NCBI GenBank assembly: GCA_001839685.1
Contig: MLAK01000509.1
Coordinates: 141,538-205,537, forward strand
Direction: 5' to 3'
DNA from: Tritrichomonas foetus
Lineage: Eukaryota; Parabasalia; Tritrichomonadida; Tritrichomonadidae
Length of the DNA: 64,000 nucleotides
Part shown: positions 1-64,000 of the stretch, one piece after another
Numbering within the stretch: position 1 is the first letter of the stretch
Layout: each line of letters starts with the position of its first letter
Translations under genes and position numbers: made by a program
The notes under the pieces: generated by a model
The model's input: only the letters and a program-made list of their open reading frames with translations
Told to the model about the DNA's origin: nothing
Databases searched by the model: none

Positions 1-114
1 TTTCTTTGATTCTTTATCTGTTTCTTTGATTATTTTTCTGTTTCTACAAAATTTATTACCCCTCGAATGAAGTAAAAATGAAATCATTTTTCAGGAGTGA
101 GTTCACTTGATGAG

Positions 115-179
115 ACCGCCAAATTCAAAATATTCTGTTTATGACAAGTTTCTATTATTGACATATTGGATTTGGCGGT
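115..179. promoter_or_regulatory. Inverted pair of TTTGGCGG sites
   Basis: ACCGCCAAAT (115-124) and its exact complement ATTTGGCGGT (170-179) face each other 45 bases apart, about 150 bases upstream of the first gene. The core resembles E2F/DP sites (TTTSSCGC-like). A regulatory role is inferred from position and symmetry only. Confidence 0.3.
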
Positions 180-319
180 GTCATAATGAAATAAAAACAA
201 TTGTGAGTGCTTGAATCAAGTTTGATATGTCTACTGCTATTTCTATTTGATGACACCTTTTAAGACAATGTCAAATTGAATAACCCAAAAAGCGGTTAGA
301 AAAATTTCAGAATTAACAT

Positions 320-326
320 CAAATTT
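320..326 (+). promoter_or_regulatory. Initiator-like TCAAATT
   Basis: TCAAATT lies directly before the ATG at 328. In trichomonads the initiator (core TCA+1YWW) sits within about 20 bases of the start codon. The predicted +1 A is at 322, giving a 6-base leader. Confidence 0.45.
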
Positions 327-327
327 T

Positions 328-975
328 ATGTCTCAATCTTTATTCGAAGAACTTCAAGCAATCCAAAACGAAAACATTGCACTTTACCAACAGCTTTCAA
401 ATCTGAAAAAGCAGAAAAGCAAACAAGATACTCCAGCCGACCAAACAGAAAACGATGAATCTAATATCCAATTAAAGAATCAAATCGAGTCAATTCAAGC
501 CCAGCAAAAACATGAAGAAGCTAATCGAGCGGCCGCAAAAAAGAACCTTCAAGAGGTCACCAAAAAGCTTCAACAGCTTCAAAAAGAAGTCGACGAACGA
601 AATAATATTATTCGAAACAAACTTTTACCGCAAATGAAGGAAGAAGAGGAGAAAACCGATCAATATTACAAAGAAATCATAGAAAAGTACCGAAACGATC
701 CAAGCGTTGATATTGAGAGACTCCAAAATTTGATATCCCAAATCAAGCAAAAGTCTTTAGAAGCCTTTCAAAGCCAAGAAGAAATCGAAAAATTAACAAG
801 GCTCATTTCAATCAACCAAATTTCGCCTTCTGACAATTCTGATGAATCGAATATAAATTCACTTGATATTCCTTATAATCAAGAAAATCCTATTCCTTAT
901 TTATCACACGAACCACAAAGTCTTGATGCTGCACGGACGAAGAGAAGAGTGAGTTTCAAATTGGAATCAAGCTAA
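328..975 (+). CDS. Coiled-coil protein with C-terminal RVSF motif
   Basis: This 215-residue protein is not recognised as a named family. Residues about 1-165 are rich in Glu, Lys, Gln and Leu in heptad-like order, so a long coiled coil is expected. It is followed by a Ser/Asn-rich linker. The C-terminus carries a basic patch with RVSF at residues 207-210, a match to the RVxF docking motif that binds protein phosphatase 1. The ATG at 328 follows an initiator-like TCAAATT directly, which supports this start. There is no signal peptide or membrane segment. A cytoskeletal or PP1-scaffold role is possible but is inference. It converges with the HEAT-repeat gene on the other strand. Confidence 0.75.
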   Translation: MSQSLFEELQAIQNENIALYQQLSNLKKQKSKQDTPADQTENDESNIQLKNQIESIQAQQKHEEANRAAAKKNLQEVTKKLQQLQKEVDERNNIIRNKLLPQMKEEEEKTDQYYKEIIEKYRNDPSVDIERLQNLISQIKQKSLEAFQSQEEIEKLTRLISINQISPSDNSDESNINSLDIPYNQENPIPYLSHEPQSLDAARTKRRVSFKLESS

Positions 976-1334
976 TTTTTTTCGGTTTTGTCGAATTTTA
1001 TTGATTTTTGAGAATTCATTTTTTTTGTTTTGCGGATGAGAGTAATTATTTAACTTTTGTCTAAATTGTTTTGTTATCCATTTCTCTATTTTTTCTTATG
1101 AACTAATTCTTTATTTTCTGATTTACTCATGAATTATTTCATTCTTTATTTGATTTCTTGTATCATTTAAGTTAATCATATTGAACTTAAGTTGAAATCA
1201 AAGATATGAATTAATATTAATTAAATTCTTAGACGTGATGATACTTTTCTGCTTCAGGGATTTGTTGTCATGGTCATTGAACATATTAATGACTTAAAAG
1301 TCATAGAAAGTGTTTAATAATATAAATGCTTTAT
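976..1334. other. Intergenic spacer between convergent genes
   Basis: AT-rich spacer between two convergent 3' ends. No ORF, repeat or RNA gene is visible. Confidence 0.6.
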
Positions 1335-3704
1335 TTAAATTTCGTTAACAATTTTTTGACAAATAGTACCAGCTTCAGGATGGTAGTTTTGTTGTCCTTT
1401 CACAATATTTACAACTCTCTCTTTCAAAGTATCGACCTTTGCCATTCTTATAATTAAATCATAAAGTGCCTCTCGAATTACTTCGCTTTCATCATCAATG
1501 GAAAGGATAATTTCAGGTAGTTTCGGATCGATGAATGATTCTGTTGGACATTTTGTAATCATGTCACCAAGTAATATAGAGGCATTAACACGAATTTGTT
1601 CAACATGATCTTTTAGTCTTTCACAAAGTAACATGAAAGTATCTTCAAGTTTAGTTGATGGAAATTCACTCTTTTCAAGGAACCTAATCATTGCAAGCAT
1701 AGATTCTGTTCTTTCATCATCATTTTCAGATGCCATTGATTGTGTTATTGTGTTAAAGATTAAATCTTCGGAATTTGGAATAAGTTCAGAAGTTATTCCA
1801 TCACAAATTAATAATTCCTTAGTCATTATAATTTGTTCTTTTCCTGGTTTCACAATTTCTTTGATGAAACTAAGAGGAAGATTCTTAAGAGCACCAGCGC
1901 GAGCAAGATCAGAGATCAATCTTGTTGTTTCAGTTGGATATCTTGCAAATACCTTCAAAATGGCTCGAGTTACAGCTGTTTGACAAAGTAAAACATTCTC
2001 AGATGGTGCAGAAAACAACAAATTCCTTAAATAAACAGAAGTTGGTTCATAAGTATTCAATAATTGTTCTAAATGATCAGCAACAAGTTGTGAAATTGGA
2101 CATTTAAATGCATTCTTGAAATATTTCATAGCATCTGTCTTTTCACTGATTCTGAAGATCATATTCAACAAAGAAACGGCATTAACTTGCACAAATTCAT
2201 CACTTCTTCGAATCATTGAAAGAAGTAATTGAACAAGTGAATCAGCAGCTTCAAGTGCTTCGAAACAATTTGCTTCTTGTAAACCTTCAAGGATTGCTCC
2301 TAGCTCACCATCATTAGGTTGATCATTCAGTGTCATTGTTGCTAAAAGCATCAAAAACTCGCGTGGACCATCTGGCGTCAAATGTGGCAATAAGACTGTG
2401 ATGACGTCACCAGCTTCAACATTTGCTGCAAGTGTTGCTGCAACTTGGAGAGAATCATCGGCCTCTTCCTTGAAATCTCGAAGAGAAATCGAAATGGCAT
2501 GCGTGATTTGTGGAATATAACGTGTTGAATAACCATAAGCTGTATGCAAAATAGACCTCATTGTTGCATAGGCGTATTTTCGTTTAGGTGCTGTCCAGTC
2601 AGACAACATAGGAAGAAGTTGGTTCATCCATTTGGGGAAAAGATCTTGTACAATGTGTGTCAAACCTCTTGGAATTGTTCTTCCAGTGTCATCAAAAGAT
2701 TCACCTTCAAAATATTGAAGCTCTATATTAAAGTCACTTTCCTTGTCTTCTTCATGTTGTTTACCAATAGCTACAACTGCATCAAATGACAAAAGTGCTT
2801 CATTTGTTGGATTATCATTTTTGATTTCTACGTCGCTGTAGATTGGCCGACGGGGAATTAATGGTGCAAGGTAGTAAAACAATGGTAACATTAAAGGATG
2901 ATACATGACATGTCTCATTGGATGCTTCACAAGCATTCTACGACAAAAAGCAATAACTTCCTTTCTTACAACAGCAACTCTGTCATCAGTTAATCTAATA
3001 ATAACTTCATAAACTTTTTCAATATCTTCATAATACCCGGTATGCGCAAGAAGTTTAGAAAGGGCATGAAGAATTAGCTTTCGTATTTCTGAGTGCTTAT
3101 GAACACAATTTGGGAGGATGGCTTTGACAAGAGGTTCACCAAGAGGAGTGAGTGCTGGATCAGATGACTTCTTAATCATTGCGCAGAGGACTTCACACGA
3201 CAATTTTTTCGAATCTTTATCTTCGGCTTTAAATGATGCTTTGAGGGCGTCTTCCATAGGTGGAACGAAATTGTCCCAACTTGACGGGTAGCTATCTGGT
3301 CCAACGAGGTTAATCAATGTTAATAATAATTTCAATAATGCGATGCGAATGTGCTCGGCTGGCTCAACTCCTTCCTTAAGGCGAGAAAAAAGCGGAGGTA
3401 AAACGTATGTCAATGTATCGATAAGATTGGTTTTTCCAAGTTGATTCACATAATTTGTCACACAAATCACGACATTCTCACGAACAGCTTCTGTATCATC
3501 TCTGAAGTGATGGAGAATCGGCGTGACGATAGTTGCGAGGAATTGACCGGATTCTGAGATAAGTGTTGGATAAACTTGAATTTTGGCTAATTTTTGGGCA
3601 GCTAATGATTTTTGACTACGGACAGTGTTATCAAGTTGTTTGATAAGGCGTTCGACTTCGTGAAGTTTGGATGCTTGTTCACTCATTGAATTATCAAACG
3701 GCAT
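1335..3704 (-). CDS. HEAT-repeat protein, DNAAF5/HEATR2-like
   Basis: This 789-residue protein is made almost entirely of helical HEAT-type repeats with no membrane segment. Length and layout resemble dynein axonemal assembly factor 5 (HEATR2, about 850 aa). It shares the pattern of a conserved Ser-Cys helix, then a LxxPLxxxILPxxxHKHSxIR-like repeat, then a repeat with DDRVAVVRKEV. DNAAF5 helps pre-assemble ciliary dynein arms in the cytoplasm, which would suit a flagellate. The PP2A scaffold subunit also has HEAT repeats but is about 590 aa and fits less well. The longest frame begins with TTG at 3707, so the ATG at 3704 is used. A second ATG at 3686 directly follows a TCA and could be the true start. 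The HEAT fold is certain; the family name is moderate. Confidence 0.7.
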   Translation of the reverse strand: MPFDNSMSEQASKLHEVERLIKQLDNTVRSQKSLAAQKLAKIQVYPTLISESGQFLATIVTPILHHFRDDTEAVRENVVICVTNYVNQLGKTNLIDTLTYVLPPLFSRLKEGVEPAEHIRIALLKLLLTLINLVGPDSYPSSWDNFVPPMEDALKASFKAEDKDSKKLSCEVLCAMIKKSSDPALTPLGEPLVKAILPNCVHKHSEIRKLILHALSKLLAHTGYYEDIEKVYEVIIRLTDDRVAVVRKEVIAFCRRMLVKHPMRHVMYHPLMLPLFYYLAPLIPRRPIYSDVEIKNDNPTNEALLSFDAVVAIGKQHEEDKESDFNIELQYFEGESFDDTGRTIPRGLTHIVQDLFPKWMNQLLPMLSDWTAPKRKYAYATMRSILHTAYGYSTRYIPQITHAISISLRDFKEEADDSLQVAATLAANVEAGDVITVLLPHLTPDGPREFLMLLATMTLNDQPNDGELGAILEGLQEANCFEALEAADSLVQLLLSMIRRSDEFVQVNAVSLLNMIFRISEKTDAMKYFKNAFKCPISQLVADHLEQLLNTYEPTSVYLRNLLFSAPSENVLLCQTAVTRAILKVFARYPTETTRLISDLARAGALKNLPLSFIKEIVKPGKEQIIMTKELLICDGITSELIPNSEDLIFNTITQSMASENDDERTESMLAMIRFLEKSEFPSTKLEDTFMLLCERLKDHVEQIRVNASILLGDMITKCPTESFIDPKLPEIILSIDDESEVIREALYDLIIRMAKVDTLKERVVNIVKGQQNYHPEAGTICQKIVNEI

Positions 3705-4241
3705 CAAAACCGCAAAAATCTATCAATTTTCAATGCTGCACAAAACTTTGGAAAAACGTTTTTTCCAACGCGACCAATTAGTTCATCATAAAATTAAAGT
3801 TTCGTAAAGACTGGCTTCCTTCGCAGAGAAATATGTAATTAAATACATCATGCAAATCATTTGTTTCATTTTTATGATCAAGACTCTTGATTCTAGAGTG
3901 ATCAATTATTTTCAGAGCGTATCTGGTCTTATTCTTTAAAATTTTTGATGATTTGAAATGAATGATCTAGGTATTTTATTGTTGTTTATTGATTGTATAT
4001 GATTTTCCGAAGAGGATATCAGAATATTATAGTATACACGATTTTTAATTTAATTCTGATGATAATTGCTATCAAATGATGAGACTTCTTAAAGGAGAAA
4101 TAAATAAAGAATAATCTTTAGATGTATATATTGAATAAATTAAGTCGCATTAAATGAGAAAAATTGGAATTTGTGCTGTGATAACACAACAGACAATTAC
4201 GTCAAATATTTAGCCTTTACCAGTTTCACTTTAATTTTCAT
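3705..4241. other. Divergent promoter region
   Basis: AT-rich spacer between the divergent HEAT gene and Pmp-like gene. No ORF stands out. An initiator-like motif for the plus-strand gene lies at 4226-4232. Confidence 0.55.
4226..4232 (+). promoter_or_regulatory. Initiator TCACTTT
   Basis: TCACTTT matches the trichomonad initiator core TCA+1YWT exactly. The predicted +1 A at 4228 is 14 bases before the ATG at 4242. Confidence 0.5.
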
Positions 4242-5393
4242 ATGACATGTCAATCCACAATGATATCATCGCAATTTTTCTCACTTACCTCTCTTGCACT
4301 CATTGCAAATCTGTCATTAACCGGATCATTCTCTCGAATGTACGTTTCTCATCCAGGACTTCTTGGATTATCGTCATCTTTTTCACGAAATATCAATTTA
4401 TATAATTTCAAATCACATTTTTCGTCGGCACCCTTAATTTATGGCACATTCAACACCGTTTTATTATCGAACGTTCATGTTTCAAACTCGCTTCAACCAG
4501 TTAACATCAACAAGGAAACGATTGGCGAACCTGCCGATTATTATCAATCCAAAGTTACCATTACGAACTCCGTTTTTGAAGGTTGCTTTATAGAAGGAGA
4601 TGAACATCACGGAGGCGCAATAGAATTTGAAAGTTGTTTAGTTAAGATAAATAAATGTGTATTCGATTATTGTTTTGCCAGCCATGGTGGTGCCATTTAT
4701 GCAAACGATACCACCATTGAAATCAAAAACACAAACTTCACTTCAAATTCAGCCATTTATTATGGAGGAGCACTTTTAATGGTGAATTCGAAATTCACAA
4801 TCACAGGTGGATTTTCCCGCTTAAATAGCGCTTTATTCCATGCATGCTTTGATATTCATGAATGCAATGGAACTATCGATGCACATCACCTTTTGAATAA
4901 TACTGCTGATGATGATTGTGCAGGAATATCAATCCGTGAATCAACTGTTGATTTACATAATATGTATTTCATTCACAATCATGCAAATATGATTCCTGGT
5001 GCAATTCAAATCGAAGAAGGTGATCGTGATGATGCCGCTACAAAAGTCAGAATCACACGTTGCTTTTTCATCTCAAATGAAGCACAAGAAGAACCAATCA
5101 ATATTCAATTCTATGGTCAGTTTGTCGAAGGAACTGTTGAAAGATGCGTCTTCGACGCACCATTGAAAGAAGCAATTTTTGAATCTTTTGATCCAAAAGT
5201 GAAAATTACGAATTGTAGATATAGTGTGAAAATATCCAACCCCTTCAAAAACTTAATTGAAGATCATTTGAACATCATTGAATATTCGAAATCATTGGAA
5301 CATACAAAGTCCGACTATCTTGCAACCATTTTGATTCTGGCAATTCCAACTTACATTGGAATCGTGTTTTTCATTCTTTTGAAGACAAAATAA
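4242..5393 (+). CDS. Pmp-like surface protein with C-terminal TM anchor
   Basis: This 383-residue protein begins with a hydrophobic stretch (residues about 11-30) that could be a signal peptide. Residues about 95-310 form repeats of the polymorphic outer-membrane-protein (Chlamydia Pmp) type, recognisable from HGGAI, YGGAL and FxxN/FxxC motifs in a parallel beta-helix pattern. A single membrane segment near the C-terminus (about 357-379) is followed by a short KTK tail, so most of the chain should face outside. Trichomonad genomes encode large families of such proteins, which are proposed adhesins. The start at 4242 sits 14 bases after a good initiator. A second ATG at residue 7 is an alternative. 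This copy is short for the family. Confidence 0.75.
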   Translation: MTCQSTMISSQFFSLTSLALIANLSLTGSFSRMYVSHPGLLGLSSSFSRNINLYNFKSHFSSAPLIYGTFNTVLLSNVHVSNSLQPVNINKETIGEPADYYQSKVTITNSVFEGCFIEGDEHHGGAIEFESCLVKINKCVFDYCFASHGGAIYANDTTIEIKNTNFTSNSAIYYGGALLMVNSKFTITGGFSRLNSALFHACFDIHECNGTIDAHHLLNNTADDDCAGISIRESTVDLHNMYFIHNHANMIPGAIQIEEGDRDDAATKVRITRCFFISNEAQEEPINIQFYGQFVEGTVERCVFDAPLKEAIFESFDPKVKITNCRYSVKISNPFKNLIEDHLNIIEYSKSLEHTKSDYLATILILAIPTYIGIVFFILLKTK

Positions 5394-6084
5394 ACTTTCT
5401 GTTTTTTTCCCACATTTTTATGAAACTTTTCGTCATTTTTACAATTTTCTATTTTTCTTTTTTTTTTCCTTTTTCTTTCTTTTTTGGTTAATTGTTTGAT
5501 TTTATACTTTTGGTTTACTATTATTAAGGTGGCTCAAAACAATAAAAGCCATGATTTTTTAATACCACCAGTGAGATAAATGGGGAAAATAAGTCTTCAG
5601 ATAATAAAATGAAGACCGATAGGAAAGGCGTGACCAAGAGTTATTATTATCAATCCAGAAAAATTTTGATCAAGATTGTGACGCATAGGTTAACACTTGA
5701 AGAACTCATTTATCTTGCTAAGTTTGGCTCTAAATATATCATTATATAATAAAATAAAAATTGACAAAAACATGGTTACATTTCCCACGATTTTTACGAT
5801 AGGGGAAATGCGTTTTCCCAAAGCAACTCCTTTATTGTTGTTTTCTTCTTTTATTAATTATGATTCATGAATAATGAATCAAATGACAAATACTAATTCT
5901 GAATAAAGATATTAATAAGATGCTCACAAGTATATCGGTGATCAAATACATAAGGGTAGAAATTTATTTTATGAATCATTATCGACGGACTAAATTCACT
6001 TTGTTTACACCAGTAACCGAAATAAATCATTCAATTTAAAATAATACTTATTTTCTGTACGTTAAGAGGAAAAAAATTATTTTG
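5394..6084. other. Intergenic region
   Basis: T-rich just after the stop, then AT-rich. A small hairpin with ATTTCCC and GGGGAAAT arms lies near 5778-5812. No ORF of note. Confidence 0.5.
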
Positions 6085-7152
6085 ATGAAATCGCCAAGGT
6101 ATCGCCCACCTACCAAGGAGAATTCAAATGACAACTTCTTTAGGGAATCACCAAAAAGAACACCAACCAGAAAATGCCCTTCGTGCAATTTTTCCAAAAT
6201 TCCTCTCCCATTGACGAAAAGCTCAAAACTCCGACAAGAACCAAAGTTTGTCCCACTTGAAGAAGTTGAACAAGTTGAAAGAGAAATAGAAGCACGCCTG
6301 AGATTAAAGATGAGAGTTGAATTATCTCATCGCTTTCATCAAATACAAGACAAATATGATGGTGAAATCATGAATACCTCATCAAGTCTTAGCTCGTCAT
6401 TTTTCGATAGTTATTCCATTTTTTCATCCACGAATTCGAAAGTCGAGTCGAATGATCCAAATATGTCAACAGCTGATATTGAACAAGATATTTATGAAGA
6501 GGAAGAAAGACAAAAGCAATTACTCGAAGAGAGGAAACTCAAACAAGCTGAACTCAAATCTCTTCAAGCAGAATTCTCAAAATTGCTTTCAACTCAAGCT
6601 CAGCTTCAAGAAGAACAAAATGAATTATCAAAACACATCGGTGAAGCATATTTGATGAATTCTGATTTAACACTTGAAGTGAATTCTTTGAAAGAACAAA
6701 ATCAGATTAAAGAAATCTTTGATGAAACACCTGACACATTTGATGGTGATAATGATCAAATCGACTTTGGTTTGTCACCTCCACGGTATTCAATCGACAC
6801 CAACACTTCCCAACGAATTGTGAATGAACAAGTCGAAAAGACTTCACCAAAGAAGCAAAATGCAAATTTGAATGGAAGTTGGCTTGATTTGATTCCACCA
6901 GGTCAATCAAGAAATTCTTCATTGTCAACAGGTGCTTCATATATAACACAAGAAACTAGCTTTTTAGATGAAGGAACAGTTGATGATTTTGATCATCCGC
7001 CTTTGAACACAGTCGAAATCGAAAATGTCGAAAGTGTACCACATCAGGAGCCGCTTAGTGAATCTGAAGATGGAAACGATACTGAGCTTCCCAAAGAATT
7101 ATTCAGGGCTCCTTACCGAATCAAAATTCCTGTAAGACCACCCAAAAAATGA
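6085..7152 (+). CDS. Hypothetical coiled-coil protein
   Basis: This 355-residue protein is not recognised. Residues 1-60 are basic and rich in Pro, Arg and Ser, with a single RKCPSC pair that is too little for a zinc finger. Short helical stretches follow (about 60-95 and 130-215), including a Glu/Lys/Gln-rich coiled coil at 135-205. The C-terminal third is acidic and disordered, ending in a Pro-rich basic tail. No signal peptide or membrane segment is seen. The longest frame begins with TTG three bases upstream, so the ATG at 6085 was chosen. No clear initiator precedes it. A cytoskeletal role would be a guess. Confidence 0.7.
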   Translation: MKSPRYRPPTKENSNDNFFRESPKRTPTRKCPSCNFSKIPLPLTKSSKLRQEPKFVPLEEVEQVEREIEARLRLKMRVELSHRFHQIQDKYDGEIMNTSSSLSSSFFDSYSIFSSTNSKVESNDPNMSTADIEQDIYEEEERQKQLLEERKLKQAELKSLQAEFSKLLSTQAQLQEEQNELSKHIGEAYLMNSDLTLEVNSLKEQNQIKEIFDETPDTFDGDNDQIDFGLSPPRYSIDTNTSQRIVNEQVEKTSPKKQNANLNGSWLDLIPPGQSRNSSLSTGASYITQETSFLDEGTVDDFDHPPLNTVEIENVESVPHQEPLSESEDGNDTELPKELFRAPYRIKIPVRPPKK

Positions 7153-7938
7153 TGTAAAAGTATATCATGTAAACATTTTTGCCATTTTCAATTTTTTGTG
7201 GTTTTTATGAATTTATTTGGAATTGTTGTGAATTATATCTAAATAGTATTTGATATATACTTAGAAAATGAGATAAATGATTAGGAACTTTATGGGGCAC
7301 ATCATATTTTCATCTTTTGATTAAATCATCTTTACTATAATAGCTACATTTGGGAATGAATTCATTATGCATAACCAAAATTATTAAACAGAAATCAATT
7401 CTACATAAAACGACAGAGATTCGGATTCCGATTTTATTATCATTCAATTCTACATTAAACGATAGTGATTTAACATGTGAAGTCATTATTAGAATGCAAC
7501 GAAACATAGAAAGGAAATCACAAAATATTGCACAATTCAGAGAATGCTCAATTCAATATACGATAAAAAGCAAAGAGAAAAATGAGAAAAGGTGATTACT
7601 GTATTACATGTAATAAAACGATGAATTACGATTGGGTCAAAACATATAGAAAATATTGACCTCAAAATCACCGTTTTTTCTGAAATAATTATTTGAATTA
7701 ATATCAATGTATGATATTAAATCTATCTTAATCCAGGTAAATATGATAAATATTACTTGTAGAAAAGGTATTTATTTTAACACATATTTATGGTTAGTAA
7801 TAAACAGTTTTATATTGAAAATAATAGAATATTTCCCTCGATAAATCCATTTTTTCATTTTACACACTGGAAGGACAATTCAATGATTGTTGATGGTTTG
7901 TGAAAACAAAAACAAAGTTCGTCAAATCTCGATTCAGA
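7153..7938. other. Intergenic region with a short direct repeat
   Basis: AT-rich. Two related copies of about 30 bases (core TCAATTCTACAT then AAACGA) lie at about 7391-7419 and 7440-7470. Short open frames on both strands here have no supporting features. Confidence 0.5.
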
Positions 7939-9198
7939 ATGGATAAATCTGGTCCAGTTGACTCAGAACTTTTCGTCTCCGATATCAGTGTTCAGGGTTC
8001 CGATGAATCCCCAAAAATCGCACTTCCTCGCGCAGTTGCCGTATTAACCAACGTTATCACTGGAATTGGTCTCCTCGGCATCCCTTATTGCTTTTGTACT
8101 GGAATAGGAACTAATTTCTGCATTATGGTGTTTATCGGCAGCTTTTCGATGTTTTCATTTTCCTTATTAATCGATTGCTCAACAGAGACAGGCGTCCAAG
8201 ATTACCCACGCCTTATCAAACAAGCATTTCCAAACAAAAATATTCAATGGATACCAGACGTTATTATTTTAGTTACTCTTTTTGGCGCATCGATTTTATA
8301 TCTCCAGTTTTCGCTTTCTTTGACGATTAACGTGTTTGAAGAAACCATTGAAAATTGTCCATCATTTCTTACAAACCGATGGTTTATAACATTCGTCATT
8401 CAATTAGCATTCTTAGTTCCATTAATTTTATTGAAAACCATGAACGCTTTGTCGTTCGTTTCACTTGCATCTGTTTGTTTAGTTTGTGTTTATTTATTCC
8501 ATTCCATTTATTATTTTGCCTATGGCGTTTCCAAAGAAGGATTTGATCCAGATAATAAAATGAAGATTTTTGATTTCGATTTGAAAATGATTATCCCTGC
8601 TCTTTCAATTCAATCATCGTCCTATACATGCCATCCAAACATTTTCCCAACTCTCAGCAAGCTCGCAAATCCAACAAAAACGAGATTGAATTTGACAATG
8701 TTTTTGGTCACTCTTGCAGCTACATTTTTGTATTCCATTGGTGGTGTTTTTCCATATTTAACACTTTTTGATGCTATCAAAGATCCAGTTGTTTTAAATT
8801 ACTATCGAAAACAAACTTTTACGATTATCATTAAGGCTTGCTATGCACTTCTTCTTGTATTGACTGCACCAATTTTACTGTTTGCTTGTAGGCTTTCTGC
8901 AAACGACTTAATATTTAAATCTGATTTTACAAGATTGAGATGGAATTTGATCGGCGTAACCATTGTGTTAATTGATTGTATCATATCAGTGACCGTTAAA
9001 AAATTAAATGTAATGTTTAGTTTGGTTGGTGGTGTAACATCGCCATTACTTGTTTATATCCTCCCTTCTTTGTATTTCTTGAGAATTTGTAAGGATGGTT
9101 CACAAGTGAAAAGAGTGACAGCTTACATTTCCATTGTGATCGGAATTGCATTTATCATTATTTGCTTGTATGATGCAATTCGATCAATAGTGAATTAA
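7939..9198 (+). CDS. Amino acid transporter, AAAP family
   Basis: This 419-residue protein has about eleven hydrophobic helices, the usual number for amino acid/auxin permease (AAAP, SLC32/36/38-like) transporters. The first helix holds the family signature around VLTNVITGIGLLGIPYCF, in which a Gly-rich break unwinds the substrate site. It probably moves neutral amino acids by proton or sodium coupling across the plasma or lysosomal membrane. The short soluble N-terminus (about 35 residues) is typical. The longest frame starts with GTG at 7900, but the first ATG is at 7939, right after TTCAGA, so that start is used. Substrate and membrane cannot be read from the sequence. Confidence 0.88.
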   Translation: MDKSGPVDSELFVSDISVQGSDESPKIALPRAVAVLTNVITGIGLLGIPYCFCTGIGTNFCIMVFIGSFSMFSFSLLIDCSTETGVQDYPRLIKQAFPNKNIQWIPDVIILVTLFGASILYLQFSLSLTINVFEETIENCPSFLTNRWFITFVIQLAFLVPLILLKTMNALSFVSLASVCLVCVYLFHSIYYFAYGVSKEGFDPDNKMKIFDFDLKMIIPALSIQSSSYTCHPNIFPTLSKLANPTKTRLNLTMFLVTLAATFLYSIGGVFPYLTLFDAIKDPVVLNYYRKQTFTIIIKACYALLLVLTAPILLFACRLSANDLIFKSDFTRLRWNLIGVTIVLIDCIISVTVKKLNVMFSLVGGVTSPLLVYILPSLYFLRICKDGSQVKRVTAYISIVIGIAFIIICLYDAIRSIVN

Positions 9199-9990
9199 TT
9201 TGTATCCTTAAATTATTTATAAAAGTATTGATATAAAACAAAAAATTCTACAGAAAAAGAATCTTATTAATTCATATTTTATAAAAAAGTTTTAGATTAG
9301 TTATTTTTGGTTATTTAGGAATTTTTTCTGTGTGCTATTGATATCATACTTTGTCTATTAAAGAATTCAGACATAATTTAAGATAAATTCCTATTTTGGT
9401 GGGGTGTAACCATGCGAGTCATCATGATAGTGTCGAAATGGTAATATTGAGTAATTCTATTTTCTGAAAAAATCATTGATCGATCAATGAATGAAAGAAA
9501 ATTTACCAGAAAAATATTGAAAAAGTTTCAATTGAAACTTGTGTTAAATGATAAATCACTATCATACAATTCAATGATTGATGTGTGTTTATTCAATATT
9601 TGAATGACTATTTCGAAAATAAAATTAAATTGCAATATTCTGAATTTTTCAATTGTTTATATGAAAGTTTGATTTTGAATATATCATTCAATTTTTGAAT
9701 GAGATTATGGTAAAAAACGTCGATTTCTCGGGAAAAAAATCACCAAAAATTATTCGATGGGGGAAAAGAATATAATTTTATATTCTCAGTAAAAGAATTT
9801 TCCAAATTGGCCAGTTGTATTTGATCAAAGAAAGGAGATCATCGGGAACACTAGATCAAGTTTATGAGACTCGTCAAACCAGTTGAGAGCTAAAGAAGAC
9901 TTCACTCCATTAGAAAATATTTTTATGATATGGAGTGCTCATTTTTCTGATAAATTCTCAAAAATGAAAGGAATTGGAATTCTAAAAATG

Positions 9991-10308
9991 GAATTAATGG
10001 CAGGATTTTTTTTCCTATGAGTTTTGTTTTTTGACACTAAAAATGGGTAAATGTGATGTGACTTTGCGGGCCCCTTCGACTCATTCGGCCATTGGAAGAG
10101 GTGCTGCCACGTGACCACAGCTTCGGATCGCTTCGCTCCCTCCGCTGTGTTCACGTGGCGCACCTCCTCCATGTCGAAGTGACCCAAAGAACCAGCAAAG
10201 TTCACATCACATTTACCCATTAGGTTTTTTCCACTTTTGACCTTTATTTGACCTTTCACTTCACATTTACAAAACTCATAGGAAAATAAATCTCTGCCGG
10301 AATTAATT
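9991..10308. repeat. Foldback element with GC-rich hairpin core
   Basis: Three nested inverted-repeat segments are visible. Outer: GAATTAAT..GGCAG (from 9991) with its complement ending at 10308, and CCTATGAGTTTTG (10014-10026) with 10271-10283. Middle: a perfect 19-base arm at 10043-10061 paired with 10202-10220. Inner: GAGGTGC..CCACGTGA.CACAGC (about 10098-10121) paired with 10144-10168. The loop is about 10122-10143. The core is far richer in GC than its surroundings and holds CACGTG in both arms. It could be a foldback/MITE-type element or a structured RNA gene. No coding potential is supported. Confidence 0.7.
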
Positions 10309-11955
10309 TTGTAAAAAGTGTTTTGAATATAGAAATTGGAATGAATGCCATATATTATTGATATTTCCTACTCAATTTTGAGATTTCCAGTTATTCTATA
10401 TAAAATCATTTATATCATAGAATCAAAATATCAAGATTTTCTAAAAAAATCATCCGAAAATGTATTTTCTTTTTCCACATATACCGACAAATATGAAATT
10501 TGAGCTTTAATAATAATAATAAACTTTCGTACTAAAAATCAGAACCTTGAAAATGATCACAAGATTTTGAGAATGATTGAAAGATAACATTGAAAAAATA
10601 AATGCTTTTTGATTGATTGAAATTATTCTGATAATTATGTGATTTTCCGTTTAAAATGAGATCAAAAAGAAAGAAGATTTTTATAAAGAAATGTATTAAT
10701 TTCTGAGGGTAAAGGATGTTGTTATGTAATAATATGGACATAGTTAACTATTCTCGAATTTAAAGATTCAATAAGGAAACAAAGTCCAATCTCGAATTTG
10801 TGTATTTGAGAAATTGGTGCATTTTCTTTATGTTTGTACACTTAGATTTCAATAATATCTACAAACGGTTTATACTAATTTCTCTGAATTATAAAAATGC
10901 TTGCGCAAAATTTCGAATCGAAATAGGTATATATTAAAAATTTGTCGGAAGCAATCCCAAATATGATTTTAACATTTAAATATAATTTCAAGATTCAACT
11001 TTGGTCAACTCAAAAATCGAACAACTTCATTAATTATTCGTCATTTTCCATTTATCAAATATTTCGAAATCTTAGAAATAATAAAAATACCTCTAATGTG
11101 ATTTTCCAACTCAAAAAATATTTTCTTTCGAATTCATATATTCATTCATTCCTCATGATTGCATTCCCTATTGGAGATATAGATCGGAAAAAAGAAGGGA
11201 ATCCATTTATGAAGTATCACTGTTATCAATGGCAATGATCTCTAAATCATACATTTTCCTATTCTCGCTTGTTGACCCGAAATTTAATTACATAATCGTT
11301 ATTCTCAAAAAGCTATATTTCATATTCAATGTAAATGCAAAATTGTGTTTTTCCTAACACTTCAATAAAATAGAATTGAATATTCAATTAAAGATATTTG
11401 AAAGCAGTCCTGAACTTTAAATAGCTTTTTGAAATAAAAAATGAAAACAACCCAAAAAATATTGATTGAAAAAATAATAAACACTTGAACATATTGAAAA
11501 ATTGTCCCTCTCATTGAATCACATAGAAAAAACTGAAGAAAAAATAAACAAAACCTTTGGAAAATTCATCCGATTGATAATACCCAATTGTTAATTTTCA
11601 AACAATTCTATCATATTAAAAATTGTCAAAAAGTTCGAATTCAACCAATAAAGCTCAGAATTAATTTTCAAAAATAATAATATCCTATCAAATTTTTCAC
11701 GAAAATCATTAAAAAAACATTAATGAAATATTCTTTGAGATTCAATGTTCCAAATGAAAAATTGTGTGAACATAAATTAAAAAGTTCGTAATTGGAAATT
11801 CTTGCATTGAGACAACTAGAGTTAAGAAATATTTCCAATTTAATAGAAATATTATTATGTCTCATTGAATTTTATATGAAATTAATAGAATGTTTGTAAA
11901 ATCATAGAAAAATCATTCAAATTTATTTTTTTTTAAAATCAAAACTCCATCCGAT

Positions 11956-11962
11956 TCACAGA
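11956..11962 (+). promoter_or_regulatory. Initiator-like TCACAGA
   Basis: TCACAGA, with predicted +1 A at 11958, lies 8 bases before the ATG at 11966. TCACAG also occurs just upstream of the genes at 37822 (minus) and 52096 (plus). Confidence 0.4.
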
Positions 11963-11965
11963 TAG

Positions 11966-13603
11966 ATGTTCAACATCCCTTTCACTCAGGACTCCGCCGA
12001 ACACGCCATCCAAATCATGGAACGCCTCGCACAACGTCCATGCGCAAAACCATTCCTTCTTCCGGTCGATCCAGTCCGAGACATGGTTCCAAACTATTAT
12101 CAGGTAATAACCAATCCAATCGACATATCGCTTGTCATCGAAAAGCTACTACTTAACAAATATGCCCTAGTTGATGACTGGATCAAAGACATCCACCTAA
12201 TCCGTGATAATGCCAAATTATTCAATGGCACGAATTCATTTATCTATCAACTGGCAATCTGCTTTGTCAAGCATTTCGAACAAGAACTCAACAGTTTCTA
12301 CAGATATAACAGCCTTCTTTGGACTCAAGTCTATACGAGCATATCTTCAAAATTATCATCTCAAATGGAGAGGCTGCCTCTCTCCGATCCACCTAACGCA
12401 TTATCAGAATACAGCGCATCTCATACAACCTTCTCCGAACCACTCAGCGCTAACCCACAAAGTTCGCTACCGTCAAATTCCACCTCAAATAATCCGATAT
12501 CCTATATTTCCAGTAATTTTTCAGATGACATGTCCGATAATCACATACATCGTAATTCGAGCATTACATCACACACAACTGGCACAATAGCCCAACAGAA
12601 GTTTGCCCATACAAATGAAGGCAATTTTAGAAACATCAAAAATAATAATTATATTTCGTCGGCAGTTCCTTTAAACGAGCAAAAAATGCGAGAAGAAAGG
12701 CCAAATAAGCCATCGAGAAAACTTCCTAAGCATCCGGTCAACCAAACAACATCACAGCCGAATTCATCATTTGGAACCTCCCAATCTCAACAACAGCAGC
12801 CAGAAACAAAGAAACCGAAGAGTCTCTTCGGCGATATCGATATTCCTCTACTTCCGCCAACCCTTCCGCCCGCACACAGTTCGAAAGAATCGATATTCCA
12901 AACATCCTCATCTTTTAATCCCGCTTCTCTCCCACGAACTCTTCCGCCAACGCTTCCTCCGACATTACCGCAAGCGCTACCGCCAACGTTACCGCCCACG
13001 CTTCCTCCAGCAAACCAGCCAAACGGGATATCATCATTATCGACATCAAGCATAGCCGCCTCTCTTCCACGAACGCTTCCGCCAGCACTTCCGCCCATAA
13101 ACCAACAACAAATTCCACCTACTGTTCAAACACAAAGCAATGTGCATCAAAATGGCCAACAAGGTCAAAATGTCCGTTACAAGGTCAATATTTTCGGTGA
13201 CTTGAATCCCTTGCCCTTTCCTGGATCCTTGACGATATCTCCTCCAGAAATCGGACCGATTGGAGAAAAGGGCAAAAATGCTTTCGACCTCCATTTGAGT
13301 GATGCCAAAGGATCTCCACCATTCAGATTTTCGAATTCCAATCTCAAAGCTGACATACAGACAGAGCAAAAGAAACACATAATCATGAGCTACCTTCCCA
13401 AGCTCCACACAACAAAGATGGATATTCTCCAAATGCAAAAAATTATTTCTTGCATGGAAAAAATCGACCCCTCAAAAATCGCATGCGAAATCGATTTGGG
13501 TGTCCTCCAACCACAGACCCTTGATGAACTGATCAACTTCTTGAACATGAAGGTGAAAGACATGGGTGTTCCAAATTTGAGCGGTTTTTATGTTAATGCT
13601 TAA
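11966..13603 (+). CDS. BET-like protein: bromodomain plus NET domain
   Basis: This 545-residue protein has one bromodomain at about 5-110, with PFLLPVDP, the YYQVITNPIDI segment and an Asn-containing BC loop (DNAKLFNG). Bromodomains read acetyl-lysine on histones. The middle (about 130-440) is low-complexity and Ser/Asn/Gln-rich, with many PxLPPTLPP-type repeats at about 310-400. The C-terminal part (about 470-540) resembles an extra-terminal (NET) domain, with EIDLGVLQPQTLDELINFL as its core. The order bromodomain, linker, NET is that of BET proteins, but only one bromodomain is present. It is likely a nuclear chromatin reader that recruits transcription regulators. The start ATG follows a TCACAG initiator-like motif. 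Confidence 0.85.
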   Translation: MFNIPFTQDSAEHAIQIMERLAQRPCAKPFLLPVDPVRDMVPNYYQVITNPIDISLVIEKLLLNKYALVDDWIKDIHLIRDNAKLFNGTNSFIYQLAICFVKHFEQELNSFYRYNSLLWTQVYTSISSKLSSQMERLPLSDPPNALSEYSASHTTFSEPLSANPQSSLPSNSTSNNPISYISSNFSDDMSDNHIHRNSSITSHTTGTIAQQKFAHTNEGNFRNIKNNNYISSAVPLNEQKMREERPNKPSRKLPKHPVNQTTSQPNSSFGTSQSQQQQPETKKPKSLFGDIDIPLLPPTLPPAHSSKESIFQTSSSFNPASLPRTLPPTLPPTLPQALPPTLPPTLPPANQPNGISSLSTSSIAASLPRTLPPALPPINQQQIPPTVQTQSNVHQNGQQGQNVRYKVNIFGDLNPLPFPGSLTISPPEIGPIGEKGKNAFDLHLSDAKGSPPFRFSNSNLKADIQTEQKKHIIMSYLPKLHTTKMDILQMQKIISCMEKIDPSKIACEIDLGVLQPQTLDELINFLNMKVKDMGVPNLSGFYVNA

Positions 13604-15287
13604 GCTGTTTTGTTGAATGTTTCGTTATATATAGTATTATAATGTCATTTTCTGATCTATTTATACTCTATTTATTTGTGATAGAAGGAAAATGAAAATC
13701 GGTGCTTTGTAAATCATTGGCAAAAAAAGAAAAAAGAAAAAAAAGTAAAAAAGAAAAAAAAATATTTCTTTTCAATTTTGATTACTTTGAATTAGTAGAT
13801 GCTTTTTAAATGTTGAGAATGTTTTATTCAATTTTCATCCATTATTTGCATGAGTCTATTGGCATTCAATAGTTCTTTCAAATGATTGAAAGAAAAAATT
13901 GATTTTCAATATCGAATAATTTAAGTTTGTTTTTGAAACTATTAACTGATATTGATCCTATCAAAAATTTTCTTTGAGATTGCATACTCAGTAATTACTT
14001 TTTGAATGAACTTTTTTAATGCGATTATGTGGATAATCAACATTTTATTACAAATTATGAATATAATTTGAATGAAATAACATAAATTATTTCGGAAAAA
14101 AAGTGATATTAAGTCAATATCTTCAGAAATGATGATAAAAGTAGAAAATTAATGACATGAAGCTGTTATTTACCATTTTTTGTTAAAAAAATAGATGTAA
14201 ACTGATTCCAAGTTCACTATCTGATCACAAAATATATTTGGGTTTTTCATAAAGTTAACAACACCATCATTATATCTAATGCAGAATTCTATTCTTTTCT
14301 AAAGAGTCTTTAGGATTTATAATCCGAAGACAAATTGCTCATGAATCTATTGGACGATATCACAAAATATTAAGAAATACATAAACTTCATTCAAAAACC
14401 TCAAATACAAAAACTATTTCAATTCAATTTTATATGTCACCATTCAAAAAATTCAATAAAAAATAACGTTATTATAATATAATCAGATGAAAATTATTAT
14501 TGGGGCAGTATGATCAAAATATGGGGGAATACATTATCTAATCAACAAATGAAGTGTTATCTCTGAGATAAGAAAAAAGTTAGCGTGCTCAAGTGAATTA
14601 AAATTAAGATGGGATTTCACATCATTTCTATGAATTGGGCATAAATATCCCCATATATATAGTTTGGATTGTGTAAAATATTACTCGTTGAATCTTTCTT
14701 TTTGATAATCAATCAAAATTTGAACAATCAAAAGATAGTCAATTATTCTTTTGGATAGTTTTAATTCGTTAGTATTTATCGGGAAAACATCTAAACTCGT
14801 TCATACAAATGACTAAAATGACAAAAAAATTATTTTTATCAAAAATAAAGTTGAATAGAGAGATATAAGCATACTATTTTATAGTGCTTAAGTCTTCACT
14901 AAAACACCAATCATCAACGTATTATGTCACATAAATTATTTTATAATATTTGTATTGGGTTGTATTTTTGATTTTCATTAAATGAAAGATATTGTGCATA
15001 TAATGCAATGAACACAACAGTTTCAAGTGGTTTTGACTGCTGGAACAACAATGGTAATTAATAAAAATGATCCGTAAAAAGCCAGTTTACGTAATAGTAT
15101 GAATATCTCTCTTTTTCTTTTAAGTTATCGCAAAGATATGAGAAATACCCATTATTTAGATTTCTGCTTTTTTCCTGAAATTTTTTCTTATCACATTTCT
15201 CTAAAAGATTCAATCATGGTGATCCATTTTGATAGGTTTACAATATATTGAATGGTTTACCGTATATTTATCTTCGAGAAACATATC
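13604..15287. other. AT-rich intergenic region
   Basis: About 1.7 kb with an A-rich stretch at about 13721-13765 and otherwise plain AT-rich sequence. No ORF, RNA gene or clear repeat is seen. An in-frame ATG at 15252 could extend the next gene by 12 residues. Confidence 0.55.
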
Positions 15288-16670
15288 ATGGCAATTTCTA
15301 TGGACGATGTCAACACTCTCATATGGAGGTACCTAAGCGAAAGCGGTTTTCAACATTCAGCGTTTATTTTCCAATCAGAGTCAATGGTTAAATCGTCAGA
15401 TTCGTTTGTATCCCAAATCCCCTCAGGTAGCCTCATTTCTCTTCTCCAGAAATCCCTCCTTTACATGAAGCTTGAAAAAATCGTTAAAACAGCCAAAAAC
15501 GATCCCAATCACAGCCTTCATAACCAAATTTCTGAAATCGAAAAGAACTTTCCAGACCTCGTTCAATACAAAACCGAAACCGACACAAACGACCAATTAC
15601 CATTTTTACCTCGACAAACAGTTTTTTTGAATATTCCATCGCCTCAAATATCGACCATTTTACGCGGCCATAGTTTATGCGTTTTCGGCTGCGCCTGGTC
15701 GCCAAATGGAAATTTACTCGCAACGGCCAGCGCAGATGGGACGGCAATCATCTGGACAATCACAAACGGAAATCCAATTGAATACAAAGTCCTTGGAGTT
15801 CCACCGGAGCCAATTTCTACAGAGCACGGAATTACTACAATCGATTGGGAAAGTAGTGGACGCTTTTTCGCAACCGGATCATTTGATACATTTGCCAGAA
15901 TTTATACATCTGACGGACAGCTCTATCTTACACTACAGGGCCACCAACATAATGTTTTTGCTGTTCGTTTCAATCCATCAGGCAACTTCATAGTCACCTG
16001 CAGTGCCGACCATACAGCAATACTTTGGGAAGTATTAACCGGCAAAATTGTGCACATATTTGGTCACCACACCGATACAATTTTAGATGTGTCATGGAAG
16101 AACAACCAAATATTTGCAACAGCATCAGCCGATAATACTATCGGAATATGTAATGTAAATGGCTCTGATCGTTTCTTACGTGGCCACGAATGTCATGTTA
16201 CGGCAGTTAGCTGGTCCCCAGATGGCAGCTTACTAGCATCAGCTAGTGAAGATAATACTGTTAGAATATGGAGCGATAATGCTGAGACAAAAATCTTACG
16301 TGGACATAAAACTGGCGTGTCTTGCGTGAAGTGGGCATCGGCGACCGTTTGCGTTTCTTCTTCACAAGATGGAGCTGTCAGAGTATGGAATGCAATCGAA
16401 GGAATTTGTTTACACTGTATTGAAAGACACACAAAAGATGTAATATCATTGTCAGTATCTCCATGTGGAGAATATGTTGCATCAGGAAGCACAGACGAAA
16501 CTATTGATATTTCACGTATCAAAACAGGCGAAAGAATAGCGATGATATCTGGCCGATCACCAATTTTTGAAGTACAATGGCATCCAAGTGGAAAATATCT
16601 TGCTGTTTGTTTTGATGATTCAACTGTTGCAATTGTTCCATCAGATGCATACATGCCCCGAATTTTATAA
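15288..16670 (+). CDS. TBL1/TBL1XR1-like LisH-WD40 protein
   Basis: This 460-residue protein has an N-terminal LisH motif (DDVNTLIWRYLSESGFQHS, about 6-24) followed by seven or eight WD40 repeats, with WSPDGSLLASAS and TVRIWS-type strands from about 125 to the end. This is the layout of TBL1/TBL1XR1 and yeast Sif2, core subunits of HDAC3/NCoR-SMRT and Set3-type corepressor complexes. LisH mediates oligomerisation and the WD propeller binds histone tails or partners. The ATG at 15288 was chosen because it puts the LisH motif where TBL1 proteins have it. The upstream ATG at 15252 would add 12 hydrophobic residues not expected in the family. It is likely nuclear, and fits with the BET-like gene upstream. 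Confidence 0.88.
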   Translation: MAISMDDVNTLIWRYLSESGFQHSAFIFQSESMVKSSDSFVSQIPSGSLISLLQKSLLYMKLEKIVKTAKNDPNHSLHNQISEIEKNFPDLVQYKTETDTNDQLPFLPRQTVFLNIPSPQISTILRGHSLCVFGCAWSPNGNLLATASADGTAIIWTITNGNPIEYKVLGVPPEPISTEHGITTIDWESSGRFFATGSFDTFARIYTSDGQLYLTLQGHQHNVFAVRFNPSGNFIVTCSADHTAILWEVLTGKIVHIFGHHTDTILDVSWKNNQIFATASADNTIGICNVNGSDRFLRGHECHVTAVSWSPDGSLLASASEDNTVRIWSDNAETKILRGHKTGVSCVKWASATVCVSSSQDGAVRVWNAIEGICLHCIERHTKDVISLSVSPCGEYVASGSTDETIDISRIKTGERIAMISGRSPIFEVQWHPSGKYLAVCFDDSTVAIVPSDAYMPRIL

Positions 16671-17256
16671 TGTTTGAATTTCTTTTTTTATCAGATTCTG
16701 AGTTTTTTTTGGAATTGGTTTGTTCAAGTTTATTATTCGTTTTCTTTTTTAATCGTGATAGATTCAATTGTATAAAGATATAAATATATATTAAATAATA
16801 TTTTTGCCTTTTTTATTAGAATTACAAAAATTGGATTTATTTATTCATTGAAAGACTTCTTCCATCAAAATACTTGATTTGTGAATCTGTTTGAAACTAT
16901 AAGGCCTTGGAAATAATTGATCTAAAATATACTTTGAAGAGAGATATATCAACAGGTTGACTATAAAGGCCGAAGTTGAGCATTTTTTGAAATTCCGCAT
17001 TATATATAGCCTTTTATAAGAAAAAGTTGGTTTAAAACACCAATCAAAATGAATTTACATCTAAAAATATTATGATAATATCGAGTGGAATTAGAATCCA
17101 TTAGTTAATGTATAAATCAAATACATAAATATCACTGTGGCTTCATAAAATATACAAAAAGTAAAGAATTAAAGAAGAAAAAATCTAACATTTCTTTTTC
17201 CTGATCATTTTATTAATATTTTCATGATTTATAAAAACATTTATTATTTTCCATAT
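16671..17256. other. Spacer between convergent genes
   Basis: AT-rich spacer between two 3' ends. No gene or repeat is visible. Confidence 0.6.
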
Positions 17257-18276
17257 TCACGAACTAATTATACTATGGAGCAATAAGTTAAATGCAATGA
17301 AGTTTAGGACTCCAACCCATTGCTTGGTTTCTTCCTCTTTGTTTGATGAATAGTTATAAGATGAATTCTTTCGGAGTTTTTTCTGCGATTTATTTATTGA
17401 GTATCCAAAAGGTTCATTATCATGCCTTTTTATAACAATATGTGCTGGATCTTTCCCATTTGATGGAACAAAAACAGTTGATGTAAAATTGATATCAAAG
17501 CCTCCTGATATTTCTTTCATTGATGGATCTTTATACCATTGCAATTCGTTTTGTTTGATGATGAAGAATTTTTTAGACTTCTTTTTAAAGATACCGCCTG
17601 CCTTTCGAAGGAGTCCACTTTTTTGCGTTTCTGGGTCTTTATTATAATGCCAGAACGTAAAGAAAAGTGGAATTGGATGAGATTTCAATGTTTCATAGTA
17701 ATTGATTTTAAATTCTTTTGATGATTTCACCTTAGTGATCATGTTTAGGAAGCTGGCCTGCGAAATTATTTCATTCTGACGACGGCTCATCGACAGAATA
17801 ATGGCCGCAATCACTAGCTTGAATATGTCATCTCGCGATTCGGAAATATACTGATTACTGTTACAATAGGCGTCGACAAATGAGTTGATAATTAATTGAA
17901 ATAAATCTGGATTTTCCGGAAAGGCAATTCGGGATAATAAAATTCTGGCGGCATCGGCAAGACTCAAAAAGTCGAGGATAGGAGCGGAAAAGAAAAAGTA
18001 GAAATAAGAATGGGCTTCAGTTCGATTGGCGAAGAAAAATTGGGTTATGGCGATGGGAGTGAGATTCGGGCAGTAGAATAGAAAAGGACTGAGTACGTAT
18101 GGATTTTCGAGCGGCTGATATTTTTGGCTCGTCATCAAATTCTGTACAGCGTGGATTGGATTGAGATTAAAATCTTTTGCAAATGATGGCGGATAATCTA
18201 AATTAATTCTATCGCTGGGGGCATCAATATCTCGAAGCTGAGGAGCTTTACCAAGCCAACTTGTAGCTAGATCCAT
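17257..18276 (-). CDS. Sec7-PH protein with degenerate Sec7 domain
   Basis: This 339-residue protein has a Sec7-like fold at about 25-200 (FNLNPIHAVQNLM, then an IAFPENPDLFQLIINSFVDAYC helix) and a PH domain at about 215-335 (SGLLRKAGG.., KKFFIIKQNELQWYKD, and a closing tryptophan in KQWVGVLNFI). Sec7-PH proteins such as cytohesins are exchange factors for ARF GTPases on membranes. Here the usual FRLPGEAQ catalytic finger reads FPENPD and the NTDLHNP motif reads LSMSRRQNE, so the key residues appear lost or shifted. It may be a non-catalytic ARF or phosphoinositide binder, or a fast-evolving GEF. The longest frame starts with TTG; the ATG at 18276 is used. Confidence 0.72.
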   Translation of the reverse strand: MDLATSWLGKAPQLRDIDAPSDRINLDYPPSFAKDFNLNPIHAVQNLMTSQKYQPLENPYVLSPFLFYCPNLTPIAITQFFFANRTEAHSYFYFFFSAPILDFLSLADAARILLSRIAFPENPDLFQLIINSFVDAYCNSNQYISESRDDIFKLVIAAIILSMSRRQNEIISQASFLNMITKVKSSKEFKINYYETLKSHPIPLFFTFWHYNKDPETQKSGLLRKAGGIFKKKSKKFFIIKQNELQWYKDPSMKEISGGFDINFTSTVFVPSNGKDPAHIVIKRHDNEPFGYSINKSQKKLRKNSSYNYSSNKEEETKQWVGVLNFIAFNLLLHSIISS

Positions 18277-18612
18277 CTTTCGCAGCAAATTTTAATTTCA
18301 ATAGAAAAGTTGTATTGAGTCATTTTTTGAAAGTACTTTGAATGAAAGTTTGCTATTAATTTGACCTTAACCGTAAAAAAGATCAAAGATGTCTTCCTAG
18401 CATTACCAATTTATATTTCCTTTATTAAATGCATTTTTATAATGCTAAATATTATATAAACTATTATCAAGCGATTTAAAATGATTATTATATCTTAACC
18501 AGCATATTTTCAGGCTTTTTTAGTTCAGTCATCTCTTTGACCTACCAAAGGTCAATTTCGTATCGATATAAGATAACGTACATTTATTATTTATTTTAAA
18601 TCATCAAGCGAA
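18277..18612. other. Divergent promoter region
   Basis: About 340 bases shared by the divergent Sec7-PH and LRR genes. AT-rich; TCATCAAGCG just before the ATG at 18613 may act as an initiator. Nothing else is visible. Confidence 0.5.
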
Positions 18613-19431
18613 ATGGATTCCGAAAAAACTCCATCAATCACCGGAACAAAAATGGCTTTATTTAAGCTGGACCATTCTGGCAAGGATCTCTCAGAACTTC
18701 CAGATGACGAATCAATTCGTGAAATTCGATCTTTAGACATTTCAATGAATCAATTTTCATCACTCGAATTCTTGAGCGCGTGTCCAAACTTGATAGATTT
18801 GGAAATTTCACAGAACCAAATCTCAGAGGGACTCGAAAATTTAGCATCAATGAATTTTTTGGCGTATTTGAATCTTTCCGCGAATATTTTGGAATCAGTC
18901 AAAGACTTTCCAGCACTCGATACTCTCGTTGTTCTCGATTTGTCGAAAAACCATCTCACGACAATATCGGAATTGCCATCATTGCCGCTTCTTCAAACAT
19001 TGAATTTATCACACAATTCAATTTCTGACCTCCAGCTTGCTACACAGCCATCACTTCACACTTTAAATTTATGCGGCAATTTGATCACAAATTTGGAGCT
19101 TCCTGAACTTCCATCTCTTCGAGTTCTTGATGCAAGTCATAATTCTATTCAATCAATTCAAGTTTTTGATGAAAATTCCTTACCTTTTGTTTGGTTTTGT
19201 GACCTTAGAAATAATTCTATACCATCACCAGATGTTTTGAAATCTTTATCAAAATTGCCACTTTTGTACAACCTTATGATTGCTAACAATCCTGTAACAA
19301 ATGATGATAATAGTCATATTGCACCAATTTTGGTAATCTTACCTGGATTAACTGTCATTGATGAAAAACTCATCAATGCGAAAGACAAAGTTAAGGCTGA
19401 CCTCACTGTGAACAAAAATGAGGAAGAGTGA
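18613..19431 (+). CDS. Leucine-rich repeat protein, SDS22-like
   Basis: This 272-residue protein holds about eight short leucine-rich repeats of 21-23 residues (LDISMNQFSS, LEISQNQIS, LDLSKNHLT, LNLSHNSIS and so on) from about 30 to 230. It ends in an LRR-cap-like segment (LPGLTVIDEKLI) and an acidic tail. The repeat length and cap resemble SDS22/PP1 regulatory subunit 7 and related dynein or nuclear LRR adaptors. It has no signal peptide, so it is probably cytosolic or nuclear. The exact partner cannot be read from sequence. A tandem-repeat region with an assembly gap lies 150 bases downstream. Confidence 0.78.
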   Translation: MDSEKTPSITGTKMALFKLDHSGKDLSELPDDESIREIRSLDISMNQFSSLEFLSACPNLIDLEISQNQISEGLENLASMNFLAYLNLSANILESVKDFPALDTLVVLDLSKNHLTTISELPSLPLLQTLNLSHNSISDLQLATQPSLHTLNLCGNLITNLELPELPSLRVLDASHNSIQSIQVFDENSLPFVWFCDLRNNSIPSPDVLKSLSKLPLLYNLMIANNPVTNDDNSHIAPILVILPGLTVIDEKLINAKDKVKADLTVNKNEEE

Positions 19432-19581
19432 GAATTCATCAAATAATGAAGTTGTTGAATAAACGATTTGCTAATGTTATAAGAAATAATAAAACAAAAA
19501 TTGTAATGCATAAATCTTTTACAGATTATCTTTTCTAATTTTCAAGCTCACTTTCATAGTTCATCATTTTTTCAAGATCAT

Positions 19582-19921
19582 NNNNNNNNNNNNNNNNNNN
19601 NNNNNNNNNNNNNNNNNNNNNNNNNNNNNNNNNNNNNNNNNNNNNNNNNNNNNNNNNNNNNNNNNNNNNNNNNNNNNNNNNNNNNNNNNNNNNNNNNNNN
19701 NNNNNNNNNNNNNNNNNNNNNNNNNNNNNNNNNNNNNNNNNNNNNNNNNNNNNNNNNNNNNNNNNNNNNNNNNNNNNNNNNNNNNNNNNNNNNNNNNNNN
19801 NNNNNNNNNNNNNNNNNNNNNNNNNNNNNNNNNNNNNNNNNNNNNNNNNNNNNNNNNNNNNNNNNNNNNNNNNNNNNNNNNNNNNNNNNNNNNNNNNNNN
19901 NNNNNNNNNNNNNNNNNNNNN
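19582..19921. other. Assembly gap (340 undetermined bases)
   Basis: A run of exactly 340 N. The right flank is a short tandem repeat and the left flank ends in a similar TTCAAGATCAT, so the gap probably marks an unresolved repeat array. Confidence 0.98.
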
Positions 19922-19999
19922 ATCATATTTTAAAGATCAATCATATTTTAAAGATCAATCATATCTTAAAGATCATCATATTTTAAAGATCATCATATA
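19922..19999. repeat. Tandem repeat, 17-18-base unit
   Basis: Four units of ATCATATTTTAAAGATC(A) with small changes, followed by a partial copy. The array runs into the gap on its left and is the likely cause of it. Confidence 0.9.
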
Positions 20000-20160
20000 T
20001 TTAGTTCATTTTGGTTCTTTTGGTTAACAAATGTTGACTTGTGACCTGGTATTTTTTGCATTAAATAATAAAAAGAATATTTGATGAAAATAGAATCAAA
20101 ATCAAGATAATTTGGGAAATTAGATTTAATAAAACATACAAAAACAGAAAAAGGAATACT

Positions 20161-20511
20161 CTATAAAACAAGTTGGTTGATCTTATCACGAATTAATTGG
20201 CCATCAATTCCAACAATTGATCCAACCTCTTCGATATCTTTTTGGGTTCGATTCAAAAACTTCACAATTGGAACGTTGTTAATGCAGAAGTAATGTGAAA
20301 ACTCAGCTGATTGATCGATGTCGACTTTATAAAATACAATATTTGGATTTTCGTTCGCTAAATCGTTAATAATTTGATCTAATTTTGAACAAGAAGGGCA
20401 CCATGATGCGTAGAAATTCACAATCATTAGCCCTTTAACTGATGCAGTTTGTAAAGTAAAATCCTCGAAGTTTCCGATAAAATAAAAGAGGTTGTCAGGT
20501 CTTTGGCTCAT
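20161..20511 (-). CDS. Thioredoxin-like protein
   Basis: This 116-residue protein is a single thioredoxin fold. The active site is WCPSC (Cys38 and Cys41), where typical thioredoxins have WCGPC. The cis-proline loop NNVPIVKF (Pro81) is present, as is an Asp in the beta strand (VDIDQS). It should reduce protein disulfides in the cytosol. The CPSC variant may shift redox potential or partner choice. The ATG at 20511 directly follows TTTCAAA, an initiator-like context. It is divergent from the DRG1-type GTPase, with about 140 bases between the two starts. Confidence 0.9.
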   Translation of the reverse strand: MSQRPDNLFYFIGNFEDFTLQTASVKGLMIVNFYASWCPSCSKLDQIINDLANENPNIVFYKVDIDQSAEFSHYFCINNVPIVKFLNRTQKDIEEVGSIVGIDGQLIRDKINQLVL

Positions 20512-20652
20512 TTTGAAAGATTTTGAAAAGCATCAGGAGACCGTTTATTGACTTTCAATATTTTTACTTTGACAGTTCAACTTTTCAATATTTTTCTTTT
20601 GATTACCATCAATTTTGATGAATTATTTAACGTTCTCTGATTGGCTGTTCAA

Positions 20653-21777
20653 ATGTCGGCTTCGACCGTCACATCAAAAATCAATGAAAAGATCGCCGAA
20701 ATCGAGCTCGAAATGTCTCGTACACAGATTAACAAGGCAACTATGCACCACATTTGCCTTCTCAAAGCCCGTCTCGCTCGTTTAAAGCGAGAAGAACTCG
20801 AAATCGTTTCTCGAAAAAGTGGAGCCTCCGGCCCCGGATTCGAAGTCAGAAGAAGTGGTGATGCCAGAATTGGTTTGTTTGGTTTTCCATCCGTTGGTAA
20901 ATCAACTTTATTGAATTCATTAACAGGCGCTACATCAAAAGTTGGTGCTTACGAATTTACAACGCTTACACCAGTTCCAGGAATCATTACAATCAATGGC
21001 GCTAAAATTCAGATATTGGATCTTCCAGGTATTATCGAAGGTGCAGCCGACGGCGTAGGAAGGGGTAAACAGGTTATCGCTATAGCTAGAACTTGTTCCC
21101 TTATTCTTATGGTGCTCGATGGTATGCAATCTCTCGAATTACTCAAAATTCTGGAGGCCGAATTAGGTGGTTACGGAATCAAGTTAAACAAGACGCCACC
21201 GAAAATCAGAGTCGATAAACGTGATCGTAACGGCATTGCAATTTCGTCAACTTGCCCACAGCCAGAATTGGATGATGAAACGATTACTCAAATTCTTAAA
21301 AACGACTACAAAATTCACCACGCTGTCGTCAGATTCGAACAACGCGCCACAATTGATGACTTAATCGACGTTCTCGAAGGAAACAGAGTTTATCTACCTT
21401 GTATTTATGTTATCAATAAATGCGACCAATTATCACAGGATCAGATTGCAGAATTTTCCAAACGACCAGATACAATTTGTGTATCAGCACAACGTTGCAT
21501 GAACCTTGATACTTTAGTTTCTAAAATGTGGGACTATTTAGACCTGATTCGAGTTTACACACAAAAGAAAGGTGAACCAATTGACCCTGAACCGCTCGTT
21601 TTGTATTCGCATAAGTGCACAATTCACGACTTTTGCGAGAAAATACACACTTCACTTCTTGAGACTTTCAGGTTCGCGTGGGTAACTGGAACATCTGTGA
21701 AGTACTATCCATCAAAGTGCGGACTCAGCCATCAGCTCCACGACGGCGACATTGTGACACTCATTTGCAAAGGATGA
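20653..21777 (+). CDS. DRG family GTPase, DRG1/Rbg1-like
   Basis: This 374-residue protein has the full layout of developmentally regulated GTP-binding proteins: an N-terminal helical region (KIAEIELEMSRTQINKAT), G1 GFPSVGKS (77-84), G3 DLPGIIEG (from 123), G4 NKCD, and a C-terminal TGS domain ending at residue 374. Several segments (STCPQPELD, DLIDVLEGNRVYLPCIYV) match DRG1 more closely than DRG2. DRG1 binds translating ribosomes with a DFRP/Tma46 partner and relieves stalls. The longest frame starts with TTG; the ATG at 20653 begins the protein where family members do and follows GTTCAA. Confidence 0.93.
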   Translation: MSASTVTSKINEKIAEIELEMSRTQINKATMHHICLLKARLARLKREELEIVSRKSGASGPGFEVRRSGDARIGLFGFPSVGKSTLLNSLTGATSKVGAYEFTTLTPVPGIITINGAKIQILDLPGIIEGAADGVGRGKQVIAIARTCSLILMVLDGMQSLELLKILEAELGGYGIKLNKTPPKIRVDKRDRNGIAISSTCPQPELDDETITQILKNDYKIHHAVVRFEQRATIDDLIDVLEGNRVYLPCIYVINKCDQLSQDQIAEFSKRPDTICVSAQRCMNLDTLVSKMWDYLDLIRVYTQKKGEPIDPEPLVLYSHKCTIHDFCEKIHTSLLETFRFAWVTGTSVKYYPSKCGLSHQLHDGDIVTLICKG

Positions 21778-22245
21778 GCAATAATTATATAATATTAGGG
21801 ACAAGCAAAAATACTATTAATAAAACTATTAATGAAATGAATACAATTTTACATCAGTTTGAGATAATTTTTTTATACCTCTGCTTTCCTACTAAAAGTT
21901 AAGCCAGAAATTCAAATTCACCTGTAGAATTGACAAAACATGGAAGTAGTCTTTTTCATGTTTGGTTGAAATGATGAAGAATTGATTTTTATTTTTATTT
22001 GATTTTATTGACAAATTAACCTAAAATGAAGGCCAAAGCATGAAAATGAAATTTCTCATGATAAATATCTGATCAACTTGATTTTAGGTGAAAGCTTGGA
22101 AGTTTACCTTTCTCAACACATGCGAGAACTTGAAAGTAACCCTAAGAAAAAATAAAATAGATAATAACAATATTTATATATAAAAAAAAAATCAGATTCA
22201 GGAAAATGGTTATAATAAACGAAAAGTTTACTGAGTAATGAACGC
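21778..22245. other. Spacer between convergent genes
   Basis: AT-rich 3' spacer between the DRG-type gene and the eL29 gene. No gene or notable repeat is seen. Confidence 0.6.
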
Positions 22246-22425
22246 TTATTCTTCGGAGTCAGAACCTGTCTTGTTAAGGCCTCTTTGAGCGTTCTTGACG
22301 TTACGGAGGAATCTGCTGTTCATTCCCTTTGGGAACCAAAGTGGGACGTTCCTTGGGCGCTTGATTCCATTGCGGTGAAGTTGGTGGCTTCTGTTGTGTG
22401 CGGATGTGTTGCTACGCTTGGCCAT
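22246..22425 (-). CDS. RPL29: Large-subunit ribosomal protein eL29
   Basis: This 59-residue basic protein begins MAKRSNTSAHN and contains HRNGIKRP and KGMNSRFLRNVKNAQ, the signature of eukaryotic eL29. It sits on the solvent side of the 60S subunit. The open frame extends 24 residues further upstream, but family members start at MAK, so the ATG at 22425 is chosen. The C-terminus is acidic (GSDSEE), which is unusual for this otherwise basic protein. Two palindromes lie 120-170 bases upstream and may belong to its promoter. Confidence 0.93.
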   Translation of the reverse strand: MAKRSNTSAHNRSHQLHRNGIKRPRNVPLWFPKGMNSRFLRNVKNAQRGLNKTGSDSEE

Positions 22426-22745
22426 TTCGATTCGAAAAGGCAGACCATAACCGCTCCTATTTGGTTGACAAAAATAAAAATTCACAAAAAGTTTCAATAT
22501 GAGAATAAAATATATCTTTTCTCAGAAAAATTTAAAATCTCATCAAATTTCACCTAAAAGGTGAAATAAACCTCTAGAGAGATTATCATGATAATATTGA
22601 TGTGATGTGGCATGGAAGAACATTTCTACGAAGAAGAATCGTTTCATAATAATCAAATAAAACATTTGCTATACAAATAATTCATAAAAAAAGATAGAAA
22701 ATGAATAAAACATATTAATATTTTACAATATAAAAAGAAATAATT
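22426..22745. other. eL29 upstream region
   Basis: About 320 bases between the eL29 start and the stop of the next minus-strand gene. It contains two short palindromes at 22547-22567 and 22582-22595 and no ORF beyond the non-family extension of eL29. Confidence 0.5.
22547..22595. promoter_or_regulatory. Two adjacent palindromes upstream of eL29
   Basis: ATTTCACCT/AGGTGAAAT (22547-22567, 3-base spacer) and ATTATCATGATAAT (22582-22595) are perfect dyads 15 bases apart. They lie 120-170 bases upstream of the eL29 start codon. A factor-binding role is inferred from symmetry only. Confidence 0.3.
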
Positions 22746-24392
22746 TCATCTGAATGCATCTTCAAAATATTTGTTCGGCATCAAGTTTCCAATCACCCGT
22801 ACTTCATCTCCTTCTAAGAAACTAATATTTATCGGCTTAATTTTATCAATTTGTAATACAATCAAATTATCTGCAGTTAGATCAACGGAGTCCCAGAGCG
22901 AAAATCCGCCCGTTTTATCAACAATTGCGATTAGTTGATCATTTGGTGAGAATATAGCATCTATTAAAGGCGCTTCGATTGGAATCGTTCTAGTAATTTT
23001 GGTAGATCCGATATCATAGATATACAGACAACCTTCACTACAAGAAACAATTAATAGTTTTCCATCATGTGAGAATCTTGCAGACATCGCAATTTTTGTT
23101 GGGCATTTCCATAAACGTACACAGACAGCTTGTGTTATTGAGCATATCCGTATTGTGTTATCCATAGATACACTTGCAATATATTCACAATTCGGATGAA
23201 TGGACATAAACGTAATAGCCGAGGTAACTTGTGGATCATTTGATTTATGGAATAAAAGAATTCTTAAGACATCTTTGCTATTCGTTTCATAAATATAAAT
23301 ACTTCCTGAAAGTGTACCAACAGCAAAAATTCTATTATAAAAAGTAACAGTAGTTATTGTTTCTGGAATACTTTGATAAACAAAGTGTTTCTTTCCATTC
23401 ACAGATTGAACCATAACATCACCGCAACAATCACCACTTAAGATAAACTTTCCGCATGATGAAAAAGATAATGCTGTAATTGAATGAGAGTGTGAACGCA
23501 ATTTCGTTACAGCATTATCTGGAGAAACATAATATATCGAATTTAGTTCAGAATAACAAATCGCTGATGATTTTGGATCCATTGCAGCTGTTGAAGCATG
23601 TCTTGGCACAGTAATCGAAGTAAGTGATGGAATATGTGGTGGCTTAGTTGTTGGCCTTTTCATCATCAAACCAGTAATCTGTCGAGAAATTTTGAATTCA
23701 CTGTATTGTTGTGATCTTTGGATGAGTTGTGGAACGTTTGATTCATGAAATGGAATAGTTAAACATTCTGAGCGGTAGTTTAATTCTATTGGTCGATTAT
23801 CTTTGGTTGTCGAATACGTGATTGGTGAGTTAACTGGAATTTCATTATGTAAAAAATGCTTTAGTAAATAAATTGAACCCGGAATTGGATTTTTCTGAAT
23901 AAATGAATTCAAATTATGATAAAATTCTGGATCAAATTCAATAATTGATGGATTTGAAATAAATTCTGAAAATTCTGGAAAATTGTCAATATCTTTGGGC
24001 TGGAGAGATCCAATTGTTTTGATAAATTTTGGTGGAAATGAAGTAAATTTCGACTGTCTGTCCAAAAATAGCTGTGCTCTTTCTGTTCCGTCATTTACGA
24101 TTATATTGCAAAAGGCGAAAATAAATATATGTTCTAAAATTGCAGTAAGCTGCTCAAGTCCTTCGATTTTTGAAGCTTTTGCAAGAGCATTAAATCCGTG
24201 CTCGATATGATCGGCTGTCATTACGCAAAACAAGTCTGTTCTTTGATAATTTGCAAAAAATTGTTCTACGGCGAACTCATCGATTTTGCAAGCAGATGGT
24301 TCTTGTGATTTAACACTCAAGTAACCCAAACGAGCGATTAGATCTGATGTTACGTTCTTTGAGCCCGATTTTGGATTAGATCTACTTCGCAT
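22746..24392 (-). CDS. TAF5-like TFIID subunit
   Basis: This 548-residue protein has an N-terminal helical domain at about 65-180 (EQLTAILEHIFIFAFCNIIVNDGTERAQLF.., then a phenylalanine- and isoleucine-rich region) that fits the TAF5 NTD2 fold. A C-terminal WD40 propeller of about six repeats follows from 255 to 540 (LRSHSHSITALSFSSCGKFILSGDCCGDV and others). NTD2 plus WD40 is the TAF5 layout; TAF5 scaffolds TFIID. No LisH is seen before NTD2, as in some short homologues. The WD repeats are weak, lacking most closing WD dipeptides. A generic WD40 protein cannot be excluded. It is tandem with the poly(A) polymerase gene on the same strand. Confidence 0.72.
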   Translation of the reverse strand: MRSRSNPKSGSKNVTSDLIARLGYLSVKSQEPSACKIDEFAVEQFFANYQRTDLFCVMTADHIEHGFNALAKASKIEGLEQLTAILEHIFIFAFCNIIVNDGTERAQLFLDRQSKFTSFPPKFIKTIGSLQPKDIDNFPEFSEFISNPSIIEFDPEFYHNLNSFIQKNPIPGSIYLLKHFLHNEIPVNSPITYSTTKDNRPIELNYRSECLTIPFHESNVPQLIQRSQQYSEFKISRQITGLMMKRPTTKPPHIPSLTSITVPRHASTAAMDPKSSAICYSELNSIYYVSPDNAVTKLRSHSHSITALSFSSCGKFILSGDCCGDVMVQSVNGKKHFVYQSIPETITTVTFYNRIFAVGTLSGSIYIYETNSKDVLRILLFHKSNDPQVTSAITFMSIHPNCEYIASVSMDNTIRICSITQAVCVRLWKCPTKIAMSARFSHDGKLLIVSCSEGCLYIYDIGSTKITRTIPIEAPLIDAIFSPNDQLIAIVDKTGGFSLWDSVDLTADNLIVLQIDKIKPINISFLEGDEVRVIGNLMPNKYFEDAFR

Positions 24393-24671
24393 CTGGTCAC
24401 TTATCGTCCCAATAATTTGAATACTTTACATTTATTTTTGTGAGGTTTATTTTTCGATTCCTAATAATTAATAAACAGAAAGAATCAACAAAAATCACTC
24501 CTTTTCCGAAGGAATTTTCTTCACTTGGCTTAACTTTAGTCTATATAAACTTTTCTTTTCTTTATTAATTAATCTAATAAATTTTTTATTCATTGAATAA
24601 AAAAAGGGAATAATTTTTAGGTAAGTAATATTTAATAACAAATTATAAAAACAATATGATAGTACATTTTT

Positions 24672-25877
24672 TCACTTTTTGTAAGGTGGCTTCCTTGGAC
24701 CTCTCCCATAATGAACAAATTTGGATTTTTTATTTTTCGAATTTTCATTTTGATTCGTTGAATTTTTATTTTGGATTGTTGAACGAATTAGTTCAAGATG
24801 GTTTCCTAGAGGTATTTTGTCCACAACATTCAATCCTTGAATTGTGTTAAATTTTTCAACCAAATCCCTTCGAAAGCCAACTATTTGACCAAAAGTGGCA
24901 TATTTTACAATTCTACATAATAGAGACTGTTCATAATATGGACTTTTTCTGACAAGCGCTGAATAAGCATTTTGGCACTTCTCTCTCAATCTGAACGATT
25001 CAAAAGCATTTTCGCCAAGAAAATTTCCTGGATTTTGTGGATCTTCAATTGATAATGAAAAAGGTGTTTTCCAACTAAATCTATAGTTTTCTATTTTACT
25101 GAAAGTGCGTCCACCTTCACGGGTTGAAATTCCAGTTGTGAGATAATTAAAAGTATTTCCAAAATAATAGAAAAATCTCAATAAAATAATTCCACAATTA
25201 TTTTTTTCATCCTTCGGAAGAGTTTGAATAATGAAAATGATCATTTGAATCAGTGAATTCGAACTGATTCCACCTGTATAAGGTTTGTCCAACTTGTTTT
25301 CAACAAGGAAGTATTTAAGCATCATTAAAACAGGAAATAGGCCTGGATATTCATTAAAATATGCTTTGTGTCTTTTTATATTTAATATTCCATTTTCATT
25401 GTTGATCGCAATGTCAACATTAATTTTGTAAATATGATCAACACCATTAATAATTGGGCATTTAGCTGAAATCACTCTAGATTTGGAAATTATGTGATGA
25501 TAGATGAGATGATCTTTTAAATTATTTAAAAGTGTCAAAGTACTGGAATTTGTTGGAGCATTGTAAACTACGAAGTCGAGGTCACTGTCCGGTAAATTTG
25601 TTTGAGTTGCTGTTGATCCATGACATATTAGAGTTGCTTCAGGCCAGATTAAAGATAATGCTGTTCGATAGCGATTGACAATTAAAAGACGTATTTGCCT
25701 CTCTGTTAGAGTAGGAGCTAGATAAACTGCAAAATCTATCAGTTCACGATGTAATTTTAAAGCGAGAGTTTCTGCTTGATAATCGTTTCCATTACACCAT
25801 GGAAGATATTTCGATGGATGTTGTGATGGTAAAACAGTGACTTTCTGTGAGAATTCGTCAAGGAGCGGTGATATCAT
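24672..25877 (-). CDS. Non-canonical poly(A) polymerase, TRF4/PAPD5-like
   Basis: This 401-residue protein has the nucleotidyltransferase core HGSTATQTNLPDSDLDFVV, with Gly-Ser at 87-88 and the metal-binding DxD at 99/101, and a third carboxylate in INVDIAIN. A PAP-associated domain follows (GLFPVLMMLKYFLVE.. and GGISSNSLIQMIIFIIQ). This is the Trf4/PAPD5 layout. Such enzymes add short A tails to aberrant or nuclear RNAs and, in TRAMP, mark them for the exosome. The C-terminal 40 residues are basic and Asn/Lys-rich. The longest frame starts at GTG, so the ATG at 25877 was taken. It is divergent from the cyclase-like receptor gene. Confidence 0.88.
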   Translation of the reverse strand: MISPLLDEFSQKVTVLPSQHPSKYLPWCNGNDYQAETLALKLHRELIDFAVYLAPTLTERQIRLLIVNRYRTALSLIWPEATLICHGSTATQTNLPDSDLDFVVYNAPTNSSTLTLLNNLKDHLIYHHIISKSRVISAKCPIINGVDHIYKINVDIAINNENGILNIKRHKAYFNEYPGLFPVLMMLKYFLVENKLDKPYTGGISSNSLIQMIIFIIQTLPKDEKNNCGIILLRFFYYFGNTFNYLTTGISTREGGRTFSKIENYRFSWKTPFSLSIEDPQNPGNFLGENAFESFRLREKCQNAYSALVRKSPYYEQSLLCRIVKYATFGQIVGFRRDLVEKFNTIQGLNVVDKIPLGNHLELIRSTIQNKNSTNQNENSKNKKSKFVHYGRGPRKPPYKK

Positions 25878-26204
25878 TACCTCCTTCGATGATTTTACCT
25901 TTGTTTTCACCTTAACGAATTTTGATGTAATGATGATGAAGTTGCTGGAGTTAATAGATTAATGCGTTAACCATTTGTTCGATTTACGATTCTTTTACTC
26001 TGAATTTGAAAGAAGAACAATCATTATTTGATACAAAATATTCTCAAAAAGTTGCCCCTTTTAAAGTACGTTTTCACATAATAATTTTTGTTTCGTCACA
26101 AAAATTAGAATTCAAATGAAAGACATTATTGAAACATTTGTTCAAACTATAGAAAAAGTGTAAAAATTCTATAAAAGTCTCGGATATACAAACTCAAATT
26201 TTAA
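25878..26204. other. Divergent promoter region
   Basis: AT-rich spacer between divergent start codons. TCAAATT at 26194-26200 is a likely initiator for the plus-strand gene. Confidence 0.5.
26194..26200 (+). promoter_or_regulatory. Initiator-like TCAAATT
   Basis: Same heptamer as before the gene at 328. The predicted +1 A at 26196 is 9 bases before the ATG at 26205. Confidence 0.45.
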
Positions 26205-29200
26205 ATGACGTATGATGATTCTCCTGGGGCCGAACAAACCCTTGGATCTCTCTTACGCTCATTAACCAGCAGCCATACGCAAATGGCCAAATATTATTCC
26301 AAGATATTCTGTTTTTGCCACGATATCATCACGATTTCACGATTACCAAATACTGTCGATACAATTTTATGGTGCATTGAACTCGGATTTTTCGATTTTT
26401 TTATTCTCTTCGTTTCCTGTCCTTTTGAATGGTTCAAAAAGTTGAATATTACATTCGATGATCTCGGAACAAGCAAGGTTTTAGAGTCAAAAATTTTATT
26501 ACAGCAACTCGCAATGTTGGCAATCGCTATAACGTTATTGTTTAGTTTTTTTTTCTGGTTTTCGTTCATATTTTATAATCCGAAAAAATCCCATCTTTCA
26601 AGCTTGCATGCAACAACTTTACATTTTACTGTAATTCATCTTCCTTTAATCATTGCGCCCATCGATGGAATTATAATTGGTGCACTTTTGGTATCAAATA
26701 TTAATGTCTCTTTCACACAATACACAACAACAACTATATGCATTTCTTTAGGACTTTGCTATATTCTATTCATTACTTCAAACGCAGTATATACAACAGT
26801 TACAAATTATTCGTTAACATTAAGTTTTGACCAATTTGCTTATTGGAGGCATCCGTTTAGACTCATGGATCATTTTGTAGTTTTCTTAAATGCAATGTTC
26901 ATTCCAATAAGAATGGGCTATGATTCTCGTTGGGCCACTTTTATTGCAATTATTCAATTTATTTATGGTGCTTATATTATTTCCACTTTAAAAAATATTA
27001 CATTTGTATCACTTGTCGCTTTAACTATTCAAATTAAGATTTCAGTCGATTCTCTTGTATTTCCGATCTTCACACTCGTAAATGTTTGGATGGACTATTC
27101 AAATATTATGACATTTTCAATTCTTGTTATTTTAGAATTTATAAATACATGTGCGTCTTTAATCATTTTAAGTCTTTTATTCAATTATTCACAGACCAAG
27201 CTTGCTTCTTTCACACAAACAAAAATGCCATCATCAGAAGCAACCGTTTCAATGTTGAGATTTGGTATCAATTTATCAATGAAAGGTGTCGCTCGTACAG
27301 AATTCATTAAATGGATAGCATTGTGGCGCTTTTCATTTGATTTGGTTCCAGATTTAGTTAGACTTTGTGTAGTTACAAGATTATCTATGGAAGAAATTAT
27401 TATCCCACATCAGCATTGTGGGCCATTGAAACAAATTCCACTTCTGTTTCTTGCCTACCAACTTGATCTTTTTCAATGTTATGCAGCAAATGATGGTGAT
27501 CAATGTATTGAAGGAACAAAAGAAGATTTAACAAGAATGATAAAAATGTCTAAAGAAGCATTAAAAAACTTTTTAATTGATCCTATTTATGATCAAATGA
27601 GTCTTGGCAGACTTGGATCAAAATTGCAATCAATATCGAATAAATTTTCCACTGCGTTAATCAGTTTCCCTCATTCGAAAGAAATTGCAAAATTATGGAA
27701 TCAATTTACCACTGAAATTATATATGCCCCTGTTCCTTCACAACTTAAAAGAAAAACGCCAATGGAAACTCTTTATAATCCAAGTACAACAATTTATGGA
27801 TTCCTTCGATCTGATAAATTACCACCACCTTGTATTAATGAAAAGAAAGAATCACCAGTTGATTGGTATTTTAAATATATTACAAGATTAAGTACCTATC
27901 CAATGATAATTTTTCTATCAGTATTCTATATTTCTTTTTTGATTAATTTATATGTCATTGGAAAATTTACTACTGATGTATCTAAGTCTCAATTAGATCA
28001 CTTTATCAACACATCGACTTTTGTCAGATTACAAACTGAATTAGCCAATGAAAAACTTGCCGAAATTGAACCATATGTTCAGATTCCATCATACAGAGAA
28101 ATATCTAAATTACTAGGTATCGATGAAGAAACAGCAAGTACTTATGTATCAAAAAGAATATCAGCTAGGTCAGAATTAAGTAACTTGACATCATTATATT
28201 CATATATTAATACTTTTCCTTTACCACCAGATTCACAACAATGTAAAGATATTTCTTTTGTACTTCTATTAAAATATAAACTCCCAAAGGATTCAAGTAT
28301 TGATGCAGTCTACTGTCAAATGCTTTACATTAATTTTTATTCACAATATATAGCGAATATTTCCGAGTCAATTATTTGGAATTTTGCACCAAAAGAAAAA
28401 ATCGGATATGTGACTGTTTTAATCTACATTGTAATTTTTATGTCTGTTTCAACTGCAATTTTCATAATTTTTTTGATCAATGATGTTCGAAGAAGACAGA
28501 AAATAATTATTGCCATGAAATCTGTTACTAATTCAAGACAAAGTCATCGTTTCCATTCTACTCGCTATGATTTAAGAAATACTGTTTCATTCAATGTTAT
28601 TTTATGGATAATTGTAATGGCATTAACTTCAGCGATCTATGTTTCTTGCGTTATCCCATCTGATCAAGAAAATGCTCGCGTTACTCGTCTTCTTCGACAA
28701 ATTGCCATCATTTCTGGAATATCACGTTCTTCACAGAATTCACTTGCTTATTCAGCCAGTCATTTTATGCATAATCTGACTATTCCAGATATTGTTGGAT
28801 ACTTATCGAACAGTCGAGAAGAACTCGTTGAAAAAGTGAATAATTTAACTGAAATAGGAATAGATTATATCTTTCAAGATATTGAACCGTTAAATAAATG
28901 GCTTGCAAATGGAACAGAGTCATTTTCATCTATTCTTCTTGATTATGCACAACTGTTAGCTAATAAGAATCAAACTAATGATTTCAAGTTTTACTATGCT
29001 CGTTATTTATTTTTATTTAATATTTCTATTCTAATTGAATCAACTTTACCTACCATGGTCGATACTGCTCAAGTTACAATGCAAAAAATTTCATCAGTTT
29101 ATGTAATTTCATCAGTGGTGATTCTTTTAGCAGTTTTTATATGTATGGTTTTATTCTATCTTGATAACCAAAAAAAGAAAACTTGGTATTTCGCAGCAAC

Positions 29201-30077
29201 AACTTTCCTAAGACGTTCAATTGCAAATGATTATCGAAATCTTAATATTATTCAAAAAGCTTTATCACATCCATTTAAAAATTATATTGATGAACTTCCT
29301 TATGCATTTATTTCGCGGGAAAAGAATGGTCCAATAACATATGCAAATTCAAAAACAATGGACTATTTAGATTACTCACCTAATCAAGTAATAGGCCAAA
29401 GATTAGAAAATATCTTCAAAATTGAAGATTTTGATGATAAAAAGATTAGTAAAGTTAAAGCCGACGGAAAAGAAACTACACTTAATTTCGAAATCAAAGA
29501 AATCGATAATAATAACGAAGCTATTTTCATTAATGATATAACCAATTCATTTGAATCAAATTATATTTATAAAGAAATAATTAAAACGATGCGTCCAAAT
29601 ATACCGAAATTACCATTTCGTGATAAAATGATATACGTTGAAATACGACTTGATCCTAATATCATGAATCCTAATAGTGTTTTTGATACATTTGATGAAG
29701 CTGACAAAGGATTTAAGGATGCAATTCGAATATCATGCGGAGTTACTTATTACACATCAATTGTTACATGTGAATGTAATTTCAAAGATTTTATTATTTA
29801 TCTTGACAAAATAATTTCCTGTTCTAGTAATAATTTCATTTTAAGTGTTGTTTATGGAATCATTTCATGTACAACCATTGATAATGAAAAGGCACGAACA
29901 TTGGTTTGTGGAAATGCTGTTAATCGAGCCCACGATTGTATAAATCATGGATTATGTAGAAGATCATATATAGATAGTATTATTGTATCTACTTATATAA
30001 AACCAGAAGAGCTTGCCTCTTCGAATTTGATTTCTAGTACCCTTATAGAAATAAGTCCATTAGAATCTCAAATTTAA
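26205..30077 (+). CDS. Multi-pass receptor with PAS and degenerate cyclase domain
   Basis: This 1290-residue membrane protein has a cluster of hydrophobic helices at about 100-330, a soluble stretch at about 330-560, then paired membrane segments near 565-585 and 735-760, and near 795-815 and 960-985, with outward loops between them. A PAS-like domain (PLAFISREKNGPITYAN-type strand order) lies at about 1030-1115. The last 170 residues resemble the class III adenylyl/guanylyl cyclase fold, with GIISCTTIDNEKARTLVCGNAVNRA equivalent to the second half of the catalytic domain. The usual metal-binding FADIVGFT strand reads MIYVEIRLDPN, so the first metal Asp is not in place. Trichomonads encode many such proteins; this one is probably a non-catalytic partner or sensor. 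Confidence 0.78.
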   Translation: MTYDDSPGAEQTLGSLLRSLTSSHTQMAKYYSKIFCFCHDIITISRLPNTVDTILWCIELGFFDFFILFVSCPFEWFKKLNITFDDLGTSKVLESKILLQQLAMLAIAITLLFSFFFWFSFIFYNPKKSHLSSLHATTLHFTVIHLPLIIAPIDGIIIGALLVSNINVSFTQYTTTTICISLGLCYILFITSNAVYTTVTNYSLTLSFDQFAYWRHPFRLMDHFVVFLNAMFIPIRMGYDSRWATFIAIIQFIYGAYIISTLKNITFVSLVALTIQIKISVDSLVFPIFTLVNVWMDYSNIMTFSILVILEFINTCASLIILSLLFNYSQTKLASFTQTKMPSSEATVSMLRFGINLSMKGVARTEFIKWIALWRFSFDLVPDLVRLCVVTRLSMEEIIIPHQHCGPLKQIPLLFLAYQLDLFQCYAANDGDQCIEGTKEDLTRMIKMSKEALKNFLIDPIYDQMSLGRLGSKLQSISNKFSTALISFPHSKEIAKLWNQFTTEIIYAPVPSQLKRKTPMETLYNPSTTIYGFLRSDKLPPPCINEKKESPVDWYFKYITRLSTYPMIIFLSVFYISFLINLYVIGKFTTDVSKSQLDHFINTSTFVRLQTELANEKLAEIEPYVQIPSYREISKLLGIDEETASTYVSKRISARSELSNLTSLYSYINTFPLPPDSQQCKDISFVLLLKYKLPKDSSIDAVYCQMLYINFYSQYIANISESIIWNFAPKEKIGYVTVLIYIVIFMSVSTAIFIIFLINDVRRRQKIIIAMKSVTNSRQSHRFHSTRYDLRNTVSFNVILWIIVMALTSAIYVSCVIPSDQENARVTRLLRQIAIISGISRSSQNSLAYSASHFMHNLTIPDIVGYLSNSREELVEKVNNLTEIGIDYIFQDIEPLNKWLANGTESFSSILLDYAQLLANKNQTNDFKFYYARYLFLFNISILIESTLPTMVDTAQVTMQKISSVYVISSVVILLAVFICMVLFYLDNQKKKTWYFAATTFLRRSIANDYRNLNIIQKALSHPFKNYIDELPYAFISREKNGPITYANSKTMDYLDYSPNQVIGQRLENIFKIEDFDDKKISKVKADGKETTLNFEIKEIDNNNEAIFINDITNSFESNYIYKEIIKTMRPNIPKLPFRDKMIYVEIRLDPNIMNPNSVFDTFDEADKGFKDAIRISCGVTYYTSIVTCECNFKDFIIYLDKIISCSSNNFILSVVYGIISCTTIDNEKARTLVCGNAVNRAHDCINHGLCRRSYIDSIIVSTYIKPEELASSNLISSTLIEISPLESQI

Positions 30078-30743
30078 TTTGTTTGTAAATTTATAAGCTT
30101 ATAATTCATTTCTCTATTTTTTTTTTTTTTTTAAAAAAACATTATATGAATAATATAATTCCAGGAATATGTTATACACCTGCCTAAAAGTAATTAAAAC
30201 AACCGCTTCCAATTATCGCATAATCATTTAGGTAAGAGTTCGTTTTTAGGCATTCAATTAATCTTGTTTTTCCGACAAAAGTGTCAACAATTTTAATTAT
30301 TTTGGCTGATTTTTTGTGTATTTATAGAAATGAAGTTTCCAAATTGGACATTTTGGATATGTTTCCGAGAATGAAATATTTTACTGATATGAATATGCAG
30401 AAGGAAGAACATAATTATATTATTAAATCAGTTATAAATCTCTTTATTTTTCCCTGACGTAATTCAACATGATTTATGATTAAAAATGAGTTTTTTAAAA
30501 TAAAAAAAGTATCAAGAAACCAACATAACTTTATGATCTCAGAATCAAGTCATTTATTCATTAATATAGTTAGAAAAGAAAAAGCTGTCAACTGGTATGT
30601 GTATTATATAATATTGACCATTTATCTTCAGAAAAAAGAATAAAAAATGTTTCTTAGAACGTTAAAAATGGACCATATATCTCAAGAAAAATTTATTAAA
30701 TGGAAGGCGTTTATAAGAAATATTTCTGTTGATAAAAAAATCG
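30078..30743. other. AT-rich intergenic region
   Basis: Starts with a poly-T stretch (about 30116-30132). No gene or regular repeat is seen. No convincing initiator precedes the ATG at 30744. Confidence 0.55.
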
Positions 30744-33700
30744 ATGATCGAATCTAACTCTTCCGAAGAAGAAGATATTCAAATGTCAGATTCATCAGAA
30801 GGCGATTTTGCCCCAGCTGCCGATCAGAGTTTAATTAATCCAATGATTTTAGCCGCTAAAACAAAAGAAAATAATTATCCTCAATTAATTGATTTTGCCA
30901 GGCAGAAGCATGATTTACAATTGATTGCAAACAATCTACACCAACTTCTCACAGCTCCCGGTTTTGTAAAATATTCGCAAGAAACCCGCCAAGATCTCGA
31001 ACTCATTATTCGCGCTTTTATCACAGGATGTATTGAGTACTACGATATCAAAAACGACGAATCCGGTTTCAGTCGATCTGAAGTCCAACGGTTGCATGAC
31101 GAACTTCTAGATGTGCAGAAAGAATTAGAAACATGCAAAGCGTCATTAAAAACCTCCGAAAAACGAAGAGAAGAACAAGAATCCGAAATTAAAATGAGGC
31201 AAGTCGAAATCGATGGACTTTATGTCGCCAAAGCCCAGGAAACGCAGAAATTAAATGAATACAAAAAAGATGCAGAAAAAACAATTTCAAACATCAAAAC
31301 TCAAAACGACCAACTGAGCGATAAACTTAGAGACGTTTTAGACCAGCTGAAAATCAAAGAATATGCCGACGAACGGAATCAAAATCATTTCAAGGAATTA
31401 TCTCAATCAGCAACGAATGCAAACTCTGAAATTATTAAATTGAAAGATAAAATCAGCATGAAAAATGATAAAATTGAAGAACTTGAACAGCAAATTCACG
31501 ATCTTTCTGTTCGATCCCAAACACTGGAAGACGATAATCAAAAGTTGGCCGTTTATTTGAATGCAGTGAGGTCAAAATTGAATGAATCTAAACGTACGAT
31601 AGCTAAGTTCAATTCAGGACAAGTCATCGCACTCCAACAAGAAAATGAAAAATTAAGAGCAGCATTTACTGCAGTTACTAAACAATTCGAATCACAAAAT
31701 ACAGAATTAATTAATTTAAGAAATTCTCAAATTGAAGCAACTTCATTATTACATCGTCAAATTGAAGTAATTGCAGAATATGACCGATCATGTGAATCTT
31801 TAACTGCAGCCAGACAAAATAACTATAACTTATCGAATCAACTCAATCAAATCAAAGTTCAATCAATGCAAAGAGATGAACGTTTGAATAATTTGGAAAG
31901 TATCATGAGTAATATTATGAGCTTAACTGAAGCAGAAACACCTGAAGAAGTTCCAATCCGTGTTGTTAAATTAAAGGAATATGGATGTTTAGAAAATCAA
32001 AGATTAGTTTCCGCTTTTGAAGACCAACTTCGATTCATGGCTACTTTGGTGAACTCAGAAATCTTCTACGGACGAAGTCAACAACAATTAAATGGTGATG
32101 CTTCATTTGCAGAAAAATTACAAATTGAAATGATTCGTTGCAGAAAGTTCATAGAAGATAATACTGTTGCTGGAGCAGATGAAATTCCTGAAGAAGATGT
32201 GGAACAATTCCATATTGATACAAGTAATCGTGAAGATTTCGCAATTTTATCAACTCAAGTTTTAAGAAACGAAGTTTTACGTAAATATTCAGAACAATTG
32301 AAGAAAGATTCAGACGCGCTTCATGAAATTGCAGATCTTTATGGAGAGACTGATGTTTCAATCCTACCTGATTTCCTGGAATCAAAGAATAAGCAAATGG
32401 AAACATTTTTGGAACAACTCACAAAAAGTCTCGAAATTGAACAATCTGAAAATACATTTAATGATATTCTTGAAAAAGTCGACTTAAATAATGCAATTTT
32501 CGATGAAATTAAAACTATTATTAAATTCGAAGGAAATATCGAAGAAGTACCTCAACAAATTGAATCACTTACCCGACAAATTATGAACTCAACTACTACT
32601 CCAACATCATCTAAATACCCATCCAACTACGCAAACACTAATAATACTAATTTTAACAACAATTACAATGCAAATAATAATTTTTCAAACAATGCAAATT
32701 TCAAGAGAAATCAACAAGAGCATCTTAATGAAGATGAAGAAGAAGATTTCTCGAGTATAGTTAATTCAAGTATTAATTTCCAGTCACATCGAGAGACAGA
32801 AATTCTTCGTGAACAACTTTCATTGCTGAAAACTGATTTCGATAATGAAAATTACAAACTTCAAACCAAAATTAATCAATTACAAAAGAAATTAAATGAT
32901 GCACAAATTTTATTAAGAAGACATGCATTTGAAAAGAAGAAGCTTAAGGAAAAATTAACAAATGTGACTCAACAAAATGACGAATTAACAAAAAGAGAAG
33001 TACTTCGAAGCCAAGCTTTAAATGTAATGAATACTAATTATCGTGATTTAGAAGGACAACTAAATGAATATAAACAACGAAATATTGAATTGCATAATGA
33101 AATGAAAACCAAAATGGAAAATGCTGATCAGCGCCTTGATAATATCATTAAAGAAGAACGAAGCCAACACCAAATTGAATTAAATAACATTCAACAAAGA
33201 TTTAATACTTTAATGGAAAGACAAAAAGAATCAGTTGAAAAGAAGAATCAAAGAATCAAAAGTCTGAAAGATAGACTTTCCGAAGTAATTAATTCATATG
33301 AAGTTGCATTTAAGAAACAAAAGGAGACAATTCGAATCCTTCGAGAGAAAACAGATAAATGCATCAATAAAACTGAAGAAATCGTTTCAACAAAAGATGA
33401 AACAATTCTTGAAAATGAATTAACTATCATTCGTAGTGAAAAAGAAGCACTTGCTGCAAAAGTTGGACAACTTACTGAACAACTAAATAAAGCACAAACT
33501 GTTCGTGACACTTTCTGGAAAGCACAAATTTCCATGGTTGAAAACAGTGCAAAGAAAGCAATCGACGACGAAGTTACTACAGTTCTAAAGAAGATTGCAA
33601 GCGTTGCACGATGTGATCCAACAGCTGATGCAATCATTGCAACATTTGAACAACGTGAAACTCGTGATTTCTCTGTAGCTTTGAATAGCATTGATATAGG

Positions 33701-34025
33701 ATCAATGAAACAACTTGAAGAATGGGAAAAATGGAGTCGCCAATTATTCGCCAATGTAAATCACGGTGAGATTTTCGCACATAGCTCAAAAGAACTTCGT
33801 TTCGTGATTGGTGAAATGGCACTAAGCTCAATTTCTCATCATGTTCTTTTGTCTCGGCTGGAAAGCTTAAGACAGCAGAAAGTTATTTTAATGACTGGAA
33901 AAACATGCAACAGGACTGATGACCCGCCTGAAATTCGATCTTTGATGGTATTCGTAGTTTGTGTGATTCGCTTGAAGAGGAGAGCTGGACAAATTACACC
34001 ACATATGTTCCAAGCTGGTATGTAA
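30744..34025 (+). CDS. Large coiled-coil cytoskeletal protein
   Basis: This 1093-residue protein is dominated by coiled coils at about 120-380, 550-620 and 690-960. An acidic N-terminus, a globular helical region at about 395-545 and an Asn-rich linker at about 620-675 separate them. The C-terminal 110 residues form a conserved-looking module (LEEWEKWSRQLF.., LRFVIGEMALSSISHHVLLSRLESLRQQKVIL). Trichomonad genomes hold many coiled-coil proteins of this kind, thought to belong to the cytoskeleton or basal body complex; a specific role is not evident. The longest frame starts with TTG at 30729, so the ATG at 30744 is used. Confidence 0.8.
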   Translation: MIESNSSEEEDIQMSDSSEGDFAPAADQSLINPMILAAKTKENNYPQLIDFARQKHDLQLIANNLHQLLTAPGFVKYSQETRQDLELIIRAFITGCIEYYDIKNDESGFSRSEVQRLHDELLDVQKELETCKASLKTSEKRREEQESEIKMRQVEIDGLYVAKAQETQKLNEYKKDAEKTISNIKTQNDQLSDKLRDVLDQLKIKEYADERNQNHFKELSQSATNANSEIIKLKDKISMKNDKIEELEQQIHDLSVRSQTLEDDNQKLAVYLNAVRSKLNESKRTIAKFNSGQVIALQQENEKLRAAFTAVTKQFESQNTELINLRNSQIEATSLLHRQIEVIAEYDRSCESLTAARQNNYNLSNQLNQIKVQSMQRDERLNNLESIMSNIMSLTEAETPEEVPIRVVKLKEYGCLENQRLVSAFEDQLRFMATLVNSEIFYGRSQQQLNGDASFAEKLQIEMIRCRKFIEDNTVAGADEIPEEDVEQFHIDTSNREDFAILSTQVLRNEVLRKYSEQLKKDSDALHEIADLYGETDVSILPDFLESKNKQMETFLEQLTKSLEIEQSENTFNDILEKVDLNNAIFDEIKTIIKFEGNIEEVPQQIESLTRQIMNSTTTPTSSKYPSNYANTNNTNFNNNYNANNNFSNNANFKRNQQEHLNEDEEEDFSSIVNSSINFQSHRETEILREQLSLLKTDFDNENYKLQTKINQLQKKLNDAQILLRRHAFEKKKLKEKLTNVTQQNDELTKREVLRSQALNVMNTNYRDLEGQLNEYKQRNIELHNEMKTKMENADQRLDNIIKEERSQHQIELNNIQQRFNTLMERQKESVEKKNQRIKSLKDRLSEVINSYEVAFKKQKETIRILREKTDKCINKTEEIVSTKDETILENELTIIRSEKEALAAKVGQLTEQLNKAQTVRDTFWKAQISMVENSAKKAIDDEVTTVLKKIASVARCDPTADAIIATFEQRETRDFSVALNSIDIGSMKQLEEWEKWSRQLFANVNHGEIFAHSSKELRFVIGEMALSSISHHVLLSRLESLRQQKVILMTGKTCNRTDDPPEIRSLMVFVVCVIRLKRRAGQITPHMFQAGM

Positions 34026-34423
34026 CTTGAATATATAACTTGATTGTGATTTAATTTTATATTTTATATTTTATATTGATTAATAAAATGATATATTTGA
34101 TTTTGATTTATTTTGATTGCATAAAAATAGCATTTGCTGTTGAATTATGAATTTTTAATAATGATGGCATTACACATTTCGATTTATGATGTCTTTATAA
34201 CCCATTCTAATTAGGATACTATTCTTCATGATTTAAATTCTACAATATCATCAAAAATTATATCTCATCATTTTCAACAATTTCAAAAAGAAAGCAAACG
34301 TTTGATAGCTTTGAGATATAATTCCAGACATATATACTTTTTATACATAATTACTATTCGACAATAATTTTTTTCTGATGTTTACAAAGTCACTTTTACT
34401 TTTTTGATATTTCGTAAATTTTT
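34026..34423. other. Intergenic spacer
   Basis: AT-rich. Short near-repeats of TTTTATATTTTATAT follow the stop codon. No gene is seen. Confidence 0.5.
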
Positions 34424-36451
34424 ATGTCGATTTTTGCAAATCTCCTCGGCGTTGGGAACAAAGACGATGACAAGAAAGTTTCAATATCAGGACCGATGGA
34501 AGTCACGCATACGATGCACATCGATACAAATTTAAATTGGAGCTTCGATACGACTGTTGATCCCAAAACAATATTTACGAAACTCAAAGTTCTCGGCAAA
34601 GGTGGTTTTGGTACAGTTTTACAGATAGTTCACCGGCCATCAATGAAAGTGCTTGCAGGTAAACTAATCAATCCAAATCTCGTCGATGAAAATTCCAAAC
34701 AAGAAATCGAACACGAAATTGAATTAATGCGGGCGGTTGACAGTGATTATACAGTTCATTATTACGGATGCATTATGTTTGAAGGCTCGTTAATGATATT
34801 AATGGAATACTGCGATCGTGGATCACTCCGAGATTTGCTAGATGCCCGCGAACAGGTTCTCAGTGAAGACCAGATTTCTATCGTCCTTCACGACCTTTTG
34901 AAAGGCCTCCAAATCATTCATAAAAGAAATCGAATTGTTCATCGCGATATTAAAGCAGCTAACATTTTGATAACAACAGATTGTGAAATCAAAATTGCTG
35001 ACTTTGGTGTTTCCAGGCAGTTTGACGCCGGCGCGTGCCAAACAATGACAATTGTTGGTACTCCATATTGGATGGCTCCAGAAGTCATCAGTGGAACATC
35101 ATATAGTTTTCCTGCTGATATATGGAGTGTTGGAATTACAGCAGTGGAACTTGCTGAAGGTGCCCCACCATATATCGAGTTTGCGCCAACCAAAGCAATG
35201 ATTGAAATTGCAATTAAAGGATTCCCTGGCTATCGTTTTCCAACTATGCATTCACCTGACTTTGTAGACTTCGTTTCCAAATGTCTAATTGTGAACCAGC
35301 ATGAAAGATGGAATGTTGATCAACTTCTCGAGCATCCATTTATTCAGAGAGCTGAAAGAATGCCACGCGCACAAGTTCTTCGTGATTTATTGAAACCAAC
35401 GAAATCTCGTGGAAGAAGAGACTCGATGGATTATTCAACATTATCTACAAATAATCCAATTTCTGGATTACCTCAATCTGTACCCCAAACTAATGATTCT
35501 ACCTTCCAAATGAATTCTAGTGTCCTTTCATACGCTGATAACGTAAATTTGCCAACAGGACGCAATTTCGCCAACAGTGAATTTGATGGAAACAGTTTTT
35601 CAGGTATGGCTATGATGATGAGTCAACGATTTGAACCTGGAACCTTCAAATTACCAGTGGGTAACCAAATAATGGGTGGAAATTCGGGAGATTCACTAAG
35701 TTCATTCAATCTACCGCTTGGTCAAAATCCTTTTGATTCCCTTCAATTTGCTTCATTTAAACCTGGTGAGAATTATGAATTTGCAGATTCAACATTTGTT
35801 GCTTCAAGCTCCCCATTGGATTCATTAACAGCTGATTCAACTTTTGTTGCAACAAGTTCACCTTTAGATTCATTAACAGCTGATTCTACTTTTGTTGCAA
35901 CAAGTTCACCTTTAGAAACAGCTGACTCAACCTTTGTTGCATCATCTTCACCACTCTCTCAAGTAAACTCTGTAAACAATACCTCAGTTCAACAAACACA
36001 ACAACAATTTCAACAACAGGGTGTTCCAATGCAGACGTTTAATCCAAATGTTGCTGGCGGTGTTTCTGATTTAGTTTTTGTAAAGGCAGCTCGTGCAATG
36101 AGCTTGAAGATTCCATTTATTCCCATGAAAACAGCAGTCAACAATACTTTGGATGTTTCAACTCTCTACACAACAGGGAAAAATATGGCACTTCCAGAAT
36201 CACGTGAACAACCACTTTTTGATGAAGAAGGAGTTTTGAATTTAAGTCGAGCACTTCGAGAAAGACGAGCACCACCAATTTTGGCTTCTGTTATGCTTAT
36301 GATTGTATTTTTGTCTTTTGGAAATGAAGGTTTTCTTGTTTTGGCCACTTTTGCATTCATTACCAACTTACTTGTTGTGTATTATAGGAAACAAAGGAAG
36401 CAGATCATTAAAAATATTGAAGAAGGAAGCGATGATGGTCCAATCAACTAA
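34424..36451 (+). CDS. STE20-family kinase with CRIB-like motif and C-terminal membrane hairpin
   Basis: This 675-residue protein has an N-terminal ISGPMEVTHTMHIDTN segment (21-36) resembling the CRIB motif ISxPxxxxHxxHV of PAK kinases. The kinase domain (about 50-315) has GKGGFG, Lys80, HRDIKAAN (173-180), DFG (193-195) and the STE20 signature GTPYWMAPEV, so it should be active. A Ser/Asn-rich linker includes four copies of ADSTFVA(S/T)SSPL at about 453-510. Near the C-terminus two hydrophobic segments separated by GNEG (about 622-655) form a likely membrane hairpin, followed by YRKQRKQ. A membrane-anchored STE20 kinase is unusual. Rac/Cdc42-type control is inferred from the CRIB-like motif. 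Confidence 0.85.
   Translation: MSIFANLLGVGNKDDDKKVSISGPMEVTHTMHIDTNLNWSFDTTVDPKTIFTKLKVLGKGGFGTVLQIVHRPSMKVLAGKLINPNLVDENSKQEIEHEIELMRAVDSDYTVHYYGCIMFEGSLMILMEYCDRGSLRDLLDAREQVLSEDQISIVLHDLLKGLQIIHKRNRIVHRDIKAANILITTDCEIKIADFGVSRQFDAGACQTMTIVGTPYWMAPEVISGTSYSFPADIWSVGITAVELAEGAPPYIEFAPTKAMIEIAIKGFPGYRFPTMHSPDFVDFVSKCLIVNQHERWNVDQLLEHPFIQRAERMPRAQVLRDLLKPTKSRGRRDSMDYSTLSTNNPISGLPQSVPQTNDSTFQMNSSVLSYADNVNLPTGRNFANSEFDGNSFSGMAMMMSQRFEPGTFKLPVGNQIMGGNSGDSLSSFNLPLGQNPFDSLQFASFKPGENYEFADSTFVASSSPLDSLTADSTFVATSSPLDSLTADSTFVATSSPLETADSTFVASSSPLSQVNSVNNTSVQQTQQQFQQQGVPMQTFNPNVAGGVSDLVFVKAARAMSLKIPFIPMKTAVNNTLDVSTLYTTGKNMALPESREQPLFDEEGVLNLSRALRERRAPPILASVMLMIVFLSFGNEGFLVLATFAFITNLLVVYYRKQRKQIIKNIEEGSDDGPIN
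35783..35959 (+). repeat. Coding tandem repeat in the STE20 kinase linker
   Basis: Four imperfect copies of a segment encoding ADSTFVA(S/T)SSPL(DSLT), with units of about 51, 51, 39 and 36 bases. The DNA copies differ at silent sites, so the repeat is not brand new and the peptide may be under selection. Confidence 0.85.
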
Positions 36452-36633
36452 TGTTTATATCTTTATATAATTATTTATTTTATTTTTTATATTAAACTAT
36501 GTTTATATGCAACAATTTTTTGATGTGATTTTTTGAATATTTTAACATGAAATGGTTATATTTTAACTGACCATTTATTCTCACAAACAAACTCAAATAG
36601 ATTTTCGAAAAAGCTTACGAAACGTATCAAGCA

Positions 36634-36951
36634 ATGTCAGATTCACAAGAAACAGCAAACATGCAAAAAGAAAAAAGCTCTAGGGTTGTTCATGCCACCG
36701 AATTTCTCCTCGAAATAGCTCAGAGACCAATTCAACATATTCAATTGTCACCAGGAGTGATTACGCCATACGATGCATACAGTGTTTTTATAGAAACAGT
36801 CAAGAAAACCATTCCGCCTGAAATTATTCATCACCTACAGCCGAATTCTGAGCCAAATTTGCCGGTCGAAAAAGTATTAACGCCATCTTTTGTTTGTTCG
36901 CTGGCGATGTCGCATCTCAGAAAGCTTCTCGGCGTTGTTGATGAAGAATAA
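36634..36951 (+). CDS. Hypothetical small protein
   Basis: This 105-residue protein is not recognised. It has a polar N-terminus (about 1-18) and an alpha-helical core (residues 20-100; ATEFLLEIAQRPIQH, YDAYSVFIETVKKTI, SFVCSLAMSHLRKLL), with an acidic end. No cysteine cluster, signal peptide or membrane segment is present. The ATG follows TATCAAGCA, an initiator-like context seen in front of other genes here, which supports a real gene. Protein-like composition and helical periodicity also favour this. A subunit of a larger complex is a fair guess, no more. Confidence 0.6.
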   Translation: MSDSQETANMQKEKSSRVVHATEFLLEIAQRPIQHIQLSPGVITPYDAYSVFIETVKKTIPPEIIHHLQPNSEPNLPVEKVLTPSFVCSLAMSHLRKLLGVVDEE

Positions 36952-37339
36952 CTCCACGAAGATGAATTTTTTGATGAATGAAAATATTCTGATTTCCGGG
37001 CAATTATCATCACTCAAAACGAGAATGATAATCTGTTAAATATAGATTTTTATTATATATGTGTCAAATTTTAAAACACAAAAAAAAATTGTTATGAAAG
37101 AAATAAAAAATTAATTTTAATTTCAACAAATTTATTTTTGTGATTGATTGAAAGCTGCTTTAAATAAAACATAAAAAAAGACAATATTCATATGGCTCGT
37201 TCGTGTGCCCGGGATTTTAGTTTATCAAAATCATTTTCGTCACCATAGTGAACCCTAAAATATTCATAATAGTGAAACATTCATATTCTTTCAAAAAATG
37301 TATTCAATAATTATGAGTTAGGAAAGACACATTAATGAG
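36952..37339. other. Spacer between convergent genes
   Basis: AT-rich, containing part of a 22-base tandem duplication at 37313-37356 that runs over the stop codon of the next gene. No further gene. Confidence 0.6.
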
Positions 37340-37356
37340 TTAGGAAAGACTCATTA
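37313..37356. repeat. Two 22-base tandem units over a stop codon
   Basis: Two copies of ATGAGTTAGGAAAGAC followed by (A/T)CATTA, one inside the end of the minus-strand gene and one just beyond its stop. The unit length equals that of the array at 38663-38750. Confidence 0.9.
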
Positions 37357-37822
37357 ATGAGTCTGTTTGGATGATTGAAACATCATACTCCAGTCGAATG
37401 TTCTCAGGGACGTATTGGCCTGGAACAAGGTGATAATGATTATTTTGATCAATAATAAAATAAAACCTTTCTCCATCAATTTTGATGTGCTTAACTATTT
37501 TATATACAAATTCGGAATTTCCTTCAAAGATTGGCGAAATTTCTGCCTTTGATTTCAAATTATCAAAATATTCCATTTTCAATTGCGCTAATCCCTCTTC
37601 GTTAATTTCAACATCATCACCACTTTTTGTGCTCAGAAAAACAGTTTTTTTTTCAACATCAAAAAAATGATTGACAAATTCTATCCCATCAGATTTCATT
37701 GCATTAATCGAATCTAAATAGTCGCCTCCAAAGAAATGATCAGCATGATAATCTATCAATGAATTATTATAGTCATTCAAAGATCGGAAACCAATGATAT
37801 TATTAAAAAAAGGATCTTCCAT
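37340..37822 (-). CDS. Hypothetical protein
   Basis: This 160-residue acidic protein is not recognised. It is Asp-, Asn- and Phe-rich, with probable beta strands in the second half (EFVYKIVKHIKIDGERFYFIIDQNNHYHLV). There is no membrane segment or signal peptide. The longest frame starts with TTG, so the ATG at 37822 was taken; TCACAGCGA lies immediately before it and matches the initiator-like TCACAG seen at two other genes. The last seven codons lie inside a 22-base tandem duplication whose second copy is downstream of the stop. It is divergent from the nitroreductase gene, 295 bases apart. Confidence 0.6.
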   Translation of the reverse strand: MEDPFFNNIIGFRSLNDYNNSLIDYHADHFFGGDYLDSINAMKSDGIEFVNHFFDVEKKTVFLSTKSGDDVEINEEGLAQLKMEYFDNLKSKAEISPIFEGNSEFVYKIVKHIKIDGERFYFIIDQNNHYHLVPGQYVPENIRLEYDVSIIQTDSLMSLS

Positions 37823-38099
37823 TCGCTGTGACAGATTTCGCAAGAAGATGGTTATATTTTCGGATATTTAAGAAAAAGTGGAAATTTGAATCATTCTGAT
37901 TGATTTGTTCTTTTTTAGCCTTTTTCACAAAATTAAAAAGAGGAAACATGACTTGTTAACTTTTTGACTACTAGCACAAAGAGAAAATATCAGAAATATC
38001 CCGATTTTTCACTTTTTAATAATTTTCAATCATCCGATTTATCACTTTTTGATAGATCCGCACAAATCTCAACAATCATGTTATATCACTTCATTTTTT

Positions 38100-38106
38100 T
38101 CACTTC
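38100..38106 (+). promoter_or_regulatory. Initiator TCACTTC
   Basis: TCACTT matches the trichomonad initiator core. The predicted +1 A at 38102 is 16 bases before the ATG at 38118. Confidence 0.45.
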
Positions 38107-38117
38107 GAGATAATAAA

Positions 38118-38675
38118 ATGGATGCCCTTGATGCACTCGCAACACGTCGTACAGCTCGTCAATACGAAAGAGATTATACAATTCCAAAAGATGTTCTCGA
38201 ACAAATTATTAATTCTGCCCTTCGTTCCCCATCAGGTCACAATGTTCAAGATATTGATCTTCTTGTTGTAACCAACCGTGCCAAACTTGATGAAGTTGCA
38301 ACAAACTTATTGAAAGCAATGCCAGAAAATTTATTGAAAAATTTCAATGCAAGAAAGACTGATCTTGGTGTGACGAATTTGGTGACATGTGATGCATCAT
38401 GTGTTGTTTATCTTGTTCAAAATGAACGATATAATAAAATATTCAATAGCATTGATTCAGGAATTATTTTAATGGCCATCATGGTTGCTGCAAGAAGATT
38501 CGGACTTGATACAATGTGTTTAGGAAGCATGCTTTATGGCGATAAATCACAAACAGAAGCATTACTTGGAATTCCAGAAGGAAAATTGGCAATGGCAATT
38601 GCTATTGGTAAAGCTAAAGAAGGGCACAAAGAAGGTCCACAACAAATTCTTGCGAAAGTAACATACTTAGAATAA
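38118..38675 (+). CDS. Nitroreductase family protein (FMN-type)
   Basis: This 185-residue protein matches the small nitroreductase family: RRTARQYERDY near the N-terminus, ALRSPSGHNVQD for FMN binding, a central helix (ILMAIMVAARRFGLDTMCLGS) and IPEGKLAMAIAIGKA near the end. Such homodimeric flavoproteins use NAD(P)H to reduce quinones or nitro compounds. In trichomonads, nitroreductases are among the enzymes discussed for nitroimidazole activation. The frame runs upstream to a TTG, but the ATG at 38118 follows a TCACTTCG initiator and begins the family core. The stop codon lies inside a 22-base tandem repeat. Confidence 0.88.
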   Translation: MDALDALATRRTARQYERDYTIPKDVLEQIINSALRSPSGHNVQDIDLLVVTNRAKLDEVATNLLKAMPENLLKNFNARKTDLGVTNLVTCDASCVVYLVQNERYNKIFNSIDSGIILMAIMVAARRFGLDTMCLGSMLYGDKSQTEALLGIPEGKLAMAIAIGKAKEGHKEGPQQILAKVTYLE

Positions 38676-38750
38676 GTAAACTATATACTTAGAATAAGTA
38701 AACTATATACTTAGAATAAGTAAACTATATACTTAGAATAAGTAAACTAT
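38663..38750. repeat. Four 22-base tandem units over a stop codon
   Basis: Four identical units (ATACTTAGAATAAGTAAACT plus AT) begin in the last codons of the nitroreductase gene and continue 75 bases past its stop. Each unit contains TTAGAATAA, so the C-terminus and stop stay the same whichever copy is used. A partial copy follows. Confidence 0.93.
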
Positions 38751-39390
38751 ATACTTTTTATTCTTCCTTCTTTCGTTTTATTAATTTATGAAGTATTTTT
38801 CAACATTGTTTACGAATATCAAATGTAATATATGTAAATGGAGATGGATGAAAGCCTTCAAAAATAATCTCACCAGTAAGTTTTTTCAATTTGGAAGTAG
38901 ATCACATAGATTAGCCTATATTTATTACTAAAAATTACAAAATAAGTAATCCAAAAGATTAGCCTAGATTACTTATTTTTAAAACAGATCCTTCAATGAA
39001 TTTTTATATGTTTTTTCTTAGTATTCTAATATAATTTCTTGTATATTAAATGTCTTTATATAATAATTATACTTTATTTTATCTCTGATTCAAATAATTC
39101 AATGTTGAATTCTGGAACTCCTTTCACCAAATCGATAAATTTAAACTTTTTCAAATAAAAATATTGGTGGAGTTGAAATCTTTGTTATATCTTGGAAAAT
39201 TTATTGTTAGCGAGTCAACTAAACCAACACCGGATATTTTCAAAAAAATATTTTTCCAATGTGTATTTGGTCATAGTTTGGCTATTTAGTGATTGAAAAA
39301 GTTAAAAAGGATTCAATAGAATAGATGAAAAAAAAAACATGAAAAAAATGATTAGAGATAGAAATCGAGTAAATATTTAGCAGAAACTCT
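38676..39390. other. Spacer between convergent genes
   Basis: Begins with the 22-base tandem array, then AT-rich sequence. Two related segments with AGATTAGCCTA lie near 38909 and 38958. No gene is seen. Confidence 0.55.
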
Positions 39391-39957
39391 TTATGATGTT
39401 TGAACGATTTTGCTGAGTTGATTCTGAAGACGATCAAAGCCCGAGTTCAAAGCATCAATAACATCTTTAGCAAGTTCCATAGAAACACTCTCCAATGGCG
39501 GGAGGAGCATGTCTAATTTCGAAGAAGGCTGGATCCTCAGTGTGATTGTGGCGACCGGACGAGCGATACGGCCGAGTGATTCTGTCGCTATTTGTGTTTC
39601 GAGTGTATAATCATGATATAAAACGCGAGAAAGTGATGGTGCATGGTCGCGAGTAAAGCTGATGCACTTTTCTTTACTCGCGAAAGCGTTTTCGGCTAGA
39701 TTTCTCTTGACACCGTCGTTTACGGCAATGACGACGTTTTGGAAAATTGCATCGGCTGACTCTGGATTCTTATTAATTGTATAATCCAAAATTGGGCAGA
39801 CTAGTTCTAAAACAGCGATCGAGTTGGATTCTGATATCGAAAAATTTTTCGCAAGATCGGCTACAAGCGATGGCATGTCACCAACACGCCATGAAAGTAC
39901 TTGAAGGAGAAGTGTCTTTGTTTGCGCTTCGTTCAGTCCTTCGAGAATTGTTGACAT
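39391..39957 (-). CDS. COMM-domain protein
   Basis: This 188-residue protein has a helical N-terminal half (HN-type; LLLQVLSWRVGDMPSLVADLAKNF..) and a C-terminal COMM-like domain at about 105-188 (SLSRVLYHDYTLETQIATESLGRIARPVATITLRI, then VSMELAKDVIDALNSGFDRLQNQL). COMMD proteins form the ring of the Commander complex, which with CCDC22/CCDC93 and Retriever recycles endosomal membrane proteins. A COMMD gene suggests this organism keeps at least part of that machinery. The longest frame starts with TTG; the ATG at 39957 is used. Which of the ten COMMD paralogues it matches cannot be decided by eye. Confidence 0.72.
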   Translation of the reverse strand: MSTILEGLNEAQTKTLLLQVLSWRVGDMPSLVADLAKNFSISESNSIAVLELVCPILDYTINKNPESADAIFQNVVIAVNDGVKRNLAENAFASKEKCISFTRDHAPSLSRVLYHDYTLETQIATESLGRIARPVATITLRIQPSSKLDMLLPPLESVSMELAKDVIDALNSGFDRLQNQLSKIVQTS

Positions 39958-41304
39958 TGTAGGTGTCAAAACGGTTATTCCCTCATTGTTTTATTTTAAA
40001 TAGTTTACAAAATATGAACAAATTTCACAACTTTTTCTGAAGGAATGATGATCATGATGTTTTTCTCTGATGCTTTTATATGTTTTTGAAACGTAAAAAT
40101 TAGACTTAAAGACTACAAATAACTTTAACCAAGCATTTTCTAGGTGATATGCAACTTATGAACCAAATCATATTATCCAGAAAATCGTGTAATAGATTTG
40201 TTTAACTATAATTTATTGTCATAATGATGCAATTCATCATAATATTCACATATGTTGTGTCTTATTTTATGAAAATGCCAAAATTTTGTAGATTTGAAAT
40301 ACAATATGACGAATTTGTAAAGATTTCAACAATAATAATGAAAAAAATGAAGATTTATTCCAATATAATTAAAATAACATCTGCTTATGAATACTTAACT
40401 AATTTTTTTATCGATTATGAATATCAGATTGGTGTTCTTTGATCTTTTTCTTTCTCAAATAATCAAATGGCTCTTTTATTTTGTAAAATTGAATTTAATA
40501 TTTCAAAAGATAACAGCAGTATGATTTTAATGTGGCAATCACAAACATATTCTGAAAATAAACATTATTTTTCCATTCTACAATGTTCACTAAATTTTCA
40601 TAAATGTAACAAGTGATAAAAATACATTAATAGCATAAGCCATTAAATACAAAGTCTTTCTTAATGAAAGAACTCCTGGTCAGAAAGACATTCATGCCCA
40701 AAGAAATAAAAAGAAATCCAATTTAATGCAGGAAGAGGACCTTTTCTAGTTTGAAAAGAAAATAGAAAATCTGTGACATGTCTCATTCTCAAGATTTTCT
40801 CATGATTTTACTTTTATTGTCAATGGATGAAAACATGAAACAAGTCGAATCATTGCAGATATTATATCACCTAAAATTGCAAAGTTTCATTTGACAGATG
40901 AATCAATTTAACGAAATTATGAGAATACAAATCATTTTCAAAGATTGATCTCTCCCCAATCGTTCTTTCATAAAATGAGTTTTAATTTTTCAAGGAAGTA
41001 TTATTTGATCTCGTAAATGATGCATATTTTTCAATGTATCTAAATTTCATGGTGAAATAACAACATCAAATGTTTTTACTCGTCTTGAAAATAAAATTAA
41101 ATTGTATAAATCAAATAACAAAGTAGAGCAATCACTTTCAAATACACAAAATATTATTTCAAAGTGATCATATCTGAAACATTTTGGTAAATATTTTATG
41201 CTTATGTAAAAAAGAAAAAGCAAAAATGGAGATAAAAAGGTAGAATAATTACAGTGTATAGTAAGAAAAGTTTAAAAAGTAAGTAAATATGTACGATACC
41301 ATGC
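39958..41304. other. AT-rich intergenic region
   Basis: About 1.3 kb with no supported gene. A 72-codon frame at 40224-40442 is Ile/Tyr/Lys-rich low complexity. No RNA gene or repeat is recognised. Confidence 0.55.
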
Positions 41305-43830
41305 TCAGAGTTTATCGAGGTAACGGTCGAGTGCTGGGACCTTTTCATCGAGACCCTTCCTCTTACGGACGGCTGTGATTGTGTCNGANAGTTTGTTTCC
41401 TGGGTCGAAGGCATCACCTTGGAGGTTCTCCCAGTGATCGAAGATCATCTGTGGGAAGGCTTGACCGGATGTAGCACCACGAAGATCCTTATCGAAACCG
41501 AAGGATTCCATAACTGGAAGGTAGGCCTTGATGACCATAAGTGGTGTTCCTTCACGTTGTTGTTGATCGAANGCACGACCACGGCGCTTGGAGAGAACGC
41601 CATGGACACCACCGCAGACGGCGAGTGGAGCTGTGATTTCGCAAAGGTAGACTGGTTCGATGAGTGTTGGTTGGGCTGTGTATTCTGAAGCGTAAAGAAC
41701 ACGACGGCCGCATGGAACGATTTGACCACCGTTACGGTGAGAAGCATCGCTGTGAAGATAAACTTCGACGATGTTGAAGCGGACGCCACGGAGTGGTTCT
41801 TCGCAAAGAACACCGAGCTTGGTGGCCCATTGGAAGGCACCAATCAAGTGTTCCTTGATTTCCTGAAGGTATTCAGCGGACTTGGTTGTATCGACGATGA
41901 GATTTGGTCCGTTTGAGTCTGGTCCGAAGCCCCAAACACGACGGGCATCTGTTTGTTCCCATCCGAAGCGGTTTTGGAGTTCCTTGGCGCGTGTCTTAAC
42001 ATCCATACGTGGGTTGATTTCACCAGATTCGATGGCGTTGAGGAGTTCCTCTTCGATTGGTTGGGCCTGGCACATGACACGGTTAAGCTTGTTGGCGGAC
42101 TTGGCCATGCAGACGACTGATGAGAGTTCTTGGACTGTTTCTCTGAATGAAACGACTGGTGGTGAGCGGACGATTGGGATGCANGCATANTCNTCTTCAA
42201 GATCCTTAAGGCAAATTTCAAGGTGAAGTTCACCAGCACCGGCGATGATGTGTTCACCTGTTTCTTCGTGGGAAACGACAACGCATGGGTCGGACTTGGC
42301 GAGACGGTTGAGACCTTCGACAAGCTTTGGAAGATCGCAGGCTTGTTTTGGTTCGACGGCGACACGAACGACTGGGGCGACGGAGAACTTCATGGCCTTG
42401 ATTGGGCATGCAACGTCGGATGTTGAGATGGTTCCGCANTTGACGAGGTATTGGTCGATACCGACAAGTGAGATTGTGTTACCGCATGGGCAGTCTTGAA
42501 GGTTTTCAACCTTACGACCCATCATAAGGACTGTACGTTGGATGTTTGTGATGTGGAGGTCCTCTTTGCTGCCTGGGTTGTAGTTGGCGCCCATGACGCG
42601 GACGCGTTGGCCTGTGGCGACTGTTCCGGCGAAGACACGGCCGAAGGCGTAGAAACGTCCNCGGTCTGATGATGGAACCATCTTGGAGACGTAGAGCATG
42701 AGTGGGCCGTTTGGATCGCATTCCTTGATGGCCTTGTAGCATTCGTCGTCTTGTGGGCCAGTGTAGAGNGTTTCAGCACGGTACTTCTGGGCCATGGCTG
42801 GGGATGGAAGGTGAAGGACGATCATTTCAAGAAGAGCTTCAGCAGCTGGGAGCCAACGGCGGTAAACGGCTGAAAGAAGTTCACGGCCTTCCATTTGTTG
42901 TTCGTCATCATGGAGCTTGACACCAAGGCGGTTGAACATATCGCGGAATTTTGGCTTATCGTCGGCCATGATGGCGCGTGAGAGTGTAACGACTGGCTTG
43001 AGGACGAATTGGCAGAAAGTACGTTCGAGGGCTTGTCCCTTATCGTTTGTGGCCTTGTGGAGGAACTTCTTGGATGCAGCATCCCAGTAACGTTCGCCCC
43101 AAAGTTGTGGCATGAGCTTCTTGACTTGAACACCGAATTTGGCGGCGTACATCTTGGCGAACTTGGTGAGGGTGAAACCGAAACCGTGGAGACCAGATCC
43201 GAAGCAGACTGTACCTTGGGCTGGGGAAACGATGAGGTTACCCATTGGTCCATCTTCTGTTGTGTATGTGGCGATGATAACGTTGACGTTGTCGATGGAC
43301 TTGGAGAAGGTTTGGTACATATCTTCTGGATCGGCGTTGAGTTCGAGAAGGCAACGATCGATCTTGTTGACGATAACGACTGGCTTGATACGTTCTGCAA
43401 GGGCTTGACGTAAAACTGTTTCTGTTTGTACGCAAACACCTTCGATACAGTCAACGACGACGAGGGCACCATCTGTAACACGAAGGGCGGCTGTAACTTC
43501 GGCGGAGAAGTCAATGTGTCCCGGGGAATCGATAAGGTTGATNAAGAAACCNTTACCGTCTGAGCCTTCTGGGATATCTTCTTCTGGCATGGTGTAGTAG
43601 AGGGACACACCAGTTGACTTGATGGTGATGCAACGTTCTTGTTCATCAGCACGGGTATCGGTGTAACGGGTTTCACCGGCGGATTCGTTGGAGATGATAC
43701 CGGCACGGGCAATGAGGGAGTCGGTAAGTGTTGATTTACCGTGATCGACGTGAGCAATAACAGACATGTTACGGATGTTGTTACGCTTGTCCATAACTTT
43801 ACGGAGTTGGTCCACAGAGAAGTTCACCAT
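41305..43830 (-). CDS. EEF2: Translation elongation factor 2
   Basis: This 841-residue protein is full-length eEF2: AHVDHGKST (26-34), the RGITI-region variant [23 protein letters not shown] and a C-terminus ending LDRYLDKL. It drives ribosome translocation with GTP. The diphthamide loop reads [13 protein letters not shown]. His698 is kept, but the next-but-one glycine is Asn700, a change in an otherwise almost invariant HRGGGQ stretch. Codon use is strongly biased to C/G-ending codons, unlike neighbouring genes, as expected for very high expression. Eleven single N bases (41386 to 43552) are scattered through it, suggesting merged copies that differ slightly. Confidence 0.97.
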
Positions 43831-44668
43831 TTATAAAAATGGTCCAACTTCACTTCACCATTACTCGACCAAGGTCTTATCTGGGAAAACTTCCGTAACA
43901 AATTGAATAGTATACGGCTTTTCGCGACTTTTTCATACATTATGAGGTCAGATATTTCAATATGTGCATCCATATAAGTATTGAAAAATAAATCTATTAT
44001 TTTTTGAATGAAAGGTCAAAAATTGACGAAATGACAGTGTCAGAAACTGTTCAGGTTTTTAACCTCATTCGGTTTCTTTGCCAACATATTTTCTATCAAT
44101 AGTGTACTTCTCAAAATACATTAATTCATATTCATTTTTATCAGAAAAGTTTGACTTCATTAGTAATACTAATGTAAAACTTTAGATCATAAAATAACAA
44201 TATTTTATCAAATCATTGATAAAATTTTTCCTTTTTTCATTCTTCTAAAGTGATTTATTCTTTTTGGTCAATTTTATATATATATATTTATCTGATTTGT
44301 CATAACTTTAGATTGAGATAAAAATTATTTCCAGATGCCGAATAAATTATTCGGGATAATGAATTGAAATCTGATTTTTAAAACTTCAAATATACTTTTT
44401 TTATGATTACATTAAAATTCTTTTAACTACAAAATAGGAATGAATAATTTAGAAAAAGTGACAGAGTGAATTCTACATTTGATTATGAAAACTCTAACAC
44501 TAGTAATCCTTTTCTTAGAAAGTATTATCTCACACTATCCTTTTGTCTTCATGAAAGTTTCACATCATTCTTGACTTTCTGCAAATTGTCAATTTTTGAC
44601 TTCCTCTGTTTGAGATCTTTTACTCAATCATGTTCAAATTCAGCTTTAAGCATAAGAAGAGAAGTGGA
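43831..44668. other. EF-2 upstream region
   Basis: AT-rich, with ATATATATAT near 44276-44288. An open frame at 44466-44672 shows no family features. No gene is supported until the ankyrin remnant start at 44669. Confidence 0.5.
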
Positions 44669-44721
44669 ATGACGCCTAATTGGATGATTATAATGAATGA
44701 TTGCATGATTCCATGTATTAA

Positions 44722-44735
44722 GGGGCAACTGACAT
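44722..44735. repeat. Left terminal inverted repeat
   Basis: GGGGCAACTGACAT, next to TTAA at 44718-44721. Matches the right repeat perfectly for 14 bases, after which the ends diverge. Confidence 0.93.
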
Positions 44736-44914
44736 CACATCGAGCTATATCAAAATTTTGAAGCAGCTCTATGAATGATTTAGAAAAAGTTATGTTACTA
44801 GAATTATTGAAAAAGTTTCTTTCACAATTTTATCAACTTTTTCATTGAAATATTTTCAATAATCCCTGAAATTATATTATTCAATTTTTTTACTAAAAAT
44901 CCGCCATTTTCAAA

Positions 44915-47673
44915 ATGGATAAAGTGTTTGTTCCAGCGAATAAACTAACTTTTTTCTATCCCTATATATTTTGCTATCACCATTCACTACAGGGAAGCAA
45001 AATGCGAAGAACTGCAATTGAGCAGGCTTTGAAAATCTGCAATATTCCTATTACAACCTATAATATCAATCAAATGCGCTTGTTTTTTCACAAAAACTGT
45101 CATCTGATTCAAACAAAGAATTATGTAGATTCAAAAGCTCCAAATTTCCCGGAGAAACAAACTTTTCATGAATGCAATAATAAATTTCACTTATTGTCGT
45201 TTTCTCATACAGAGATAATTAATGTACCGGCAATTAGTGAATATATAGATGTTCAAAACTATATTGATTCAATGAATAAAACGGAAATTATCAGTTTGCT
45301 CCAAAGCAACCCAAATTTTGATCAATTTCAATGCAGAATTGAAAATGAGTTATTAAAAAAGGAACATAACCGTTTGAAACAAAAGATCTCGTCATTGACA
45401 TATGAAAACACTCAGTTAAAACAAAAAATAACCGAATTAAATAGTTCTTTTTGCGAATTATCTAATAAATTCAGTGAAATAAAAGCCAAATCCGAAAAAA
45501 AAATCTTTTACATAAAATATGTAATGAAAAAGTTGATCCTCTTCAATTTACGCTCAGTTGCCTGACAGAAGGTTTATCATTTAGTCAAGCTGAACGATTT
45601 CTGGCTAAATTAAATATAGCCACAATCTCAGAAAAGCATTATTTACGTTTAACTAAAAAAGTGGATGAGATATTAAATGATTTAACAAATGAATCATTGA
45701 GAAATGCTCGCTCTATGATGAATGAAAAGTCAAGCATTTCATTTGATTCTGCTTGGTCTCACCCAAGAAATGCACATGAATGCTTTGGTGCTTTCATAGA
45801 TTTAGCAACACAAAAGATAATTGACTATTATGTAGTGTCATTAAAAAGCCATTGGTCTATTGGAAATTGCGAAGGATTTCCCCAGTCACTTGAATCAGAA
45901 ATTTTAAATAAATTAAGTTCTAAATGGTGTTCATTATCAAAAATAGATAGTATCACAATGGATAACGATAACAATGTAGGTGGAATATTTACTAAGTTGA
46001 ACTGGAAAATTATTCAATTTATAGATGTAAATCACGCATATAAGCAATTTAAAAACCGTTTTCTTAAATTTAATTTCGACAATAAAAATATATTTTCAGA
46101 TATAATCAAGTCTTTTTTAAAATTCGTTAAAGTCCTGATGCTTGACAGAGATTTACCTCTGATAACAAAAAAAGAACAATTTTTTAATATTACAGAACAT
46201 TTTTCGAATAACCATCAGAAATGTTTGCATGAGAATTTAATTGATTTTAAAATTCCAGCTTTTGCGAAAAATATTAATTTAAAAAATAGACTTGATACGT
46301 TTCTTGATGATAATGTTATTATCTTTGAAAAAACAGAACCCCATAAGAATACTCAATGTAATGAAAGTTTACATTCACTCAAAATCAAACTGGCTCCCAA
46401 AAATAAATCTTGGAAAATGACTTTTTCAACCAGAATGAAAATTACGGTTTTACTTTGGAATGAGGGGCACAAGTTTTATTACCAGCTCATGAACAATTTT
46501 AATATCGCAGAATTAAATGATCATAATAAACAAATTATCGATAAATATATACTGCGAAAAACCCTAAACAAAGAAAAGCAACAAACAGAAAAATATATAC
46601 AACAAAAAAACAAAACTAGAAATCTTAGGAGACAATCAGGGAGGAAAGAAGGTGATTACAAATTAAAGAAAGTTTTCACTCCAATAAATATAGAATTTCG
46701 GGAAACTGATGTCCTTCATTCAGATTTCAAAGAAGAAGAAGAAACAAACGATTTAGATTTTCGTGAAACCAACTTCAATTCACCTGAAGAAGATTCTTTT
46801 TTTAAGGACATCAATGCAGATGATTGGTTTTCTATGACCATTTTCGATTTGTTTAACTTTGGGAAACTATTTCTTGATCAAGCATTACTAGGAAATATTT
46901 TTCGTTTATATAATATAGCTAATAATTGTTACATAAACAGTGGAATTCAATTATTAATGAGTTCAGAGCATTTTCGAACTAAGCTATTATTATTCAATAA
47001 AGAAGACGATTTGTTATTATTTTTGAAAAAATGTACAAAAGACATCGTTAACAAAAGAGATATTGATTATATAATAAATTATTATATTAATAATTCTACA
47101 CAAACAATCAAGTACAATGAAAAAGGAGATACCTCTGCGTTTTTACTATTTTTATTGAACGACTTAGAAGAAAAATATAATATGATAGCAAATATGACTG
47201 GATTTATTGCTAAATCCATTTTATGCTCACAATGTGGCGCTCGAAATGAAGTGTTGGAAAATAACCTACTTTACTCAATTTCATGCTCTGAATTACAAAA
47301 TATTGAAGATTGTTGTAAAAATGAACCTATAAATGATAGTATTTGTCAGTTCTGTAGAAATACTCCTTTAATGATGACTCAAATTGTGTCCATCAACATT
47401 CTCTTAATTATTCATTTAACTGATTCGAATTATGAACAAATTTTTCACATCAAAGAAACACTTCATATAAATCAAAAATTATATTCAATGAAATCGATAG
47501 TTTATTTCCGAGATTTACCAGATTCTGGGCATTATTTCGATGTAGTACGCCAAAATAATAAGTGGTTCTTGATTTCAGATTCATTTATCAATCAAATAAA
47601 AAGTCCTTTTGAGATTGACAAAAAATCACGGCCAGAAATTTTATTATATGAGCAAATTATGCAGGATCTGTAA
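44915..47673 (+). CDS. Transposase-USP fusion, interrupted by a -1 frameshift
   Basis: The first frame (44915 to about 45500, about 195 residues) holds a possible DNA-binding region and a coiled coil (about 150-195). A run of nine A (45495-45503) then shifts to the -1 frame, open to 47673, which continues with LSCLTEGLSFSQAERFLAKL. The transposase core has FDSAW (Asp codon 45745), DVNHAYK (Asp 46024) and NESLHS (Glu 46363), followed by APK and WNEGH as in Kolobok-type DDE enzymes. A basic linker precedes a USP domain at 46900-47670: NIANNCYINS (Cys codon 46927), paired CSQC and CQFC for zinc, and SGHYFDVV (His codon 47530) with a later ISDS. A transposase joined to a deubiquitinase is not one I know. 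The joint may need -1 frameshifting, polymerase slippage or one missing A. Confidence 0.82.
45495..45503 (+). other. A9 run at the frame change
   Basis: Nine A between the two transposase frames. The upstream frame reads GAA AAA AAA ATC and the downstream frame CGA AAA AAA AAT. A -1 slip or one added A joins them; a sequencing or assembly error is also possible. Confidence 0.7.
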
Positions 47674-48107
47674 GAGATTATAAAAACAGGAGGGGAAAAA
47701 TAAACAATTAAGTAACTATTTTTTTATAATATATAAATATTTTATCGATTTTATTACTTTTAAAATAAGTTAAAATTCCCACGCTATATGCATGTTTATC
47801 TAAAACTGTATCGCCAAAACTTGATCACAAAATCATATGAAATTGCACCATTTTTTCTTGCGCAAAAGTCTTCATTATTCGATATATATATATTATTGCA
47901 TACCAATTAAAGAATAAAAGAAAGCATTACTAATCTTCTGATAAAGAGAATTTTTTTCGATTAATATGATCATTTGAATGCACACAGAAAAAAAATTGAA
48001 AGAACTATTTTTTATGCATTCAATTCTTTTCTGATAAATCCTGTCAAATNACGATTGAGAGATCACATAGAAACAATCANTTCATTTTTTTCATTCGGTC
48101 ACTTCAT

Positions 48108-48121
48108 ATGTCAGTTGCCCC
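48108..48121. repeat. Right terminal inverted repeat
   Basis: ATGTCAGTTGCCCC, the exact complement of the left repeat, followed by TTAA at 48122-48125. Confidence 0.93.
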
Positions 48122-50311
48122 TTAAAGAAATTTGCGTCAAACTCAGCAAAACAATTGAAAGGTACATTCTTAATTTTCCACAATCTAATCATTATTCTTG
48201 TACATATGAAACACACTTAAGTGATGCAAATGATATCATTTCAGATATATTTAATGGAATTCAAATTAGAATTGATCACAAGAATTGTAGATTCTTAGAA
48301 GCAATATCATCTCAATTAGAAATTGAAGATTTACAGAAAGAAGTTTCTGATTATATTAAGTTTTATGGACATTTTGAGAATTATGCGAATATAAGCGCAG
48401 AATTTTCAAAATTAATGGATTTAGAAAATAGTTTTCAAAATTTAAATATGAATAACTTTGATTCATTGATTCTAAAGTGTAGGCACGTAAGTGCTGAAAT
48501 CGTTGCAAGTTTTATATTCAATTTTTGTATAGCTTATCCAAAGAAAATAGAGATTTATATAGAGTTCCTACAAAAACTTGTTCCAACTAAGATTATAAAT
48601 TGCTTTAAGCAAAAAATTATCAACGAATATCGTAGTTTGTCAGATTCAACACCAAAAGAAGTAATTTTCATATCGAAAATATTATTTAACAAAAATATAA
48701 TTACTGAACACGAATTAGGGAACAAGTTTCCTCAAATATTTTTAAATTCAATTTCCATTGATAAAATTGTTGTTGGTAAATATGAAGAAAAAGTGAATGC
48801 TCATAACTTTAATATTAGTTCACACATTATAAATTGTAACAGTGGACTAAGCTCAAATCCAATCATTGCTGCACTCCGTGAAGATAATTTAACGGCACTT
48901 CAAAGAACGGGTGTAGGAGTTAGCATAAATTGCAATGATTGTGCATATAGTGAATACTATGATCGTTTCAGCTGTACAAGAAAACCAGTTCCATTGATAT
49001 GTATTGCAGCATTTTTTGGAGCTGCGAAATGTTTTCGATTTTTGATACCTAACATTAAACCAATTCCAAATAATCTTGGAGTATATGCTGTTCAAGGTGG
49101 AAACATCGATATCATTGCACATTGTGAATCGTTAAATGTTGATTTCAGTGATTCTGTAATTGAAGCATTAAAATATCATCATCATAACATTGTTGAATGG
49201 TTGCTTGAGTGCAGAGAAATTCATATAGATGATGATATTTTTATTGAAAAGTGTATTCAATATTGTACATTTAATTCATTGAAATTAGCTCTTATGATGG
49301 GATTTAATTATAAATATATTATTCATTATTCAGCAAGATACGGTAATATTTTATTGTTGAAATGGTCAAATGGATTAAATTTCCTTCAAAATTTTGATCC
49401 TTTTAAATCTAAAAAAGATGATTTCCTTCCAATTCATTATACTTGTAAATTTGGATGGGTGGATTGTTTTGACTACGTATTGAATCAAGATCAGAGTCTA
49501 ATTAATGAAAAAGGGGTTTATTTTTTCCATTTTTATCATGTTTATCCTTTTTTTCAGAAAGTTTTCATGAAAAAATTAATGATTTAACACCACTTCATTA
49601 TGCATGTATAAATGGATGCTATGAAATTGTACATAGTTTAATTCTACACCCAGATTTGAATTTAAATCCCATTGATTTGAAACATATTTTATATTTAAAT
49701 ATTTATCGAAGACCACTTCATTTTGCTGTAAGGTATAATTATCCTGATATTGTAAAAGCACTTCTTTCACATTCAAAGACTGATGTTAATGTACCTAATA
49801 ATGTGGGAATTAATTTTGTTTATTGATTGTACTCCTTTCCATCTTGCTTGCTATCCTGGATATGAAGAAATCCTTGATAGTTTTCTGTTAGATCCTAGAA
49901 CAGATGTAAATGCTACAGATAAAAATGTATTTGATATTTTTTATGGTGTTTTTATTGCAATTAAAAATACCCCACTTATTCAAATGTGTAATTATCGACC
50001 ACAAGAATATATAGGGCAAGTTAAAGATTTTGACCAAATATATATTCCTAAACTATTGAGACATCCCAGAATTAAAATAAATCATCAAAATTATTTAGGT
50101 GTCATTATATTATTTTAATTTTACAGCCCTTCATGCTGCATGTAAGAAAAATAAAGTTGATGTGATAAAAATTCTACTTTCCATGCCAGGAATTCTGAAA
50201 TTTTTAAAGGATAAAATCCATTCTATTTCTCATCAAGGTTCATTTTAATATTAAAGAAAAACTCCTATTGATTATTCTCAAAGCAAAAGCACTGCATCAT
50301 TATTCCTGTAA

Positions 50312-51010
50312 AATTAGTTAAGTATGGAATGTTTGAGACTCAAATAAATAATGTCATATATACAGTGCTTTTGGTAAGCAAATAGTCATTTAAAAACCAA
50401 AGAGTGTTTTATATGAGTATCGGAAAAATGCTAAATACAGATAATGTCATTATTATAAATGATTTTGAAAATAGAAATTTCACTTTAAATTCAAAAATAA
50501 AAATTCAATCTTTCATCAAATTGACATTTTAAATAAAAGAATACTATTTTCCTTCCTCTCGATTCTCATTCGACAGATTAAAGTGTCTTTTGATTGCCTA
50601 ATAAGTCATGCCTATGTTTAGAGTTTGCACTGTTATCTGGTATTCATGAGGTTCATTGATCATGAGACTACTATAGTAGATATCTCAGAAAATTTGAAGA
50701 ATATCGAACATTTTGTGTGATTTCATCATATTTTAAAATAACGAAAGAGTTTTTTGAGATGTGTCAGATAAATTGAATATTTTCCATTATGTTTCTGTGT
50801 ACATTGAAATAAATTGAAAACAAAGTACTGTGTTGATTTTCCAATGTGGATTTCAACGAAAATATGAATTTGTGGATAAAAAATGCATCAATTATGATAA
50901 AATTGGAGTATTCATTCATCATAATTAATATCACTTTTAATCATTTTTTCCAATTATTTGATAGGGATTGCTGACATAAACTTTAGAAAAAGTAAATCCA
51001 TTCTCCGTGA
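50312..51010. other. Intergenic region
   Basis: AT-rich region after the ankyrin remnant. No gene or clear repeat is seen. Confidence 0.5.
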
Positions 51011-51472
51011 AATTTTGAAAATTTTCACCAGTCATTTCATTTTTTTTTTTTTAACTTTCCAAAATCGAACGAATTCAGTGCTGTTACTTGTGGCAGAGAC
51101 CAATATTTGTCTCTGCTTTTTCAATGCCAAAAATGTCCTCAAGAGAGGCCAAATGAAGACATTAAGAATAATAATTTTAATATTCATATTTCCAAAGAAT
51201 TTAGAATCCTGCAAATGCATTTCAGTTCGGGCGTGGGTTTAAGCGAACTGCGCAGTATTGCAATCATTCTAAAAATGATGAATATGAAAATCTCGCCACT
51301 AGGGCGTGATGAAAAAAGAACATTACACTGTTTGATAAAATGGTATGAAAAAAACTGGGATTTTATTTTTCCATTACTTCCACACATTCATTTACGTGAT
51401 AATAACAATAATGTTATTGATATGAACAGAGAAGTCACAGAATTATATAAGAAAGAATTTCAACCAACTTAA
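51011..51472 (+). pseudogene. Open frame without a start, possible gene remnant
   Basis: A 153-codon open frame preceded by TGA at 51008. Its first ATG comes only in MHFSSG, about 70 codons in. It reads like protein rather than chance AT-rich sequence: YLSLLFQCQKC with a Cys pair, a leucine-rich helix (SSGVGLSELRSIAIILKMMNM) and LIKWYEKNWDFIFPLLPHI. A T13 run near its beginning may mark a frame break. Lying next to a transposon-damaged gene, it could be the N-terminal remnant of a transposase or another broken gene. The family is not recognised. Confidence 0.35.
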
Positions 51473-52095
51473 CTTTTCCTCATTAAACTTACTTTTTATT
51501 TAGCATAGTTTTGGTGTTGTTTTTAGAAAATATAAAAGTTGATGATGAAAAAAGAATATCTGGATTATTTTATCTCATCTCAGGAAAAATACTCCAGAAA
51601 TAATAACATTTATGTAAGCAATTGGGTGAGAATCTCTCCCAGTAAATCAATGTTTTGGTATCATGATAAAAATGACCAAAAATACTCAGAAAAAGTTTGA
51701 AGAAATTGGGAAAAAAATTCTGAAGTTGTCAAAAAAATCTGTGAATTAAATTCTATGAATAGTTCATAAAAATATTCATCGTTTTCAGTGATCGTTTATT
51801 AATTTTTTTGTATAGTTTATTTGGATTTGATAGCTTTGTGAATTTACCAATTTTTCTGTATTTGTATGTGATATAACCAGATAAATATTTAATTTTGATT
51901 ACTCTCCATTCAAAAAGTTATACAACTCCCTTGGGCTTAGAATCGACATTGAATCGCCATTATCAAAATTGAATTTATTTTTTTTTTCCTTTTCTGAAAA
52001 AATACAATATAATTTTTGAATGATAAAGATTAATCTATCCTTTGAAAGCTCATAGAATTATCAATTTTTATATCACAGTTCCAGTTAATTGAAAA
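51473..52095. other. Intergenic region upstream of V-ATPase gene
   Basis: AT-rich. TCACAGT at 52073-52079 is a possible initiator for the next gene. Nothing else is supported. Confidence 0.5.
52073..52079 (+). promoter_or_regulatory. Initiator-like TCACAGT
   Basis: TCACAG with predicted +1 A at 52075, 21 bases before the ATG at 52096. The same hexamer precedes the genes starting at 11966 and 37822. Confidence 0.4.
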
Positions 52096-54489
52096 ATGGC
52101 TGAAACGAAGCCAGGCGTTTTCTTTCCCGAGCCGATGGACAAAGTTACAATTTTCTGTCCATTGGAATCTACATATCAATGCATAAGAGCAGTTTCCGAT
52201 TTCGGCTATCTCCAGTTCGATGATTATAATTCTGGCACAAAATCCATCAATAAAAGATATTCAGAAGCTTTTCTTCAAGCTGAAGAAGCTGAACGATCAC
52301 TTCGCGTTCTCCATCAAGCCCTCGAAATTCACAGTGCTTTACCAGACAAACCAAGCATGGATTTATCCACACAAGAACTTCTCGACGGAACAAACGACTT
52401 CGATTTCAACGATATATCAGCAAAGATAAATGCGCATGCTGATGATTTCCGCGAAAGAAAAAAGATTTTCGACGATCTTCAACATGAACTCGATCTTCGC
52501 GAACAAAAGCTTGCCTGCCTGAAATTCTTCCGTGACGTTGTTCACCATCATAATCAGATTGTATTCCAAAACAATACGAACGCAGACAGTGATTTAAATA
52601 GTGGAACTTTACTTCATTCTTTAACGCAGGAAAATCCGTTTGTTTTGTCGATTGTTGGTTTCATTCCGGTGGAAAGCTCTCGTAGTTTTGCAACAACTGT
52701 TTACAGGCTTTCGCGACGAAATGTTATTATCGAAAATGGTGAAACACAAGGAAATCGTGTTCCATATGCTCTTTTCACTTCATCGGCTTCTATAATGTCT
52801 CGTGTCAAAAAAGTTGCAGAATCTTATGGAAGTTACGTTTTCGAGTTTACTCAGGACGAAAAAACATTAAATTCATTGGAAGAAGAACTCATGGCAGATT
52901 TGAATCAAATGCGTCAAATTGATGTTAAGACACGAAATAATAATATTTCTGTACTTCGTGAAATTGCATCCCAATATTGGACTTGGATTCTCTACATTGC
53001 CAAAGAAAAGCTTACATTTACTGCAATGGATTACGGCGACTTTGAAGCTGTTGAAGGAAGTGTTGTATATCGTGGATGGTGTCCAACACGATTAGTTCCA
53101 CAACTTCATACTATTCTTGATAATGTGTCATCCAATGGAGCAAGTCCTATTCCAATTCACCTTGATACTGAGTCCATAACCTTACTTAAAGAAGGCGATG
53201 AAATGCCACCAACATTCATCGAAACAAACACGTTTTCAGGAGCTTTTCAAACACTCAACGATGCTTATGGTATTCCAAACTACGATGAACTTAATGGTGG
53301 CGCATTCTATTGCACTTATCCATTCTTATTCGGAATTATGTTTGGTGATATGGGACATGCCCTCTTTTACATTTTAATTGCATTTGCTGTTCTTGCTCTT
53401 GATCCAATTATGAAGAGACTTAGAATTGATCTTGGTGAAATTGGAAATGCAATTTTCGGATTCAAATGGTTACTTCTTTTCGCTTCACTTTGCGCATTCT
53501 ATTGTGGAATGATTTATAATGAAGCATTTGGACTCCCAATCAACATGTTTGGCTCACATTATCAAGTCAATGAAACTCGATCGCATAATGCGACTATTGA
53601 ATACTATGATAAAACGGATCCATCCATTTATCCATTTGGTATGGACCCTGTTTGGTTCTTCAAAGATAATGAACTTATTTTCATGAACTCTTATAAGATG
53701 AAACTCGCTGTAGTTATGGGTATGTCACAAATGGTTTTCGGTCTCTTTTTAGGTCTCATTAACCATATCCATAGGAAAGACTGGATAGAAATTATAGTTA
53801 CTTGGATTCCATCATTTATGTATCTCGTTCCATTCTTCGGCTACCTTGTAGTTCTCATTATCAAAAAGTGGTGTACTGATTTCAGCACATTTGAAGACCC
53901 AGAAAAGCAAAAAGATGGAGTTAACCTTATTCAAGTCATGATTTCGATGGTTCTCAATTTCGGTGCCAGCGATGATACACTTGAACTTTACGGTGACGTG
54001 CAATGGACTATTCAAAAAGTCATCTTATACATTTTCTTAATATCTATTCCATTACTTCTCTTTGCTAGACCTATTGTTGATATTATCCAGAAGCGCGGTC
54101 GCGAAGATTTCAACCTTCTTGAAATTTTTGTCATGAATTTGATTCATGTTATTGAACTTTGTCTCGGTGCCCTTTCACATACAGCCTCATACCTCCGTCT
54201 TTGGGCACTAAGTCTTGCACACTCACAACTCAGCCACGTCATGCATGAGGAACTCCTCATTATGACAATTAACACAAATAGCCCAGTTTTCGTGTTTATT
54301 GGTTTTGCAGCTTATGCAGCAATGAGTGTAGCAATCCTTCTTGGTATGGAAGCGTTTTCAGCACTTCTTCACGGAATTCGTCTCATGTGGGTCGAATTCT
54401 CATCCAAGTTTTATGCTGGAATGGGATTCGAGTTCAAGCCAACATCAACCAAGAAAGCATTGATATTGGCAACTTCTCCAGCACTCTAA
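52096..54489 (+). CDS. V-type H+-ATPase V0 subunit a
   Basis: This 797-residue protein is a full-length subunit a. The cytosolic N-terminal half (about 1-385) starts with the family motif EPMDKVTIFCPLESTYQCIRAVSDFGYLQFDD in outline. The C-terminal half has about eight membrane segments, including PFLFGIMFGDMGH and the proton-channel helix TASYLRLWALSLAHSQLS, with the essential Arg at about 701. It forms the proton half-channels with the c-ring and holds the stator arms, acidifying endosomes, lysosomes and vacuoles. All expected hallmark residues are present and the length is normal. A TCACAG motif precedes the ATG. Confidence 0.97.
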   Translation: MAETKPGVFFPEPMDKVTIFCPLESTYQCIRAVSDFGYLQFDDYNSGTKSINKRYSEAFLQAEEAERSLRVLHQALEIHSALPDKPSMDLSTQELLDGTNDFDFNDISAKINAHADDFRERKKIFDDLQHELDLREQKLACLKFFRDVVHHHNQIVFQNNTNADSDLNSGTLLHSLTQENPFVLSIVGFIPVESSRSFATTVYRLSRRNVIIENGETQGNRVPYALFTSSASIMSRVKKVAESYGSYVFEFTQDEKTLNSLEEELMADLNQMRQIDVKTRNNNISVLREIASQYWTWILYIAKEKLTFTAMDYGDFEAVEGSVVYRGWCPTRLVPQLHTILDNVSSNGASPIPIHLDTESITLLKEGDEMPPTFIETNTFSGAFQTLNDAYGIPNYDELNGGAFYCTYPFLFGIMFGDMGHALFYILIAFAVLALDPIMKRLRIDLGEIGNAIFGFKWLLLFASLCAFYCGMIYNEAFGLPINMFGSHYQVNETRSHNATIEYYDKTDPSIYPFGMDPVWFFKDNELIFMNSYKMKLAVVMGMSQMVFGLFLGLINHIHRKDWIEIIVTWIPSFMYLVPFFGYLVVLIIKKWCTDFSTFEDPEKQKDGVNLIQVMISMVLNFGASDDTLELYGDVQWTIQKVILYIFLISIPLLLFARPIVDIIQKRGREDFNLLEIFVMNLIHVIELCLGALSHTASYLRLWALSLAHSQLSHVMHEELLIMTINTNSPVFVFIGFAAYAAMSVAILLGMEAFSALLHGIRLMWVEFSSKFYAGMGFEFKPTSTKKALILATSPAL

Positions 54490-54736
54490 AATGTTAGATC
54501 ACATAAATAAAGCTTTTTATCCTATCTTAATGATTTTATCTATGTTTTTGCCTATTTTATAATGCTTTTTCAAAAATAATTATGAGATTTTCACTGAGAT
54601 TTTGCGCACCTAAATGAGTTAGAATTCATAAGACCATGCTACACTTGCCAGTGTAAAATATATCAGAATCATAAATGGTGATGTGGAAAATGCCATATCA
54701 TATTTTTATTCAAAATAATAATTTGCCAATTCTGCC

Positions 54737-55204
54737 ATGTATAATGGAATTGGTATTCGAACGCCACGAGGTACGGGAACAAGCGGCTACGTTCAAGCAA
54801 GTCTCGTATCTATCAAGCCTCCACCTGCAGAAGCTCCAATCAAGAAAAAGGTAATTCCCAAAATCTCAAAACAGCTCGAAGAATATAAAAGAAAACGAAA
54901 AACAGAATTAATTTTAATCAAACTCAGACAAAAGCTCGAGCGAAAAAAAACGCCGCCAGATGAAATCGAAGAAGCCGTAAAGGCCTTTCGTCAAAAAATT
55001 GAAAATACAGCTCCAAAAACAGAAGAAATTAATTCAATTGACTTAAACAATGTTATTAAAAAAGTGCCGGCTAGCGAAAAAGCAGAAAATGAGAAAACAA
55101 AAAAAATAATTTCATCCGAAAATATTGGTTCAAACGATAATGATGAACATTTTAGAAATAGCATGATGGATGGTGGAACGGATGATGAAGATGATGAGCG
55201 ATAA
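54737..55204 (+). CDS. Cwf21-domain splicing factor (CWC21/SRRM2-like)
   Basis: This 155-residue protein begins MYNGIGIRTPRGTGTSGYVQ, the nearly invariant N-terminus of CWC21/SRRM2. A cwf21 helix follows at about 55-95 (ELILIKLRQKLERKKTPPDEIEEAVKAFRQKI). The rest is an acidic, disordered tail, much shorter than the SR-rich tail of human SRRM2 and close in size to yeast Cwc21. In yeast this protein binds Prp8 and Snu114 in the catalytic spliceosome. Its presence shows an active spliceosome in a genome with few introns, and fits the intron in the Rab gene 1.3 kb downstream. Confidence 0.92.
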   Translation: MYNGIGIRTPRGTGTSGYVQASLVSIKPPPAEAPIKKKVIPKISKQLEEYKRKRKTELILIKLRQKLERKKTPPDEIEEAVKAFRQKIENTAPKTEEINSIDLNNVIKKVPASEKAENEKTKKIISSENIGSNDNDEHFRNSMMDGGTDDEDDER

Positions 55205-56036
55205 TTTTATATGTTTCTAATAAAAGATGAATACATTTTTTTTTTCTCTGGAATTTTTCTACATGCATATCTAAATATGATAAGAAAGTATTATTTATAA
55301 CATTTATGCTTCATTGATTTCGAATTTTTTCAAAACTGTTCACATAAATAATTCCTATTTCTGCCAAAAAAGAACTTTCATTAATAATCAACTATGTTAA
55401 TCACTCTTTATTCGAAATAATTCAGTATGAAAGATATTGTACTCAATTTAAGAAAAAAATCCATCTTGTGGTAGAAAAAATAGTCGAAAACATTTTTTCC
55501 AGAAACTCCAGGCAAAATTACCACCATGAGTAAAATGAGAAGTATTGTCACATTCCAATAATCATTGTTACTCTCTGAATCCGAATGAACTCCTAGTTCT
55601 CATTGAAATCCAAGCCAAAATGAATGTAAATACTGTCCCTATTCATTGAAAATAAAGGAACAAAAAATATATCAACAAAACTAATCCTTGTAACTTAAAA
55701 ACAATCATTCCAAATTATCTGATTCAATAAGAACTTTGCATTTTTTCAATGATATTATCATGGATCTATGATACCAGTGATTCAACAATGCATGAATCGA
55801 TAAGAATTTGTCATACATTTTAAAGTTTTGTTTCCATGGAATATTTTGAATCACTAACAAGTAAAGAATCGCAGCTTATCTCTCCAAAATGAATAATTTC
55901 GTGAATAAAAAGTAGTATTTCAATAATTCTTCGGCAGAAGTATACTTTAATAAAAACACTAACTTTTTTGTGAGAATATATTGAAATCAACAAAAACGTC
56001 ACTCCAATATAAAAAGGAACTTCATTTTTTTTCTTC
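55205..56036. other. Spacer between convergent genes
   Basis: AT-rich 3' spacer of about 830 bases. No gene, RNA or repeat is recognised. Confidence 0.55.
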
Positions 56037-56667
56037 TCAACAACACTTTTTGGTAGAATTATTGCCTGCAATCAGCTGAATAGGTGGTGAATCATATTTG
56101 TGACTCTTGTCATTCTTTATTACATCATCTATTAATTCATGAAAAGCTTCAGAAATTCTGTAACCAGTTAAAGCAGATGTTTTGAAATATTTTATTTTTC
56201 TTTCAGCACAAAATTGTTCAATTTCTGTATCAGTGACAGCTGGCTGTCTCATATCCGCTTTATTTGCCAAAAGAACGATAATTGGTGGATCCTTCGTATT
56301 ATCTTCGATCATTTTGAACCAGTAATTGAGATTATCGAAAGACTCTCTCTGTGTAATGTCGAAAACAAGAACGACACCATTGGACGACCGAAAATATGGC
56401 CCAGTAATTGCATGATATGTTTCTTGTCCGGCTGTGTCCCAAAGATGAATCCGATAGACTTTTCCTTTAACATTCACTTCTCTGCAACAAAAATCGGTCC
56501 TGCGTATTAGAAAAAAGCAAAGAATACCCTATTGTTGGCTTTTCTTGAAACGGCTCGTCTTTCTCGTTCCATTTCCACAGAATCATCGTTTTACCGACAT
56601 TGTGGGCGCCTGCAAGAACGATTTTAACGGTTTGATTCAGTCGCGCTTGATCTGTGGGTGAAATCAT
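56037..56667 (-). CDS. Rab-like GTPase with one 28-nt intron
   Basis: Exons 56528-56667 and 56037-56499 (minus strand), joined across a 28-base intron, encode 200 residues. The spliced chain has the P-loop GAHNVGKT (20-27), switch I PTIGTDF formed exactly over the junction, WDTAGQE, ANKAD, TSALTG and a C-terminal CC for prenylation. This is a complete Rab that should act in vesicle traffic. Without splicing, the frame meets a stop soon after the junction and lacks the WDTAGQE half. The P-loop has AHN where most Rabs have DSG/SGV. The ATG follows ATCAACT. The Rab subfamily is not clear. Confidence 0.88.
56500..56527 (-). other. Spliceosomal intron, 28 nt
   Basis: The intron begins GTATTC and ends TCTAATACGCAG, phase 2. 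The 12-base end closely matches the Trichomonas combined branch-point/3' splice motif ACTAACACACAG (9 of 12). Removing exactly these bases rebuilds PTIGTDF, the standard Rab switch I. The tract between is T-rich. Confidence 0.88.
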
Positions 56668-57330
56668 AGTTGATATCGAATTTGAATAGTTATTTATACA
56701 GAAATAATTTCAATATCAATTCAAATATTTGTGAAGTTTCAAAAAAAGGATCAACTGAAAATTGAAGGAAAATGAATATTGGTGAGTTCGATTAAAATTT
56801 GAGATGTTTGACAGCTTGACAGAGTTATTTTGAAAAAAAAATGAATAGATTTGAAATAAATCATTGAAAAAATGAATAGAATATAATTGTCATCTTTTTC
56901 GAATCACAGCTGTGATTGTCAACACTTTCATCATAGGAAGATCGATTCCCATGATTGAAAAATATGAATCAATGTTAGGAAATATAACTTTTCGTCAATA
57001 TGGCTTACAAACTATTTCTTTGTAATTCGATGCCAAAATATCAAGCGAAAACTAATGACTGTATCATAGTAAACCAAACAAGTCAGTATTAACAACAAAT
57101 TGATATATTCTAATACAATCAGCAGCATCTCATCAAACAAACAAACATAAAAAGTTTCCAGTTTGTGAATTTTGTGTGATATCTTTCAACAGTTAAAATA
57201 AAAATGAAATTTCTTCTATTAATGATCATTAATAGATCAGAAGAGAAACATGTACATTAAAATTTACTAACAAAGCTAAAGAATCATGTGTCACCAAAAA
57301 AATCATTTTGATTCATTATATTGTGAAAAT
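56668..57330. other. Intergenic region
   Basis: AT-rich, about 660 bases between two minus-strand Rab genes. Contains an A-rich run near 56829. No gene is seen. Confidence 0.55.
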
Positions 57331-57915
57331 TCAGCAGCATCTCTTTGATGTTCGAGTTACAATCCCATCATCCAGTTTTGCTATGAAATTCTGTGCATCC
57401 AAAACCATTTTACTGCATATTTCACCAATGTTCAGAAAAAGTTCATTAATTCCTTCACCAGTTACTGCAGATGTCATATGAAATGCATTTGCATGAATTT
57501 CATCACAATATTCTTTTGCATCTTCAAATGAAACTGCTATTTCTTCTTTCATATCACATTTATTTCCGACAACGATAATTTTTGCATCTTGTGAGCCCAT
57601 ATCCTTTATTAGTGAGATAAATATTTGCAAGTTATTGAATGAGTGCTGTCTTGTGAAATCAAAAACTAACAATACAATTTTGGCATTTTGAATATAGAGT
57701 GGAGTCAAGCTTCTGTATCTTTCTTCGCCTGCAGTATCCCAAATGTCAGCCATAATCACATTTCCATCAGGCATTTTTATCGGCGTATATAAATTTGATG
57801 ATCCAATTGTTGGAGAGACATCAGATTCGAAGTATGTGGTTCTATATCGTATAGCAATTGATGTTTTTCCAACAAATGCGTCACCAACAAGCACTATTTT
57901 AGGAGAGAATTTCAT
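57331..57915 (-). CDS. Rab-like GTPase with DTAGEE switch II
   Basis: This 194-residue protein has GDAFVGKT (11-18), switch I PTIGSSN, WDTAGEE (59-65), GNKCD and MTSAVTG, with a C-terminal CC for geranylgeranylation. It resembles the Rab5/Rab22 group in length and RYRSLTPLYIQNAKIVLLVFD. The catalytic switch II Gln is Glu here (AGEE in place of AGQE), which in Rabs usually slows GTP hydrolysis. It may be held active longer or depend on a special GAP. The start ATG is the only one near the P-loop. Unlike the upstream Rab gene it has no intron. Confidence 0.93.
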   Translation of the reverse strand: MKFSPKIVLVGDAFVGKTSIAIRYRTTYFESDVSPTIGSSNLYTPIKMPDGNVIMADIWDTAGEERYRSLTPLYIQNAKIVLLVFDFTRQHSFNNLQIFISLIKDMGSQDAKIIVVGNKCDMKEEIAVSFEDAKEYCDEIHANAFHMTSAVTGEGINELFLNIGEICSKMVLDAQNFIAKLDDGIVTRTSKRCC

Positions 57916-58781
57916 TCACCTAGGAAATAAAAATTGATAAGGATATCGATTATCTTGAGTTTTAACATTCACAAATTTTCAAAAGGCAATTCGAATAATG
58001 TTCGAAAATTCTGTAGAGTTCACATTTATTTGTATATTCGTTGTAAAGGTTTTCAGATCATTGTGACTTTTTATGGAAATAAAAAGTGGGATACGTGGAA
58101 TTCTTTTCCATAGAAAAGTGAAATAGTAAACGTTGATTTATTGAATCATGCGAAAATGGTCAATATTTTCAGAACGCTCAATTATTCACAGTCTCTTTTG
58201 AGTTTTTCCTCTCAAAAATTCAAATAAATCATTTTTTTTAAGTTATTTTTTGTGATGTTAGGTTGAAAATTCACAGAGGTCTTAACTTTTTAAATTATGA
58301 AAAATGGATTTTTTAACATGAACTACGAAAATCACCATCTGAGATATTATGAAGAACGAATAATTCATTTTATTGTGTTCACTAATCCATGTCGAAATAT
58401 GCCAACTATGCTACAGATCTTTCATTTACATAATAAAATTCATCACGATCGTATTGTTGGAAAAATACAAGGATACCTCCTTTCACCATTTAGTTTTATG
58501 CATAAATTGATTTATAATGTGATTTGATATGTATTTACAAGAAATTGAATTATAATGGGATTTTCACTTTGATTATTTTTGGTTTACTTGGAAAATTGAA
58601 TTTACTTCATTCTTTATCATTTAAAAATATCGATTTTATTCATAAATCATATGTAAATTTTGAGATACTAACAAGAAAAAATTCGAATAGATTATCTTGT
58701 TTATTATGAAAAAGAAAAAATGGTATATCAACTTTTTGTAAAGTTTTATTCGAATCAAATTTTCTTCCCTTTTTCGGAATT
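57916..58781. other. Divergent intergenic region
   Basis: About 870 bases between the Rab and nucleoporin starts. Short frames at 58297-58527 and 58524-58709 are AT-rich and unsupported. No clear initiator precedes the ATG at 58782. Confidence 0.5.
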
Positions 58782-59687
58782 ATGTCGAACACTGGCAAAA
58801 CTTTCGTCAGCCTTAATTCCGGAATATCGAAAACTACAGCGGGGACGACTAATTCACTCAACCAAAAGCCTCAAAATTCTGCATTTTCAGGTACCTCTTT
58901 TGGCAATTTCGGATTCGGGCAGCCAGCCAAGCCAGCCAAACCTCCAGACCCGTTATTTCAGCGATTATACAAAATAAGAGACAGCTACAACAAGGAAACC
59001 ACCTCCTATCGATTCTATCATGTTGCTTTTAACGTAAATGCAAGTACTTCAATGGGTATGTCCACAACGAAACCAAATTGTATTGAACAGTCAGAATGGA
59101 ATAAGTATAATGCAATCGCCAAACAGTATCCAATGGTTAGTATGGATTCGATGATTCCATCGCAAATATGCGGATTTGAAGAATTACAAAAAAGAAGCGT
59201 CGCGCAAAAGGAAATTGTGGGGAAAATGAAAAATAAGCTCGACAGCCTGAAAATTAAAATCGCAAATATGAGATCTCGATATGATGAATGTTTTCTTGGT
59301 TTGTTACAAGACATTACAAATAACAGCCATTTAATATCAGAAAAGCTCATGGATGTCCTCAAAAGTAAAGAAATTGCTGCCCTTCCTGATTTGCCATTCA
59401 CTCCCCAAGAACACGAACTTTTTGATAGACTTCAGAAACTTGAAAGAGAAGTATACAAACCAAATCGATATGTGGCTGCTTTAAATGCTCTCAATCTAAA
59501 AGCTACCATGATATGCGAGTCTCGAATGTACAATCCGGAAATTAAACTTCCTGAAAATGAAGATCAAGCAGAAGCTATAATTCAAGCAAATCATAATGCG
59601 ATTGAAGCGCTCGTGAAAATCATCACAAACATGAAAAAGACAACTAGCGCCCTTGAATCAACTTTGAAGGAAGCCCATTTGCCGTGA
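58782..59687 (+). CDS. Nup54/Nup57-like nucleoporin
   Basis: This 301-residue protein begins with a short low-complexity stretch holding FG motifs (FGNFGFGQP, about 45-53). The Nup54-type alpha/beta segment follows (SYRFYHVAFN.., EQSEWNKYNAIAKQYP, CGFEELQKRSVAQ), then helical coiled coils to the end. In the nuclear pore, Nup54 joins Nup62 and Nup58 in the central channel trimer and binds transport receptors. The FG region is very short compared with animal Nup54 (about 500 aa), leaving mainly the structural half. It is convergent with the TKL kinase gene. Confidence 0.8.
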   Translation: MSNTGKTFVSLNSGISKTTAGTTNSLNQKPQNSAFSGTSFGNFGFGQPAKPAKPPDPLFQRLYKIRDSYNKETTSYRFYHVAFNVNASTSMGMSTTKPNCIEQSEWNKYNAIAKQYPMVSMDSMIPSQICGFEELQKRSVAQKEIVGKMKNKLDSLKIKIANMRSRYDECFLGLLQDITNNSHLISEKLMDVLKSKEIAALPDLPFTPQEHELFDRLQKLEREVYKPNRYVAALNALNLKATMICESRMYNPEIKLPENEDQAEAIIQANHNAIEALVKIITNMKKTTSALESTLKEAHLP

Positions 59688-60124
59688 CAATGAATTTTTA
59701 TCGCTTCTTTGAATAATCACACTGTGTTTTTTTGACTTTAAACTAGAGTTTATAAAAGTTTTAATATATATATGATGCTTAAAATGTAAATTTAATCGAG
59801 CACATTTTGTAGAATTTTATCTTTTTTTATGTTTTTTTCGTGAGTTGGAATTCACTCTTTGTTTTATTAAACTTCATTCTTTGTTGATTAAATTTCATTG
59901 TTTGTTTTATTAAATTTCATTCTTTGTTTATATTTCTGAAATTAATACCAACTAAAAAACTAAAATGTGTATTTTTTGGTAATGGACAGAATAGAAAAAT
60001 AAAGATTGAATAAAATATAGAATCCAAAATACTACACATAATTTTTAAAAAATATAACATACAAAAAATAAAATGCGTCCGTATTATTTTGATAGATTAT
60101 CCATATTACATATGTTTTTTCGTT
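59688..60124. other. Spacer between convergent genes with tandem repeats
   Basis: AT-rich. Carries a 21-22-base tandem repeat at 59851-59931, about 165 bases after the nucleoporin stop. No gene. Confidence 0.6.
59851..59931. repeat. Tandem repeat, 21-22-base unit
   Basis: Three full units and one partial unit of TTCATTCTTTGTTTTATTAA(A)(T/C) with a few changes. The unit length equals that of the arrays at 37313 and 38663. Confidence 0.85.
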
Positions 60125-62554
60125 TTACAAATTTGGTTCTTCTTCTGGCAAATTTTGAAGGATTCTCAAAGCTTTCTTGGTTTCTAGATTACATTTTGGA
60201 AATGTCATTTGTTTCATCACCATTTTCACATATCCTCTAAGTTCAATATGATTACTACATTGTGCCAGAATCATTGCAGATATTTCTGGTGGCGGCTGTG
60301 CTCCATATGCAATTCGATTCAAAACTGCTGATGCAGTTTTCCGATTCCTGCAGGCATTTACAATCACTGTACCAGCGAGTGCCGACTCCCTCCATAGAGA
60401 AGCGCAAACTTCTATCAGATCTGATGGTAATTTATGTCCTTCTTCGGCAATTTTAGCAGCGGCGACATAAGAAGCATTTTTTAAAGTGATATTTCGAGAT
60501 TTCATATTGTTTTGAATGACATTCATTGGAATCAAATGAGCAAAATTGTTTGCAACGAAGAATCTGGTAGCCGCAATTTTCACGCATGTGTCATCACATT
60601 CCATTACTTGAATAGCTCGTTGTATGACTGCATCTTTCATTTCGGGATGCCTGATTCCACTTCTTGCGAGAAGTTCAAGTGCCAACGTTAAATGTTTCTT
60701 TTCAATTGACCTTAAAAGAACTTCTTCTATCCCATTATTTTTGCACGCAATCATGACAAGATCATCTTCAAGGTTACTGTAACCGGATGGAATGAGCTCG
60801 CATATTTCTAAAACCTTTTCGTATGATAAGGAATTTGGTGGCATATCTCTCAAAACAGATGCTGATTCTCGAACAGCTTCTGTCTTCAAAAACATTAATA
60901 AACATTTGCAATAAGCTTCTTCGTGTCCGACATGATTGATTGATTGTAAATTTGACCAACATCGATCAGCCAATTCTGGTGGAATTCCATCTTTTTCAAG
61001 AGTTTCTGCGAATTTTTCAATGCCGCTCGAATCTGATGAACTTAAATGCGATTCTACATCACTACAAGCTCGTTCAGCGTCGTCTAAAGGGATATCCAAA
61101 TATTCTGCTATTAAATCTTTATCTGCACCAGGATATAAAACCTTTCCTGTTCTCCAAATCGTTAAAATGTCTGTGAAACTTGGTCTTTTACTTGCATCAC
61201 GATTCCAACATTTTTGAATTAAGTTTTTAAGTTCTTCTGGTGTATCATCTGGAATTGGTGGGCGAATGTCTTTCACTAAAACTTGTCCAATTACATCATT
61301 TTGTTCCATGTTCTGATAAGGAAGTTGTTTCATTAAGATTTCCCATAAAACAATTCCATATGCGTATACATCAATTTTTTCATTGTAATTAGTTGAACCT
61401 CCAAGTAATTCTGGAGCCATCCAATGTGGTGTTCCAATGTTTTGTGTCATTGCATCATCATCACTATTTTTAAATCGAGAAAATCCAAAATCACAAATTT
61501 TGGCATTTCCTTTTGAATCTAAAAGTACATTCAGAGATTTCAAATCTCGATGAATGATTTTCATTTTATGTAAAAAAGCCATTCCTCTTGCAATGTCGTA
61601 TGCAACTTTTGTTAGCATTGTTTGATCGAGTCTATGTTTTTGATTCAACTCTTGGTAAAGAGATCCACCTGCCATCCATTCAGTTAAAATGCAATAAGGT
61701 GGTGCATCAGTCGCCCCAACAAACTCAAGAACAGCAGGATGTTTGGCAGTTGCTAAAATTACGACTTCTCTTTGAAAAATATTCAATCTTGTCCCAGTTA
61801 ATTTTCCGTATTTTAATTTTTTAATAGCCACTTCTTGGCCTGTTGGTAAAAAATGCCCATAAAATACGTTAGCAACACCACCACTTCCCTCCTGACTTTC
61901 CATTACAAAATCAGTCCTTTCAATTCTCCATATTTGATAATTCATAGGAATCGGAGAAAAGATCCGGGCACCTGGAAAAAATCCCTCGTTTTCATATTCT
62001 TCTAAGAATTTGTTAATACTTCTTAGTTTTGCCTCCATCAATAATGCAATTTTCTGATTATTATTTCCATTTGAAAGGCCACTCAAAAATTGAGTGAAAG
62101 AAGCAATAACTGCATTCAAATCGAGAATGTGGAATTGAAGCCACTGGGGATCTGAGGCGTCAAAATTTTCGGCGCCATTTGGATCGAGATGGATTGTAGC
62201 ATCATGCAAGCATGAAGCCATCATCGTCAAATCAGCAGCGACTTGTGAGCAGGAATTATCGATGACCGAGTGGGCCCAACAATGAAGAAATTGTTGACTT
62301 ATTATCGAATAATAATCACGAGCGATTTTTATGATAATTTGGTACGCTTCGAGCTGAACAGGAGACATTTTTTCATCATTTGCAATTTGGCGGAAGGAAT
62401 CTAAAAAGCGAGAAAATTGCGTCATTGATAATTGGATTTTTTTCCTGTGAGCGACTGCCTGGAGAGAAAGTTTGAGGAGTTCGTTAAATTGTTGTCGAAG
62501 ATGAATTTCCGCTTCACTTAGAGTGAGAATGCCAGCACTCGTGCGCTGACTCAT
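60125..62554 (-). CDS. TKL-family protein kinase
   Basis: This 809-residue protein has a helical N-terminal region (1-200), a kinase domain (about 215-475) and a helical, HEAT/armadillo-like C-terminal region (about 490-800). The kinase has EGSGGVAN (221-228), VAIKK (Lys245), HRDLKSLN (335-342), DFG (355-357), GTPHWMAPE and IDVYAYGIVLWEIL, the pattern of tyrosine-kinase-like (TKL) serine/threonine kinases. All catalytic residues are present. TKL kinases are greatly expanded in trichomonads and this layout is common among them; substrates are unknown. The ATG at 62554 follows TTCATCGAA, an initiator-like context. Confidence 0.92.
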   Translation of the reverse strand: MSQRTSAGILTLSEAEIHLRQQFNELLKLSLQAVAHRKKIQLSMTQFSRFLDSFRQIANDEKMSPVQLEAYQIIIKIARDYYSIISQQFLHCWAHSVIDNSCSQVAADLTMMASCLHDATIHLDPNGAENFDASDPQWLQFHILDLNAVIASFTQFLSGLSNGNNNQKIALLMEAKLRSINKFLEEYENEGFFPGARIFSPIPMNYQIWRIERTDFVMESQEGSGGVANVFYGHFLPTGQEVAIKKLKYGKLTGTRLNIFQREVVILATAKHPAVLEFVGATDAPPYCILTEWMAGGSLYQELNQKHRLDQTMLTKVAYDIARGMAFLHKMKIIHRDLKSLNVLLDSKGNAKICDFGFSRFKNSDDDAMTQNIGTPHWMAPELLGGSTNYNEKIDVYAYGIVLWEILMKQLPYQNMEQNDVIGQVLVKDIRPPIPDDTPEELKNLIQKCWNRDASKRPSFTDILTIWRTGKVLYPGADKDLIAEYLDIPLDDAERACSDVESHLSSSDSSGIEKFAETLEKDGIPPELADRCWSNLQSINHVGHEEAYCKCLLMFLKTEAVRESASVLRDMPPNSLSYEKVLEICELIPSGYSNLEDDLVMIACKNNGIEEVLLRSIEKKHLTLALELLARSGIRHPEMKDAVIQRAIQVMECDDTCVKIAATRFFVANNFAHLIPMNVIQNNMKSRNITLKNASYVAAAKIAEEGHKLPSDLIEVCASLWRESALAGTVIVNACRNRKTASAVLNRIAYGAQPPPEISAMILAQCSNHIELRGYVKMVMKQMTFPKCNLETKKALRILQNLPEEEPNL

Positions 62555-63362
62555 TTCGATGAATTGGGAGAAAAGGATAGAATTGATTAATTAAAAAAGT
62601 TATATAAAAAAATATTCGATTTTTTCTGAAAAAGAAGACTATCTTTCTTAAAAATTCACTAAACTATTCAATATTAAGAATAATATTCATTTAAATTTTC
62701 TTTCAAAATTTTAAGTGAACTATCACAGATAACAGCATTGATTTTTTCAATAAAATAATTTTCTTTTTTCTATTTTCACTCAATTGACAGATAGACCAAC
62801 CTTATGCTATTTTATTTCAATGAAAAAATACTAAAAAAATTCCTATCACTATTAGAAAAATCCTATTTTATTCAAGATTATCACTAACTCTAATGTTGAC
62901 ATTTTTTTTCATATCTGAAATTCAATACTTCAGAAACTTTTTGATAGCGCTGTGAATTGATATTTCATCACATTCGTCAGGAACCAATAATCATTTTTTC
63001 ATGTTGGTGATCTCTACAAAAAGAAGATATAAATGTTTTCGAAATAGTCCGATGATGTTTTTCTTATTAGTTGATTTTTTGCGAATCAATCTCAAACTCT
63101 TTTAATGAGATTTCGTATAAAAATCGATTTTTTATTTAAGCAAATCAAATTTAATCGTTATTTTAAATGTTTCAAAAATAACTTTTGAGATTTTTGAGGA
63201 GATAGTCAAAAATATTTCTTTTCCAGGTTTTTCAGATGAATGAAATCAACCACACGCATATTGTCCAAATTTTTCCTTATTAATTTATGAAAATGTAGTA
63301 TAAATTAATATAATATGAATTTAAAATAAAGTTACATTTCCTTCCCCTTCTGATATATAGAT

Positions 63363-63444
<82 letters not shown>

Positions 63445-64000
63445 ATTATTATTGTTATTATTGTTTGTTTGTTGTTGTGTTTCTCAGAATAGTATTTTTT
63501 CGTTTTGTTGACTGATATTCAATCAATTTTTTATACAAATTCTAATACAGTATTCACAAATCTCGAGTCAAATAAATTTTTATGTGAGATTTGGTCATTG
63601 AGTTTGTGAACTACAAATATAAGTAATTATCGATAATGAATTAAAAAACGAATGCCTACAATAAACTTATGCTTTATTTATATAATCTCAAGTTGAGCAT
63701 GATTCATCATTAAATAAATTAGCAGCAATAATTTCAAAATATAGGGTGTCCGGAGGCGTGATGTCACTACCCACATTAGAAGTGAAATCAATACATTATA
63801 TTTATAAATAATAAACTATGCAATGTTAACATAAAAATTTTGAAAACAATTTTTTTTTCTCTTGACTGAAAATAGAGATAAAGAATCTTTTTCATAAAAA
63901 AAAAGAATAATTTATAAACGTACACGATGCACGTTTATTAAAAAATGATTGATCAACATTCAATCATAACTTTTCTGCAGCTTGAAGGAAAAAGGGGCAA
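62555..64000. other. AT-rich end of window
   Basis: About 1.4 kb with no supported gene. It contains the long poly-T tract at 63364-63441. The last nine bases (AAGGGGCAA) match the start of the transposon end at 44720, but no TTAA precedes them. Confidence 0.55.
63364..63441. repeat. Poly-T tract of 78 bases
   Basis: An uninterrupted run of T (poly-A on the minus strand). It may be a slippage-grown microsatellite, the tail of a retroposed sequence on the minus strand, or an assembly product. No obvious retroposon body is seen next to it. Confidence 0.95.

Follow-up and report, generated by a model that had tools for sequence, protein, structure and literature searches.

Several transposons are known to encode proteases of the ubiquitin or SUMO pathways. 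In T. vaginalis, the protein XP_001314237.1 combines transposase_11 and peptidase C19 domains, as mentioned in 2010 in a passage of PMC2836005 (citing Gladyshev and Arkhipova, 2009); the preliminary description of the locus studied here had named no known case of a ubiquitin-specific protease (USP) joined to a transposase, and was mistaken on this point. According to passages of PMC9741609, transposon VTD domains are active deubiquitinases, and the authors suggest that in Helitrons they shield transposition proteins from the proteasome. For the Kolobok superfamily, whose elements target TTAA, an N-terminal THAP domain is described as usual in a passage of PMC6004289.

We analysed a window of 64,000 nucleotides (the whole stretch of DNA under study) from the genome of Tritrichomonas foetus (63.7 Mb in 1064 contigs). 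T. foetus is a parasite of cattle, and the window carries, at 44,722-48,121, an element with 14-bp terminal inverted repeats: GGGGCAACTGACAT at 44,722-44,735 (forward strand) and its exact reverse complement at 48,108-48,121 (reverse strand), both identified by inverted-repeat comparison. A TTAA target site duplication lies on either side (44,718-44,721 and 48,122-48,125), as read from the sequence and from the comparison of ends among copies; including the flanking TTAA, the two arms are 18 nt long and 100% complementary. The perfect repeats and the TTAA duplication of the preliminary description are thus both present, and a search for copies with the same inverted repeats, which it had proposed, gave 11 loci with both exact ends. 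Among the 25 of 28 loci whose ends were compared (L001 is the window copy; L013, L017, and L018, in which neither exact end occurs, lay outside the comparison), TTAA adjoins all 19 visible 5′ ends and all 16 visible 3′ ends, and the flanks differ; L028, which matches at 83%, extends to neither end. The terminal dinucleotide of the element ends is GG, that is RR, a feature of the Kolobok superfamily. Seven copies are full-length, with DNA identities of 97.6-100% when gaps are counted; many more are partial. The seven show few base differences and vary mostly in length, which comes from runs of A or N at an A tract (see below), a 25-base deletion in L005, and, in four of them (L003, L004, L006, and L007), 45 bases inserted close to the 5′ end, after element position 96. 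Since near-identical copies are dispersed through the genome, with TTAA at all visible ends and differing flanks, the window element is a Kolobok-like DNA transposon of T. foetus that moves by cut-and-paste into TTAA sites and was mobilised recently. Koloboks of T. vaginalis were reportedly treated by Meng et al. in 2011.

Two further observations concern the element and its surroundings. By eye, the 45-base insertion is an imperfect tandem duplicate of element positions 52-96 (window 44,773-44,817). At 47,965-49,587, a 540-aa frame runs from the right end of the element into ankyrin/DUF3447-like sequence, with ankyrin/DUF3447 matches at or below the cut-off; the element is directly beside or inside this putative ankyrin/DUF3447-like gene.

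The main coding feature is a 731-aa open frame on the forward strand (45,478-47,673; open reading frames and Pfam scan) that contains both a transposase and a USP. It is preceded in the window copy by a separate forward frame of 222 aa (44,897-45,565; in-frame ATGs at 44,915 and 45,002), an N-terminal coding part with weak coiled-coil-type matches only. The two frames join at a tract of nine adenines (45,495-45,503, forward strand), where N is placed in some other copies; L002 and L006 each have one 928-aa frame that is continuous across the tract, with N inside it, so that its length is ambiguous in the assembly. Because the first methionine of the 731-aa frame falls within the transposase domain, the 222-aa and 731-aa frames are most simply parts of one protein. 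The DDE transposase core (45,544-46,400, forward strand) was recognised by the Pfam Mutator family PF20700 over residues 23-250 of the 731-aa frame (8.6e-13; 48.4 bits against a cut-off of 26.5). Its triad consists of D90 (45,745), D162 (45,961) or D164, and E296 (46,363), residues that sit in motifs common to diverged related transposases in the alignment; a putative H2CH zinc finger, another Kolobok superfamily feature, is present as HFSNNHQKCLH (H241-C249-H251). The Kolobok-like DDE core of the preliminary description is therefore borne out. The label remains Kolobok-like only, since no THAP domain was found in Pfam scans of the 222-aa frame (E up to 1) or the 928-aa frame (E up to 0.1). 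An acidic linker (46,672-46,851, forward strand; net charge −14 over 60 aa) follows the core, giving the protein order coiled-coil-like N-terminus, DDE transposase, acidic linker, USP.

The USP (peptidase C19) domain occupies 46,903-47,649 on the forward strand, as defined by Pfam UCH, residue boxes, and profile search. The UCH match covers residues 476-724 and positions 2-254 of the 254 in the profile (1.3e-13; 51.6 bits against a cut-off of 23.9). The catalytic Cys484 (46,927) lies in NNCYINS, with an Asn five residues ahead of it, and His685 (47,530) lies in GHY; CxxC pairs are found at 583/586 (47,224/47,233) and 623/626 (47,344/47,353), in agreement with the Cys, CxxC, and His boxes from which a USP-class domain had been proposed. 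By alignment, the third and fourth critical residues are Ser700 and Asp701 (47,575-47,580). Human USPs carry Asp, Asn, or Ser at the third critical position, and activity is documented for USP16, USP30, and USP45, which have Ser there, according to a passage of PMC10867860; thus the active-site residues of the window USP look competent, with a Ser-Asp pair like that of active human USP30. The domain alone finds USP12 at 4e-5 in PHMMER, and a profile made from four families of transposon USPs (see below) finds USP46 at 1.1e-13 over positions 15-298; in this sequence-profile comparison the four USPs match the solved USP46 and USP12 chains across the whole domain. With E up to 0.01, the best 60 of the 93 distinct sequences matched by the profile are all named as hydrolases of ubiquitin or ubiquitin-like proteins. 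A single-sequence predicted model of the USP region has a pLDDT of 32, too low for fold comparison. Chance similarity to USPs was considered and rejected, given the full-length UCH match, the presence of USPs in diverged families, and the four-family profile match.

The fusion recurs among the copies, which argues against the one-off that would have undone the preliminary description. The USP is retained at 100% identity over 266 aa in 15 copies, and nine of the 11 copies with both ends keep it whole; in L015 (C436) a stretch with the Cys box is lost, leaving part of the domain, and in L023 (C455) an internal deletion has removed both the transposase core and the USP. A diverged copy on C373 retains pieces of the USP at 82-88% protein identity, and the remaining match, on C159, is weak and belongs to a frame with its own strong UCH match. 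The many gaps in the assembly, one of them at the A tract, could suggest that the fusion is an artefact of assembly or annotation, or that the element inserted next to a USP gene of the host; however, 731-aa frames free of N occur in C148, C201, and C585, and these together with the whole USPs lying between the two ends make such an explanation practically negligible. The presence of transposase and protease in one frame is also what is seen in viral polyproteins, so that the USP might process the element's own polyprotein. USPs normally require ubiquitin at the cleaved bond, though, and the 928-aa frame has no match to a ubiquitin-like domain with E up to 0.1; we regard such self-processing as very improbable.

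A genome search with the transposase alone identified diverged Kolobok-like relatives (24-33% identity for those named here), among which we distinguish families B, C, and D from family A, that of the window element. All three have a transposase, an acidic linker, and a USP in the same order as family A, one family being present only in damaged copies. In family B, the two domains of L051 are encoded in separate frames (UCH 2e-14), and a 406-aa frame of L054 covers the end of a damaged transposase together with part of a USP (24.0 bits, cut-off 23.9). In family C, the second half of the transposase shares one frame with the USP in L050 (UCH 8.8e-9) and L055, the first half lying upstream past one stop in L050; L049 and L063 are broken copies with further C-like USP pieces. 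In family D, both domains of L062 lie in one 770-aa frame that reaches the end of the contig, and a second copy (C437) matches it at 100% over residues 51-770. The UCH match of L062 is 4.5e-5 at 23.6 bits, just below the cut-off of 23.9, and its assignment as a USP relies on its Cys and His boxes and on the arrangement of parts that it has in common with the other families. A strongly acidic stretch of 60 aa separates transposase and USP in all four families (net charge −14 to −22); the most basic stretch lies directly before it in A, B, and C but not in D, whose corresponding region carries +8 over 71 residues. As a separate observation, L049 (C592, 1384-3678, reverse strand) contains, ahead of the Kolobok-like transposase, a 765-aa frame that matches the ankyrin-type DUF3447 weakly (below the cut-off), and its USP piece follows the transposase in another frame.

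The same genome also contains Kolobok-like transposases that lack a USP, which indicates that the superfamily as such does not need one. The transposases of L052, L056, and L057 score above the Mutator family cut-off, and tblastn with five transposon USPs (E up to 0.01) gave no USP in these three loci; L053 lay outside that search. Inverted ends with TTAAGGGTG were recognised in L052, L053, and L056, so that the solo loci include whole elements. A tree of nine transposases splits the five USP carriers from the four solo rows (support 77/66, and in 73% of 200 bootstrap trees). Because the transposase tree groups the five carriers, a single gain of the USP within the Kolobok-like group appears likely, although it is not proven.

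A second, unrelated type of carrier was found in the UCH survey of the genome, where six equal-scoring 747-aa frames are among the matches listed. The element (L061) is a repeat of ∼2.7 kb that encodes a USP at the N-terminus (6.8e-24) and a DDE_3 transposase at the C-terminus (7e-23; 81.5 bits against a cut-off of 28.6); it is called IS630-like only, since its 71.7 bits with the NCBIfam IS630 model are under the cut-off of 100. Eight copies have an open frame with 100% identity over 725 aa, and a copy on C826 is partial; the carrier loci are L061, L059, L060 (C21, C202), C71, C169, C281, C340, C627, and C849. TA precedes CAGTCG at the 5′ end in all three loci considered (C21, C202, and C281), two of whose 3′ sides run into N. 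By alignment, the active site of the IS630-like USP is canonical. Public records list the protein as TRFO_12536; TRFO_27008, a relative of 651 aa, shares its two-domain make-up, and the two agree at 156 of 279 aligned positions of the USP region (56%) and at 98 of 119 of the DDE region (82%). There are also shorter DDE_3 frames in the genome (for example, twelve of 289 aa), too short for both domains. Over a dozen stretches of ∼250 bases align with the 5′ terminus of the IS630-like element (e.g., C702:80001-80251 and C340:23955-24205); several have inverted pieces nearby, and they are probably short non-autonomous derivatives of it. On C373 (7442-19820), a diverged copy of the window element is split by ∼10 kb that include a diverged IS630-like USP element (C373:9014-11474), apparently one USP transposon nested in another.

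Whether the USPs have been kept for catalysis can be judged in part from their conservation. Families A, B, and D and the IS630-like carrier keep the Cys, the His, and the fourth-position Asp in their USPs, even though identity among the Kolobok-like USPs is only ∼20%; this retention is a better argument that the USP may be under constraint than substitution ratios, which support constraint weakly. Between family A and the C373 copy, the USP has a ratio of 0.57 (7 synonymous changes in 103 sites, 17 nonsynonymous in 434) and the transposase one of 0.43-0.53, in both cases with few changes and with stops present; the recent family A copies have too little change for a selection test. For B1 and B2, two damaged copies of family B, the ratio is 1.6 in the USP on 15 changes and 0.36 in the transposase on 22, which would speak against constraint on the USP between these two. 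In family C the oxyanion position is occupied by Gln and the third and fourth critical positions by Asp-Gly, and a broken relative on C263 has Arg instead of His, so that some carriers may be inactive. These changes, the B1/B2 ratio above one, and the lower conservation of the USP than of the DDE region in the IS630-like pair would all fit a captured host fragment with a binding or structural role, or a passenger, for which catalysis is not needed. Fragments would be at hand in a host genome that is very USP-rich, with at least 143 UCH/USP matches (matches rather than genes, some genes counting twice). We nonetheless find a captured fragment of this kind doubtful, given the critical residues kept at such low overall identity and the two unrelated transposase types that carry a USP.

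A tree of the five transposon USPs and 17 other USPs of the genome, in which long branches met, does not point to a particular source for the transposon USPs. In this tree the USP-like domain of a 465-aa frame (L069; C326:127951-128808) pairs with the family C USP (91/94, with long branches); L069 is possibly a domesticated or remnant transposon copy. Searches of a large protein set, in which candidates were limited to those sharing short exact words, gave nothing for the Kolobok-like proteins beyond this genome's own protein (one of these searches scored only the candidates sharing most words, so that distant relatives could escape) and two T. foetus proteins for the IS630-like protein. The public records name the IS630-like protein only as a hypothetical or USP-domain protein. 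Names without a transposon label mean that deubiquitinase counts in trichomonads may include transposon genes; for T. foetus, where some UCH/USP matches are transposon-borne, they may be inflated.

Overall, we favour the reading (with a probability of roughly 55%) that the window holds a recently mobile Kolobok-like element whose fused USP is active and whose likeliest job would be to spare the transposase complex from the proteasome. The transposase part would bind the element ends and cut and join at TTAA, while the USP, as an active deubiquitinase held beside the transposase and the element ends, would remove ubiquitin nearby. Stripped from the transposase, its DNA complex, or nearby chromatin proteins, ubiquitin would no longer lead to removal by the proteasome before transposition ends. 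Because a deubiquitinase is repeatedly tethered to a transposase, protection from the proteasome is the cheapest explanation; the parallel suggestion made for Helitron VTD domains (in passages of PMC9741609) also points to self-protection. The main alternative is that the USP acts on host factors, either by removing ubiquitin from histones or silencing proteins where the element leaves and inserts, or by steering DNA repair after excision. Tethering through the transposase would place the deubiquitinase on chromatin, and transposon Ulp1 and OTU domains have been proposed, in a passage of PMC2836005, to act on repair factors; on the other hand, the 928-aa frame has no Pfam targeting domain, and we consider host factors a somewhat unlikely target, if one still to be reckoned with. 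The function put forward in the preliminary description, deubiquitination of the transposase or of a host silencing factor, is plausible. The occurrence of USPs in two unrelated transposons suggests that ubiquitin is a recurrent obstacle for such elements. With several Kolobok-like families and an IS630-like element that bears its USP at the opposite end, all in one genome, an anecdote becomes a pattern, which makes the limitation of transposases by ubiquitin testable.

Compared with the described systems, the window element resembles T. vaginalis XP_001314237.1 in being a trichomonad fusion of a DDE-type transposase and a C19 (USP) peptidase; it differs in its type of transposase, that of T. 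vaginalis being transposase_11 (pfam01609), and the passage in PMC2836005 describes no element ends or copies. Ginger1, treated in the same paper, likewise has a DDE transposase joined at its C-terminus to a protease from the ubiquitin/SUMO pathways, but the protease is OTU or Ulp1 rather than USP, and the transposase is Gypsy-integrase-like. Similarly, the Mutator-type transposons with ULP1 cited there are DNA transposons with a protease for a ubiquitin-like modifier, although ULP1 acts on SUMO and the transposase belongs to another group. The Helitrons with VTD and OTU deubiquitinases share with the window element a deubiquitinase encoded by a transposon, but theirs is joined to a rolling-circle RepHel protein and the VTD class is not USP, according to passages of PMC9741609. 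With the Kolobok superfamily, as characterised in a passage of PMC6004289, the element shares the TTAA target, purine-purine termini, DDE, and H2CH, and it differs in the C-terminal USP that has been added and in having no detected THAP domain.

Within T. foetus, the Kolobok-like and IS630-like carriers suggest that USPs may have been recruited repeatedly. The transposase_11 family of Pfam (PF01609) is also a DDE-type transposase, and it has no match in the T. foetus genome. As a tentative extension, short of what we would argue for, at least three unrelated DDE types of trichomonads could each have acquired a USP independently (at the C-terminus of Kolobok-like transposases, at the N-terminus of IS630-like ones, and in the published transposase_11 protein), with host ubiquitination as a standing defence and the deubiquitinase as a convergent counter-defence. 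USPs in Kolobok-like or IS630-like transposons were not found in the literature searched, which is weak evidence, since subscription papers were mostly outside it and wording varies. Thus, a USP-transposase fusion as such was already known, and what is new is the presence of USPs in Kolobok-like and IS630-like transposons.
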